From Branchiostoma floridae (Eukaryota > Chordata > Leptocardii > Amphioxiformes > Branchiostomatidae): 64,000 nt of DNA. Under the pieces are notes generated by a model. That model was not told the origin of the DNA, made no database searches, and was given only the letters and a program-made list of their open reading frames with translations. The stretch spans positions 3,424,666 through 3,488,665 of the forward strand of contig NC_049981.1 of the NCBI RefSeq assembly GCF_000003815.2. Reading direction: 5' to 3'. The translations under genes were made by a program, and so were the position numbers. This document shows positions 1 through 64,000 of this stretch, piece after piece; within the stretch, counting starts at the first letter, position 1, and each line of letters opens with the position of its first letter.

Positions 1-1139
<1,139 letters not shown>

Positions 1140-1805
1140 AAATAAGCATGAGTCACATGTACATACTGTTCAGAACAAATTAACTTTGAATTGAAGCAGC
1201 TGAAACATAAGAGACAAAAATCCAGAAAGACAACTCTTTTTTAAGTATGAGCATTTTGACCAAAAAAAGGTAATGTTATGGGTCTAAATTACAAGCAGAT
1301 AGTCGCAGTGGCAAGTTGTAGTCATAATGAATGAATGAATAAAACTCTACAGTATTCAATTGGAGACTAGATTGGAGTAAGTATACACAAATAGACTTTC
1401 TTCTTATATTATAAATGAATGAAAAGGAAGCAGTTAATCCCAGAATTACTAAGGAATCAACATTGGTGTTGACCTAGATTTTGAATGGAATGCTGTCGAA
1501 TGTGAAAGGCATGATAATCCTAATTTTCAAATCTAGACCCTCTGAAACAATATTTCCTACATTTTCAAGGGCAAATTTTGCTACTAGTAGTAGAGTAGAC
1601 TTGGTTCATTGGCATCTGTGCTGAATTTCTTGAGATCTTTGCAAAATTTTTTATATCACTACATGCGTAATTTTCGTCTGCTACCAAGGAAGGAATGGGC
1701 AAAATTTCTGTCCATCCCCTGCTGCGAAATTCTGCCAAAGGACGGAAGGACGGACGCTGGCTAGAACCCTGGATTAAACTAGACTGAAAAATAATATGAA
1801 CTTGC

Positions 1806-2863
1806 CTTCTAATCACTCTTGCTATCCCTTCCCATGATACATTGCAACATCTGGACAGGTCCAGGATTTTCACGTGCGGGGGGACGAGTAACCATAGCAA
1901 CTCATCCGTCAACATCTTTGGGAAGTCGGCCACGATTCTTTCCCGGATGGAAGAACACAGGACGCAGTACGAACCGCCTGCAAGCTGCGCGCGGACCTGG
2001 CCACACTGGGAGGGGGAAGTTTCGCCCAGACGGAGAACGGTACGAAGCACGGCAGTTTGCGCCTGGAATTGTAGCGTTGTCACGCGACTCTGGTCTGTTT
2101 CCTCACCATGCTTCTGATGGCATAGAGGTACGAACGAAAACAGGTTCTGTAAAATAAGAACAAATAGACTCACAAAAGCTTCGGGGACAAAAAGTTTCTA
2201 AAAAGCACAGCCAGAATATATCTATGTGTTCATGTGCTGTGTTCTTCTAGCAGTCTAAATGTTGGAATGGATTCATGAAAACATAACTTGTCACCATTAA
2301 ATTGATTAATTAAAGAAATAATTTTATAAGAAAAAATTCCCATTAAATCACTGGCTTACTTAACATGTAATTGCAAAACAAAAACAAAGTTTAGTTGAAA
2401 CTCTCAAAACATGTTGCTATTCTGTTCAATTATTGGCAACATCTAAAGTTCTGAGACATTCTTTTTTTTTCAAAAGTTTGCAAGTTAAAAGTTTAACTAA
2501 GTTAAAGTACTATAAACGGTTGGTTTACAAATGATTAGTCAAGCTGAGATTATGATGACTTACAATTGATGAAAGTGTCCACCCTTTTAATTTTTTATCT
2601 TTAATATTCATTATTACCGTAACAGTACCAGTTTTTGACAGATCGTGGGAAAAAAAATTGAACCGCCCCCCTCCCCTCTCCTCCCTAAACCTAAACTTAA
2701 TTTTCCCCGGGAAAAATAAAGAATGAAGTCATCGACAGTTGAAGGGGTTGGTAAAGGATTTCATGAAGAAAAAGAAACCAACAGTAACTGAGGCAACAAT
2801 GTTGTAGAAGTTGTCACAAACAAACAAACACCTAAACACAAAAACACACACCTGTTCCGCCAT
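1806..2863 (-). CDS. LRR-repeat protein, first two coding exons (partial)
   Basis: Minus-strand gene, 5' part only. Exon 1 is 2863..2852, encoding just MAEQ from an ATG in the context AAGATGGCGGAA, followed by a GT donor. Exon 2 is 2146..1806, entered in phase 0 after a pyrimidine-rich tract ending TTTTACAG. Exon 2 ends at AG|GCAAGT, a consensus GC-type donor. The joined frame stays open for about 117 codons. Its end (about residues 85-117) reads like a leucine-rich repeat of the F-box/AMN1 cysteine-containing class, with VKILDLSRCCNVSWEGIA. The N-terminal 80 residues are not recognised. The gene lies head-to-head with TMEM267, with start codons about 360 bp apart. The rest of the gene is missing (downstream of 1806 or off the window). 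The exon structure is seen directly; the family is inference. AMN1-like is possible but not established. Confidence 0.55.
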
Positions 2864-3219
2864 CTTTGATCTTGGAATCTTTGTCAGCTGATATGGGGCG
2901 AGTCGACTATGAATGTAGAGGGAAGTCCGAAGAAATGTTTTTTTTTTCCATACAAATAAATTACAGTAAAAAGAATAGATTAAAATAACAGTTAAGGTAT
3001 GACATTATATTGAAAAAATGACATTGTCTATTTTCTATTGTCTATATTTGTCTGTTTTTCTATATTGTATCCCTGTAACAAAGTGGGCTAATCTTGTGAC
3101 CTCTTCAACATGGCCGTGTTTGTAGGAAAACCAATGTTTTCACCCAAAATATGCCAGTAAATGTGGGTTTCTCTCCATACTATGGGAAGAGGTTCGAAAA
3201 ACTGGTGATTTAGACCATC
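2864..3219. promoter_or_regulatory. Putative bidirectional promoter, LRR gene / TMEM267
   Basis: A roughly 356-bp interval separates the divergent start codons at 2863 (minus) and 3220 (plus), so one shared promoter is the simplest reading. No TATA box is evident at a suitable distance. The minus start sits in AAGATGGCGGAA, which resembles the TISU/YY1 initiator found in short-5'UTR genes. Promoter activity is inferred from geometry only. Confidence 0.4.
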
Positions 3220-5353
3220 ATGATCACCTTCCAGGGTTTTCTGACGGGGTTTTCTGAACTGTTTTCCTTGAAATCGACGATTTCGAGCGTTCTGTTGGGA
3301 GGGTTTTGTGTAGCAGCCGACAGAGGTCTGAGGTGAGACATCAATAATATTATCCCTACTGCATTCAAGTCTCTCATAAAGTTATGATGCAGATGTACAC
3401 AGTATTGCAAACAATGCTTTCCTTAATTCTTAACGATGAACCCTACATATGCAAAGTCAAATCGTAAATTGTTCGCTGTTATTTCACCCGAAAAGTTTAA
3501 GAAATCAAATAAAATACATTAACGTTACATGTAAGTGATGCAACAATGTCATAAATTTCGTGATCATATTTCCGCCAAATCCACACTTTGTATGGTAATA
3601 TGCGGTCTTTATGAGCTTTAATACTGCAACAGGTAATTATGTGCCTCAATTGAAAAGCAATTAAAAAATTTTACATATTTATATTAGTGAACTGTATTAA
3701 GGTTGCTATACTTTCTGTTATGAAAGCTTCTCTATATCTTTTATCTTCCTCCTCAGGTGGAAACCGATCTCCCATCACATCCTGTTGCGGGCTTTAACGG
3801 ACAGCTCCGCTCATGGATTGGTCGGGCTGTGGTCGTGGGGAATCGTGTGCGGCGCCCGGACTAGACACAACGTTTTACAGACGCTACTCTGTGGACTGCT
3901 GGCCAGTCTGGTGGACGCGGATCACTTCATCGCCGCCAGATCTCTTCAATTAAAGGTTTGTGGAACAAATGTGTGTGTTTTGTTAAAGTTAAATGTGATC
4001 TCAGTCCAGTTTTAGCTCACTGCCACTAGATGGGACAGACAGAACAGACCCCATGTACAGTATTTACAGGTTCATTGCACTGAGGAAATTCCCCTAGCTC
4101 TTTTTGACGAGCCTATTGAACAGTGGACCACAGCTTAGCATCCTGTCCTAAGGACTGCAACCATTTCTCCCTAGCCTCTACCAGGCTTCGTGGTTTGATG
4201 GTCTAATTGTCGAAATTGGACAAATAGAGTCACCGTACGCTAGGGGAGTCAGCCGGCCGAGAAGGTCCATTTTTCAACCATGTGGTTTGGAGAATGTCCC
4301 TAATCGGCCGGCTGACTCCCCTAGCGTAGTATTTACTCTGTTTGACCAATTTCTACAATTAGACCACCAAACCACGAAGCCTGGTAGAGGCTAATTTCTC
4401 CCCTCCTCCTGCACTTTTCTTTGTCTTGTCTTTACTTAATTGTCATTGTTTTTATGTGCAAACTAAACAAACAAAATCCAATTGCTTGAGTAGCTGCCAC
4501 TTGGCATAATTTCTTATTACCTGAATGTCAAATCTTCAATTTAAAATATAAGGGTACACATCATACACCCAACAGAAAATATTGGACTTATTCATCTTTG
4601 ATGTGCATCTAACGTATTTCTAAGTAATTATGTTTGTACTCACTCACTCTCTCACTCACGGCCAGTCAATAAAAGATTATTTCAATGTCAGACATGTGCA
4701 AATTCCTAACAAACTCAAGTTTTCGAGAAAATGAATAGCTTGAATGATGTACTAGTAATTGTGTTACGCAAATCTTTCTTTTAAACAAAGTACTGTAAAT
4801 GCAGAAATGTGCGCGGTGGATTAATGTTCTCGGTTTTCGTGGTGACCACTTTACCGTGAACTTAAAACAACCTCGAACATTTTTCTATAATGGTATTAGA
4901 CTGCAGTTTATGGTGTTACCGCGAACTTAAATCCACCGCGAAAAGTCCCTTTTCCCGCTACCGTGAAATTAAATCCCCGCGAACTTAAATGCATTTACAG
5001 TATACATTTTTTTCCAGGATGCACTTACATTACCGGCAAGACCGCCATTTCACGCAACCAGCCTTCTCCTGTCGACAGCCTTCACCATCTGGGTCCTCCT
5101 GAAGATAATGGACTGGAAAGCTCTTCATCTACTACCTTGGATATGCACTGTTGCCTGGCTGTCACACCATATAAGGGATGGTACAAGGCGTGGCCTGTGG
5201 TTTCCGCCAATCGGAAGCACCCCTCCCATTCCATATTGGATGTACATTGGACTGATTGTACTTTTACCAAATGTTGTTATAGTGTGTCTTCACTACAGAA
5301 CAGTTTTTGATCAATCTAGAGTTACAGATGTGCCGTTGATATCAAATGTATGA
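3220..5353 (+). CDS. TMEM267: Transmembrane protein 267 (TMEM267) homologue, complete
   Basis: Three exons, join(3220..3332, 3757..3955, 5018..5353), giving 215 residues, the same length as I recall for human TMEM267. Splice sites are consensus: AG|GTGAGA, CTCAG|G, AAG|GTTTGT and TTCCAG|GAT. Family-specific stretches include LRALTDSSAHG (about 48-58), LVDADHF (89-95) and SHHIRDG (153-159). Several hydrophobic segments fit a multipass membrane protein: about residues 20-35, 58-70, 79-90, 118-135, 140-152 and 175-192. The function of the family is poorly known. The start at 3220 was chosen because exon 1 then encodes a hydrophobic segment ending FCVAADR, matching the family's first helix, and splices in frame. 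The second intron holds a Mutator-like foldback element and another inverted-repeat element whose end lies 15 bases before exon 3. The stop at 5351 is about 150 bp before the 43-bp minisatellite. Confidence 0.93.
4172..4393. mobile_element. Foldback MITE with 9-bp TSD (Mutator-like)
   Basis: Nearly perfect terminal inverted repeats of about 90 bases start TAGCCTCTACCAGG and end with its complement. The element is flanked by a direct duplication ATTTCTCCC (4163-4171 and 4394-4402). Long TIRs with a 9-bp duplication are the usual signature of Mutator/MULE-type elements. There is no coding capacity. It lies within intron 2 of TMEM267. A diverged relative is at 22551-22703. Confidence 0.85.
4791..5002 (+). 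mobile_element. MITE with TACTGTAAATGCA ends, copy 1
   Basis: A 212-bp element whose ends are exact inverted repeats TACTGTAAATGCA / TGCATTTACAGTA. It is flanked by or includes TA, and its internal motifs are repeated CGCGGTGG and GCGAACTTAAAT. A second copy in the same orientation lies at 32903-33114. It sits in TMEM267 intron 2, and its right end is 15 bp from exon 3, so it occupies the polypyrimidine/branch-site zone of that acceptor. Confidence 0.85.
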
Positions 5354-5504
5354 CCACATCAAATACTGGCAACGAATAAGAAAATATCTTTATTGAATGT
5401 CTTGTTAACAAAATGTGACATCAAGATTAAACGTTACTGCAATGTTTTTGTTGTGCTTATCTTTATTGGTACATGTATGTCCCTGATGCTGAACAACATC
5501 CACA

Positions 5505-6590
5505 CACAGGTGAACACACCTGTCCCTGGTACTGAACACAAACAACACAGAGGTGAACACACCTGTCCCTGGTACTGAACACCATCTACACAGAGGTGAA
5601 TACACCTGTCCTTGGTGCTGAACACCATCCACACACAGGTAAACACACCTGTCCCTGGTGCTGAACACCATCCACACACAGGTAAACACACCTGTCCCTG
5701 GTGCTGAACACCATCCACACACAGGTAAACACACCTGTCCCTGGTGCTGAACACCATCTACACAGAGGTGAATACACCTGTCCTTGGTGCTGAACACCAT
5801 CCACACACAGGTAAACACACCTGTCCCTGGTGCTGAACACCATCCACACACAGGTAAACACACCTGTCCCTGGTGCTGAACACCATCCACACACAGGTAA
5901 ACACACCTGTCCTTGGTGCTGAACACCATCCACACACAGGTAAACACACCTGTCCCTGGTACTGAACACCATCTACACAGAGGTGAATACACCTGTCCTT
6001 GGTGCTGAACACCATCCACACACAGGTAAACACACCTGTCCCTGGTGCTGAACACCATCTACACAGAGGTGAATACACCTGTCCTTGGTGCTGAACACCA
6101 TCCACACACAGGTAAACACACCTGTCCCTGGTGCTGAACACCATCCACACACAGGTAAACACACCTGTCCCTGGTGCTGAACACCATCCACACACAGGTA
6201 AACACACCTGTCCTTGGTGCTGAACACCATCCACACACAGGTAAACACACCTGTCCTTGGTGCTGAACACCATCCACACACAGGTAAACACACCTGTCCC
6301 AAGTACTGCATATCATCCACATAATAGTAAACACACCTGTCTCTGGCACTTAACACCATCCACACACAGGTAAACACACCTGTTCCTGAACACCACCCAC
6401 ACACATACAGGTAAACACACCTATCCCTGGTGCTTAACACCATCCACACACAGGGAAACACCTGTTCCTGGTGCTCAACACAATCCACACAGGTAAACAT
6501 ACTTGTCCCTGGTGCTTAACAGCAACCACGCATACATTTACAGGTAAATATGCCTGTCCTTGGTGCTGAACACCATCCACACACAAATAT
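5505..6590. repeat. 43-bp minisatellite (about 25 copies)
   Basis: Tandem array with unit of the form GGTGCTGAACACCATCCACA...CACACCTGTCCCT, 43 bases long, well conserved from about 5590 to 6300 and degenerate at both ends. Two alternating unit variants (CATCCACACACAGGTAAAC and CATCTACACAGAGGTGAAT) suggest higher-order duplication. Because 43 is not a multiple of 3, all three minus-strand frames carry the same peptide motif. These overlapping frames are not genes. Confidence 0.95.
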
Positions 6591-7693
6591 ATATAGTTTC
6601 AATACTATCAATTACAACACGTGAGTTGGTAAAGGTATCTATGGTGTGCAGTTAGGCAACTCCTACCCATATTCGCTAAATTAATCTCGAAGTTCACTCA
6701 AACACCAAGATTGGGCTGCACTGTTATGTGATTTCGCTAGGTGGCGTCTAAGCACGGCAGAAGCTGTAAACATCATCTAGGACCGTGATGAATGCAAGCT
6801 GCCACGTTGATATGATTGAACATTCATTTTATTACATACTCAAAGATAAGGGGGTCTTGGGGATATCTAAATGTACAGGTAATATGCAATTTAAAAGCAA
6901 TTTTAGGATAGTGCTCAAAGTCCACTTCATCATGTGGAGAGCAAATATCGAAACGGATAATAAATTTTAGATAGCCTGCTTCGGGCAGACTTCAAGGGAG
7001 GATTTGCAACATGGGATAGGGTTATTTTAGACCCCGTTACAGTCTTCGGAACGGGGCTGTTATTTGGGGGGGGGGGGGGAAGGTGGCGTGGGGCAAGGAC
7101 TCGCTATCAGGGCAAACTCCCTTCCTCGGCAAACTCAATTTCCCGGTATAAGGGGACATAGCCGCACAGCCACCGTTGAAAATTGCGGACCAACGCCGTT
7201 CCGTCCCGTTCCGAAGACTGCAACGGAGTTTAAGGTTTTTTGCCGTGTAAGTGAGTGGTAAAACTCCCTTTCTTAGCAACAAGGGCCGAAGCAAATGTTC
7301 AACGTCGCGACTCACGCCCCCCCCCCGAAAAAAAATAACAAACACATATGATTTACCAAAGACAAACACATGTACTTTCAATCTACTTAAGTCATGTCCA
7401 GACTACATATCTTCGTATTTAGGCCAATACATATGTAATGCTCTAAAAAAACAGATAATGTATTGTACAGTAACAGACCTACTTGTTTAACTTGTATATC
7501 ACACTATGTCAATACGCCATTTATGTTCACATTCCTGTACTATACATGTATGTAGTTATAGACCTTAGACGAGTGTCATTGTAATAATTGACTTATTACT
7601 GTTGCCTTACAATTGCACCATGTACAAATGTTGTGCAATAAAGTTAATTTATTCATTCATTCATAACGTTACATAGTTACACACACAAATAAA
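6591..7693. other. Intergenic, with short homopolymers and a possible retroelement tail
   Basis: No gene recognised. There is a G-run at 7066-7079 and a C-run near 7316-7327 in opposite orientation. They flank similar text (CCGTTCCGAAGACTG near 7205 against CAGTCTTCGGAACGG near 7041), so an inverted-repeat element of roughly 300 bp is likely at about 7029-7330. The stretch 7600-7665 ends in AATAAAG then repeated ATTC, resembling the 3' tail of a non-LTR retroelement. Confidence 0.4.
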
Positions 7694-7695
7694 TA

Positions 7696-8549
7696 CAGTC
7701 AAACCTGCCCAAGACGACCACCCGCGGGACCGGGAACAAACGGTCGATTTGGACAGGTGGTCGCTGAGAAGAGTATCGACTCAAAACATGCCCGATGCAA
7801 AGTATAAATGGTTTCCGTTGTGCTTAATGGCAAATAGCAAGTACACTGCACGCACGCAAAGAAGAGAGGTCTTTAATGTCAAATACAACACGCACACTGT
7901 AAATTGTAAATTTAACCCCAAGCTTTTATCAAGTTTTTATACGATACAGTGTTTTAAGCTAAAGTATTTGTACACTAACGTTTCAGACAGTAAGGGAACT
8001 TTGATGCTGTCAGTTACCATACAAGCATTTATGCGTCGAGCGCTATGTTAGATCTGAAATAACTACGATGCACCTTTCGAATTCGATGCCCGGTACGTCC
8101 CGATAGCGTACTTACCCACGGGTAAATGTACAGTACAGTTGGGCAAAAGCACTCACACGTACAGATCTTCCTTAAAAAGGTATGAGATACACAGATCTTT
8201 CTTTGAAAAGCATGAGGCTATATACGTTTCAGCATTCGTTCACTTTATATTGATATAACGTTAGATTTAAAAAAATCTTCTGTAACAACTAAATTCGGAT
8301 TTTCTTACAACGATTTCGGCAAAAATCGCGCTAGTTATCATAAAAAGAGATGAAAACCTCAATTTTGAAAATGATGTGGTCGTTATGGGTCCCAATTTGG
8401 GCCGGTCGCGGTCGCGTTGGCCAGGTGGTCGTTGAGAAAAGGTCGCTTAATACTTACGTCAATGGGGAAAAAAATCGGGACCGAGAAAAAGTGGTCGAAA
8501 TGGCCAGGTGGTCGCTGAGAAGAGGTGGTCGCTCGGGCAGGTTTGACTG
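7696..8549. mobile_element. Non-autonomous DNA transposon, CAGTCAAACCTG ends
   Basis: An 854-bp element with inverted termini CAGTCAAACCTGCCC / GGGCAGGTTTGACTG flanked by TA on both sides (7694-7695 and 8550-8551). Subterminal GGTCGCTGAGAAGAG-type motifs recur at both ends. No transposase frame was seen. The TA duplication would fit Tc1/mariner-type insertion, but the superfamily is inferred from the flank alone. Confidence 0.8.
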
Positions 8550-8859
8550 TAAATAAATAAACGCTCCCGATGTCTGCAAAGGAGGCTAGACAGTAGACAC
8601 GTTTTTCAATTACGGCATTTCAAAAAATCAATACCAGTTAGGACTGAAAATTTTCCAACGGGTCCCTACAGCAATATGATGTACAGAAATCGATAATAAA
8701 GAGACTCAGACTGAGCCCACACTACGTCATTCATCCGGGTACTTATGACCTGAGGATTGGAAACTTGCAAGGACCGTCTCACAACTCATGGTGTTACTCG
8801 AGATAATATCTATTTGGAAGGTCGGGTATAGTCGCGATTGCTTTCTCTTATTTGTGCCA

Positions 8860-9480
8860 CTTTACATCGTTAGTTCACCGTTATTCGAGGGGTAACCTAT
8901 ATCCGTTGTTTTAAAAATGTCAATTCGACGGGCGGTGGTTTCAAACTGCAATATTTTGAAATGTCGGTTGGACATGAAATATTGTGAACAGATTGCAATT
9001 TGAAACCATGGTTTTTAAAACAACGGATATAGGTTACCCCGCGGTTAAAGGTATACTAGCGTTACTAGTGAGAATTTCGACGACATATGCTTACTGTACG
9101 CCCACGTGAACTTGTAACGGTGCCTACTGGTTATAACCATGACGTCATACATCTTCATCGTAACGCGCTTTACATCGTTAGTTCACCTTTATTCGAGGGG
9201 TAACCTATATCCGTTGTTTTTAAAATGTCAATTCGACGGGCAGTGGTTTCAATCTGCAACAATTCTAAAAATGTCGGTTGGACATGAAATATTGTGAACA
9301 AATTGCAATTTGAAACCATGGCTTTTAAAACAACGGACATAGGTTACCCCGCGGATAAAGGTGTACTAGCGTTACTAGTGAGAATTTCTACGACATCTGC
9401 TTACTGTACGCCCACGTGAACTTGTAATGGTGCTTACTGGTTATAACCATGACGTCATACATCTTCATCGTAACGCGCTT
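8860..9480. mobile_element. Tandem dimer of a 308-bp MITE
   Basis: Two near-identical 308-bp units, 8860-9167 and 9168-9480. Each unit carries an internal inverted repeat: TTATTCGAGGGGTAACCTAT is matched by ATAGGTTACCCCGCGG, and CCGTTGTTTTAAAA is matched by TTTTAAAACAACGG. Related but more diverged copies occur at 10275-10470, around 36060-36235, and 41014-41235. The tandem arrangement is unusual for a MITE. Confidence 0.8.
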
Positions 9481-10274
9481 TCCTATATAATCAGCTCAAA
9501 TGCTGTTAGCGTTATGTTCAGTGCAAATATGTAATTCTGTTACGCTTATGAAGGTTAGGCATAAAGATAAAGATAGAGATAAAAATCGAAAATTACTTCC
9601 GTACGTTTTGAGGGACATTCATTTATTAAGCGTCACTATAGAATGAACTGGTAAGACATTTGAAAGAAAGTAGTACATCTAATTGGAAAACAACGGTTAA
9701 CCATGTAAAAATCACTAACTCGTAAGAATTGTATAATAACCATTACAGTCATATTTAATCATGTTAGGATAGTTCATATCGCAAAACAACATGTATATAT
9801 ATATTCGATTTTTCTTTGTGATACAAAGGAGAATACCATGTACTGGAGAGTTCTACGCGAAGGCCTCCATTCTGTTTTAGGTGGAACTTTGTACGTCCGC
9901 CCGTAGAATTACAAGTGATTGTTTCTACTGTATGAGCTATTGATACACGTAATCAAGTTTTGTACAAAAATTCATATTTCTACTGAAAAAAGACAAACCA
10001 TCGGCATCGATCATGAAACATATATTCTGTTCTTTTATCTCCACCATAACTGAAAAGCGAGAAGTTGAATTCATCTAACGTAAGTTTTATCTTGTATTCA
10101 ACATGTCTTGTTGTAACATGTACTTACCCCGGTGTGGCAAAATATAAAATAAAGGCCTTCATTCATTGAAACCACCAAAGCACGTCTTCAGACACAGCAA
10201 GGCAGTGAATTGGCACAAGATAGGTACATGTATCAGAGCTGACGGACTGTTGAAGCCATTAGCAGTGAGTGGTA
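9481..10274. other. Intergenic, no gene recognised
   Basis: Nothing coding was seen. A short AATAAAGGCCTTCATTCATTGAA stretch near 10151-10172 resembles a retroelement 3' tail, but nothing else supports it. Confidence 0.35.
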
Positions 10275-10470
10275 ACGTTAGTTCACCATTATCCGTGGGG
10301 TAGCCTATATTCGTTGGGTTTTTTTAGAATAGAAATAGGAATTTTAGGAATATCAAGTCGGCAAACAGTGGATTTTTAACTGAATTGAAAATATCATTGC
10401 AACTTGAAACCACCGTCCGTCGACTTGAGTTTCTAAGTACCATGTTTCTAAATACAGCGGCTAACGTCAT
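10275..10470. mobile_element. Diverged MITE of the TTAGTTCACC family
   Basis: Begins GTTAGTTCACCATTATCCGT followed by GGGGTAGCCTATATTCGTTG, matching the ends of the dimer at 8860-9480. The right part is degenerate. Confidence 0.6.
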
Positions 10471-10672
10471 CCATAGAATTTACTTGCTGTGGCCTTAAGA
10501 CGCATGTAAACTGTATAACGCCTGGTCGTCATAAGCCTGACGTCATACACCCACCCCAAGCCTCTAATCCTAGATCCTGTGGTGGTCTCTGCTGTGTAAT
10601 TTTGTCTGCCGTTCTGTCTTGCAAAGTCAGGTTCACAGATAGCTTTTATCACAATTTTGTAGAGTTTTAACC

Positions 10673-11490
10673 TAAGGCCACAACAAGTAAATTTTATGGA
10701 TGACATCAGCGCGCGCATTAATTTTCGCCTGATTTCAGAAAAAAAACAAGAATTTTTTTTCTTCTTTGGAGATGGTCAACATGGCGATAAAGTATAAAAT
10801 GAGCCAATATATTCTGTTGTCGCCAAATAATTGTACTTGTAGAAGTGACACTTGCGAGGTACCCGGGACTGTAGTTGTAGAAATGAAACTTATTGGACAG
10901 TTGTAAAAGTGACACCAATATGGAAGCTATGAGTGTGGTTACCAACTTTGTTGGTGATTCCAGTCCACCACACCAGTACATGTCTTAGATACAGGAATGA
11001 ATGCCTTGTTGGCTCTGATACCATGTTTTTATGTTACCTTCACAGAAGGGAACATATTGTTTTTGCTTTGTTTCTTCTTTTTCTCCGCACAAATAAGGTC
11101 AACGACCTGGACCAGACGGCTGTCACCATGGTAACCGGTAAAGTAGCAGGCACCATGTGGTGTTCGGTTACATAATGTAGCAAATGTCAGATCTAGAGGG
11201 GCTTTGGTCACTACATTTAGAAATGTGTTCAAATAAGAATGAACAAAACAGTTGTCAGTGTTAGACTACAAGATGTGAAGGTAACATTCTGTATTTGCTT
11301 GCAAATATTACCTTTCTAGTGTCCCTTTAAAATCGTTTTACAACCGTCATCACAACCTTATGGTGCCTATTTTTTATAAATGTAATCATCTTGGTTTTTT
11401 TTTTACCCATCTTGTTTTTTTTCGCCCTATCGCACTATTTTTGTAGTCTGCAGAGGATGTCATCCATAAAATTTACTTGCTGTGGCCTAA
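10673..11490. mobile_element. DNA element with GGCCAC-GCAAGTAAATTTTATGGATGAC ends
   Basis: Inverted termini of about 35 bases. The left reads AGGCCACAACAAGTAAATTT then TATGGATGACATC. The right end is its complement, preceded by CTGCAGAGGATGTCATCC. A third partial end lies at about 10467-10496. The same terminal family occurs at 36581-37107 and 48962-49066. A sister family with GGCC-TGTTGATTTGATTATATGGATGAC ends lies at 38973-39366 and 41834-42714. No transposase was seen. Confidence 0.75.
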
Positions 11491-11619
11491 TCTAAATCCC
11501 AGTACGTTGTACCCAGTGCGTTACATACATGCATTAGTCAATACACTGTACATACATACGATATACTACAGGCGCACATGTAGCTTCTTTCTTCAAAATT
11601 AAAACATAGATAGGAATAT

Positions 11620-12139
11620 TTATTTATTTGTTCAGCTGTTAACAAACAGCCAGGGTTGCCCAACTAGCCAGTGGCTATTACTAAGGGCTAGCCCTGTGCA
11701 TGTTCGCACATGCTTACTCACGGCGCGGCGGGGTTATGCCGCCCCTCGCGGGGTGACATACCCTTTCGCTGATGTAAATCACCGTGTGGCTGATACGGAA
11801 TGGAGGTTCGCCAGGCCTCCATCTGAAGTTTGAAGTGAATCACCAACTCCAGACAGAAGGGTTTTTGCTCCATCTCACACCGCACCATCGCACGCGTGGG
11901 GGTTCTTTAACGTGCATGGGGTGTGACTCTCCCCATACGCGGGACCTCCATTTAACGTCCTATCCGAGGGACGGCCCTAGCCGAAGCTAGGTACTCATTT
12001 TCACCTGAGTATAGTGAGGAAAACCGTGTAAAGTGCCTTTCCCAAGGGCACAAGATCGGTGACACGCAGACGGATTCGAACCCGCAACCTCTCGGTCACG
12101 AAGCACGAATGCTGCCACTGCGCCACGCGGTCCCACACA
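11620..12139 (-). mobile_element. Full-length tRNA-derived SINE with TSD
   Basis: Minus-strand SINE of 520 bp flanked by a perfect 14-bp target duplication ATAGATAGGAATAT (11606-11619 and 12140-12153). The 5' head has polymerase III promoter boxes: box A TGGCGCAGTGG (about 12115-12125) and box B GGTTCGAATCC (about 12071-12081). The body contains CCCTTGGGAAAGGCACTTTA and GCACGTTAAAGAACCCCC. The 3' end is an (AAATA)-rich tail. Partial relatives lie at 48106-48262, 50223-50426 and 59540-59735. It looks young because the TSD is intact. Confidence 0.92.
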
Positions 12140-12509
12140 ATAGATAGGAATATATCATTGAAGTCATCTGTATTGGTAGCAATCATAGTACAATGTCAAA
12201 CTTTTCAGCCATCACTCAAAAGAGACGGGAGGCGTTATCAACTTCCGGGTACGTTTGACTAACTCCTGACGTCACGTATCTGTAAGATCACGCGTTGATA
12301 TGGTCACGTGTCTGTAATTATCGTGAGATTATGTTCATTGGTCCTGAAGGTAACAGTGGTCATTCAAATTTGACCCGAATAGTATAAATAAGGAAAACCA
12401 TCTATTCTGATCAATGAATGAATGTCAGTACAGGAATGATGTAACAAAAGCTCATCATTCGTTATAGGTATCGTGTATCCATTAACAAAGGTAGTTCCGT
12501 GTACTATCC

Positions 12510-13020
12510 AATAAGCCAAAATTCTGGGAACGTAAGCCAAAATTCTGGTAACGTAAGCCAGACTTTTCGAGAACGTTAGCCAGAATTTTGGAGAACGTTA
12601 GCCAGAATTTTGGGGGGTTAACGTAAGACAGACTTCTGGGAAAGTAAGTCAGAATTTTTGGGAACGTAAGCCAGAATTCTGGGAACGTAAGCCAGAATTA
12701 CTGGGAACGTAAGCCAGAATTACTGGGAACGTAAGCCAGAATTACTGGGAACGTAAGCCAGAATTCTAGAAACGTAAGCCATGTGTTCCGGGGAACGTAA
12801 GTCAGAATTCCTGGTAACGTGATTCCAGAGATTGCGGGTCCGTAATCCATAATACTGGGATCGTGAGCCATAATTACTGGGAATGTAAGGCAGAATTACT
12901 GGGAACGTAATCCAGCATTCTAGAACTCTAAGCCTGAAGTGCGGGATCGTAAGTCAGAATTACAGTGTCCGTAAGCTTGAATTTTGGGGAACGTAAGCCA
13001 GAATTCTAGGGCTATCAGAC
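12510..13020. repeat. 21-22 bp minisatellite (GGGAACGTAAGCCAGAATT)
   Basis: About 22 tandem units of GGGAACGTAAGCCAGAATT plus 2-3 variable bases. It is most regular from 12650 to 12780 and degenerates on both sides. It ends about 150 bp before the assembly gap. Confidence 0.93.
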
Positions 13021-13171
13021 TAGAATCTGGGACGAAATATGTACATGGTATTACAACAACAATATATCTCCCTTTAGTAGATCCTACGTTATAATGTTAT
13101 GCGACATAATGATATTACTTCGTCAGTTGAAGATAATGATCGACTACGTCGTTGTTTCAAAAATAAAATTT

Positions 13172-13271
13172 NNNNNNNNNNNNNNNNNNNNNNNNNNNNN
13201 NNNNNNNNNNNNNNNNNNNNNNNNNNNNNNNNNNNNNNNNNNNNNNNNNNNNNNNNNNNNNNNNNNNNNNN
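13172..13271. other. Assembly gap (100 N)
   Basis: Exactly 100 consecutive N, a conventional placeholder for a gap of unknown size. Exons upstream of the F5/8C domain may be lost here. The flanks share short similar text (ATGTTATGCGACAT before, ATGTTGTGCGATAT after), so a local repeat may have caused the gap. Confidence 0.99.
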
Positions 13272-13750
13272 ACGGCATTGTTTGCGTAATAAATGACATG
13301 ATGTTGTGCGATATTTAAAAGTTAATGTATATAAAACTATAACCTATATAGTGGTCCCATTCGACTTCATGTAAAATGTAAGCGTATGATTTGTCTTTGA
13401 AATGATGTGGAGGTTGGGGCGTTGTTACTTTAAGAGATGAAACCCTATATATTGTTTTTAAGATAAATGGTAATAAAGTCTTCTATTGGTGATTGATGAA
13501 AGAACATATTTAGCGCATGACTGATGTATAAAGTTTTATGCTGTTAGTGATTGAAAAAAATTCTTATAGCTAAGTGATTAAAGAACAGATCTCTTCCAGT
13601 AATGAAAGTTTAAGAATGTTGGCAGTCATGTGTGTGTGTATTGTATAATGTATATTGCAAGAATTTTCCTTACTTGGGGGAGGGGGGGGGGTAATTTTAG
13701 CCGGTAATTTTTTTCATTTTTGACATCAACATTCTTTCTCGTCTTCCCAG

Positions 13751-15878
13751 CCTGTGGTGACCCACTTGGAATGGAATCTGGTGCCATACCTGATGGCAGC
13801 ATCACTGCATCCTCAGACAATGGAGACTATTACGCCCCTTATCGCGCGCGGTTAAACGCAGGATGGGCCTGGATACCCGCGGACAGCTTAGCCGGGCAGT
13901 GGTTGCAGGTAGGCACACATCTTGATAAAACGAAAAATTCGTCTTCTGTACAATACGGCCGTATTGTAAATCTCCGTTATCTAAAGTACGTTTATTACGC
14001 AACTAGGAAATCAAAAGAATTCAAGGTCCGTACAACAGAACCTTGAAAATATTTACCTGTACAAAGTTTCGGTAACTCGGTTTCCTTGCGGTCCCAAATG
14101 TCAGCAAGGAAAATGTGTTTTAATTAGATTCCAATCCGTACTACAGTATTGATTGAAATATATTGTCTTTTGCCATTATTTAGTGTTTGTGGTAATTTTA
14201 GACCCCGAAAAATATTTTGGGCCCGGCGCCCGTGCGCCTGGTATTACAACCAAATGACCTGAAATTGGACATATGCCCGCAGGACCCAGTCAACACTTTT
14301 TTGCATACATCTCTTCAAAAATTATGCATTTGGGGATTTGGGGCCATTTTGATAATAAATGTATATTTTGTCGTTAAAACCTGAAAATTGGTACGAACGA
14401 GTGTAGGGCATGTGCCCACAATACTTAAGTTTCTCTCAATGCGTTCATTGCTTAAAAATTGCTCTTGCATTGGGGAATGTTTGGCCAATTTAAACAAAAA
14501 AATGTTACGTTTTGGCTCAAAACCAAATGACCGGAAATTTGGTATGATGGCGTGCACCGGATGTAGTGTGCATCACTTGAAATTGTTGAATTGGGGGATT
14601 TTTTTGTTGACATTTTTACCAAAAATATACATTTTGTGTTCCTGTGTCACGAAGAAGCCAAATGATCTGGAATTCGGTACAGGTGTAGCTTTAGCACTTG
14701 AAAGGTAAAATGGGTCACATAGACCAGTCCATTTTTTATTGTCGTATTGGGGGTGGGGTGTTGCTTTTCTATTTCTTATTTTTCTTTTATTTGCCTTTCA
14801 GGTGGATTTAGGGGAAATAAAGCGCGTCACGGGTACCATCATTCAGGGTCGGCCTTCTAGCTTATGGGTGACGTCATACAGACTCCAGTACAGTACAGAT
14901 CGGATCAGTTGGCTGACATATACTAGCAGCGACGGCTCAGACATGGTATTAAAATAATATAGATGTTCGTTTTAATTTTAAATGTCAAGATCTAACATAA
15001 CACCACGAAGTGATGTAAATAATTATGCCTTTTAGACATTAAATTAAGCAGAGTAGTGCGGCATTATCTATCACGTTAAATATCTAGGGCTAAAGTTATA
15101 TTTTGAGAAGACTAGTATCATAAAAAATCATCCATTTACAGGTTTTTCCAGGCAACGTAGACGCTAGCACCCCGGTCACGAATTTACTGGACAACCCTGT
15201 TGATGCCCGTTATGTGCGTTTCGTGGTCCAGTCCTGGAATAGTCAAGTCGCAATGAGGGTGGAGATTGTGGGCTGTAACACAAGTAAGTATCCACTTACA
15301 TATTCTTAACATTATAGACTGAAAGTGGTGACCTGTTTTTATCCATAATCAATGTTAATTTTGAACATTTAAAAATACACATTTCTTCACGTAAGGATTG
15401 GAATAGAACGACACGTAGCTGTATTGTCTTTTATGAAACATCATCAGGGACATTTGCTTATTCTACCCAAATCATTGTGATAATTCATCAAGCCACTTTA
15501 ATAAAGCCCATAGACATGTAGTTAGATACGCAGGTATATAAAAGACAAAAAAACTATTATCAATATAACTAGCCTTTTGACTGTAAAAATAATGTGTAAG
15601 GGTACTATAAATGCACTTGGCCAATACAGGAAAGGTTCGATCTAAGTTTTGTATACCGTCGATGTCATTGGTTCCATCTATTTAAACCCTCAGCTGCAGC
15701 CCCCCTCCCGGCCTGTCCACTTCTACTTGGGATGGAGTCTGGTGATATACCTGATGACAGCATCACTGCATCCTCCTTCAATCCTGGTGGTTCGGAGCCT
15801 TATTATGGGCGGCTAAACCTAGTTGCTGGTCGAACCGCCTGGCTGGCAGGGTACAGCGCAGTAGGACAGTGGTTGCAG
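13751..15878 (+). CDS. F5/8-type-C (discoidin) domain protein, partial
   Basis: Four exons, 13751..13908, 14802..14945, 15142..15283 and 15694..15878, all with consensus splice sites and compatible phases (entry needs one base from an upstream exon; later joins are phase 0, 0, 1). The first three make one full F5/8C domain: CGDPLGMESGAIPDGSITAS, then GQWLQ|VDLGEIKRVTG, SYRLQYSTD, FPGNVD, NLLDNPVDARYVRF and VEIVGCN. Exon 4 starts a second domain (LLLGMESGDIPDDSITASS ... VGQWLQ) that ends at a phase-0 donor. Its expected VDLG continuation was not found before the large inverted duplication at 16295, nor in the 3 kb after it. F5/8C domains bind lipids, glycans or proteins outside the cell, and tandem arrays are typical of secreted or membrane proteins. 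The start and end of the gene are not visible, so it may be truncated. Specific identity is unknown. Confidence 0.88.
13909..14801. other. Intron with diverged internal repeats
   Basis: Between F5/8C exons. It holds several loosely repeated segments of the form AACCAAATGACCTGAAATT-GG-A (about 14248, 14379, 14520 and 14659), suggesting a decayed tandem repeat of about 130-140 bp. Confidence 0.5.
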
Positions 15879-16294
15879 GTAGACATACACATTAATTAAA
15901 TAAAAATGGCGTTCTCTACATTACCTACTCACAAAAGTGACTATTTCCTGTCGATAAACGTCGATAACACAAGGACCTAGTGGAGCTAGTGGAACTCAAG
16001 TTCTTCCGTGACCGAGGTTTCGCAAGACAAAAAAGGGACGAAAGCTTTTCGGGGGCTGGGTTAACGTTTGAGTTTCCATTTCTCATTATCTGTTACGAAA
16101 TGACATTAAATACTAACATTGATAAAAAAAACAAAATGATATAAAGTGTTTTCGGTGGAACCAAGCCTTGCTTCCGAAAATTTCCACACGCGTTGTTCAA
16201 ATGTAAGCCGATTCTGTGACTTAGATTGACCATCATGGTGTTGTGTAAGCAAAGTTGCAATACCGAGCGCCGTGGATGATTAAAACACTGCAGT
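15879..16294. other. Start of intron after F5/8C exon 4
   Basis: Non-coding. No acceptor followed by a VDLG-like F5/8C continuation was seen. The stretch ends where the left arm of the inverted duplication begins. Confidence 0.5.
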
Positions 16295-16519
16295 TAACAG
16301 AATCCAAAATAATAAAGGAAAATCCACTTTATTCCTTTTTTTTCGACGTGATAATCAGAAAACGAAGTCTGAATTTCTTTGAAAATCAAGTCATTTTGGA
16401 TTGGAATGCAATATTTGAAGAGACTCAAGTCCCAGGAATATTGACTTGTGGGGGCGATTGCCCCGTACAAAGTCTGAATTGTCCAGTCATCTCGTCTTGA
16501 TTTCATCAGAGTGAAGAAG

Positions 16520-16870
16520 ACTTGGGGGGCGATCGCCCTGTCAGGACTTGGGGCGATCGCCCTGTCAGGGCTTGGGGGGCGATCGCCCTGTAGCTTTCAG
16601 GACTTGGTGGCAATCGCCCTGCCAGTACTTCGGGGCGATCGCCCTGTCAGTGCTTGGGGCGATCGCCCTGTGATCAGTACTTGGGGGGCGATTGCCCTGT
16701 CAGTGCTTGGGGGCGATCGCCCTGCCAGGGCTTGGGGGCTATCGCCCTGTCAGGATTTGGGGGCGATCGCCCTGTCAGGATTTGGGGGCGATCGCCCTGT
16801 CAGTCCTTGCAGTACCTGGGGGCGATCGCCCTGACAGGACAATCGCCCGTGGTGGGCCAGTATGGGGCGA
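16520..16870 (+). repeat. Tandem array of GGGCGATCGCCC (left arm)
   Basis: About 13 units of roughly 25-27 bases, each built on the self-complementary core GGGCGATCGCCC followed by CTGTCAG and a short TTGG spacer. The mirrored copy is at 29682-30032. The apparent GAIALSG and RSPC peptide repeats are by-products. Confidence 0.95.
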
Positions 16871-17218
16871 CTGCCCCTACTAGGGAAAATACAAGTACAT
16901 GACAAGTAGATTTTGCACAAATATTTTGTCAACCGGTTGAATGGATCACAAAAGAACTACTCAATTGAATAAGACGTTACAGCGTAGTCATCAATCATAC
17001 CTGTTTATGACACTTAGCTCCTTTAATTATAATGATCAATTTTGAACTACATCGATATCTTTCACAAGGTAGGCGTATTCCTTTCATACATACATGACAA
17101 GGTGTGTTGAAAAGCAGACAATACATATCTTACTCTTCTTGGCAATATCAAAGGATGGTAATTTTCGTAGACGCTATCAGTAAATACGTGGTGCATTTAT
17201 AAGCTGTGACTATTAAAA

Positions 17219-17383
17219 GTGGCTGGAAAGAGAAATAGGCCAAATAGACAGATATTATGCCGGAGGAGTTAGTCCGCTAAAGGTTTACAGTTTGCCGACC
17301 TGAGCAAAATGTACTCCTATAACAGACAAACCCCTCTTGCATGTTATCCGTCTATTTGGCCGATTTCTTAACTTTCCAGCCAC
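17219..17383. mobile_element. GTGGCTGGAAAG foldback MITE (left arm)
   Basis: A 165-bp hairpin element: GTGGCTGGAAAG ... CTTTCCAGCCAC, with long inner arms containing CCAAATAGACAGAT / ATCCGTCTATTTGG. The mirrored copy is at 29169-29333, so this insertion predates the inverted duplication or was homogenised with it. Confidence 0.88.
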
Positions 17384-18902
17384 CCCAGGAGTAAAGGATG
17401 ATAAAAGGAAACGTTAAAACAGTTTGTGTTCGTCTAACACATGAAACTAATGATTATACTCAAAACTGCGTTCTACATAAAAGTAATGGACCGTTTCTAT
17501 ATTTCGTTAGCTGAATCACACTTGTATTTTTAAGTCGGGGCGAGGGCCGCCAAAGGTGTCATTACCTGTTCCCTCGCCCCTTACACTTCTGTGTTGAATC
17601 TTAATAAACAAATAAACTTATAAGTTTGATGGTTCATTCGATCAGTGATTAATCCTGGTTGCAGCCAGTGCCTTGTGAATCAACTTGTTATGTTCAAATT
17701 CCATGCCCTTCGGTACGCTCTCAATTCTGGCTACATCTTGCAGCTGCTTCTTCCATCAGCGCGAGCGAAACTAGACCATACTTGCTCACTACGTATACCT
17801 CTCCTAGGCCTTTCCATCCGTGGTATTCTCTGAGCAGCAACCTGTAGCCAATGAATAAATGAATGGATGAAGAATGACACTGCATCCCACACAAAAAATA
17901 AATAGAAAGCCTAACGTAAGGCACAGACACGTGTATGCATACATTGCATATGATAGTATGACATAAATACATACATAATATACATACAACAGTGGACTAC
18001 TTATATGCCAGAAGGGCTCAAATTCACAGATTGACAGCTGAGGAAAGCAGTCACAAAAGCATATCCGACAAACGGAATTAAGATATAGAGCAGGCAGGAG
18101 ACATGTTCCTTAGAAACATTGGATCAAAACAGTCAAAAGAAACTGTCATTTCTCTTAATCCGGTCAGAAAGTAGAATAAGGATTTGATACATAGATGCAG
18201 GAGTAAGTGATTTCATTTTTTCTCTGATGTACAGACGGTAAATATTTGTTTAGCTACCCTATTTTCTTGACAATCTCTTGAGTAAACTGACATGTCTTAG
18301 ACAACTAAGTGTTACCCGTAAACTGCAGGTTCAGAAAGATTGGAATCTGTTTTTACGGATATTAATTTATTATTCAATAAATGAAGGGATCAACAAAAGT
18401 AATGGCTTGATTTTGTTTGAAGCAACGCACATTTCACGCTGTAACAATGTAATAAAGACAATTCAAAACCTTGCATTGCTAGGCAAAGCCATATGCATGA
18501 AAAAATATATTGTGCCTTTGCACACTGTCAAACTATTACTACTATATAATACTAGCAAAGGAACAGCACGATCGCAGGAAACATTGAAATAAAGAAACAA
18601 TGGATATGAATAGGTAAGAGGCTATGACAGTACATGGAATAGAGAATGGTCAAAGTCGCCTTCTATCTAGTCTATGCATAATTTTATTAACTGTGGTCTT
18701 GGTAAAGATCTTACCTCATTCCTCCCATTAGACAGCTTTCCAGACGACTTTCGCTGACTCTAAGGGATCAGAAGATGTCTCATAACGGACCTGAATAAGA
18801 TTGTGGTGAGAACATGGATACAGTAAGTCCATAAAATCCGTGGCGCTTCTAACAATGTGTTTTCATAACAAGTCGCCATTTCTGTTAACTCCTAAGGTCC
18901 CA

Positions 18903-19274
18903 TTACATCAGAAAAGAAAGAAGCGGTCTGAAACAGCCCTCCAATTGCTGATCAAACGACCTGCATGCAGAAAGTGCAAATGTTGACCGTTGACCACCGA
19001 GTGACCAATAGTAGGAAAGGAATAGTAATTGAACAGGACCTCTCAACATCAGCTCACCATAGCTCTCTTGGCACGTTAAGCTAAATAAGCCATTCTTTTT
19101 GAAAAAAAAAGTTAGGTTTGCCTTATTGGAATAATTTGTAGCAGATTGCGTAACATAGCTCAAATCCTTGCTCCTATAGTATGTAATGAAGGTAATGGCA
19201 ACAATCTCGTCAAATAGATAAAAGCTCAACACACAAATGAATAAAAAATATGTCATTGTTTTGGTTCTATCCAC
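18903..19274 (-). pseudogene. 123-codon frame of unknown nature (left arm)
   Basis: An ATG-initiated frame with hydrophobic N-terminus (YFLFICVLSFYLF). It is matched by 27277-27648 on the other arm with only two residue differences in 123. No family recognised and no splice or promoter evidence. Conservation between arms is expected from the duplication and is not proof of selection. Confidence 0.2.
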
Positions 19275-20102
19275 TACACCTTAATGTACCCATATTCCCA
19301 AATGATCGGAAAACGTTGAAAACACTATAAGGCACATTAGGCGACAAAAGAACTATTTTGAATCCAAAATTAAAATCCATTCGACCTAACACTGCGATAG
19401 AGCTGTGTTGCAATTAAAAATCAGTGACCGTAGGTAACATACTCTCCGACGTAATTATGATTTATGTCGGTTGTGTTGTTTTCTGGTGTGTGACATTATG
19501 TTTTATATGAAATATAGGTACGAACATTAATTATATAGACCGATTACAATACTCAGTCGACGGTCACAGAGTAAAAATGACAGCTTGTTCCGCCAACACC
19601 ACCGCTGGACTCCGAACTCCACATGACTCCACATGACGGACGCATTGGTCCCAGCGGGGGTGGTGCCACGCGGGTTGCTAAGTACGGGCGGGCACACGAC
19701 TTCCAAACACATGTATCTGGAATTGGACATTAAGGTTTCTTAGATAGCCTCCATAGGAGACTCTCTGGGTCGTTTTTTTCTCGTCTTTTTCACCTTTTAG
19801 GCTCAAAAAAGTGACTTTTGCTGGACGTTAGCTAGCTAACATTTCTTTGAACCAGGTCGCTTGTGTATAGCGACTCACAAATTGAAAACGGTCAGCAAAA
19901 GTATTTTATGAAACGAGAAGAAAAAGATAGCAGGCTAGATTTCGCGGGTATTCTCTTTGCAATTCACGAGAAATACATCGGTCTACTGCATACAAAACTC
20001 ACATAGAGTTATACCAACACCATGTGAAGGTCCGTTAGGCCCAGAACGGAATCGATCATGGCCAAGTAGGGGAACCGTACGCGTGGGAAAGCTTAACTTC
20101 TT

Positions 20103-20306
20103 TTATCCAAGCAGAGGTTAGGTTCCGGATCCTTTTTTTTTTACGTTTCTATGGCTTAGGCATTTTCCCGGGCTTTCCATTATGTACTGTTCCTTTCTTT
20201 ATGCCTCGCGGCCTAGGCCGGGAGACATCAGAAAGCCCGATGAAAATGACTAAACAAACGTCAAAAAGCAGCCGGAGTCTTATCTGTCTAACCTCTGCTT
20301 GGAGAG
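20103..20306. mobile_element. Foldback element H1, CCAAGCAGAGGTTAG ends (left arm)
   Basis: Ends TCCAAGCAGAGGTTAG and CTAACCTCTGCTTGGA. The interior is an imperfect hairpin centred near GGCCTAGGCC. The mirrored copy is at 25958-26157. Confidence 0.85.
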
Positions 20307-20350
20307 GAGACTTGTTTATACTAGGCGATAGCTAAATCTTTCAATTTCTT

Positions 20351-20512
20351 TAATCTCCAAGCAGATCCTACGGTGCCATAAGATAGTATCAAAGCTGGCC
20401 AAGGAGTATAGCCGGTCAAAGGGAGTCAAACGGGCACCGGAAACCGAATGGATGCAGATCCTACGGTGGGTTTGATACTATATTACGCCACCGTGGATCT
20501 GCTTGGAGATTA
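20351..20512. mobile_element. Foldback element H2 with 9-bp TSD (left arm)
   Basis: Ends TAATCTCCAAGCAGATC / GATCTGCTTGGAGATTA, flanked by the direct 9-base duplication CAATTTCTT (20342-20350 and 20513-20521). Inner arms TAGTATCAAA / TTTGATACTA. The 9-bp duplication points to Mutator-like insertion. The mirrored copy is at 25752-25913. Confidence 0.9.
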
Positions 20513-21099
20513 CAATTTCTTGGCAGGCGAGAAGATGACTCAGCCAGGCATCCTAGCCACGTGACCCGTGACTGGTACATACAGTACCAACGGGACGTCC
20601 CTCGAGCCCTGTGCTAAACCTGGTCGTATCGACACCAGACCAGGATTGAAAATTCAAGTAAATTGCCATGTGCTTGAATCGTGATTTATTTCAGGATCTT
20701 TCAGAACGACGTAGCTTAAACGAAAACTATATCGTTAATGAAGAGTCGCCTTAACCAACTATTGTGCTAGATCTATTACTAGATTTTATCTGTGGTACCA
20801 AAACACTTCCAGATGCCCGCGTATATAATATTTTATAGAGGTATCTGAAGTTAGATTACGTAATTTACAAGTCAAGATTCCACAAGCAAATGGAATCATA
20901 CCCCGCACTCTACAACTACAAAGTACAAGAAAACCCACAATGACCAACAGCGACAATCAACTGATGAGAGACCGTCTATAAAACAAGAAGCTCCTACATG
21001 CCTTGTAAGATCTTGTAGAGATCTACGGCTACTCAAATCGACAAGCCCCCCTCCCGCCTAACAATAACAGTATCGTCTCCCCAAAGAACAGGTCCCCAA

Positions 21100-21506
21100 G
21101 TGTTATACTTCGAGTGGTACACTTCGAGTGGTACACTGTATCATTTCAGAATGAAGTTCTACATACCAAAGAACATTGGGGAGCTATCCAGTCGGAAAGG
21201 CAGGTGTGTACCGCGGTCTGTTGTCATTTTCCGTAAACGAGGCGCCCGCTCTTCCACGTTGATCGATCATTTCACCATATTTGTTACAGCCACGTGAAAG
21301 TCTGTCCGTTCAAGGGCCATCCTTTGTCCGCGTTGCCAGGATGTAACTCACGAAGAGACTGCAGAATGTCACGAAATAAGTTTAACTCGAATCAACATAA
21401 CTGTTTTGACTGTGAGAAAGGTAGTGGACCCCACACAGGACAATCTTTATATCTGGACTGTTCCACTATCCCCCAGTTCGACACCCCGTCGATGACCCCG
21501 TTATGA
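21100..21506 (+). pseudogene. Cysteine-rich reading-frame fragment (left arm)
   Basis: Two adjoining frames, 21100-21297 and 21294-21506. The second has regularly spaced cysteines (C-x12-C-x5-C-x13-C-x2-C-x15-C) in a stretch containing LSALPGCNSRRDC and HNCFDCEKG. The mirrored copy spans about 24780-25174 with a few residue changes. No known domain could be assigned. It may be a captured or decayed exon of a secreted protein. Confidence 0.25.
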
Positions 21507-21530
21507 CCCTGGCCTGACTTACAAGACTTT

Positions 21531-21623
21531 ATTCTTCAAGCAGATGTTGGGTAGAAGTGGTGGTCGGGATTTCGCAGGCTGCGGCTTCTACTATACTCCG
21601 ACCCAATCCCCGCTTGGAGATTA
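21531..21623. mobile_element. Foldback element H3 (left arm)
   Basis: A 93-bp element with ends TATTCTTCAAGCAG and CGCTTGGAGATTA, related to H2 by its terminal sequence but with a different interior. The mirrored copy is at 24644-24735. Confidence 0.7.
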
Positions 21624-22550
21624 TTTGTGAAGCGTTTCCGACTAGTTTCTGTAGGTTTCTGTTTGCCCAGCATGTCTTTTTCCGAAGTACCGACGGATAT
21701 TAAAAACAGTTTTAACTCTACTCTACGCTTCACATATAAAGTGAATTGGAGAAGGTGCTTTAATAGTTAGAGGCATAAACAGATTGAAATGTCGGAGGAG
21801 GATATAGCTATAGAAACTCTTTTTTCTTCGCGAACGAAGACCATTCTCTAGGGGGTTATTTCGAAACGTTACCATCTGAACTGTACCTATTATTCGTGGT
21901 GGGTTTAACCCGTAGCGGTTAGAACTAAAAAAAAAAAAAAACTTAAGTCCCTGAAATGTCTAGCGACTGTTTATTTCTTTCACTTCCGTCACTTATTGGG
22001 TTTGTATCGGTCGTAGAAAGAATCCTATTATTAGTATTAATCGGAGGTAAGACTGTTACCCATTGTGACCTTCTTCTCTCACATACCCCAATTTCCGTCA
22101 GCCGGTCTTATCAACGCGGTGTTTTTTGGCTCGCGTAACATATTTGACTATTTGATCTTTTAAAAGATAGAAAGAAAGGCAGTCCTGACGACAACATTTT
22201 AACGTTTCTACCATAATTTGCATATGGAATCATCGCTATTCTTTTAAACGGTAGAAACTCAACCACTGGACATCGCTTTATATTATCAATGAGGTTTATC
22301 ATCGTCCGGCTTCGGACTACGAAATTCCAATCTGTTTCGGGTTTTCCTGAAATCCATCAGTGGCAATCCCGGGTATGTTCTCGGCTCTTCACGTACTGGC
22401 CTGACCAGCGCACCGGCGCCGTTATCTATGTTAATGATCTATTTATCCAAACAAGCTTCGGGGTCAACGGGGACTGAGGCCAGGCTTGGAAATTTTCGTG
22501 TGGGGCGTTATTTTCGAAACAAAAGGTTGTATGAAGATTGATAAGACTGA

Positions 22551-22703
22551 TAGCCTCTACCAGGCTCCGTCGATCTGTGGTCTTATTGTAGAAATTGGAC
22601 AAATAGAGTCAATAGTACGCTAGGGGTGTCGGCCGGCCAGTACAAACATTATCCTCACTCCCTTGGCGTCTTGTGTCGAGCTCCACGGAGCCTGTAGAGG
22701 TTA
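22551..22703. mobile_element. Relative of the TAGCCTCTACCAGG foldback MITE
   Basis: Starts TAGCCTCTACCAGGCTCCGT, shares AATTGGACAAATAGAGTC and TACGCTAGGGG with the element at 4172-4393, and ends GGAGCCTGTAGAGGTTA. The right half is shortened and diverged, and no clear target duplication remains. Confidence 0.75.
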
Positions 22704-23027
22704 GAATGTTGTGATTTTTAATCTCATGTCCGTTTTATGTCCACACTCCAGATGCCATGGACATAAAATAAACGATAAAGATGTAACAGGGTGCCCCTGT
22801 ACTGTAATGTAATTTATCTGAATTCCGTGTACCGTTGAGATATATCAAAACTTTAGTGTAGAAAAGTATTGGTCACACTTTCCTGATCTCTTCTGAGAAG
22901 GAGGGGTCAGGAGTATGCGTCCGGATGACAGCCGTGAGTAATGACCCTTGAAGAGAACTAATGACTTTTACCCAAGGGGGTATGCTGAATCCCTCTACAA
23001 TTTGGGGCTGTCCTGTAGATCTAATAC

Positions 23028-23123
23028 TCTCCAAGCAGAGGTCGAAACGCGCAGATATTGTAGTAGTCGAAAAAATTACACCGGCGCCTTACAAGAGCAC
23101 CGGTGTAATTTTTTCGATTAGAG
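23028..23123. mobile_element. Foldback element H4 with target duplication
   Basis: Starts TCTCCAAGCAGAGGTCG. Inner arms AAAAAATTACACCGG / CCGGTGTAATTTTTTC form a hairpin. It is flanked by the direct repeat TAGATCTAATAC (23016-23027 and 23124-23135). The right terminal CTTGGAGA is missing, so one end is truncated. Confidence 0.75.
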
Positions 23124-23285
23124 TAGATCTAATACCTTAGAAAATGAGGAAATGAGTCAGGATTACAAGATAGTGAGACCGTGTTTAATGTACCGTGTTC
23201 TGAGAAATATATGCGTAGGCGATTAGACCATATGTAGAAAAGGATTAGAGATTTAGGAAACATGTGTGTGGAAAACTAGAGAGAG

Positions 23286-23427
23286 CACTCTCCAAGCAGA
23301 GGTTGAGTCGCGTAGATATAGTTGTAGTCGGAAAAATTACACCGGCGCTTCTCTGACGTAAGATTAGCGTCGTTGTAATTTTTCCGACTACTACTATATC
23401 TACGCGACTCGACCTCTGCTTGGAGAG
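23286..23427. mobile_element. Foldback element H5 (near-perfect 53-bp arms)
   Basis: CTCTCCAAGCAGAGG ... CCTCTGCTTGGAGAG with arms of about 53 bases almost perfectly complementary, around a short loop near ACCGGCGCTTCTCTGACG. It shares inner text (GTAGTCGGAAAAATTACACC) with H4 but not with H1-H3. Confidence 0.9.
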
Positions 23428-24163
23428 TATAGAGTATAGTGGGTGGAAGATTTAGAAGCTTAGCCTGCACAGCCCATGAAAACAGTCTGGCTTCCATGCA
23501 GTATTAGCCACATCGAAAAAAAAGCAGCCAGTGAATGAAGGAAATTTGATATACCCCTGGGAAAATAATAGTTCCTCTGTTGGGACAGCATGCTACATTC
23601 CGGACTGTAGAAAGACTGGCCAAAAAATTCCTTCCTTACTATAAAAGCTCTCTAAGTCGGCTTCGGCTTTTTTTTTACATTTCAATGTGTTGTCCACCAA
23701 AGGGAAAGCCCGGGGCCGAAAACAAGCCTGAGTCGAACCTCTGTGTGGGGGGTAATGTGGTAGGCATAAAGAAAACAGACCCGAAACCTACATGTTGAAG
23801 AGTATGGCTAATGGGCATAGAGAAAATATGACAAAGTAGAGGGCCCGAGAAAACCGGCATGAGTCAAACATGGAGACTATGTTACGCAAGCGAAAAACCA
23901 TCGCGTTGATGAGACCGGCTGACGGAAATTGAGGTATGTGAGAGAAGAAGGTCACAATGGGTAACAGTCTTACCTCTGATTAATACTAATAATAGGATTC
24001 TTTCTACGACCGACACAAACCCAATAAGTGACGGAAGTGAAAGAAATACAGCAGTCGCTAGACATTTCAGGGACTTAAGTTTTTTTTTTTTTTTAGTTCT
24101 AACCGCTACGGGTTAAACCCACCACGAATAATAGGTACAGTTCAGATGGTAACTTTTCGAAAT

Positions 24164-24398
24164 GTATAAAGTGTCGGCAAATAAATTTCCACGTACAGGC
24201 TTTGAGCATTTGATGTCAGCTCATTATGACAATAAATGTAGTTTCTATAGAGCTGCTCTTGGGGAGAAAGGCTGCAGACACACCGCCGTGATCCAGGCCC
24301 CCAACGAAGCATTCCCCTGCAACCGTCGTGAACGGGTGTGTCTGTCCCGCATACATAGGACTGACTAGCCATCAGCGAGCATGTGGCCGACGTGGACC
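24164..24398. other. Right-arm-specific 235-bp segment
   Basis: Absent between the matching flanks TCGAAAT and AACCCCCTAG of the left arm. No terminal repeats or target duplication were seen, so it may be an insertion here or a deletion from the left arm. No gene recognised. Confidence 0.7.
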
Positions 24399-24643
24399 AA
24401 CCCCCTAGAGAATGGTCTTCGTTCGCGAAGTCCAGCTAAGAAAAAAAGAGCTTCTATAGCTATATCCTCCTCCGACATTTCAATCTGTTTATGCCACTAA
24501 CTATTAAAGCACCTTCTCCAATTCACTTTATATGTGAAGCGTAGAGTAGAGTTAAAACTGTTTTTAATATCCGTCGGTACTTCGGAAAAAGACATGCTGG
24601 GCAAACAGAAACCTACAGAAACTAGTCGGAAACGCTTCACAAA

Positions 24644-24735
24644 TAATCTCCAAGCGGAGATTGGGTCGGAGTATAGTAGAAGCCGCGGCCTGCGAAATCC
24701 CGACCACCACTTCTACCCAACATCTGCTTGAAGAA
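24644..24735. mobile_element. Foldback element H3 (right arm)
   Basis: Mirrored copy of 21531-21623: TAATCTCCAAGCGG ... CTGCTTGAAGAATA. Confidence 0.7.
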
Positions 24736-25751
24736 TAAAAACTTGTAAGTCAGGCCGGGGTCATAACGGGGTCATCGACGGGGTGTCGAACTGCCATGGG
24801 GGATAGTGGAACAGTCCAGATATATTAAGCTTGTCCTGTGTGGGGTCCACTACCTTTCTCACAGTCAAAACAGTTATGTTGATTCGAGTTAAACTTATTT
24901 CGTGACATTCTGCAGTCTCTTCGTGAGTTACATCCTGGCAACGCGGACAAAGGATGGCGCTTGAACGGACAGACTTTCACGTGGCTGTAACAAATATGGT
25001 GAAATGATCGATCAACGTGGAAGAGCGGGCGCCTCGTTTACGGAAAATGACAACAGACCGCGGTACACGCCTGCCTTTCCGACTGGATAGCTCCCCAATG
25101 TTCTTTGGTATGTAGAACTTCATTCTGAAATGATACAGTGTACCACTCGAAGTGTACCACTTGAAGTATAACACTTGGGGACCTGTTCTTTGGGGAGACG
25201 ATACTGTTATTGTTAGGCGGGAGGGGGGCTTGTCGATTTGAGTAGCCGTAGATCTCTACAAGATCTTACAAGGCATGTAGGAGCTTCTTGTTTTATAGAC
25301 GGTCTCTCATCAGTTGATTGTCGCTGTTGGTCTTTGTGGGTTTTCTTGTACTTTGTAGTTGTAGAGTGCGGGGTATGATTCCACTTGCTTGTGGAATCTT
25401 GACTTGTAAATTATGTAATCTAACTTCAGATACCTCTATAAAATATTATATACGCGGGCATCTGGAAGTGTTTTGGTACCACAGATAAAATCTAGTAATA
25501 GATCTAGCACAATAGTTGGTTAGGGCGACTCTTCATTAACGATATAGTTTTCGTTTAAGCTACGTCGTTCTGAAATAAATCACGATTCAAGCACATGGCA
25601 ATTTACTTGAATTTTCAATCCTGGTCTGGTGTCGATACGACCAGGTTTAGCACAGGGCTCGAGGGACGTCCCGTTGGTACTGTATGTACCAGTCACGGGT
25701 CACGTGGCTAGGATGCCTGGCTGAGTCATCTTCTCGCCTGCCAAGAAATTG

Positions 25752-25913
25752 TAATCTCCAAGCAGATCCACGGTGGCGTAATATAGTATCAAACCCACCG
25801 TAGGATCTGCATCCATTCGGTTTCCGGTGCCCGTTTGACTCCCTTTGACCGGCTATACTCCTTGGCCAGCTTTGATACTATCTTATGGCACCGTAGGATC
25901 TACTTGGAGATTA
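25752..25913. mobile_element. Foldback element H2 (right arm)
   Basis: Mirrored copy of 20351-20512. The flanking 9-base duplication AAGAAATTG is retained on both sides. Confidence 0.88.
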
Positions 25914-25957
25914 AAGAAATTGAAAGACTTAGCTATCGCCTAGTATAAACAAGTCTC

Positions 25958-26157
25958 CTCTCCAAGCAGAGGTTAGACAGATAAGACTCCGGCTGCTTTT
26001 TGACGTTTTTTTAGTCATTTTCATCGGGCTTTCTGATGTCTCCCGGCCTAGGCCGCGAGGCATAAAGAAAGGAAACGGTATATAATAGAAAGCCCGGGAA
26101 AATGCCTAAGCCATAGAAACGTAAAAAAAACATCCGGAACCTAACCTCTGCTTGGAT
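25958..26157. mobile_element. Foldback element H1 (right arm)
   Basis: Mirrored copy of 20103-20306, with the central GGCCTAGGCC conserved. Confidence 0.85.
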
Positions 26158-26408
26158 AAAAGAAGTTAAGCTTTCCCACGCGTACGGTTCCCCAACTTGG
26201 CCATGTTCGATTTCATGTCGGAGCCTAACGGACCTTCACATGGTGTTGGTATAACTCTATGTGAGTTTTGTATGCAGTAGACCGATGTATTTCTCGTGAA
26301 ATGCAGAGGGAATACCCGCGAAATCTAGCCTGCTATCTTTTTCTTCTCGTTTCATAAAATACTTTTGCTGACCGTTTTCAATTTGTGAGTCGCTATACAC
26401 AAGCGACC

Positions 26409-26692
26409 AGTTCGTACAGTCTTCGTCGGGAAGCCCGATACAGGGCATCTAGAAGTAAAACGAAGAGACATGAACTGTCATTTGCTCCCCGTTCTGTAAG
26501 ATTACTGTACGAAAGTGCTTGTTGATCGGTAAAGAATGTTGATTCTGTCATGTCTATTTTTTTAATCCGATTGCTGTCTAATTTTAAATGTTGTAAATGC
26601 ATTAATGTTTTAAAGTTGATTCTGTGACTGATGACGCATTTCATGTGTATATACATGCCAAGTCATCCAGGAATAAAGCTGAATCTGAATCT
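26409..26692 (+). mobile_element. 3' end of a LINE, right arm only
   Basis: Present only in the right arm. The plus strand reads SSYSLRREARYRAS then KRHELSFAPRSVRLLYESAC and a stop. This is typical of the C-terminal end of a LINE ORF2, followed by a short AT-rich 3'UTR ending AATAAAGCTGAATCTGAATC, a short tandem TGAATC tail of CR1/L2 style. Strongly 5'-truncated. It inserted after the arms separated, or was lost from the left arm. Confidence 0.75.
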
Positions 26693-27276
26693 GGTTTACA
26701 AAAAAAAAAGGTTAGCTAGCTAACGTCCAGCAAAAGTCACTTTTTTGAGCCCAAATGGTGAAAAAGACGAGAAAAAAACGACCCAGAGAGTCTCCTATGG
26801 AGGCTATCTAAGAAACCTTAATGTCCAATTCCAGATACATGTGTTTGGAAGTCGTGTGCCCGCCCGTACTTAGCAACCCGCGTGGCACCACCCCCGCTGG
26901 GACCAATGCGTCCGTCATGTGGAGTCATGTGGAGTTCGGAGTCCAGCGGTGGTGTTGGCGGAACAAGCTGTCATTTTTACTCTGTGACCGTCGACTGAGT
27001 ATTGTAGTCGGTCTATGTAATTAGTGTTCGAACCTATTTTTCATATAAAACATAATGTCACACACCAGAAAACAACACAACCGACATAAATCATAATTAC
27101 GTCGGAGAGTATGTTACCTACGGTCACTGATTTTTAATTGCAACACAGCTCTATCGCAGTGTTAGGTCGAATGGATTTTAATTTTGGATTCAAAATAGTT
27201 CTTTTGTCGCCTAATGTGCCTTATAGTGTTTTCAACGTTTTCCGATCATTTGGGAATATGGGTACATTAAGGTGTA

Positions 27277-27648
27277 GTGGATAGAACCAAAACAATGACA
27301 TATTTTTTATTCATTTGTGTGTTGAGCTTTTATCTTTTTGACGAGATTGTTGCCATTACCTTCATTACATACTATAGGAGCAAGGATTTGAGCTATTTTA
27401 CGCAATCTGCTACAAATTATTCCAATAAGGCAAACCTAACTTTTTTTTTCAAAAAGAATGGCTTATTCAGCTTAACGTGCAAAGAGAGCTATGGTGAGCT
27501 GATGTTGAGAGGTCCTGTTCAATTACTATTCCTTTCCTACTATTGGTCACTCGGTGGTCAACGGTCAACATTTGCACTTTCTGCATGCAGGTCGTTTGAT
27601 CAGCAATTGGAGGGCTGTTTCAGACCGCTTCTTTCTTTTCTGATGTAA
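27277..27648 (+). pseudogene. 123-codon frame of unknown nature (right arm)
   Basis: Counterpart of 18903-19274 with two residue differences (V to F and Q to K). No family recognised. Confidence 0.2.
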
Positions 27649-29168
27649 TGGGACCTTATGAGTTAACAGAAATGGCGACTTGTTATGAAAACACATTGTT
27701 AGAAGCGCCACGGATTTTATGGACTTACTGTATCCATGTTCTCACCACAATCTTATTCAGGTCCGTTATGAGACATCTTCTGATCCCTTAGAGTCAGCGA
27801 AAGTCGTCTGAAAAGCTGTCTAATGGGAGGAATGAGGTAAGATCTTTACCAAGACCACAGTTAATAAAATTATGCATAGACTAGATAGAAGGCGACTTTG
27901 ACCATTCTCTATTCCATGTACTGTCATAGCCTCATATCCATTGTTTCTTTATTTCAGTGTTTCCTGCGATCGTGCCGTTCCTTTGCTAGTATTATATAGT
28001 AGTAATAGTTTGACAGTGTGCAAAGGCACAATATATTTTTCATGCATATGGCTCTGCCTAGCAATGCAAGGTTTTGAATTGTCTTTATTACATTGTTACA
28101 GCGTGAAATGTGCGTTGCTTCAAACAAAATCAAGTCATTACTTTTGTTGATCCCTTCATTAATAATAAATTAATATCCGTAAAGACAGATTCCAGTCTTT
28201 CTGAACCTGCAGTTTATGGGTAACACTTAGTTGTCTAAGACATGTCAGTTTACTCAAGAGATTGTCAAGAAAATAGGGTAGCTAAACAAATATTTACCGT
28301 CTGTACATCAGAGAAAAAATGAAATCACTTACTCCTGCATCTATGTATCAAATCCCTATTCTACTTTCTGATCGGATTAAGAGAAATGACAGTTTCTTTT
28401 GACTGTTTTGATCAAATGTTTCTAAGGAATATGTCTCCTGCCTGCTCCATATCTTAATTCCGTTTGTCGGATATGCTTTTGTGACTGCTTTCCTCAGCTG
28501 TCAATCTGTGAATTTGAGCCCTTCTGGCATATAAGTAGTCCACTGTTGTATGTATATTATGTATGTATTTATGTCATACTATATACAATATGCAATGTAT
28601 GCATACACGTGTCTGTGCCTGCTTCACACCTTACCTTAGGCTTTCTATTTATTTTATGTGTGGGATGCAGTGTCATTCTTCATCCATTCATTTATTCATT
28701 GGCTACAGGTTGCTGCTCGGAGAATACCACGGATGGAAAGGACTAGGAGAGGTTTACGTAGTGAGCAAGTATGGTCTAGTTTCGCTCGCGCTGATGGAAG
28801 AAGCAGCTGCAAGATGTAGCCAGAATTGAGAGCGTACCGAAGGGCATGGAATTTGAACATAACAAGTAGATTCACAAGACACTGGCTGCAACCAGGATTA
28901 ACCACTGATCGACTGAACCATATCCAACTTACAAGTTTATTTGTTTATTAAGATTCAACACAGAAGTGTAAGGGGCGAGGGAACAGGTAATGACACCTTT
29001 GCCGGCCCTCGTTCCGACTTAAAAATACAAGTGTGATTCAGCTAACGAAATATAGAAACGGTCCATTACTTTTATGTAGAACGCAGTTTTGAGTGTAATT
29101 ATTAGTTTCATGTGTTAGACGAACACAAACTGTTTTAACGTTTCCTTTTATCATCCTTTACTCCTGGG

Positions 29169-29333
29169 GTGGCTGGAAAGTTAAGAAATCGGCCAAATAG
29201 ACAGATAACATGCAAGAGGGGTTTGTCCGTTATAGGAGTACATTTTGCTCAGGTCGGCAAACTGTAAACCTTTAGCGGACTAACTCCTCCGGCATAATAT
29301 CTGTCTATTTGGCCTATTTCTCTTTCCAGCCAC
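29169..29333. mobile_element. GTGGCTGGAAAG foldback MITE (right arm)
   Basis: Mirrored copy of 17219-17383, with identical termini. Confidence 0.88.
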
Positions 29334-29681
29334 TTTTAATAGTCACAGCTTATAAATGCACCACGTATTTACTGATAGCGTCTACGAAAATTATCATCCT
29401 TTGATATTGCCAAGAAGAGTAAGATATGTATTGTCTGCTTTTCAACACACCTTGTCATGTATGTATGAAAGGAATACGCCTACCTTGTGAAAGATATCGA
29501 TGTAGTTCAAAATTGATCATCATAATTCAAGGAGCTAAGTATCATAAACAGGTATGATTGATGACTACGCTGTAACGTCTTATTCAATTGGGTAGTTATT
29601 TTGTGATCCATTCAACCGGTTGACAAAATATTTGTGCAAAATCTACTTGTCATGTACTTGTATTTTCCCTAGTAGGGGCAG

Positions 29682-30032
29682 TCGCCCCATATTGGCCCAC
29701 CACGGGCGGTTGTCCTGTCAGGGCGATCGCCCCCAGGTACTGCAAGGACTGACAGGGCGATCACCCCCAAATCCTGACAGGGCGATCGCCCCCAAATCCT
29801 GACAGGGCGATCGTCCCCAAGCCCTGGCAGGGCGATCGCCCCCAAGCACTGACAGGGCAATCGCCCCCCAAGTACTGATCACAGAGCGATCGCCCCAAGC
29901 ACTGACAGGGCGATCGCCCCGAAGTACTGGCAGGGCGATCGCCACCAAGTCCTGAAGGCTACAGGGCGATCGCCCCCCAAGCCCTGACAGGGCGATCGCC
30001 CCCAAGTCCTGACAGGGCGATCGCCCCCAAGT
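29682..30032 (-). repeat. Tandem array of GGGCGATCGCCC (right arm)
   Basis: Mirrored copy of 16520-16870, with a few core substitutions such as GGGCGATCACCC near 29757 and GGGCGATCGTCC near 29805. Confidence 0.95.
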
Positions 30033-30257
30033 CTTCTTCACTCTGATGAAATCAAGACGAGATGACTGGACAATTCAGACTTTGTACGGGGCAATCGCCC
30101 CCACAAGTAAATATTCCTGGGACTTGAGTCTCTTCAAATATTGCATTCCAATCCAAAATGACTTGATTTTCAAAGAAATTCAGACTTCGTTTTCTGATTA
30201 TCACGTCGAAAAAAAAGGAATAAAATGGATTTTCCTTTATTATTTTGGATTCTGTTA

Positions 30258-31367
30258 TAAGAATTAGAGAGCTTGAAAGATCATCTGTCACAGCAGCAGT
30301 GGATTGTTCATACCTTGACAAAGACTGGAGCTGTGTAGTCGAAAATTTGGGTGAGTCCAATTTTTGTGTCGGAAATTATAGTTTATCTCGTTCCAGAAGA
30401 ACTATAATAGAGGATGCTATTTTTAGTAATATTCCAATATGTACAAACTCTGCATGGTTTATGTGATAGTATTACACGCTTTTGAACCCCCTTTCTTCTG
30501 ACAATCGAATGTTCTACAGCTTGAAAGCCTTGACATCTTCAAGCAGTGGCAGCATTATCGATTCAATGCACGCTTTGTTGCTTTTTGATCGCATTAAGAG
30601 CTTATCGCACCCCTTGGAGTGTTCCTCCATAGAATCAATAAAACTATCCATTCTCATAACGTATTAACGTAATTTGCCAGACATTCCGAATAGACTACTG
30701 ATTTTGAGGGAATATTTATTCACGTCAGGGTACTTATTGAAAACACACCAGGCAGCATGAAAAACAGGCAAACCTCACATAACACTAAGGGAAACACGAA
30801 TAAAAAAGAAACCGAGAAGGGTGGAAAAAATGGCTGTCAGATCTTCTGTGGTGCTCTAACGGTCAAATACTTGACAAATGAATAGATGAGATGTTAATAG
30901 GGAACTATGCTAACATGACTTTGGTACACATTTGACAGACTTTTGCATACGATCCTTATAAGTAAGTGGAACAACCAGTTTTTCTAGTAAGCTGTGCTTG
31001 TATTTGTATTTGTACTTATGTACATTTAATCGTTCTGCCAGCTCATTCTATTTTATGTATCATTTATCTTGACTTTTTGTATTTCCTTTTTATATGTGGA
31101 AATAAAAACAATAATAATAAAAAAATTCTAGTGACGCTGATGAAGGAGGGTGATGGATGTCACTCGAAACGTCCGGAGTTAATTTCCGTTTTTTATCCAG
31201 TTGTAGAGATTGATTTGTATTTGAATAAGATGAGATGTTAACTAGGTGTAAATGCATCCACAAGTTACTATGTATTCTTGACTATAATATACTGAAATAA
31301 AAAAAAAGTCGCATTCCTATCATCGAACAATCATAATACATTGCAGTCCTTTTTTCTGTTCAGTTTT
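30258..31367. other. Non-coding flank of inverted duplication
   Basis: No F5/8C continuation was seen. The plus frame through 30245-30466 is open but not recognised. Around 31135-31180 the text GATGAAGGAGGGTGATGGAT followed by CACTCGAAACGTC resembles a motif common in Penelope-like or other retroelement remnants. This is tentative. Confidence 0.4.
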
Positions 31368-31675
31368 ACAATCATAATCATATCATCAACTGTAGTTTTA
31401 GAATCATGCCACATCACCATCTGCAGTTTTACAATCATAACCATATCACCATCTGCAGTTTTACAATCATAACCACATCATCATCTGCAGTTTTACAATC
31501 ATAACCACATCATCATCTGCAGTTTTACAATCATAACCACATCACCATCTGCAGTTTTACAATCATAACCACATCATCATCTGCAGTTTTACAATCATAA
31601 CCACATCATCATCTGCAGTTTTACAATCATAACCACATCATCATCTGCACTTTCACAATCATAACCATATTTTTC
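31368..31675. repeat. 32-bp minisatellite
   Basis: About nine tandem units of CTGCAGTTTTACAATCATAA then CCACATCATCAT, 32 bases each, highly uniform in the middle. Confidence 0.95.
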
Positions 31676-32148
31676 CTACATTCCTTATTTGTTTCTGATG
31701 AAAATATGACGAATGCTACCTAAAATGTCGTTCACACTTTGAAGAGAATCTATCGATTTGCTTGGTTTAGTATCACCCAACACTCACCAAATGTTCCCCC
31801 CAGACAGCAATGCTATCAAAAGCATCCCTGAAAGCTTTCTGCATTTGTCTCTGATGAGTACGCTCAGCGGTGAACCATTCGTTTTCATTCCTCAACCTTT
31901 CGGCAACACCGTAAATGCCAGCATGATTTGTTCGATTCTTTAACACTATGTTTGAGTCGTAATGTCATTTGTTATATGTGTAACGCCATGCGGATGTGCA
32001 GTAAGTGCTTCGAAACGCGCTCTATGCTGTAGACTCCACGCATGCACAAATAATTGATAACAAATTTAGATATCTATCTCCTTGTTCATCATGTTCCTCT
32101 GTTCTGGAGAAATATGGTTCAGAAGGGGATTATCTACTTCATTTTTAG
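31676..32148. other. Intergenic, no gene recognised
   Basis: A plus frame at 31758-31943 is open but matches no family I know. It may belong to the degraded LINE that follows. Confidence 0.35.
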
Positions 32149-32283
32149 CTAATCGATAGAATTACTACTGCACTTGACAACAATAAATTTACCATAGGAG
32201 TCTTTCTAGATTTAATTAAGGCATTTGACACGGTAAACCATTTTATTCTACTCAAAAAGCTAAACAAATATGGCATTAACGTG
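32149..32283 (+). pseudogene. LINE reverse-transcriptase fragment
   Basis: A 45-codon stretch contains GVFLDLIKAFDTVNH, the highly conserved first catalytic-aspartate block of non-LTR retrotransposon reverse transcriptases (FLDLxKAFDTVNH, where the D of FLDL is catalytic), followed by ILLKKLNKYGI. The frame is lost on both sides, so this is a dead fragment. Confidence 0.88.
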
Positions 32284-32902
32284 TTCTGCACTGTGTCTTT
32301 GTCAAGAGTTTAAAAGTCTGAAATGTTATGGTGAGTTGCGATCTTTTTATAAGCGTAAACGATATCAACACACGATAATACTACTTAAGTGCAAAATATT
32401 CTATTGACTTTAGATATACGCGTAAGATCGTATATTCTGTATGCGTATTTGGAGACGTATGCGTTGATATTACTTACTATTAGAACATATACGTTTGACA
32501 TTTCCATGGGCTGTGCATAGATCAAGCTGGTTTATGTTGGTTATGTTGCTACGTTTCACGTTTGTTGTTTTCAATAAAATAAATCAATGCTAGCTACTGC
32601 CAGACACCACGACGATTCTTTTCGCTGGAATTGTGCCAGACTTGTCACATGTTTTCACATGATGCTATCCTAAAACGCTTAAGACAGAAGTGGAGCGATC
32701 GTAGCGAGAGGATTGTAGAGTGTATGAATAATGGAGAACACTAGGAAGGAGGGGGGGGGGGGGGCACGGTGGGACTGAGTCATTAGAATTATCTTCTTTT
32801 TGTAAGTGAGGGTGGAAAAATATTGCTATTGGGCAGCCCTGGCTATGCGTGCTGAACAGCCAACACCAGTATATACTTATATTGATAACGTTAAGAGATG
32901 CA
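32284..32902. other. Intergenic with poly-G tract
   Basis: No gene recognised. Contains a run of about 13 G at 32751-32763. Confidence 0.4.
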
Positions 32903-33114
32903 TACTGTAAATACAGAAACTTTCGCGGTGGAGTAATGTTTGCGGTTTTCGCGGCGGCCGCTTCACCGAGAATTTAAAACCACAGCGAACATTTTTCCAT
33001 AACAGTAAGAGACTACAATGCACGGTGCTACCGCGAAATTAAAACCACCGAGAAAAGTCCATTTTCACGCGACCGCGAAATTCAATCTCCGCGAACTTAA
33101 ATGCATTTACAGTA
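32903..33114 (+). mobile_element. MITE with TACTGTAAATRCA ends, copy 2
   Basis: Same 212-bp length and layout as 4791-5002, including AACATTTTTC and CACCGMGAAAAGTCC internal motifs. The left end carries one change (TACTGTAAATACA). Confidence 0.85.
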
Positions 33115-34062
33115 GCTTGTACCAGTGTGTTGACAAACCCACAGGTGTCAAAATAAGTCATGACCCGTCATTTTTTCTTGATACTGCATGCTTTGCCTGA
33201 CTTTTCCTGCTAGCCGGGGAATCCATCACTGACCCCGGGGTTCAACATCGGCCCATAAACTAGTTTTATCACCAAGGAAACCCGGCGTTGCCTAGCGACA
33301 GTCACGGACGAGAGGGTGATACATGGACGAGTAGGGAACAACCAATCACGGCCGCATGTCCCCTTCATGCCTCCTTCGCGGCAACGCTATGATTATTCAC
33401 ATGAAAAGTATCGATCGGTCTCATTCTTTTACTGATAAGTGGGCTCTCTACGGCAGGAGCGAGCAAAAAACTGCCATCCAAAACCTCCTGCTTCCTGCAG
33501 ATTCCTAGAACCTGGTAACATCAATCTACATGTTTACAATTTCCTTCACAGGCAGCAATGCGAGGAAACTGATGATGTCCATTAGCTACCGGTGGTACCA
33601 CTTATAAAGTCCTCTTGTCATTGAGTTAGCTTGTCTCATTGGTGCAGACTGTAACCACATCTTCTGCGGCTGCCAGCTGGCAACTGCCTGTTCGTAAGAC
33701 GGATTGCCTTGTCTATTGAAGTATCGGGATAGAGATTTCTGAATTGAGAGCCGGATTTTCCTACCTGACGTCAAACGGCGATCTCTTGCCTGACCTGAAC
33801 GACCGACCTGGCAGCACAACGTCCTTGCGTTTATGGCCGAGCGAGTGCTGATGACACTTTGATAGCGTCAATTATATAGCTGGCAGTTTGTAGGGGTTTG
33901 CTTGACACCGGAACGAAAGGTGCATCACCACGTCGTGTGCTGCCGATGCTCACGTTACTCATCTCCGGTCTGCATCAACCTGGTAAGGATACGACAACAT
34001 CATCACCGCAGTGGTTCAAACATTCCTACGGGACACCTCCCCACCCCCAACCGAGGAGAATC
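33115..34062 (+). other. Upstream region / 5'UTR of the two-TM protein gene
   Basis: No recognised exon. The plus frame is open from 33898, with an alternative in-frame ATG at 33946, 39 codons upstream of the chosen start. A CTGGTAAGGAT sequence at about 33979 could be a donor of a non-coding exon. Confidence 0.4.
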
Positions 34063-37000
34063 ATGCCGTTGTGCGGTCATGGGATGGTTCTGACTATGGT
34101 GGAGATCGGGCTTTTCGCCACGGTGACGGGGCTTGTTATGACCCTGATAGCTTACACCAGATCGCTGAGCCCCTCAGCAGAATCTATAGACCAGATGATC
34201 ATGTTTAACCTAAAGATCTTCGGGCCACTGACGCTGTCTATCGGTTGCGTCTTACTTTTACCGGGGTTCTGTATCTGCGCATTCACAGACTACCAGGAGG
34301 TGGCCGGGCTAAGGTACGACCGGAGCTCCAGCAGGTCCCACTCGGGGTTTGAGGCGAGTTCCCCCGAGGAAGAGCCCGATACAAGGCCCGGTGGGACTTT
34401 TATAGCCGAGTATAGGGAAGCGAGTGGAACGTTCAGGTCAGGGATGGTACGGAGTGCAAGTAGCCCTGCATCAAGGTTTGTACAGGAAAGTTACAAATTA
34501 CATAGTTTTTACATGACAATGTCATAAAATCACTTATATTCTCAGTCTCAATGTCGAAGTATATTTTCGATTATTCAATAGCTTGTGCAATCAGTTTTTG
34601 GAACTTATTCTAGTGCAGTGGTCTTCTGTTTCAACAACAAGGTAAAATTCATCCTAGAAATTCGTCGTAGAAATTCAGGCAAAATTGTGGATCCAAACAA
34701 AGTCAAGTCAAGCCTCTTGGTTTAACATTCTAGTTGTTTTTATCGAAAAGAAATCATTAGACTGAAGTATACATGTGTTAATACTTTATTAAGGTCTTGT
34801 AGCTACAAACACACATGAACATAAAACCACAAATATATACGTCTATCATGATTGCTTAGAGGTTACACGACAGTATCTACGTATTTTACTGCGTTTTCCA
34901 TTTGCACACTGTCACTGTGTGAGGGCTATTGCCTCATTATGTAAGCAGAATGGAAAGAGAGGGTTACGGGGGCATGTTCAATACAAAGTTCTCACGATAA
35001 TTGCATGCCATCAGAGCAGGGGTTAGACATATATTGTATTCGGGATTATGTTTCTACGGGAACCAAAATGAAAACGCAATCTGAAAAATAAGCACTGAAC
35101 GTTAAATGAAAAACACTTCAAAATACTGTGCTAATACTATGTGATAAATTTAACCTCATTTATTAAACAAACAAACAAATAACCTGCTATATAACAAAAT
35201 GGAATAATTATTTTAACTCAATCTCTGCTTCGTATTTGACAAGACGAGGTTGCCCCGAACGCAAGTCACACGTCACCGTTAATAATGCATATCCCTGAAC
35301 TGACCGTCCGAGCGGACATACCTTCAACCAAACCACATTTATCACCATTAATAATGTATATTTCTTTATCGCGTTGTAGATAATTTATGTCCTTCTACAC
35401 CTCTCACCAGCTGGGACCCCAAAGGGGGTCGTTATCGACCCCAGATCTTAAATTTTGTTCCCGATCATGGTTACTATGGTTACAGGTAGTGGTGCGTACC
35501 TAAAACCCGGAACTGAAATTGGACTTGTAAAAACGTTTGAGTCCAAGTAAAAGAAAAACAATTACTTAATGTCAGGAACCAGGGCCGGACTTGCAAAAAG
35601 TCATCTCTCACTTATATTTTCTTCTTTGTTCTTAATCATCTAAAACTTGACATAAATAGTGAAATTTGCACTGGAAAAAGGCAAAAAAAAAATTTCTTGT
35701 TTATTACTGACCTTTTGTGTCTTTTGGCTGTAAATAATTTGCATGTATTTTCCACATTGCTCCCCCCCTCCTTGCCCCTCAAAAAACATAATATGCAATG
35801 ATGGGTTTAGGTCCGGACTTAAAGTCTGAACCTGAACTGCTGGACCTGAATCCGGACGTACCTGAACCGTAATATGAGTTTAGGTACGCAACACTAATTA
35901 CACTAATAATGGAAGGGTATAGATCCCTTCTTATGCTTATTTCCTTATACCAAAATAAAGCAAAAACAGAACACTGCTGCATAATATATAGCTCTAGTTG
36001 ACCTGAATCCGTGGAGTAGAATATATCCATTGTTCTTATAAACAGCGTATTTAGGAATAGCAAGTCGTAAGTAGCAAGGGATGTTGCAATATTTTGAATA
36101 TAACGTGTGCAATATTCTCAAAGACATTGCCATTTGAAACCACCATCTCTTTGCTTGATATCCATACATATGAAAACCCTTGTACTGTTCTTAAAAACAA
36201 CGTAGGTTACCCCGCTGATAAATGTGAACTAGGGTTACGTTTTTGTTTATTATTAGCTATAGAAAGTTATGAATACCCGTTTATTATATGGAGCGACAGA
36301 AAATGTGTTCGTGTGTACGAGACGGAAAATAACGTTCGCGAAGAGCCCATGATGTGCAAATGAGAACAAAAACAATGTCCCTGGTTTCCCAGAGTTAACA
36401 ATAAAAGGAACATACACTCTATTGTAAAACATATTCCTTCAAAGCTTGTTAAAATTCACCGCAGTACATCTATGGGTTTTTTTTTAAATCAAATAGAAAC
36501 GCCAAGTGACATTAATGGGTTCCTGTGCATTACTGTGAAGTGAGCAGAATATTACTATGTCTGTTCGTGTTAAATCAGCTTAAGGCCATAACAAATAAAT
36601 CTTATGGATGCCATCCACGCGCTCATTAATTTTCGCTTCATTTAAAAAAAAAACTTCTTTGGAGATGGTCAACGTGCCGAAAAATTACAAAAAAGGGGGA
36701 AATAAAAAAAGAAGATTATGTTGGGATGTAGCCTAATGATTGTACATGTAGAATTGACACTGACGTGGTAGCCATGGCTTTAGGCATAGAAGTGAAACGT
36801 GTTGGATAGTTGTGAAAGTGCCACCAATATTGAAGCTATTAGTGTAGTTAAAGCTTTGTAAATAACTAATAGCAATCTACCATACTAGTGTCACTTTTAC
36901 TACACACTTCATTCAGAGAGTACATGAATGGATGTATTATTAGCTGTGATAGCATGTTTTCCATTTAATTCTTGTTACAACGACCATTTTCAAAATGTAG

Positions 37001-37415
37001 CCATATTATTTTTTTTGTACCCATATTGTTTTTTGATCGCCCTATCTTACTATTTTTTTTGCAATCTGCAGAGGATGTCATTCATAATATTTACTTGCTG
37101 TGGCCTAATGTCAGGCGTTTCAGTCTGCCAAGTTTGATTAAATAACCGCTCAACACTGCGAGACTGCTACAGTTATATTCAGCCTGCTGTAACGACATTT
37201 CTGAGGTAATTAGGTTTCACTGAGAAGCACCATCCAAAACTATTTTATAGCAGCAGTCGTGCGTGCCTATCTTTAGCGCTTGGAATGATATGAGTATGGG
37301 TAGAACAAGTACTCCTCCGTTGCTATAACCACTTAGTCGAACCGAGAAATGCAAACATTATTTAGTTCATTCTCAGAACCCGCCTAGGTCATGGAAAATG
37401 GAGGCAAAGTTTTTT

Positions 37416-37498
<83 letters not shown>

Positions 37499-38899
37499 GT
37501 GTGTGTGTGTGTGCCTGTCTGTGTTTCCGGATATTTGTGGTCAGAATAACTCAAGAACCTCTGGATGAGTTGTATTGATATTTGATTTGTGGGTAGGGGT
37601 AGGAAAGACAAAGGTCAAGGTCGATTTAAAACCCCTGGTATGTGACCTTGGTACTGCAGCGGAACTTCGATTTTCTTAAATTCTTTTGTCATAGACATGC
37701 TATGGTCTTCATGTTTGGTGGCAGATAGCTTGTGATGTAAGGAAGAAGTAGTGTATGTTAGGGCTCCCTAACAGCTTGCTCTGGAACTGCAGGGTCAAAA
37801 TCTTCCAAGGAGCATAACGGAACAATGGAACGATGAATTTCCATGATATTTAGCATGCAGGTATCTTTGACCGGGATGCACATAATGAAATACAAATAAT
37901 GCAAATTTCGACTTAATTTGCATACTTATTGAGAAAAAATACATTTACAGTGTTTTTCATTAATAGGACTCATATGCACGTAACATTGTGTACTTTGTGA
38001 CAGGTGGAAGAATTGCAGATTAAGTAACAAATTTGTATAGTAATTGTGAAAGTGTCTTTATTTATCTAATTACATGCATTAACTGATTGGATTATCAACA
38101 TTGTGACCTGCGTAAGTTAATTAAAGGTGTACATAACCGAGCATAGATTATGCAAATGTGGAAGTCATTTGCATAATCAGAATATTTCATGAATGTATGA
38201 GGTTTCCGAACTCTACACTATTATTGTGCTGTATGTTCCTCAAAATCTGTATTTTGATACTAGCAAACTTGACAAAATTAGGTTTATAGTATAATTATAC
38301 ACTGTCCTTAATTACATAACTTACAGTGTGGGCTTTTGTGTTTGACTACTTCTTTGCATATTTACCCAAGGTAAATTCTCATTGCTTAAATTTGTCTGTA
38401 TGTGTGTGTTTCCGTACTGCAGTTTCTAGATATCCTGCAAGAGGGCTCTTTGGTAAAGTATGCTGTTTCAAGTTTTGGTTAGTTATATATAAGCCTGGTA
38501 CTATCATATTTGCGGAGAGGACAGAAGAGTCTTGGGAGCTATAATACTGTTGCTAACTAGGCCAATTTTTGGTTACATATTTTAGGTATGACATAAGTTG
38601 TCTAACGATGTGACGTCATTCCGTTTCCCAGCACGAGAGAAACGACACCTAACGGTTCCCATGACAACCTCATCAGACATGCGCATCAGAGGGACCGGGG
38701 ACAATTCTATCTAATCTACAACCACCACCCTCCTCCGCCCTATGCGTCTGTCACGGCGCATGCTCGGGACAGTCACGTGACGTGTGACGTCACCAGTGAG
38801 GGCAGGACACCAAGCACGAGCAGGGTGACGTCACGCGAACTTCCGCCATCTTATGAAGACGTCATGAAAGCGCAAGTCAGACGAGTTGAAGACGTTTAA
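34063..38899 (+). CDS. Two-transmembrane protein with PPxY motifs, complete
   Basis: Two exons, join(34063..34475, 38632..38899), 226 residues. The donor is TCAAG|GTTTGT and the acceptor TTTCCCAG|CACG, joined in phase 2. Hydrophobic segments lie at about residues 11-31 (GLFATVTGLVMTLIAY) and 47-74 (IFGPLTLSIGCVLLLPGFCI), separated by a short loop. A long Ser/Pro/Glu-rich tail follows, predicted cytoplasmic. The tail ends with PPPPYA (about 171-176) and ELPPSYEDV (about 207-215), PPxY-type ligands for WW domains such as those of Nedd4-family ubiquitin ligases. The layout recalls TMEM171-type small membrane proteins, whose tails also carry proline-tyrosine motifs, but this protein has only two membrane segments, so the identity is open. 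Start chosen at MPLCGHG; 33946 is possible. The 4.2-kb intron carries several mobile elements. Confidence 0.75.
35488..35895. mobile_element. MITE with AGTGKTGCGTACCTAAA ends
   Basis: A 408-bp element. The left end AGTGGTGCGTACCTAAA and right end TTTAGGTACGCAACACT are inverted, with one mismatch. Subterminal CCGGAACTGAAATTGGACTT and GTCCGGACTTAAAGT motifs are present. It lies in the intron of the two-TM gene. The superfamily is not determined. Confidence 0.8.
36060..36235. mobile_element. Degenerate MITE of the TTAGTTCACC family
   Basis: Its right part reads AAACAACGTAGGTTACCCCG then CTGATAAATGTGAACTAG, matching the complement of the element end at 8860-9480. The left part is eroded. Confidence 0.55.
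36581..37107. mobile_element. DNA element, GGCCAC-GCAAGTAAAT family
   Basis: Left end TAAGGCCATAACAAATAAAT then CTTATGGATG. Right end CTGCAGAGGATGTCATTC and ACTTGCTGTGGCCTAAT. Shorter relative of 10673-11490, in the intron of the two-TM gene. Confidence 0.72.
37417..37513. repeat. GT dinucleotide microsatellite
   Basis: About 97 bases of GT with single interruptions (GTGC) at about 37492 and 37513. Confidence 0.97.
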
Positions 38900-38972
38900 A
38901 ATCTGAAGAATCTAAGGATAAATCTTAAGACATAGGACGTACTCAGATGAAACAGAGACATATGTGCCACGC
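38900..38972 (+). other. Probable 3'UTR start of two-TM gene
   Basis: Non-coding sequence after the TAA at 38897. No canonical AATAAA was seen before the next transposable element. Confidence 0.35.
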
Positions 38973-39366
38973 CCTGTTAGCCAGGATGATTTGATTATTA
39001 CATGGGTGAAATCATATGGGACACCAAAAACTGATGCGAGCGTGCAATAGAAATAGGTTGGCCCAAAAAAAAGATGCCTTCATCATCATCGGCATCATGA
39101 AACCTAAGTGAGTCCTAAGTGGCCAGGATGGTTGAACAAATGACGAGAGGCTTACGGAGTAATTTTTTTTGGTATGCCGAAGAATAGAGCCTTTATTTTG
39201 TTCTTTAACATCCTCTTCTTTGACTTTGGAATTGGCATATGTTCTGCTCATCTTACAGCTGCTTTGTACGATTAACAGTATGGTTAAAACTTTTTTTTAA
39301 CCAAACGGCCGAAAATTGATGCGTACGTAAGGATGTAATCCATATTGTCAAATCAACATGGCCTTT
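38973..39366. mobile_element. DNA element, GGCC-TGTTGATTTGATT family, small copy
   Basis: The right end GGATGTAATCCATATTGTCA followed by AATCAACATGGCC matches the ends of 41834-42714. The left end is eroded (AGGATGATTTGATTATTACA). Both contain the subterminal ACCAAAAACTGATGCGAGCG-like motif. Confidence 0.7.
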
Positions 39367-40051
39367 ATAACAGAGTTACAACCGAAGAGGAAAGTAGCAT
39401 CGCATACATGTAGCGCGAAACCCGGGCGTTTAATAGACCTTTGTTCGCGGGTTTCAGATCGGAGTTCTAGGAGCAAAAACTTGGTACTAAATGCTTTTAC
39501 TGAGCCGGAACTCTTATGGCTTTCTCACGATAGAAAATTATTCTCGTAAAATCGTTTGTTGTGCGATCCTTTTTATACTATTACATGTTGTCTGGCATTT
39601 CGAATTATCATACAGTTAACATTGTCCTAACAAGTAGGGGCCGCAATATGTAACTAAAGAACGCAGCATTATTTTTAAAGAAGCAAAAAAATGTAATATT
39701 ATATTCATGAACGTTCTATACCTGGTTCTGAAGTCACATAAATGGAATCGGAATAAATGGTTGGAATTGTAATAAAATGAGGAAAATACATTGTTGATGA
39801 ACATGGACTAGTGTGATCATTATTTATTTTATCATAAAGATTATATGACGCAACATGCAACGCCCAGCTATTCAAAGGCTATTGTGAACTAAAACGTTAA
39901 CTAAGAGACACTATAGAAAGTTTGGATTTACCATGATATCTGGTGTCCTTTTTTGGATAAACAATTTTTAACCTTACCTTGTGGCTTGAATGATCTGTTC
40001 AAAACAAAGTCACTCAAATTCCTCGTAGCCTCTTTACATCTTACAAATGGC
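39367..40051. other. Intergenic, no gene recognised
   Basis: Short open frames only, with no recognisable product or RNA. Confidence 0.4.
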
Positions 40052-40055
40052 TTAA

Positions 40056-41006
40056 CCCTATTCAGACCGGGGGGGGGGGGGGGTTTGAGGCCCGCGCTAA
40101 CTTCGATGTCCTATAACGCCATAACGGCTTACGCTAGAGCCACCAAATTTGGTGAGTTTTCCTAAAATATTGTTGGCAACAACTTTACGAAGTTTGACAA
40201 ATTTTCCATTTTTTCTTGTTGCCATGGCAACCGTTTGTTGACAGGCAGTTTTGCCAAAAATCACTATTTTTGGTTCTAACTATGTATTTTTCACATTTAT
40301 TTTCTATATTACTGCGATTTTGTTACATAAATAAAATCTTATATTATTCAGCATATCTTTCATAATTATATATGCATAAATTATGCTAATTTGATGACGT
40401 CATCAGCCCAAAATCCAAGATGGCGGACCGAATGGCCAGATCAATAATAACAAGCTAATTATCCCTTAAAATTTGTAACTACCTGGTATTTTTTCATCAA
40501 AAACCATCTAAATAAATGAATTTAGTCTATTTCCATTGCCCTTTGTGATTATTTGATGCAAAAAAAGGATTTTTCAAAATTCAAGGTGGTGGATATAATA
40601 TGGTGGAGCCCAACTCGTATCTTAGATGTGCATGACGTCATTTTATGACGTCATTTTGACGTCATTGATGTTGCTATTGGCAACGCAAGTCGTAATAAAC
40701 ATTATTATTCTGTTATCTGCACTTGTTGTTACATTTTTGTAGCATAACTTGAAGTTTTCTGAGAATACCCATTTTTCATGGGTTTGGCCAATGTAATCAA
40801 ATTGATGACGTCATAATTACGTCATCTTACGTGAACGTAACGTCAAACGTCACCTACTTGCCAGATATTATGTCGAAATTATGTCCTGAAAATTTGGTGG
40901 CCCTACGGCACGTCGTTTTAGAGTTATAGGACTTAGAAGTGGAGGGCCTCAAAAGCCCCCCCCCCCCCGGTCCAGGGATGACCAAAAAAGCCCGGTCTGA
41001 ATAGGG
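40056..41006. mobile_element. Non-autonomous TTAA element (piggyBac-like)
   Basis: Inverted ends CCCTATTCAGACCGGG / CCCGGTCTGAATAGGG, directly flanked by TTAA at 40052-40055 and 41007-41010. A TTAA duplication with CCCT-type ends is the pattern of piggyBac; Kolobok also uses TTAA. There is a poly-G tract just inside the left end and poly-C inside the right. No transposase. It contains CCAAGATGGCGGACC at about 40417-40431, showing that such initiator-like motifs also occur in repeats here. Confidence 0.88.
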
Positions 41007-41013
41007 TTAACAC

Positions 41014-41235
41014 TAGTTCACCTTTATCCGCAAGGTAGCCTATATTCGTTTACCAACACGGCATTAAGGGATATCAACTGGACGAAGAGTGGTTCAAGTT
41101 GTAATATGTTCAAAATATTGTAGTTTGAAACTACCGTCCGTCGACTTCGAAGCTTCATATATCCCATATTTCATATACTTCCGATATCCCCAAATACCCA
41201 TTTTTGAAAACAACGGATAAAGGTAACCCCGTGCA
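41014..41235. mobile_element. MITE of the TTAGTTCACC family
   Basis: Starts TAGTTCACCTTTATCCGCAA then GGTAGCCTATATTCG and ends AAAACAACGGATAAAGGTAA. It directly abuts the TTAA of the preceding element. Confidence 0.7.
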
Positions 41236-41833
41236 ATAGCAGCATGACCCTGAAAATGGCAACGAAATCTGGCGGGGAAAATACTAGTCCCCCGTCCCTG
41301 GATCATCGGGGTGCTTTGCGAAGTAATGCTCTCTTCTCCAAGATAGTCAGTGTAGAAATTTTCGTTAAATTCGCCGTAAAAAAGTTTTTAGCAGCAAAAC
41401 GAGATGAGAACAAATGAGCGGTCACCGACCATATCGAGAGAAACGATTGTGTAATAGATTAGGAGCGGGATAGGTTTGTTTTTGTTTGTTTGAACTTTGT
41501 TTATTCATGAAAGCTCGAATCGGCCTGCAGGCCGCTTTCCATTCAGGTTAGTCATTGTCATTGATAGAGGAAAACACGCTGGATAAAAGAAACAGTGAGT
41601 CTAGATCAGGAATTCAGTTCCAGTCATGAACAAAGATGAGGGGGGTTAAACTCAGTCACGCTTGGGACGGCATTCTCACTTCTGCAGCGCCACCTACATT
41701 GGCTATAAGTAGCAGTGAGAAGTAGATCCAGTCATTCTACCCTGATGGTTCTGTCTGAAACGTTGGAAGTGAGTACTACTTTGGTTGTGTTTTAAGACCC
41801 TTACTATACTGATTTTTTCACCAGTATTTGCCA
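41236..41833. other. Intergenic with possible retroelement debris
   Basis: Around 41500-41550 TTTATTCATGAAAGCTCGAA then TCGGCCTGCAGGCCG looks like a reversed retroelement 3' end. Around 41738-41760 CCTGATGGTTCTGTCTGAAA then CGTT resembles a Penelope-like motif. Neither is firm. Confidence 0.35.
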
Positions 41834-42714
41834 TAAGGCCATGTTGATTTGATTATATGGATGACATCCTCCGGGAACTCCAAAACTGATGCGAGCCAGC
41901 GAATAAAAAAAAAGTTTGGCCAAAAAAAAAAGTTGCCTTCAGTATGAAATCAAAGTGGCCAGGAAGGTTGAACATAGGCCTAAACACACATAGTATAGTA
42001 TACCAACAGTTAGGTGTAGGCACCAGTACATCATATGGGTGCAAAACATTTTTTTCTTCTTGGACCAATCCGAAAAAAAGACCTGAAAAAAACAAACAGA
42101 GGAACATGTTTCGCCAATTACAAAATGGACACACTATGTTGGCAGCCATTTGGGGTCTAACCGGGGGGCTAAGAAGACAACAAGAGCGAAATCAAGTAGA
42201 GTTTATAGTCAATTGCACCAAGTTTCTACAGTCAAAGGTACAGAGACAGTTAGGCTTTATTACATGGAGATGGGATTTTAAAATGCAGTGGGAGTCCAAT
42301 AATCCACCAAACAGATTCCTTTGTAGCAAAATTGACCAATTGCCATTGTTTTGAGTATTGCCAGTTCTCAAGTTTCCACAGACAATCAGGTCCAGATTCA
42401 TGTCCGGATCTAGCTGGAAATGATCCTCTGGACCTGAATTTTCTGTACTGGTACCTCCACCAACCAACAATAGATTTTTTTTCTTTCTGTCCTTTTACAT
42501 ATTATTCTTTGACTTTAGATTCATTTTGGCATTCTATGGCATTAGTTATCTGTTTTCTGATACTTTTTTTTCAATCTACGGAATATTTGTGCTCATTTTA
42601 CAGCTGCTTTGCACAATTTATTATGTGGTCGAAAACGTTTTTTTTTTTTTGGAAATGGCCGAAAATTGGTGCGAGCGCGGATGTCATCCATATAATCAAA
42701 TCAACGTGGCCTAA
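41834..42714. mobile_element. DNA element, GGCC-TGTTGATTTGATT family, long copy
   Basis: An 880-bp element with inverted ends of about 40 bases (TAAGGCCATGTTGATTTGAT / ATCAAATCAACGTGGCCTA). Subterminal CCAAAACTGATGCGAGC and GAAAATTGGTGCGAGCG are also inverted. No transposase frame. Confidence 0.82.
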
Positions 42715-42993
42715 TACAGGCTACCTCGAATCCTAGTCATATTTAGAGTAAAGTGCAGTATATATAGATCATTGGTCAAAACCATTAGCTTAAATTTGCC
42801 ATGGTCCGACAGATTTGCGCACGATTCTGAAAGTATTGCAAAAGAATAAAACATCTTGACACAACAGTAAAGAATACAAAGAAATAAAGTAAAGTTAACC
42901 TACGCCTTTACATTCAATAACTGTTATACTGCGACAGTATTGAGAAACTAAATCTCTCCCCTCCCGGACTTTTCAACTTTGACCTACGACCTG

Positions 42994-43001
42994 GCGCCAA
43001 A
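42994..43001 (-). promoter_or_regulatory. E2F-type site upstream of dUTPase
   Basis: GCGCCAAA, the complement of the E2F consensus TTTGGCGC, lies 30 bp before the dUTPase start codon, followed at once by TTCGCGCGCC. E2F control of dUTPase fits its known S-phase expression in other animals. Binding here is inferred from sequence only. Confidence 0.55.
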
Positions 43002-43030
43002 ATTCGCGCGCCATTTTCAGCAAGAAAACA

Positions 43031-46000
43031 ATGCTTTGCCAGGCTGAAGACAACTCCTCTCTCTGTGAATCCGTTTCCAAGGTCCCTAGAATCAAGATGC
43101 CTTCCAACAACATTCTCCTGCGGTTCGCTAAGATGACTGAGCACGCCTTCGCTCCCACGAGAGGGTCAAAACAGGCGGCCGGCTACGATTTATACAGGTA
43201 AAAACACTCTGGTTTGGGTACGTGCGCCCCCCTCCCTCTACGCGCCAAATCTTAGAAGTCATATGTTTTTGCACGGTATTACCAAGGACGTCGTATATCC
43301 AGATGGTCAGCTTCAACACATTCTGATTCTCAGATAACACACCGTTTTGATATGGCGTGCTTAGGGCAGCATAATTTTGTGAGACTCTTGAATAATTCAA
43401 TTTTTTAAAGCCTTTGCAGCCTTCGATCCGATCGCGACGGGTGCTGGCAACTTGAAAAAGACGGATTTTCAAATATAAGGGGGTCACAGTAAGCCTTTAA
43501 AACAAAAGGGGGCCAAAAGGGGGTCAAGATTGACTGAATATGGAATTTTCCACAATGAGGTCATGAAAATTCTTCTATCCATGTCGACTTTAATTTAGTT
43601 ACAGTACTTTAGAAATTAAGAGAGGGGAAAGGCAGAAAAAGTTATAAAAGGAGGGTAAACGTACTTGCAAGTTAAATGAACTTGCCTAATATTAGACACC
43701 GTTCACACTAGAACAAATGATTCAGATAAAACATGTTATCTGAGATTCTGAATAAAAAATTTTCTTTCCTTCCAAAATTGTGTTTACACTGCTCTTCGGC
43801 AATCCAATTAGTACGCCCTCAGTCTTATCCGAATAATTGTGTTTCTCGACTCCATGCTCCGCCATTCTTTTGGAGATATCTTCAAAAATGTCCCTGTTCT
43901 CATGGACTTACCCAGTTTTTAATGCATAATTTATGCGTCTCCTCCTGTTTTGACAAAATCCAAGTGAGACAATCCAAAAACCTAATTCGGATCGAGTCGT
44001 TTTATTTGGCTAAGATGTTTTAGTCGTTTTTTTTCGTTTTTTTTTAGAGTGAACAGGATCTTGAAAAGGGGTCTGGGCATGCATAGGGAAACCAGGTCAC
44101 TAGGGGATCAAAAAAAGGCTAGGGTCCACAGAGTTTTGTTAGGTTCCATTGTGTTCCTTAAGCCATACCATGTGCACATTGTACAATATTTTTTTATCTG
44201 CCCCCCACAGTGCATACGACTACACCATCCCAGCACAGGGCAAGGTTCTGGCGAAGACTGACATCCAAATCGCTCTGCCTGAAGGCTGCTATGGCAGAGT
44301 CGGTAAGTACATTTATGGCATACCTGCCTGTGACGCGAAAACGTTTGATATGGGTGTTCCGGGCCATAACTTCTGTATTGCACAGGTTCAAAAGGAGTAT
44401 CACACAGGCTTTCTTCGAGTAGACCGAACCATTTTGAGCGGGCCGAGTGCGGCACGGTTGGCAATTCGAATACAAAATGTACTTGATTCGGACGTTGGAA
44501 CATTTCTGTTGCAACACTTTTTGTTCGAGGGCACCAAATTTGTTCACCTTCTGGCTTATTTTGCATCAAAACATGGGTTATCTCAGGTGGGTATGACCTA
44601 AATAAAATACAACACGGTTTATTCCGCATCACCTCCGTCAGGCGATCCGACCCGCGGTCGGGCTGGTACCTCGGGTGAGACGGAATACACCATGTTGTAT
44701 TCTGCATGTAACATGTAACATGTTTGGATATGTGTGGTCAAATGTGTAGGTCAGTGGTTAGTAACCCTACCTCTGGAACTAGAAGCCGTGAGTTTGATTC
44801 TGACTGTGTCACCCACCCGACATGCACGCTACTGGAAAGGGTCGCAGTCCTTAGGACTGGGTGATCCACTGTGTAGGAGAACATTTTACATGGTACTATA
44901 TAGCATATTCTTGACAGTATCATAGAGAAAGTGCCATGTACCATTTGTAAGTCATTCTGTAACTTTAAGTGTAATTTGTAACATAAGTAATTGGATGAAT
45001 ATTTAAGTCTTTTAGTATGGCTCGGTCAGGAATAAAACTCATGACCTATAAACAGACTGCAAGGTGAACACAAATGTTTACAAATAATCCTTCTGTTTTT
45101 CAGCCCCTCGATCAGGACTGGCACACAAAAACTTTATAGATGTGGGAGGTGAGTGTGTAATTCAGTTCACTTTACAGGCGCAGGCACAGGTCAGGTACAG
45201 GTAAAGGGATAGACACAGGTATGCAGTAGGCACATGTACAGGCATAGGTACATTTTGAAGGTTCAGGATTTAGGTACACAGCTCTATGTTGATGCTCCTC
45301 TTTCATACCACTCCACTCTGAGCAGAGGACATAGTAGTTGCTCCCTCTGACAAAATGGAAGAGTACTGCAGTGCAGATACATTTGTATAGACACTCAGTA
45401 AAACTCTAATTTCTAAACTAGACCAAAGTCATTGAAAGTTTAGAATTTGAATAAGACCCTTAATAGTGATACAAGAATAAAAGGCAAATATAAGAGAGAT
45501 CAAGACAACATATCATGTTGTGTTCACATGTGTACACGAGGTTTGCTGATTTTGAATCTCTTTCCTGGAATCCAGCCGGGGTGATTGACAGGGATTACCG
45601 TGGCAACGTAGGGGTCATCATGTTCAACTTTGGCAAGGAAGAGTTCAAAGGTCAGTGCCTATACATAAAACACTATTGAAATCATTATTGCAGTGCTGAC
45701 ACTAGATGTAATCTCTTAAAGTTGCAGACATCAAATCTAAGAAATGTTTTTGGCTAAGGTCAGATTGGTTTGTGGGGTTATGCATCATCATCTTTATGTA
45801 AACAATGCTAACTTTGACAGTACAAACTTTAGAAATGACTATGAACACTACTCACTTCTCTCTTGTTATTTTCTAGGAATCATAAGTCTCAAAATGTCGA
45901 TATAATCTGTTCATTGTCTAATTGGTCCAAATCCAGTCAACTGATTTTTTTCAGGTCTGTTTTTTCTAGACCGGTCCAACAAGAACAACGTGGGTTTTGT

Positions 46001-47421
46001 ACTGGTACCACCCACTCGAAGTGGTGCGTTAACTTGTCTCTATGTCCCACAGTGAACAAGGGAGACCGGATAGCTCAGCTGATCTGTGAGCGGATCTTCA
46101 TGCCTGATCTGCAGGAGGAAGAGGTCAGTAGATACTTACATGTTGTTGTTGTCGTTGTTCACTTTTAATTTATAGTGCATGGCTCAAAATACCACCTGCA
46201 TATGCAGGTCAGTGCAGGTAAAATTAGAGCTGTGCAGATATTTCTGGTGTCTACCTGCACCTAACCCACACTGGTCCATGTAATGGGTTTTATACATGAA
46301 TGTCATATGATGTAGGTGCCTGTGGACTGTTATTAGCTGCATTGACTGTTACTTACATGTACTTACTTAGGCGTACTGCCCATCCTTGGGCATGGGCCAC
46401 AAACTGGTTGCCTCCCTCTCCGGTGGTGGCCCTGGGCCATTTCTTCCAGCTGTCCCCATGTGTAGCCAGACTCCCTCACGTCCGCCTCCAGGCTTCGCCT
46501 CCAGGTGTTTCTAGGTCTTCCCCTCTTGCGCTTTCCTGTGGGGTTCCATGTGAAGGCTTCCCTCACTGTGCTTGAGGCTGACTTGCGCAGGGTGTGACCC
46601 ACCCAGGTCCACCGCTTACATAATATTTCTGTCCCTACTGGTACCTGTCCAGTGCGTTGCCATAGTTCTTCGTTACCGATGGTGTTTGGCCAGTAGACTC
46701 TCAATATCTTCCGTGAGCAGGTGTTGATGAATGTTTGTACTTTCTTTGTTATGCCAACTGTTGTTCTCCATGTCTCAGCACCATACAGTAGACAGGTTTT
46801 ACCATGGTGTTGAACATCTGGATCTTGGCAAAGATGTTAAGTTGGAACTGTTACCACCTATGAAGTATAATTACTATAAAAGAAAAAAAAATAACAATGG
46901 TTCCTGAACAATTTTATTATGATCCACACTTCTTAAATTCAGAGTGGTGCAGGTGAAATTTGTGTGGTGCAGGTAATTTTCAATGTTACCAGCACCAGTG
47001 CAGGTTTGCAGAAAAAAGTCTTTTGAGCCTTTTAGTGCCTTATGTCAGCATGTTTCCTTGATGTTTCAGTAGCAGGATATATATTATAGGGAGGAGTTGC
47101 GCTTTTAGGTCACTCCGAAAGATGGTGCTGCCCCAACGGAACTGTCCTTATCCCCAGATGCTCAAATTACCAATCTAAACTTTCCAGGCTTCCCTTGTTA
47201 TATCCACATTGTATTTGATCTTTTGAAACAAAGATGTGTGTTCACATTTGCAATAACAACATGTTTAATCTGTCTATTCATAGTACTTAGTTTGTGTATT
47301 GTGTATGAGTGTCCTCATAATGTTTGGTTATCGTTGAATTTTTGTTTGTTTGTTTGTAATGCAGACTCTTGACAACACGGAGAGAGGGGAGGGAGGTTTT
47401 GGTTCCACCGGCAAGAACTGA
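43031..47421 (+). CDS. DUT: dUTP pyrophosphatase (dUTPase), nuclear-type, complete
   Basis: Six exons, join(43031..43197, 44211..44302, 45104..45148, 45576..45650, 46053..46123, 47365..47421), 168 residues, close to the human nuclear isoform. All splice sites are consensus and phases agree. It hydrolyses dUTP to dUMP and pyrophosphate, keeping uracil out of DNA and supplying thymidylate synthesis. All five motifs of the trimeric family are present: I AAGYDLYS (49-56), II PRSGLA (88-93), [12 protein letters not shown] (103-111, with the catalytic Asp and the uracil-binding hairpin Tyr), [11 protein letters not shown] (129-137), V GGFGSTG (160-166). There is no evident mitochondrial presequence. 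An alternative in-frame ATG at 43097 (MPSNN) would give a shorter N-terminus. Introns hold a hairpin element, a SINE and a LINE fragment. An E2F-type site precedes the start. Confidence 0.97.
44606..44701. mobile_element. Hairpin element in dUTPase intron 2
   Basis: Inverted ends AATACAACACGGTTTATTCC / GGAATACACCATGTTGTATT enclose GATCCGACCCGCGGTCGGGC. A related stretch with the same inner ATCCTACCCACGGTCGGGCT lies at about 48660-48760. Confidence 0.65.
44735..44960 (+). mobile_element. tRNA-derived SINE in dUTPase intron
   Basis: A tRNA-like head with box A TAGGTCAGTGG (about 44748-44758) and a box B-like GTTTGATTCTG (about 44792-44802), then an unrelated body containing GGGTCGCAGTCCTTAGGACT. 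A decayed relative of the body (AGTTGTAGTCTTTAGGATAC) lies at 56602-56622. Confidence 0.65.
46175..46290. repeat. TGCAGGT-rich repeat, copy A
   Basis: GTGCATGGCTCAAAATACCA then CCTGCATATGCAGGTCAGTG is matched in reverse complement by 54720-54835. Within it TGCAGGT and ACCTGCA are repeated. Nature unknown. Confidence 0.6.
46350..46825 (-). pseudogene. 3' end of a LINE reverse-transcriptase ORF
   Basis: Minus-strand frame of about 113 codons typical of the C-terminal region of many LINE polyproteins: [11 protein letters not shown], then [19 protein letters not shown] and [11 protein letters not shown]. Its stop is followed by repeated TAAG, a usual LINE tail. Upstream (46710-46825) the frame is broken. 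It is 5'-truncated and dead. It lies in dUTPase intron 5, antisense to the gene. Confidence 0.9.
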
Positions 47422-48040
47422 GGAGCTGCAACCAATCCCAACAACTTGCCATCTTTACTGGACCAGACCAGATGTTTAAAATAGTAAAGCACAAACAGTC
47501 CTTACAAGAACTTCAGTTTCCATTTGTACTAGACCAGACTAGAAATATACTTGTAGTACAAGTTGCACATAAAAAGGATACTTTAACACAACTAGCAGAC
47601 ATGATTTAACCGTAACTTTATGCTTGGTTGACTTTCAACACCACATTGTTGTCTATGATAGCTGTATATTAGCATATGCTGTATTTTCTTGAGTACGCAC
47701 TTCGTAAACTTTTCAAACTGAAAACGTGTTGCATCACCAAAGTTGGGTTCATCATTTATTCAGGCTTTCCATTTGCATTTCAACCTGACGCTTGTCTGTA
47801 ACTTGTACTGTATTGAGGGTGCATACTGGTACTTGAATTGCATACTTCAATCAAGAAAATACCTATTTTTCCACAGAAATTTCAAGATATGATAATGTAT
47901 CCATTAAACTTGTACAGGTGAGGTGATGCAGAAAATGTTATTTGTGCTTTAATATCTATGTGTTTTGTCTAAAGTAAAGATATGAGCGGAGCTGGTTATG
48001 GGTTTTGATACTAACCAAATAAAGCAACCATTTTCTGTTT
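47422..48040 (+). other. dUTPase 3'UTR with polyadenylation signal
   Basis: Non-coding tail after the TGA at 47419. A canonical AATAAA at 48018-48023 is followed by TTTTCTGTTTTTCACTATGT then TGTG-type GU-rich sequence, which fits the cleavage region. Confidence 0.6.
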
Positions 48041-48105
48041 TTCACTATGTCGATGTCCATTTATTGTGTTTACTTTTTGTGATTGTGTGATAAGTGTTAT
48101 TAGCC

Positions 48106-48262
48106 AGCGAAAGGGTATGTCACCCCGTAAAGGGTATAACCCCGCCGTGACATGTGCGAACATCTGTGTATGGCGGCTTTGAAAAGGTGTCCTCTGACAC
48201 CTGTTCCGCCATACCCTTTATTGCCATATGGAGAATCCTAATAAATGAATAAATAAGTCCTA
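48106..48262 (+). mobile_element. 3' fragment of a SINE
   Basis: AGCCAGCGAAAGGGTATGTC then ACCCCGTAAAGGG matches the 3' half of the SINE at 11620-12139 (read on its own strand). It ends with AATAAATGAATAAATAA. Confidence 0.75.
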
Positions 48263-48961
48263 GAGGATGGATAGACCTAGCATTTGTGTTATGCTACAGT
48301 CCCATTTCCAACCTGCGGCCAGGCTGGGTAGCATTCGGGAATGAAAACTATGACATAAAAGACACACAGAATGTAAAAAAAAATATATTGTTGTGAGCAT
48401 AATTTGTTTAGTGTATGTTACTAGATAAACACTTTTATGTTATACCTGGGCCGCGATAATGTATGATACAGGTGTTCCAGACCAGGTGATGAAAAGCTGT
48501 ATCATACAAGCTTCTAAGTTTTATCACACAGGCTTCCAGCGAATAATTTGAGCATACTTGGTGTGGTGTGGAATATTACTGTTGTAATAATGTGTCTTGG
48601 AGGCCACCAAATTTTCTAAACTCCTGGTGCATTTCCCATAACTCAAACGTGTTTTCTCAGGTGGGTATTACTAGTGAATTGCTGTCAAGCGATCCTACCC
48701 ACGGTCGGGCTGGTACTCGGTCGATACGGAATACGCTGTGTTGTATTCCATATTTATTTTTCATTTCTGCAAACATGCCAGTCAGGCCACAGTTTGGAAA
48801 TGTTATGGTAGAATTAGGTCACAGCAAGTTGATTTTACAGATGAGATCTGCACAATCATCAATTTTTTTCTGATCGGAAAAAAAAAATTGGAAACAAAAA
48901 CAGTTTTTTTTTTCATCAGGTGGTCACCATGACAAGAAAATACCACAGTGGGAAAATGTGT

Positions 48962-49066
48962 TGTGGCCTTATTGTACTTTATTGTTATTGTTTTGTTTTT
49001 TTTGCCCTTATTATTTTTGCCATCTGCAGAGGATGTAATCGATAAAATACCCTTGTTCTGGCCTTA
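48962..49066. mobile_element. Remnant of GGCCAC-GCAAG family element
   Basis: TTGTGGCCTTATTG on the left. The right end is CTGCAGAGGATGTAATCGAT followed by AAAATACCCTTGTTCTGGCC. The internal part is reduced to about 60 bp. Confidence 0.5.
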
Positions 49067-49528
49067 CACAATTTGACTATGGCCTCCTCACACCCACTCC
49101 CTCAACAGTTTCAAGATTTTAGAGTGTTTTAGATAACCAACAACCTTAACAAATTTGAAATCAGATTCTATAACTTATGTTTTTAAAATCATTTTTAAAT
49201 TTCCTAACTTGCTGAGTTTGATGTTCTGCCAGGGACTCAGATGTATTTAACAGTATCACTCTCTTTGCAAAAGCTTTTTGTATCATAGTATTTCTTCATT
49301 GTATTTTTTTAGTGAGCTTTACATTGTAGATTATATTCAAGTTTTCCGATTCAATTTGTAGATTATAATCTTTGAGGCCGGTTTCCCCGCTTCCAAAATG
49401 CCAAGTAGATTCCAAACAGCTATTGAAAATACCAAGAAAGTGAAAGTGAAAAACCCAGAGGTCAGAGTTCACGTCTCGGGGGAAATTCCTTACCCATCAT
49501 CCCCCGCGGTTTTAGGTGGGTGAAGAAG
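49067..49528. promoter_or_regulatory. Probable promoter of gene starting at 49529
   Basis: The last 150 bp before the start are GC-rich with CpGs, unlike the AT-rich flank. No TATA box is apparent. The region 49067-49370 shows nothing else. Confidence 0.35.
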
Positions 49529-49635
49529 ATGGCGGAATCACTGATGGGTGGTGACGTCTCGCTAAAATTTACCAGAAATTTGGGCGGATTTCTACAAAAT
49601 ATCAGCTCCTGGCCGACGGACAATCCGGTGAGAAG
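49529..49635 (+). CDS. Orphan first coding exon, unknown protein (partial)
   Basis: ATG in the context GAAGATGGCGGAA opens a 35-codon frame (MAESLMGGDVSLKFTRNLGG at the start) that ends in phase 2 at the strong donor AG|GTAAGG. An in-frame alternative donor CCG|GTGAGA lies 8 bp earlier. No matching downstream exon was found up to 57 kb. It could be an alternative first exon of the gene at 60.6-63.9 kb or a separate gene with distant exons. Protein family not recognised. Confidence 0.45.
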
Positions 49636-50222
49636 GTAAGGAATGTCTTTGTGTGTTTAGAAATCGTCTTTTACTTGTTGTTTATCCGTACTGAGTTGAT
49701 AAATTCGAGGAATGAAGGTAGCACTTTCGGGTGTCTATGTGCAACGTACTGGATAGGTATGCTTTATGCAGATTGCAAAACATAATATTTTTTTGCTCCC
49801 TCGAGCTCGTCCGTTTGTTTTTGACACACTGTGTTCCTGTGCATACACAGTGTTGTAGGTATGTAGGTTGTATGCAGGTATATAAAGCCGAGTTTATGTA
49901 GGTTCTTTATATAATATCTGATATAAAGTAAATTATAAACAGGTTGTCCTGGTTGGGAAAATTATATATGGATCGGAGGCATTCAAAATTCTCATTTGAT
50001 ATTCATTGTAGAATTGTCATAGAAATCGCTTTCTTCTTCAATTTATTCAGTTGACACAATATATATTATTCAATGATGAAAGGCTCCTTACGGGGTGCTC
50101 CCTTCAGATTAAACTTAACTGATTTCCAAGGGAGTACTGTAAGTTACTAAGTGTAACCCAACTTTTCGGCATATTGTATACCTTTGATGCCGTGTCTAGT
50201 ATAAAATGATTAGATTTATGAG

Positions 50223-50426
50223 TGGGACCGTATGGCGCAATCAGCAGCACGTTTGACTCAGGTCCAGAAGGTCCTGAGTTCGAACCCCGCTGTGTCACCA
50301 ATCTTGTGCCCTTGGCTTTACACGACTTTCCTCCCTTCACTCAAGTGAAAAATGAGTATAATATTAGGCTACAAAGGTCTTCAGCAAGTTGAAGTTGGTA
50401 GCCTCAAAACGAAAGAAGAAGAAGAG
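50223..50426 (+). mobile_element. tRNA-derived SINE
   Basis: A tRNA-like head with box A TGGCGCAATCA (about 50233) and box B GAGTTCGAACCCC (about 50276), then ATCTTGTGCCCTTGGCTTTA as in the SINE at 11620-12139 and a (GAA)n tail. Shorter than that copy. Confidence 0.85.
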
Positions 50427-53400
50427 TTTAATGTCACAGCCGCCAATACTCTATCAGTCTGTATAACCTTGCATCAAACATGGTGAAATTTTCTTGGCGA
50501 TGCAAAAATGGGTCGATGTACACAAATCCATGTTTCTTCTGGACGACAGTTTTATGCATGATTTTATTCAGCACCTTGGATGAAAACAAACATATCCCAC
50601 TTCTGCAAAATGAGACAATTAAAAATCTGTCCAAAGTCATGGGAATGACGAAGAAAGGAGACCTGCCATTACTGGCAAATTAGTTACCTTGAAAATCGAC
50701 ATTTGACTGGAAATATTTGTCTGAGAACTCTGAACTGGTTTTGGGATTTTCAATAACATACTAGTTAAGATTCTTGTGAACATTTGTATGCTGCATCAGC
50801 TATCTGGTCCCCGCGGACCCTCGTTTACGAGAGAGGGGGTAGAATAATGGAATTAGTCCCTGATCCTGGCTCTGACAATATCCTTATATGGGCATGGAGT
50901 ATCCAAGGGGTTTCTAGGGAGGGTCTGCATGGGGGATCAACAATGCTGTGCTGAAAATCAGGAGGAGATCCAATACATAACGCTGAATGCAGAATGTCCA
51001 TTTCACAAAATTTGCCTTCCTTAGTATAATTTATGGAGTTCAAATAGCTTTCACTGTGAATAATGGGATAATCAGAATACTGAAGTTCCGCATGTAGGCC
51101 CTCCCCATCAATGTTAATCATGCAGAACAAGCGGCAGAGTGTCGACCCCATGTTCAATGCTGTTTTGTCTCCGAAATCTAATCAAAAAGCTGACTGCGCA
51201 TTGCAATGATCCATGCAATTCTTTGACAATACGGAAAACAGAATGAACACAGAAAATATTGCTTTTGTTATTAGAATGCAATGTGTGCAATGCGTGCATA
51301 GATAAGATAAACAAACATACATTTTGATGAGCAAGTTATACTTTTTAATTTCTAGTGAAACATCCTTAATTTGCTTAGAAATACTGCCTTTATATTGGTT
51401 AATGGAGTGTTGTGCCGAAGGGCAGCTATAGCCGGCTATATTGTATTTATACTGTAAAATTACAGATACAGATACAGAATGAGATAGTATATGCAACGAA
51501 AGATTTACATCATGATGTTTTCCTACACTTGATTGGTTACCAGGTCAGTCATGGCCACTCATGGGCAGGAGACAACGAATCAGACTCCTCGTTACATCTC
51601 ACACGATGTGCCAAGCACAACGGCCCATGTCGTGACCTGACGTTTATGATAGATAGATTCTGTTGTGATGTTGAATTATTTATGATCAAAATCTGATACA
51701 GTTGTTAATGGCAGAACCATGTAGCCCACTCAGCATTTGAATGCCTAGTAAACATACTTATTTACTGGTTTGATTCAAAAGGTTAAGCTTGAAATCTGCA
51801 AAATTATATTGTTCCGGGGAAATTCCTTGACATGAAGGCAGCTGGCATATTACCCAAAATTAGCAGGTGAGAAAATTCTGCTTGTTTTGGTCCAAAGAAC
51901 TTCACCTTCGCATGGAATTTAGGTCTAGTTCAGTCATTTTAGGTCAAACTGTACTTTTATTTTTACTTATTCCTACAGTATTTTCGGTTGTACATATATA
52001 CAAGCTGGGAATTCAAAGCTCTTCTGTATTGGTAGAATTTATTCTGAAGCAAGATGTACTGGGATGATGTGCAACAAATTATATTGGACTTATCCAAAGT
52101 ATCATTCAGTCATTTCTTGACAATGACTGGAGTTTGACAATGAAACATGAAGTCCATTTTTTGTATTGAAAATTACAGTTCTGTTTTATCTTCTCTTGTT
52201 ACTGAATGTGTCTAGTAAAGATTTATGTGAAGTTTGATAAACCTGCCCAGTGTATCTGTGTTAGAAGCACTGATATTCTTGAGAGAAAAGATTGATTTTA
52301 GCCCATAAAACTGTAGTGGTGTAGGAGGACTGACGTCAGTGGGCCCACATGGTCTGGCTTTGGTTCAAATGTACTGACGTAGACAAGACTCGCATGATCT
52401 ACATGTACTATATGGACCATGTCATTTCTTGAGACATAAGGTAGTTCTAAAAATGTATACAGAAAAATTATGAAATTTGTATTGATGTTATGAATTGCAA
52501 AATTGGTTTCGTATGTACTTCAAACAACTGGTACAAGGTGGAAGTGCTCGTATTAATGTTGCTACTTCCTATTCAATAATTGCACAATAGAACATTTGTG
52601 AACTTTTTTGGTTTAGAATTAGAGGTACTTACTAAGCAGTACTTAACTCATGGTCGACACTGATGACAAAAGTGGTCCTTGACGGACAAACGATAATGTC
52701 AGGAAATTAGATATCTGTACATGTTTTTTAGATTAACAATATCTGTATCTGTATCGATACAGCCTGTACAACCATTGATCAGCATAACACACCAGCTTAA
52801 GTATGACAATGCCTTTTTACTTTCTCATTGTGAAAACAGGCTAATATTATAATAATCTTGAGCTATATAATAGTAATCTTCATATTTAAGGAAAGAGTTG
52901 GGCACGTCAGTCACCAAATCAGAACTCTCACTCTGTTTAATCATTTCATAGTTAAAGGATGACACTTCTCATTGTTAATGTTACTTTCCAGGCCATGGAG
53001 TTGGTGGATTATTCATACAGTCTTAATTATTCATCGTATGTCTCTTCAATGCCTTTCCAAGAATTGGTAATGAAAATTTGCAAGTTGTCAGTTACATGTA
53101 GCTACAAACATACAAAAACTAGGAAGACGGACTGAAAATTTTCCGATTTTTAATCCCACTAGAAAATGTGCCTTTATTTTTTTTTTTTTTAAGAAAGAAC
53201 CCACAATTTTTTTAAATAATTGTTTGCATCATCATGATTACTAAAATTTTTTGTGGCTGCTGTCCTTAGTGCTGAAATGCCATCAGATGTTTCCAGGTTC
53301 TTGTTGTTTTCGTAAAACATCTGCACACATGGTTTGCATTACTTTATTCAAAGGTAACAGTTACTGTGGTTGGTGTTGTCCTTGGTTCTGAACTGCTATC

Positions 53401-54719
53401 AACTGTATGACCCAAGGTTTTTGTATGATTTAGCCATTTTGATACATATTTTTCTTTACATAGTAAATTACATATACTTCATTTGAAAAAAAAATACCAA
53501 TTTTTAAAATGTTTTTCCTCCTGTTGGGAAATATATGACGTTTTTGCTAGTGTATTTTCTTCTTATCTATAGCATGTGTAATGGTAAAGTATGTTAATGA
53601 CTGATCCAAAAACCAACCTGAAGGAGATGGGTTTTTTAGTCTCACATAATACTACAATGTATAGGGTGAGCCTAAAAATGGTATGATAAGTATCATGTTG
53701 GAGTCAAAGCTTGATAAAAGGCCAGAGGGAAAATATTATTATGCATTTTTGCAAAAAAATGACCTTCCTACTGTATTTTTGAAAATTATGTGTGTATTTT
53801 ATAAAAATACTGGACAAAGACTTGAAAGGTGTAAATAGCTGAAAGGACTAAAACTTTAACTCAGAGGTTTCCCTCAAGTCCTATCTTGTCCTCATGTTAC
53901 AAAAGTGCATCTAAGATGTCTGAAAACCAAGAATATGTATTACTGTTGCCTCACAGACAATCGCATTGATTGCAACAATTGGATCCCACCCACCGACACT
54001 GTACTTTAATCAGAACATGGGCCTAGGCTAGGGGATATTGAACAATAAATTTTCATCCCGTATCATGATATATTCATTTGGCAGTGGTACATGTAGATTG
54101 TATACTATTAGTATTACATTGTAGATTATACAGGTTTTGTCATTATGCTTCATTATATATAAACATCCGGTTGATATTGACTGACTTGAATGATTATATG
54201 TATGAAATTCTCTTGCAAATTTGAAGTAAGTATAACAATAATAATGCACACGTCGTGTATATAGCATGGATTCCCTAATGCAATTTGTATAAATCTTTAA
54301 AGTGAAGAACCATTTACTAGTTTACCATTGAATAATCATTTGCTTCTAATAGTTTTCTATTGAATAACCATTTACAAGTTTACCATTGCATAACCATTTA
54401 CTAAATGATTTAGGTAGATGAAGAAGGAAAATGTTAGATAATACAGGGCTCAAAATACTGGATGCATGTGAACCCAAAATTGGAGCTGTGCACCCAACTT
54501 TTTTCTGTGTAACATGTCAAATCAGAGCTCGAAATTTTTTTTCTGAACATTAACATTAACAAATTTTACCTGTACCACAATTTAGAAAGTATAGGTCAGA
54601 TACATACTAAATTTGTTCAGAAACCATTGATATTTTTTTTCTTTTGTACTTCATAGGTAGTAACAGTCAATGCAGCTAATAACAATCCACATGCACCTAC
54701 ACCATAGGACATTTATGTA
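50427..54719. other. Long AT-rich non-coding stretch
   Basis: No convincing exon or RNA gene was seen. Short direct repeats at 54300-54410 (ACCATTTACTAGTTTACCAT type). It may be intronic to a gene starting at 49529. Confidence 0.45.
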
Positions 54720-54835
54720 TAAAACACAGTGCATGGACCAGTGCAGGTTAGGTGCAGGTAGACACCAGAAATACCTGCACAGCTCCAAGTTTACCTGCAC
54801 TAACCTGCACATGCAGGTGGTATTTCAAGCCCTGC
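54720..54835. repeat. TGCAGGT-rich repeat, copy B (inverted to copy A)
   Basis: CAGTGCAGGTTAGGTGCAGG then TAGACACCAGAAATACCTGC is the reverse complement of the text at 46175-46290. Confidence 0.6.
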
Positions 54836-56879
54836 AAATACAATGTATCAATACAATCCATCTGGTCCTTATCTGGTCAGGAGTTATGCTGTCCACCTAC
54901 AAACATATACAAGGTACAAGCTTAAGATACATACAACATGTACAAATGCTGCCTAAAACATGTTGCCAATGGTAATGAATGGATCCCTTTCATAATCAGG
55001 TTTACTGTTGTCTGACTTGTTCCACCAATGGCGCGAGCTGTCACGTCGGGTGTCAACCAGTCATATATCAAAATGACAGGGGCCCACAGAGGGGGGTCTC
55101 TATAAAATCTACATTTTGTTTATGCAGGGCCATGTCCACTTAACACAAACTGACAAAGAAAATTGATTGGTAGATGATGAGCTTGAAATGCAAATTAAAA
55201 AGATGTTCAAAATAACCCACATTGGACAAATTTTTCTATAGCTAGTACCACTCTGTCAGATAAGGAATTTTGCGAAGCCCATGTACAAATCCAAATGGAA
55301 AGTATTTTAAATTTTAATGACCAATACAATGAGTAGAAATCTACACACTTCGTACACTTATGTACAAGTACATGATATGTGAGGTTTAGGGATATTTTTT
55401 ACCAAGCAAAAACATCATCAATTTCTCTTTTGGCAAGCTCCATTGTTTTTGTTAATTATCCGGCTCGTTACCCAGTAATTGTTGACATTCAGCAGATGGA
55501 ACATCTCTATTTTGATTGGCGCTCATACTCATAGGGTAGCTATCTGTGGTGTCACAAATGAGTACCCTATAGGAACCAATGGTACATCATGCCTTGTTCT
55601 CGTGTGATTCTGTATTTTTTATACTATAGCATCAAATTTTGCTGATATGATATCACAAAAGTATTATAGCAATTTATCATTGTTTATGTACAAAATTATA
55701 GTAGAGCAAGTTTTAATTGTTGATTCGCACTTCAATCTATAATAGGAGCTAGTGCATTGGCATATGAAGGTTAGACATCCAGGTAATAAGATATGCCAAA
55801 AAAGCAGTTACTCAAGCAACTGTATATGATTTTGGAAATGGTCAGACATTTAAGACAACCATCCAATGTCTTTCATCACTGAGCTAGTGGGAAGAGCTGT
55901 CAACCTCGTAACATTATGATTTGACGACATTTTTGTGTTGATAATTCATTGGCTATTTTAACAACAATAGAGATGATCTCATATTGACCTGTAGTTACAA
56001 ATTTAGTCCATCTCAGTGACAATGATTGGAAAAGAAATTTTCTGCCCCAGCGCTCGCTAATTGTTGACACACGGTCTGGTGAACCTCTCTGCTGTAATAA
56101 GTGCTGTGACCAATCCATGATATGACTTTTTTTACAAATAGAGATATCATTGTTTATACCCCCTTCCCACTAGGACGGCACTATCGCCACGCTCTCCCTG
56201 CGACCTTACACTTGACATATCGCTCAATGAATTGTATAGAAAAAAAAGAATCTTTTTACACTTTTTACATGTTTTGTTGTCTTCTCAGTCGCACTTTTAC
56301 GTTTTCTATGATATACTCAGTGTGAAAGCGAAGATTACACATATCCTGTGTAAAGGTTGCAGTAAGAGCGTAATGCGATCGCCGTCTAAAAAAAAAAACT
56401 TGGAAAGGGGGCCTTATGGGCATACTGACAAAACTAAAGGCATTCAAGATTTCTGAAGATGGAAAATTTGAGAACTTCAAGTCATATGCAAACCTATAGG
56501 ACTAGGAGTATGCCTATGTATGTATACGTCGACCCTGCCTATGGTCAAGATTTGGAATCCCGGCAGCTTTTGATTTAGCCAACTTGCATGCCATTGGAGA
56601 GAGTTGTAGTCTTTAGGATACATGGGTGATCCAATCTTCATTGTTTTGTCAACCCGTTGTTGAAAAGGAGAAATGCAGACTATTTTTCATACCTTATCCA
56701 TAAGCTATTTTAAACCAAACTGGGTCAGAGGCAACATACAATTCTTGATGAATGATAACTGAGTTTTACAATGTTTTCAAGTTCTAGCTGGCCTCAAAAT
56801 GTCAATTCAAAATTGCATACAGAATTTACATCTTAAAATGCTAGATCAGAGTTCAATGTTTAGGTGACATTCTTACTTT
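54836..56879. other. Non-coding, no gene recognised
   Basis: Nothing supported on either strand. Confidence 0.4.
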
Positions 56880-56980
56880 TCTCCAAGCAGAGGTTAGGAT
56901 AGAAATTCTCGACATTTGTAACTGCCATGAAAAATGAGGAATTCAATGATGACATTCAATCTTGTTACATCTGCTTGGAG
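56880..56980. mobile_element. Foldback-family element H6 (outside the palindrome)
   Basis: Starts CTCCAAGCAGAGGTTAGGAT and ends CATCTGCTTGGAG. It has the same termini as H1-H5, but the 70-bp interior is unrelated and only weakly self-complementary. Confidence 0.7.
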
Positions 56981-57867
56981 CTGATCTGCACTGTATCTAA
57001 ATGTATATCATCCCCTCCCCATATCCATTACATGAATCATGCCTTTAGCCTTATCTGTGTATATGACACGGCACACTTTTATAGTCGCACCTATTTATAG
57101 TGCGGATTTCTGTCGCAACAGTTGTACGTCCGACAGGCCTGGTTTTAAAAAGTCTTTCGGTTGATATTCTCTTTTTGCTAGCTCTTGATTGAGAGAATTC
57201 AGAAAAACTCTTGGAGGGAAAGTTTGAAGTTCGAAAATCTGTGAGCTGGAGTTGCAGGGAGCAATGGATAGAATGGTAAGGGTTTTAAGTGTATCTTAAT
57301 ATTTTATGTTACTCGGTTAGTGTACATGTAGTTAACAGCACAGAAATAGAAATTATTTAGATCCATATTTAGATTTTTGGAATTTATTCTCAAACCAACT
57401 AGAGGGACACACTATTTTTCAGTCTCTCTGTCACTGGTTATCCAACAATTGCACTCATGATAAATACATTCAAGTTAGATTTTCCTAGTCTAAGATCTAC
57501 GGTAGTGTGTTTTCAACAAGTAATGTCGTATGTTCATGTGTTACATCCAGGAAGATTACTACGTAGTAGCGTCTTACAAATTTATGTATGCTACTGTAGC
57601 TAGTGGACTGAATCTGAGTAACGAGACAGTACTTTTGAAAAGACTGCAAGAACCAAGTTTATGCAACTTGTTATGACAAGAAGAACGCCCAATACATTTG
57701 GTACAAAAAAAAGTATTTTTTTTTTCTGGTTCTGTCAATTACAATGCCATCAGTATACACAAGGTAAACATTATTTAATTATTAATGTTAAGAGCCAGTG
57801 TGCATCGAGAGCTTGTGTGCAGCAAAGTATCAAATGGTATGTTGAGAAATGGTAATTGAAACTTAGT
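56981..57867. other. Non-coding, possible 5' exon near 57130-57274
   Basis: A GAATG|GTAAGGG donor-like site at about 57274 follows a locally less AT-rich stretch. It could close a non-coding first exon of the gene at 60.6-63.9 kb. This is weak. Confidence 0.25.
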
Positions 57868-58370
57868 AACATTTTTCATTGACGAAAATTGACATCATCG
57901 GTATGATCAAATCCACATGGCCTAAAATAACTGACACAGCATAATTAACTGCAGTTAGAATAATAATTAATTTTGTTTCATCCGTGATTTCAATGCAGAG
58001 ATCCTCTGTCTAATTTCATCTGGTTGTTCTACTTCTACTTTGTAACATTTTTCATGGACAACAATTGACGTCATCTGTATGATCGAATCCAAATGGCCTA
58101 AAATAACTGAAGCAGCCAAACTGCAGTTAGAATTGATTTTATTTCAGCCGTAATTTCAATACAGGGATCCTCTGTGTAATTTCATCTGGTTGTTCTACTT
58201 CTACTTTGTAACATTTTTCATGGACAACAATTGACGTCATCTGTATGATCGAATCCAAATGGCCTAAAATAACTGAAGCAGCCAAACTGCAGTTAGAATT
58301 GATTTTATTTCAGCCGTAATTTCAATACAGGGATCCTCTGTGTAATTTCATCTGGTTGTTCGACTCTTGA
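57868..58370. repeat. ~167-bp tandem repeat, three copies
   Basis: Three successive units containing TTTGTAACATTTTTCATGGA then CAACAATTGACGTCATC. The last two are nearly identical, the first more diverged. Each unit carries ATGATCGAATCCAAATGGCC, a relative of the transposon end at 41834-42714. Confidence 0.9.
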
Positions 58371-59539
58371 ATTATAGTGCTGCAAGACGGTGCCTCCCGC
58401 CCGGCCCATTCCGGTAAGATCCGGTCCCTAACCACATTACTGCAGCGTCTCCTGTAGGTAATCAATGGGGATTACATTAGAGTAGACGGGGGCATCACCC
58501 CCCTACACACAACTCATACTGATGTACTACAGTAACTGTGGTCAGGGATAGAGAGTGGGTGCCAGAACAGAAAATTCAGGTCTAGGTATGGTCCAGGTAA
58601 AAACTTGTGAATGGGCAATACTCAAAACAGTGGCCCAATTTTGCTACAAAGGAATCTGTTTGGTGGAATTAATGTTAATGACCAAAAACCAAGCAGATGG
58701 AAGTTTGTTTTATGTGCTCACTTATAATATATAATAAGGCAGGCCTAATGGTATAGCTTGAAAAAAGGGGAAAACATGCTGCATTTTCGCGAAAAGTTTG
58801 CCCTTCCTCATGTAGTGTGTAATGTTACACTTTGTAGTATCGCACAAATAATTCTACCATTAACAATACGATTAGATATATAAAGATCTATAGAAACTTG
58901 CACAATTTGTAGATAGAATACCAAATAGAATCAAATATGCTTGATTTTTTCATGGATATTTGGGTTTCTAGCTTCTACGCAACGGAATTTGTTTACTAAT
59001 ACATGTACTCTAATGTTATTTGTGAGGTGTTGACTAAATAAACGATAACACTTTTCATGAGTGTGTTCACATAAAACTTAAATAAAGCTTGAGAATGTAT
59101 TCCTTCGGTAATATTTATTTCACCATTCCAATTTTCCATAGTAATCATATTTTACTCCTTTATTTTCAGTAACTTTTTACAGGGTTGTAAACTTTTTGCA
59201 TGTAATTTTTTTTTACATCCGCCTGCCTTTTTGTTGAAATATTACATTGCAAAGAACAAAATGTTAAACTTGCTAAATATTGCTTATTATTCAGATGTAC
59301 ATGTACCTTGGGAAACAAGGGATTTCTCCAAGCAGCTTCAAACACTGCTTTGACGACTCACTTGGGCACATTACATATTTGTCATTGCTCCCTTGAAAAT
59401 TGTTTGCTTCTTTGATGGAATAGCATGGATGGGTACTGGGTACAAAACGTGTATTTGAGGGTTTGGGCTATTTGGAATGGTCAGCTTTCCAAGTAGAGAT
59501 GTCCAGATGTCAACCAGATACACCATGAATATTGTCGTT
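58371..59539. other. Non-coding, no gene recognised
   Basis: Contains an isolated TCTCCAAGCAGCTTC at about 59325, a possible single end of the foldback family. Otherwise nothing supported. Confidence 0.4.
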
Positions 59540-59735
59540 GTGTGTGGCGTAACTGGTAAAGCGTTTGGCTCGGAATCTAGAGGTCCCGAGTTCGATATCC
59601 GCTGTGCCCTCCACATTGTGCACCCTTGGGAAAGGCACCTTACACGACCTTCCTCACTTCACCCAGGTGTAAAAATGGCCATGGGTACCTGACTTTGGTC
59701 GGGGAGGTGAAAGAAAAGACTACTTTTACCTTCAG
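59540..59735 (+). mobile_element. tRNA-derived SINE
   Basis: A tRNA-like head with box A TGGCGTAACTGG (about 59545) and box B GAGTTCGATATCC (about 59588), then CACCCTTGGGAAAGGCACCT then TACACGACCTTCC, as in the SINE at 11620-12139. Truncated 3' half. Confidence 0.85.
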
Positions 59736-60588
59736 TCTAGACTTGTACTATTTGTGCATAATGGCACTGTTAGTATATTATTAAGTTACTACTAGTAAGT
59801 GCAGTGCCACATAGTCCTCATCTGTTTAAAAGAAAATAGAAAAAAATACTTGTTCCGTGACAACTAAAAGTCAGTAAGGCCATTTTGGCAAAGCTTTTGC
59901 GCCCTCCATTCTTCAGGAAGAATGCAAATTAAAGGACAGGAAATTGTTGTAGACTTGCCAAAAGCTTTCCGTGCATCCGGCCTGTCTAGAATGATTTAAA
60001 CAGAGGACGGAAAAGTCTGGGAGAGCAACTACAAATGTACATGTAGGCAAGATTTGGGGTATAGGGTTACTGGTTAGTTAGAAACTAGGTCTTGGAATGC
60101 CTAATCTTTCTTTCTGTCTAATTTTCAACTTCAAGTTCATCATAAGGCCATGCATGAAGTTCAACACACATTTATCTGTAATTATGGTATCAATTGAAAT
60201 GGAAAGCAATCACTTTTGATATAAAAGTTTTATGCAAAGTTTAACTATACATGGCTAATTTTATGTGTATGTGGTCAGTTTGGTAAATTGGGGATTACAT
60301 ATCTTGTTACACAATTATGATGTATGTAAACATGAACAGTTCAAATTCAATTCAAGAGCAAGAAAACATTTGAAAATGAATGATTCATAAACAGTAAGCG
60401 GTCTATTTCCATGTACTAGTTTAAGCAACTTGCCTTCGCATTGGTTCCTTAAATTATTGTATTGTGTACTTGTGTTAAGTGTGTTTGGCTTGTATATATC
60501 CTCTGGTCTGAATTCATGATCCATTTTTTTCTGTAAGTTTTGATTTTCATTCAAACCAAGTCTTACATTTTCTCCCTTTATTTTCCAG
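59736..60588. other. Non-coding, ends in an intron acceptor
   Basis: A pyrimidine-rich tract TCTCCCTTTATTTTCCAG ends at 60588 and probably closes the 5'UTR intron of the following gene. Confidence 0.45.
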
Positions 60589-61891
60589 GCTGTAGGAGGC
60601 CCCTCCGGGGTCTGCACACCACACCACCCGATCAGCGCCCCACCCTCGCATCCCGGCATGTTCCACATACTTGGCCCCGTATAACGCACCCGACAGGAAT
60701 GGCTGTCATGCCACACTGACACCAGCACTGCGTTAACCTGGCATCCAGACTGTTTGGCCAGGAACCAGGACTTAGATATCAGAGGAAATATCCAAATCTT
60801 TGAGGCAGGGATAGAAGCTTACAGTGTGGAGGCCTGTGGCCTTGGAAGAGGCTGGAAACCAGGTTACGTCTTACATCAGCACTGACACAAGAGGAACCCA
60901 ACCCTTACAAACATTACTGTGGGGTGATGCGCATGTTGGAATTCCCCAGGACTGCACCATCCCTCGGGTATCGTATGCTGGACATAGTTTGACTTTGCTG
61001 CATACAGGAATAAATTCCGAATAACTGCTGGAATTCTACGCTTAATCGATTGAGAACTGTGATTGCAACAAATTTGATTACGCCGGCAATTATCGTAGAA
61101 TTGCATTAGGTCTTATAATCAAGTTTTAAATCTGAATGAAGAAAAAAAAATAGCAATAGCATAATTTTGGCTCATTGCTGGAATTGTAGAAAGGAAATTT
61201 ACCGATAGAATCATTTGACCTAATTGTTTAGTAAGAATAGTCTTTAAAGCAGGAAAACTGGTAACTGTAAGATAAAGAAGGATCAAAAGGGAAGTTTGTC
61301 GACTGGGTGGTCCTGTTGCAGCCATATAAGGGAAACTGGTTTGACCTTGTGGGCACGACCTTGTAAAAACGAGACGGTGGTCAGATATTGGAACCAAAGG
61401 GACATTGTGTTAGCACATAGCAGGTCTGTGTAAGCTAACCTTTGACCTAGAGTATATGTTGATACTGCTATTTTGTCCACAAGATTTGGAAAAGTAGCTC
61501 TCTCACAAGTAGAGTCCAAGTCAAGTCACGTCAGCGGAAGATTTGTAGAGCGTTAAAATCAGCTAGGAGATCGCAGTGCAGGCCGACTAATTAGAAGGAC
61601 AGGCAGTTGGGAAATCCAAGCAGACAATCGGGCTCCAAACTGTCAACGGTTATTGATTATATTAATAGCAAGTGAGCATCAGCTTACTCGAGTACTTGTT
61701 AAAGACTTGTTGAAGCAGACGTTTTAGTATAGGTGAAGTTGTTACAAGGAAAGATTGTGAAAAGGAGAATTTTAGGGGATTCAGAAACGATTACTTAAAG
61801 TGTCTGAAGTGTGTAGAAGTTCTTAAGTACTAATTGCAAGAAGGAAACGGTCTAAGGAAGGGAAATTCTTGAGGAGGAATCGTTGGGAGTC
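60589..61891 (+). other. Probable 5'UTR part of RUSC-like exon
   Basis: Begins right after the acceptor at 60588 and runs to the ATG at 61892 with stops in all frames. A 1.3-kb leader is long, so a further intron inside cannot be excluded. Confidence 0.4.
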
Positions 61892-63912
61892 ATGCCAGTC
61901 CGAGCCATGCGGAACGGACAGGAGGACATGTTCACTTCCCCAGGGGGTGGGGATAGCTTCCCCAGGGCCCCCATCGCGCCATTCCTCTCAAACAGTCTTG
62001 ATTCGAACGCTTCATACGAAGACGTCGACGGGGAAAACAACAGGAAATGTCTTCGCTCGCCGTTTGTCTCAGAAGAGGATCTGGACAGCATGATGTTTAT
62101 CGAGGGCGAGCCTCTCTCCATGTTGTTTACTCAAAATCTGGATCTAAACAACGACATCCTGAACATGAAGAAGCCGATCGTGAAGGACAATTGGCAGCAC
62201 ATGAGCGCGGACAGTTTGAACGAAAATTACCAGTCGCCAGTGATGACGGGTAAAACAAACGTTGCCGCCATGTTGAAATCGCACCCCTCTCCGAACACCG
62301 CAAACGGTAACATGGAAGCTGTGCAAGAAACCAGCATCAGCAGCGATTCCACAGTTTGTGTGGAAGAGAGTTGTTTTGAGTATGCTCAACTCAACGATGA
62401 CGTCACAGAATCGGACAATCTCTGCTCGCACAATTTGGTTGCTCCAAAGGAGGGAAGAATTGGGAATGCAAGGATGTATTCCTTCCCAAAATATTCGGAT
62501 GACTTTACCCAGAACATAGCAGTGGAGATGCTGCAACGTCAGGGTGGTGGGTTGCACTCTAGCCTGGAGGTGAACTGCTCCAACAGCATCAACGCCTCGC
62601 CATGGTCGGACTCGCATTCGTCTTACGAGTCTAACGATTCTTACAACGACACCGCGTACGGACACGACTCCGCCTTTCTGTGGGAAGGGGCGGACGATTA
62701 CGGCCACGTGGTGCAGTCGGCGAGTGGAGAAGAGTTTCAGCTAGCCATCCACAGACTGAGCACCTCGTGTCCGAAAATGGATCGGCTGCGCTGCCGGGAG
62801 CGCCACTCCTACCCGCCCTGCCAGGCGTCGCGTCACCAGGGCTACACCGTCATCGTGGACGGGTTCGAGAACGGGGACCTGCAGCACAGCGTCTCGTATC
62901 CTGTGGCGACCATGAAGACGCCCGAAGGCTACTTCCTGCAAGCGCCGCTACACGGTCACAAGTACAGGGTGCGGAACAGAAGACGGGGGTCGAAATTGCG
63001 CGGTCGGTCAAAGAGCACGATGGAATCAAAGACGCCGTCACCGTTCAACATGAAACAGAGCATCTCGAAAGGAGCTATGAAAAGCTTTCCTCAGAAATCT
63101 TTCGCAACGTTGGAGCATGGAGAGCTCGGGATTCACGCCAAGACGCCATGGCAACAGTAGCCATAGCAACTGCAGCAGCCTGGTCGAGGAAGGGGTGCAA
63201 AAGAGTCCCCCGTCGGTAACGCGAGCACACTCGTTCGGCAGCGCAGATCTAAACAGAAAAGAACGCCCGACGGTTTCGCGAGCTCACTCCATGAGTAGCG
63301 CAGACAGAAGCTCGTCTCCGAAAAGTAAGCAGGACACATGGAAGCAGCGCTGCATTCGGTCAAAGAGCTACGAGAAACTTTCATTGAGACTACAGAGTGC
63401 TTCAGACGAGGACTTTTGCGCGAATCCTGAAATAGTCTGTCCAACGGAAGACGACAACGAGAATGCAGAAGAACCGAAGACTCCGGACACGGCAAAACGG
63501 GTCACGTTCGCAGAAATCGCGCAGAGGAAGAAGAACATGTCGCTCCCGGTTCAACCGTTGATTGACAGTAGCGAGGGCAATGGAAGGCTTGACACCGGAA
63601 AGCACTCCGACGAAGGGGTGTTTTCGGGAGAATGGACAGAAGGAGGGAATGAGTGTGAAGACAAGAGGAGATGGTCCGAGAAGGAGAGAAAAGAAAGACT
63701 GAATTCTGAAGGGATTGAGGTAGATGAGGTAGATGAGGATGATGGGATTATAGAGAATGTGTCAGGGAACGAGGTAGCGATGGAGGAAAGCCTGAAGTTG
63801 AGAAGAGAAAGTCTGGAAAGTGAAAAGGCTGAGGATGCGTCAGGCCGGTCGCGGTTGTTTAGTGACCCAGGTCCAAAACTGACGAATGATGAAGTAACCC
63901 TCAGGGATAATC
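61892..63912 (+). CDS. Large Ser-rich protein, probably RUSC1/2-like (5' part, frame broken)
   Basis: One large exon of a low-complexity, serine-rich protein. The first frame, 61892-63157, encodes about 422 residues from MPVRAMRNGQEDM to a TAG at 63158. A second frame, +1 relative to the first, is open from 63081 and runs to a consensus donor ATC|GTAAGT at 63912. The second part contains RSKSYEKLS and, further on, KRVTFAEIAQRKK followed by SLPVQPLID. This order recalls the disordered N-terminal region of RUSC proteins (RUSC2/iporin, RUSC1/NESCA), adaptors in vesicle traffic and signalling whose RUN and SH3 domains would be encoded beyond the window. The attribution rests on short motifs and is inference. 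The switch of frame must fall between 63081 and 63157, with no good intron there, so a one-base sequence error or a real lesion is likely. The C-terminal half is acidic (VDEVDEDDG). Confidence 0.6.
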
Positions 63913-64000
63913 GTAAGTAACAGCTTTTGCTTAAAAGGTGTTTCTTGGCACGTCTAGGTCTATTCATCAGTTGTGCACTTGTGACGTTACTTGCACAGTG

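What the first reader, a model, noticed from the sequence alone, without database searches (positions are those of the whole stretch)
16295..30257. A ~14 kb near-perfect palindrome with nested hairpin elements
Arms of about 5.8 and 6.4 kb are reverse complements, with a 1.7-kb unpaired spacer. Every foldback element in one arm has a mirrored partner in the other, so the duplication came after those insertions or the arms are kept alike by conversion. No target-site duplication flanks the object, which argues against a simple transposon insertion. Arm divergence is low but real: two residues differ in a 123-codon frame, and there are two large length differences. Two explanations compete: a biological inverted duplication, or an assembly join of two haplotypes in a heterozygous genome.
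Basis: partly seen in the sequence, partly recalled or inferred. Interest (0 to 1): 0.8.

Follow-up and report, generated by a model that had tools for sequence, protein, structure and literature searches.

The report
Giant palindromic DNA transposon in lancelet
The 14-kb palindrome is not an assembly mistake but one copy of a family of jumping DNA whose two ends are mirror images several kilobases long, and some of its largest relatives carry a candidate mobility gene of a kind with no assigned function.

Summary
The palindrome is real: 16296-30256, arms 5.85 and 6.38 kb, spacer 1.7 kb. It is one copy of a DNA-transposon family. The same genome (513 Mb, probably Branchiostoma floridae) holds 71 matches to its 23-bp end (reversed-pattern control 0). 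I pair 52 ends into 26 elements of 1.1-59 kb; 18 of 26 have an exact 4-bp target-site duplication (cross-locus control 3 of 650). This rejects a haplotype join and a one-off duplication. The window copy lacks a duplication, and an F5/8C gene is cut off beside it: perhaps a rearrangement breakpoint (lead only). Arms are kept alike within a copy in the window's family (5 of 5 testable copies) but in only 3 of 10 copies of a sister family. A 1,066-bp member with 37-bp inverted ends and its own duplication shows that long arms are not needed to jump. No gene was recognised in the window copy. Of the five largest relatives, two carry DUF7869 exons, a third does in part, and a fourth carries a CACTA-type transposase; DUF7869 is the better candidate enzyme, by association only. 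New variant of a known kind; possibly an undescribed superfamily.

The parts
16292..16295 (.). left flanking tetranucleotide AGTT (does not match the right flank)
16296..30256 (.). whole element, 13,961 bp, palindromic DNA transposon (family A)
16296..22142 (+). left arm (5,847 bp)
16296..16318 (+). left terminus AACAGAATCCAAAATAATAAAGG, the family end
16519..16803 (+). subterminal array, about 11 x 25 bp, core GGGCGATCGCCC
19848..19855 (.). place where the left arm lacks 288 bp of the right arm
21857..21858 (.). place where the left arm lacks 235 bp of the right arm
22143..23877 (.). unpaired spacer, 1,735 bp, no long frame; same direction as in copies C12 and C2, reversed in C13
23878..30256 (-). 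right arm (6,379 bp)
29749..30033 (-). mirror subterminal array
30234..30256 (-). right terminus CCTTTATTATTTTGGATTCTGTT
30257..30260 (.). right flanking tetranucleotide ATAA

Best explanation
A non-autonomous DNA transposon with giant terminal inverted repeats, moved in trans. SHOWN: a fixed 23-bp terminus in convergent pairs across the genome; exact 4-bp target-site duplications at 18 of 26 pairs; shared subterminal arrays; arms more alike within a copy than between copies in this family; a short member with 37-bp inverted ends that also has a duplication; DUF7869 exons inside two of the largest pairs and part of the same gene in a third. INFERRED: an enzyme encoded by larger relatives, most likely the DUF7869 protein, binds the ends and the GGGCGATCGCCC arrays, cuts, and inserts at a target cut with a 4-bp stagger. 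The long arms arose when one end plus former interior DNA was copied in inverted orientation. They are made alike again from time to time by copying one arm from the other (gene conversion, or gap repair across the hairpin) and are a by-product, not needed for movement.
For:: inverted pairs with long arms at other loci; 71 ends, reversed-pattern control 0; exact 4-bp duplication in 18 of 26 pairs, cross-locus 3 of 650, exact match over 5, 6 or 7 bases in none; in each of five copies with both arms usable the arms are sisters (support 90-100); 70 sites have both arms of every copy alike while copies differ, against 10 where an L/R difference is shared by two or more copies; 1,066-bp member C12s with duplication ATAT. 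DUF7869 exons in C8c and C16; related exons in C19 up to a gap; both arms of C5, C7 and C11 match the N-terminal part of the C19 616-aa frame, so their arms probably are former interior coding DNA; arms of families A and C collinear at 67-82%, so long arms are old.
Against: This copy has no target-site duplication. In the sister family only 3 of 10 copies have sister arms over the outer 1.15 kb; in the other seven the arms are 6-9% apart, so homogenisation is not general. No movement was observed. The link between DUF7869 and movement is by association: 64 of the 70 DUF7869 matches in the genome lie outside the pairs, most pairs were not read inside or have gaps, and C5 carries a different transposase.
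Confidence: 0.85

Rival explanations
1. Assembly artefact: two haplotypes joined head to head in a heterozygous genome.
For: Amphioxus genomes are very heterozygous (3.2-4.2%, abstract of PMC12500494 as shown in the listing); arm divergence 1.7-1.8% is of the same order; this copy lacks a duplication.
Against: Both arms end at the same base with different flanks; no gap inside or at the edges (the only N run is 13172-13271); the same structure with duplications elsewhere; each flank has one full-length place in the assembly.
Confidence: 0.02
2. A one-off inverted segmental duplication at this locus, not transposition.
For: No duplication at this copy.
Against: The same end sequence in 26 convergent pairs, 18 with duplications.
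Confidence: 0.02
3. A CACTA/EnSpm element with enlarged inverted ends, moved by the Transposase_21 enzyme found in relative C5.
For: C5 (same termini, 27.4 kb) has a 760-aa frame with Transposase_21 (7.6e-24) and DUF4218 (1.4e-7). In the stretches searched no exact inverted repeat of 13 bp or more of its own encloses it, apart from an AT run and two matches of 15 and 17 bp. C11 and C7 lack an 11.6-kb segment that holds it, as deletion derivatives would. Subterminal repeats and a 4-bp duplication fit.
Against: Of the 63 listed matches to this protein only the C5 one lies in a pair. In C5 the 11.6-kb segment is bordered by the 9-bp repeat TGGTCGAAC, single in C11, so a later insertion is not excluded. 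Termini are not CACTA or CA..TG. C8c and C16, and C19 in part, carry DUF7869 instead.
Confidence: 0.25
4. The window copy is a chimera left by ectopic recombination between two copies, at a rearrangement breakpoint.
For: No duplication. The F5/8C gene on the left stops after the first exon of its second domain and no convincing continuation is found in the window, while the closest paralogue has the next exon starting 258 bp further on. Galileo precedent (PMC2775673, passages).
Against: Its two arms are sisters and share 16 private sites, unlike the chimeric Galileo copies. Among the eight pairs without an exact duplication the only direct match is WIN-left/C8b-right AGTT, not reciprocal, which chance can give. 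The gene may be an old fragment.
Confidence: 0.25

Closest known systems
Foldback transposons, in particular Galileo (P superfamily, Drosophila)
   Same: Long inverted arms; in two Galileo copies with intact duplications the arms are over 99% alike within a copy and about 7% apart between copies; subfamilies share nearly identical terminal 40 bp (PMC2775673, passages).
   Different: Galileo makes 7-bp duplications, and the long-armed copies tabulated in that passage have arms of about 0.6 kb; here 4 bp and up to 6.4 kb. I found no P-type transposase, but did not search for one.
CACTA/EnSpm (CMCT clade)
   Same: Subterminal repeats, 2-5 bp duplications (PMC12730594 and PMC8978399, passages), and one relative with Transposase_21.
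   Different: Ends are AACAG, not CACTA or CA..TG; arms of kilobases.
KolobokP composite-like transposons
   Same: Long terminal repeats in an animal DNA transposon (PMC9587614, abstract).
   Different: KolobokP repeats are direct, around 450 or 660 bp; these are inverted and longer.
Polinton/Maverick
   Same: Large size and inverted ends (recalled).
   Different: 6-bp duplication (recalled) against 4 bp; no capsid or polymerase match among the frames I sent to Pfam, which were few.

Membership tests
[quoted passage not shown]
[quoted passage not shown]
   family: 18 of 26 pairs; this copy: none
Foldback class (structural) | inverted arms make up most of the element | tested here: met
   12.2 of 14.0 kb in the window copy
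Galileo / P superfamily | 7-bp duplication | tested here: not met
   4 bp; exact 5-7 bp matches in 0 of 26
CACTA/EnSpm | CACTA or CA..TG termini | tested here: not met
   AACAGAATCC..GGATTCTGTT
CACTA/EnSpm | 2-5 bp duplication and subterminal repeats | tested here: met
CACTA/EnSpm | Transposase_21 encoded by the family | tested here: inconclusive
   found in 1 of 26 pairs; gaps in several
Transposon group with DUF7869 protein (proposed) | DUF7869 gene inside elements with these ends | tested here: met
   2 of 26 pairs by Pfam model (C8c, C16), C19 in part by tblastn; 64 of 70 matches outside pairs
Transposon group with DUF7869 protein (proposed) | DUF7869 protein cuts and joins these ends | not testable with these tools
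   needs a transposition assay
Polinton/Maverick | family B DNA polymerase, integrase, capsid genes | not tested
   large relatives read only in part

The most novel reading that the evidence does not exclude
An undescribed superfamily of animal DNA transposons, 1-59 kb, with AACAGAATCC ends, GGGCGATCGCCC arrays, 4-bp duplications and a DUF7869 protein as transposase, in which inverted duplication of an end repeatedly builds giant palindromes that in some lineages are kept alike by conversion.
Probability: 0.33. Interest if true: 0.72.

Novelty: new variant of a known kind. Interest (0 to 1): 0.55.

Why it matters
It turns a suspected assembly error into a transposon family whose arms are about ten times as long as those of the long-armed Galileo copies tabulated in PMC2775673. 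It gives a natural series for asking how long inverted repeats arise, survive and are made alike: a 37-bp-ended member, long-armed members with divergent arms, and long-armed members with near-identical arms. It also offers a testable role for a protein domain (DUF7869) with no assigned function. Such palindromes may be rearrangement hot spots (inference) in a chordate used as a reference for vertebrate origins.

Tried and rejected
Assembly join and local duplication: rejected on sibling loci. A TA duplication hidden in the self-complementary ends: considered from the window alone (note) and dropped once siblings fixed the terminus at AACAG with 4-bp duplications. Insertion in the right arm as the cause of the length differences: less likely than loss from the left arm. 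Orphan duplications exchanged between copies: only WIN-left/C8b-right AGTT, not reciprocal. General homogenisation of arms: contradicted by family B. DUF7869 exon in viral contigs: 119 pattern matches, none confirmed. Rfam: only mir-2060 matches, in another array. No tRNA by the bacterial-code scan. Structure prediction was not run: the candidate gene is split by introns and gaps. I could not consult Repbase. Papers: the library has none with 'DUF7869' or 'LanceleTn'. Searches listed no paper whose title or start of abstract describes this family, but searches showed only 12 of 45, 5 of 3,382 and 8 of 96 papers, so this is no proof that it is unpublished. Rows dropped before counts: C9_L (misaligned) and C17 (one arm) in the tree and site counts; two misaligned stretches seen were masked.
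Full report
1. The object. The window holds an inverted repeat with arms 16296-22142 and 23878-30256 and a spacer of 1,735 bp. Identity including gaps is 97.3, 96.8 and 96.2% in three blocks. Arms of this length cannot be chance. The only N run of the window is 13172-13271.

2. The genome. The window lies on contig C3 of a genome of 513,431,437 bases in 431 contigs. Rfam finds 13 mir-2060 matches, all in one tandem array; the only paper in the library with that name is on Branchiostoma belcheri (listing). That the genome is B. floridae is my inference; its size and number of large contigs fit what I recall.

3. Siblings. A search with 16400-17400 gave 63 matches (40 of 88 candidates scored), among them convergent pairs about 12-16 kb apart on C13, C6, C2, C12 and C9. 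Fetched and self-compared, these are inverted repeats like the window copy, C9 with shorter matching blocks and 2,556 N. Their arms begin with AACAGAATCCAAAATAATAAAGG, except that C6 has a short deletion near its left end. A genome-wide pattern search for AACAGAATCCAAAATAATAARGG with up to two mismatches found 71 places (33 forward, 38 reverse), and none for the reversed pattern. By my pairing, 50 form 25 convergent pairs, one is the right end of C6 (whose left end makes the 26th pair), and 20 are unpaired. Lengths run from 1,066 bp (C12s) to 59,011 bp (C16); the sum is 490 kb, 0.095% of the genome.

4. Duplications. For the 26 pairs the four bases on either side are identical in 18; pairing left and right flanks of different loci gives 3 identical of 650; no pair matches over 5, 6 or 7 bases. 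C11 and C166 differ at one base. C4b has a changed left end that leaves TATA possible (by eye). C8b, C2, C5, C8a (C8x in the scripts) and the window copy have none. The family therefore inserts with a 4-bp duplication, and the window copy is one of a minority without it.

5. Families. Window, C13, C6, C2, C12 and C9 are family A (C17 has one arm only). C5, C7 and C11 share with it about the outer 500 bp at 81-85% and form family B. C8a and C9b form family C, whose arms are collinear with family A's at 67-82%. I did not assign the other pairs fully. What A and B share is the terminus and the array with core GGGCGATCGCCC, which suggests that these are the parts the enzyme reads. C12s has 37 bp of exact inverted end and the array on one side, yet carries duplication ATAT: long arms are dispensable.

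6. Arms. In family A, with C9_L and C17 left out, the tree pairs both arms of each of five copies (supports: WIN 100, C13 100, C12 94, C6 91, C2 90). Over 5,051 sites in four copies (WIN, C13, C2, C12), 70 have both arms alike in every copy while copies differ, 147 are private to one arm, 10 show an arm difference shared by two or more copies, 6 are mixed and 2 have more than two letters. So arms have been made alike within copies after the copies diverged. Within-copy divergence is 0.5-1.8%, the window copy 1.67%. This is below the 3.2-4.2% heterozygosity quoted for amphioxus (abstract of PMC12500494 in the listing), so the insertion or its last homogenisation may be recent and the insertion may be polymorphic (inference). 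Against a general rule, in ten family-B-like copies only C14a, C16 and C7 have sister arms over the outer 1.15 kb, arrays included. In the other seven the arms are 6-9% apart; five of them (C11, C14b, C166, C4a, C4b) carry one arm from each of two arm groups, as if two old arms travel together.

7. Genes. The window copy has no frame of 180 aa or more, and the two frames tested match no Pfam model above its cut-off. Relative C5 has a 760-aa Transposase_21/DUF4218 frame and a DUF4616 frame, but 62 of 63 listed matches to that transposase lie outside the pairs. The 11.6-kb segment that holds it is absent from C11 and C7, and is bordered in C5 by a 9-bp repeat, so deletion from C11 and C7 and insertion into C5 both remain possible. 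Relative C19 (29.2 kb, duplication TCAG) has a 616-aa frame. Of 21 matches to its C-terminal 217 residues, 4 lie in pairs: C19 itself, two in C8c (96-99%) and one in C16 (41%); C6, C4, C10 and others lie outside. Exons further on in C8c match DUF7869 (2.4e-14 and 3.9e-8). A genome search with that model gives 70 matches (117 candidates, all scored): 3 in C8c (model positions 3-187 in three pieces) and 3 in C16 (2-189), the other 64 outside pairs. Six of 70 in 0.095% of the genome is far above an even spread, though DUF7869 is plainly also common elsewhere. C19 shows related exons by tblastn up to a 5.3-kb gap. Both arms of C5, C7 and C11 match the N-terminal part of the C19 frame, so family B arms probably are former interior coding DNA. 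A second frame is shared between C19 and C5, C11 and C7 at 42-57%. I take DUF7869 as the older gene of the group and the likeliest mobilising enzyme; this is association, not proof.

8. Surroundings. The left flank carries exons of an F5/8C-domain gene: 14802-14954 and 15142-15276 lie in frames above the Pfam cut-off, 15726-15887 in a frame below it, and 13762-13911 is a tblastn match. No convincing match to the second domain's next exons is found in the rest of the window, while the closest paralogue has the next exon starting 258 bp further on. With the missing duplication this could mark a rearrangement, as shown for Galileo (PMC2775673, passages), but the copy's arms are sisters, unlike chimeric Galileo copies, and the gene could be an old fragment.

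9. Verdict. The bold reading, a new superfamily driven by DUF7869, stays open.

Noticed in passing
window 13762-15887: F5/8C (discoidin) gene exons, second domain cut off before the element; related sequence is clustered on the same contig between about 3.33 and 3.91 Mb and on C7 and C8.
   Followed up: partly
window 5465-6592, - strand: Thirteen Rfam mir-2060 matches fall in one 43-bp tandem array of 25.7 copies, so this microRNA family may be a repeat artefact.
   Followed up: no
window 30287-30402 and 16025-16285: A very common dispersed repeat starts 30 bp from the element's right end; another old repeat ends near 16285 on the left.
   Followed up: partly
G000 C3:3314022 and C3:3318271: Two family-type ends pointing away from each other 4.2 kb apart, about 120 kb from the window element.
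   Followed up: no
G000 C16:3519922-3578932 and C166:188599-236028: Pairs of ends 59 and 47 kb apart (duplication exact in C16, 3 of 4 bases in C166); interiors mostly unread.
   Followed up: partly
C19 (L048-L050 joined) 13660-14145 and C5 (L029-L031 joined) 6720-7265: A frame of 162-182 aa shared by C19 and C5/C11/C7 with no Pfam match, perhaps an accessory gene of the group.
   Followed up: partly
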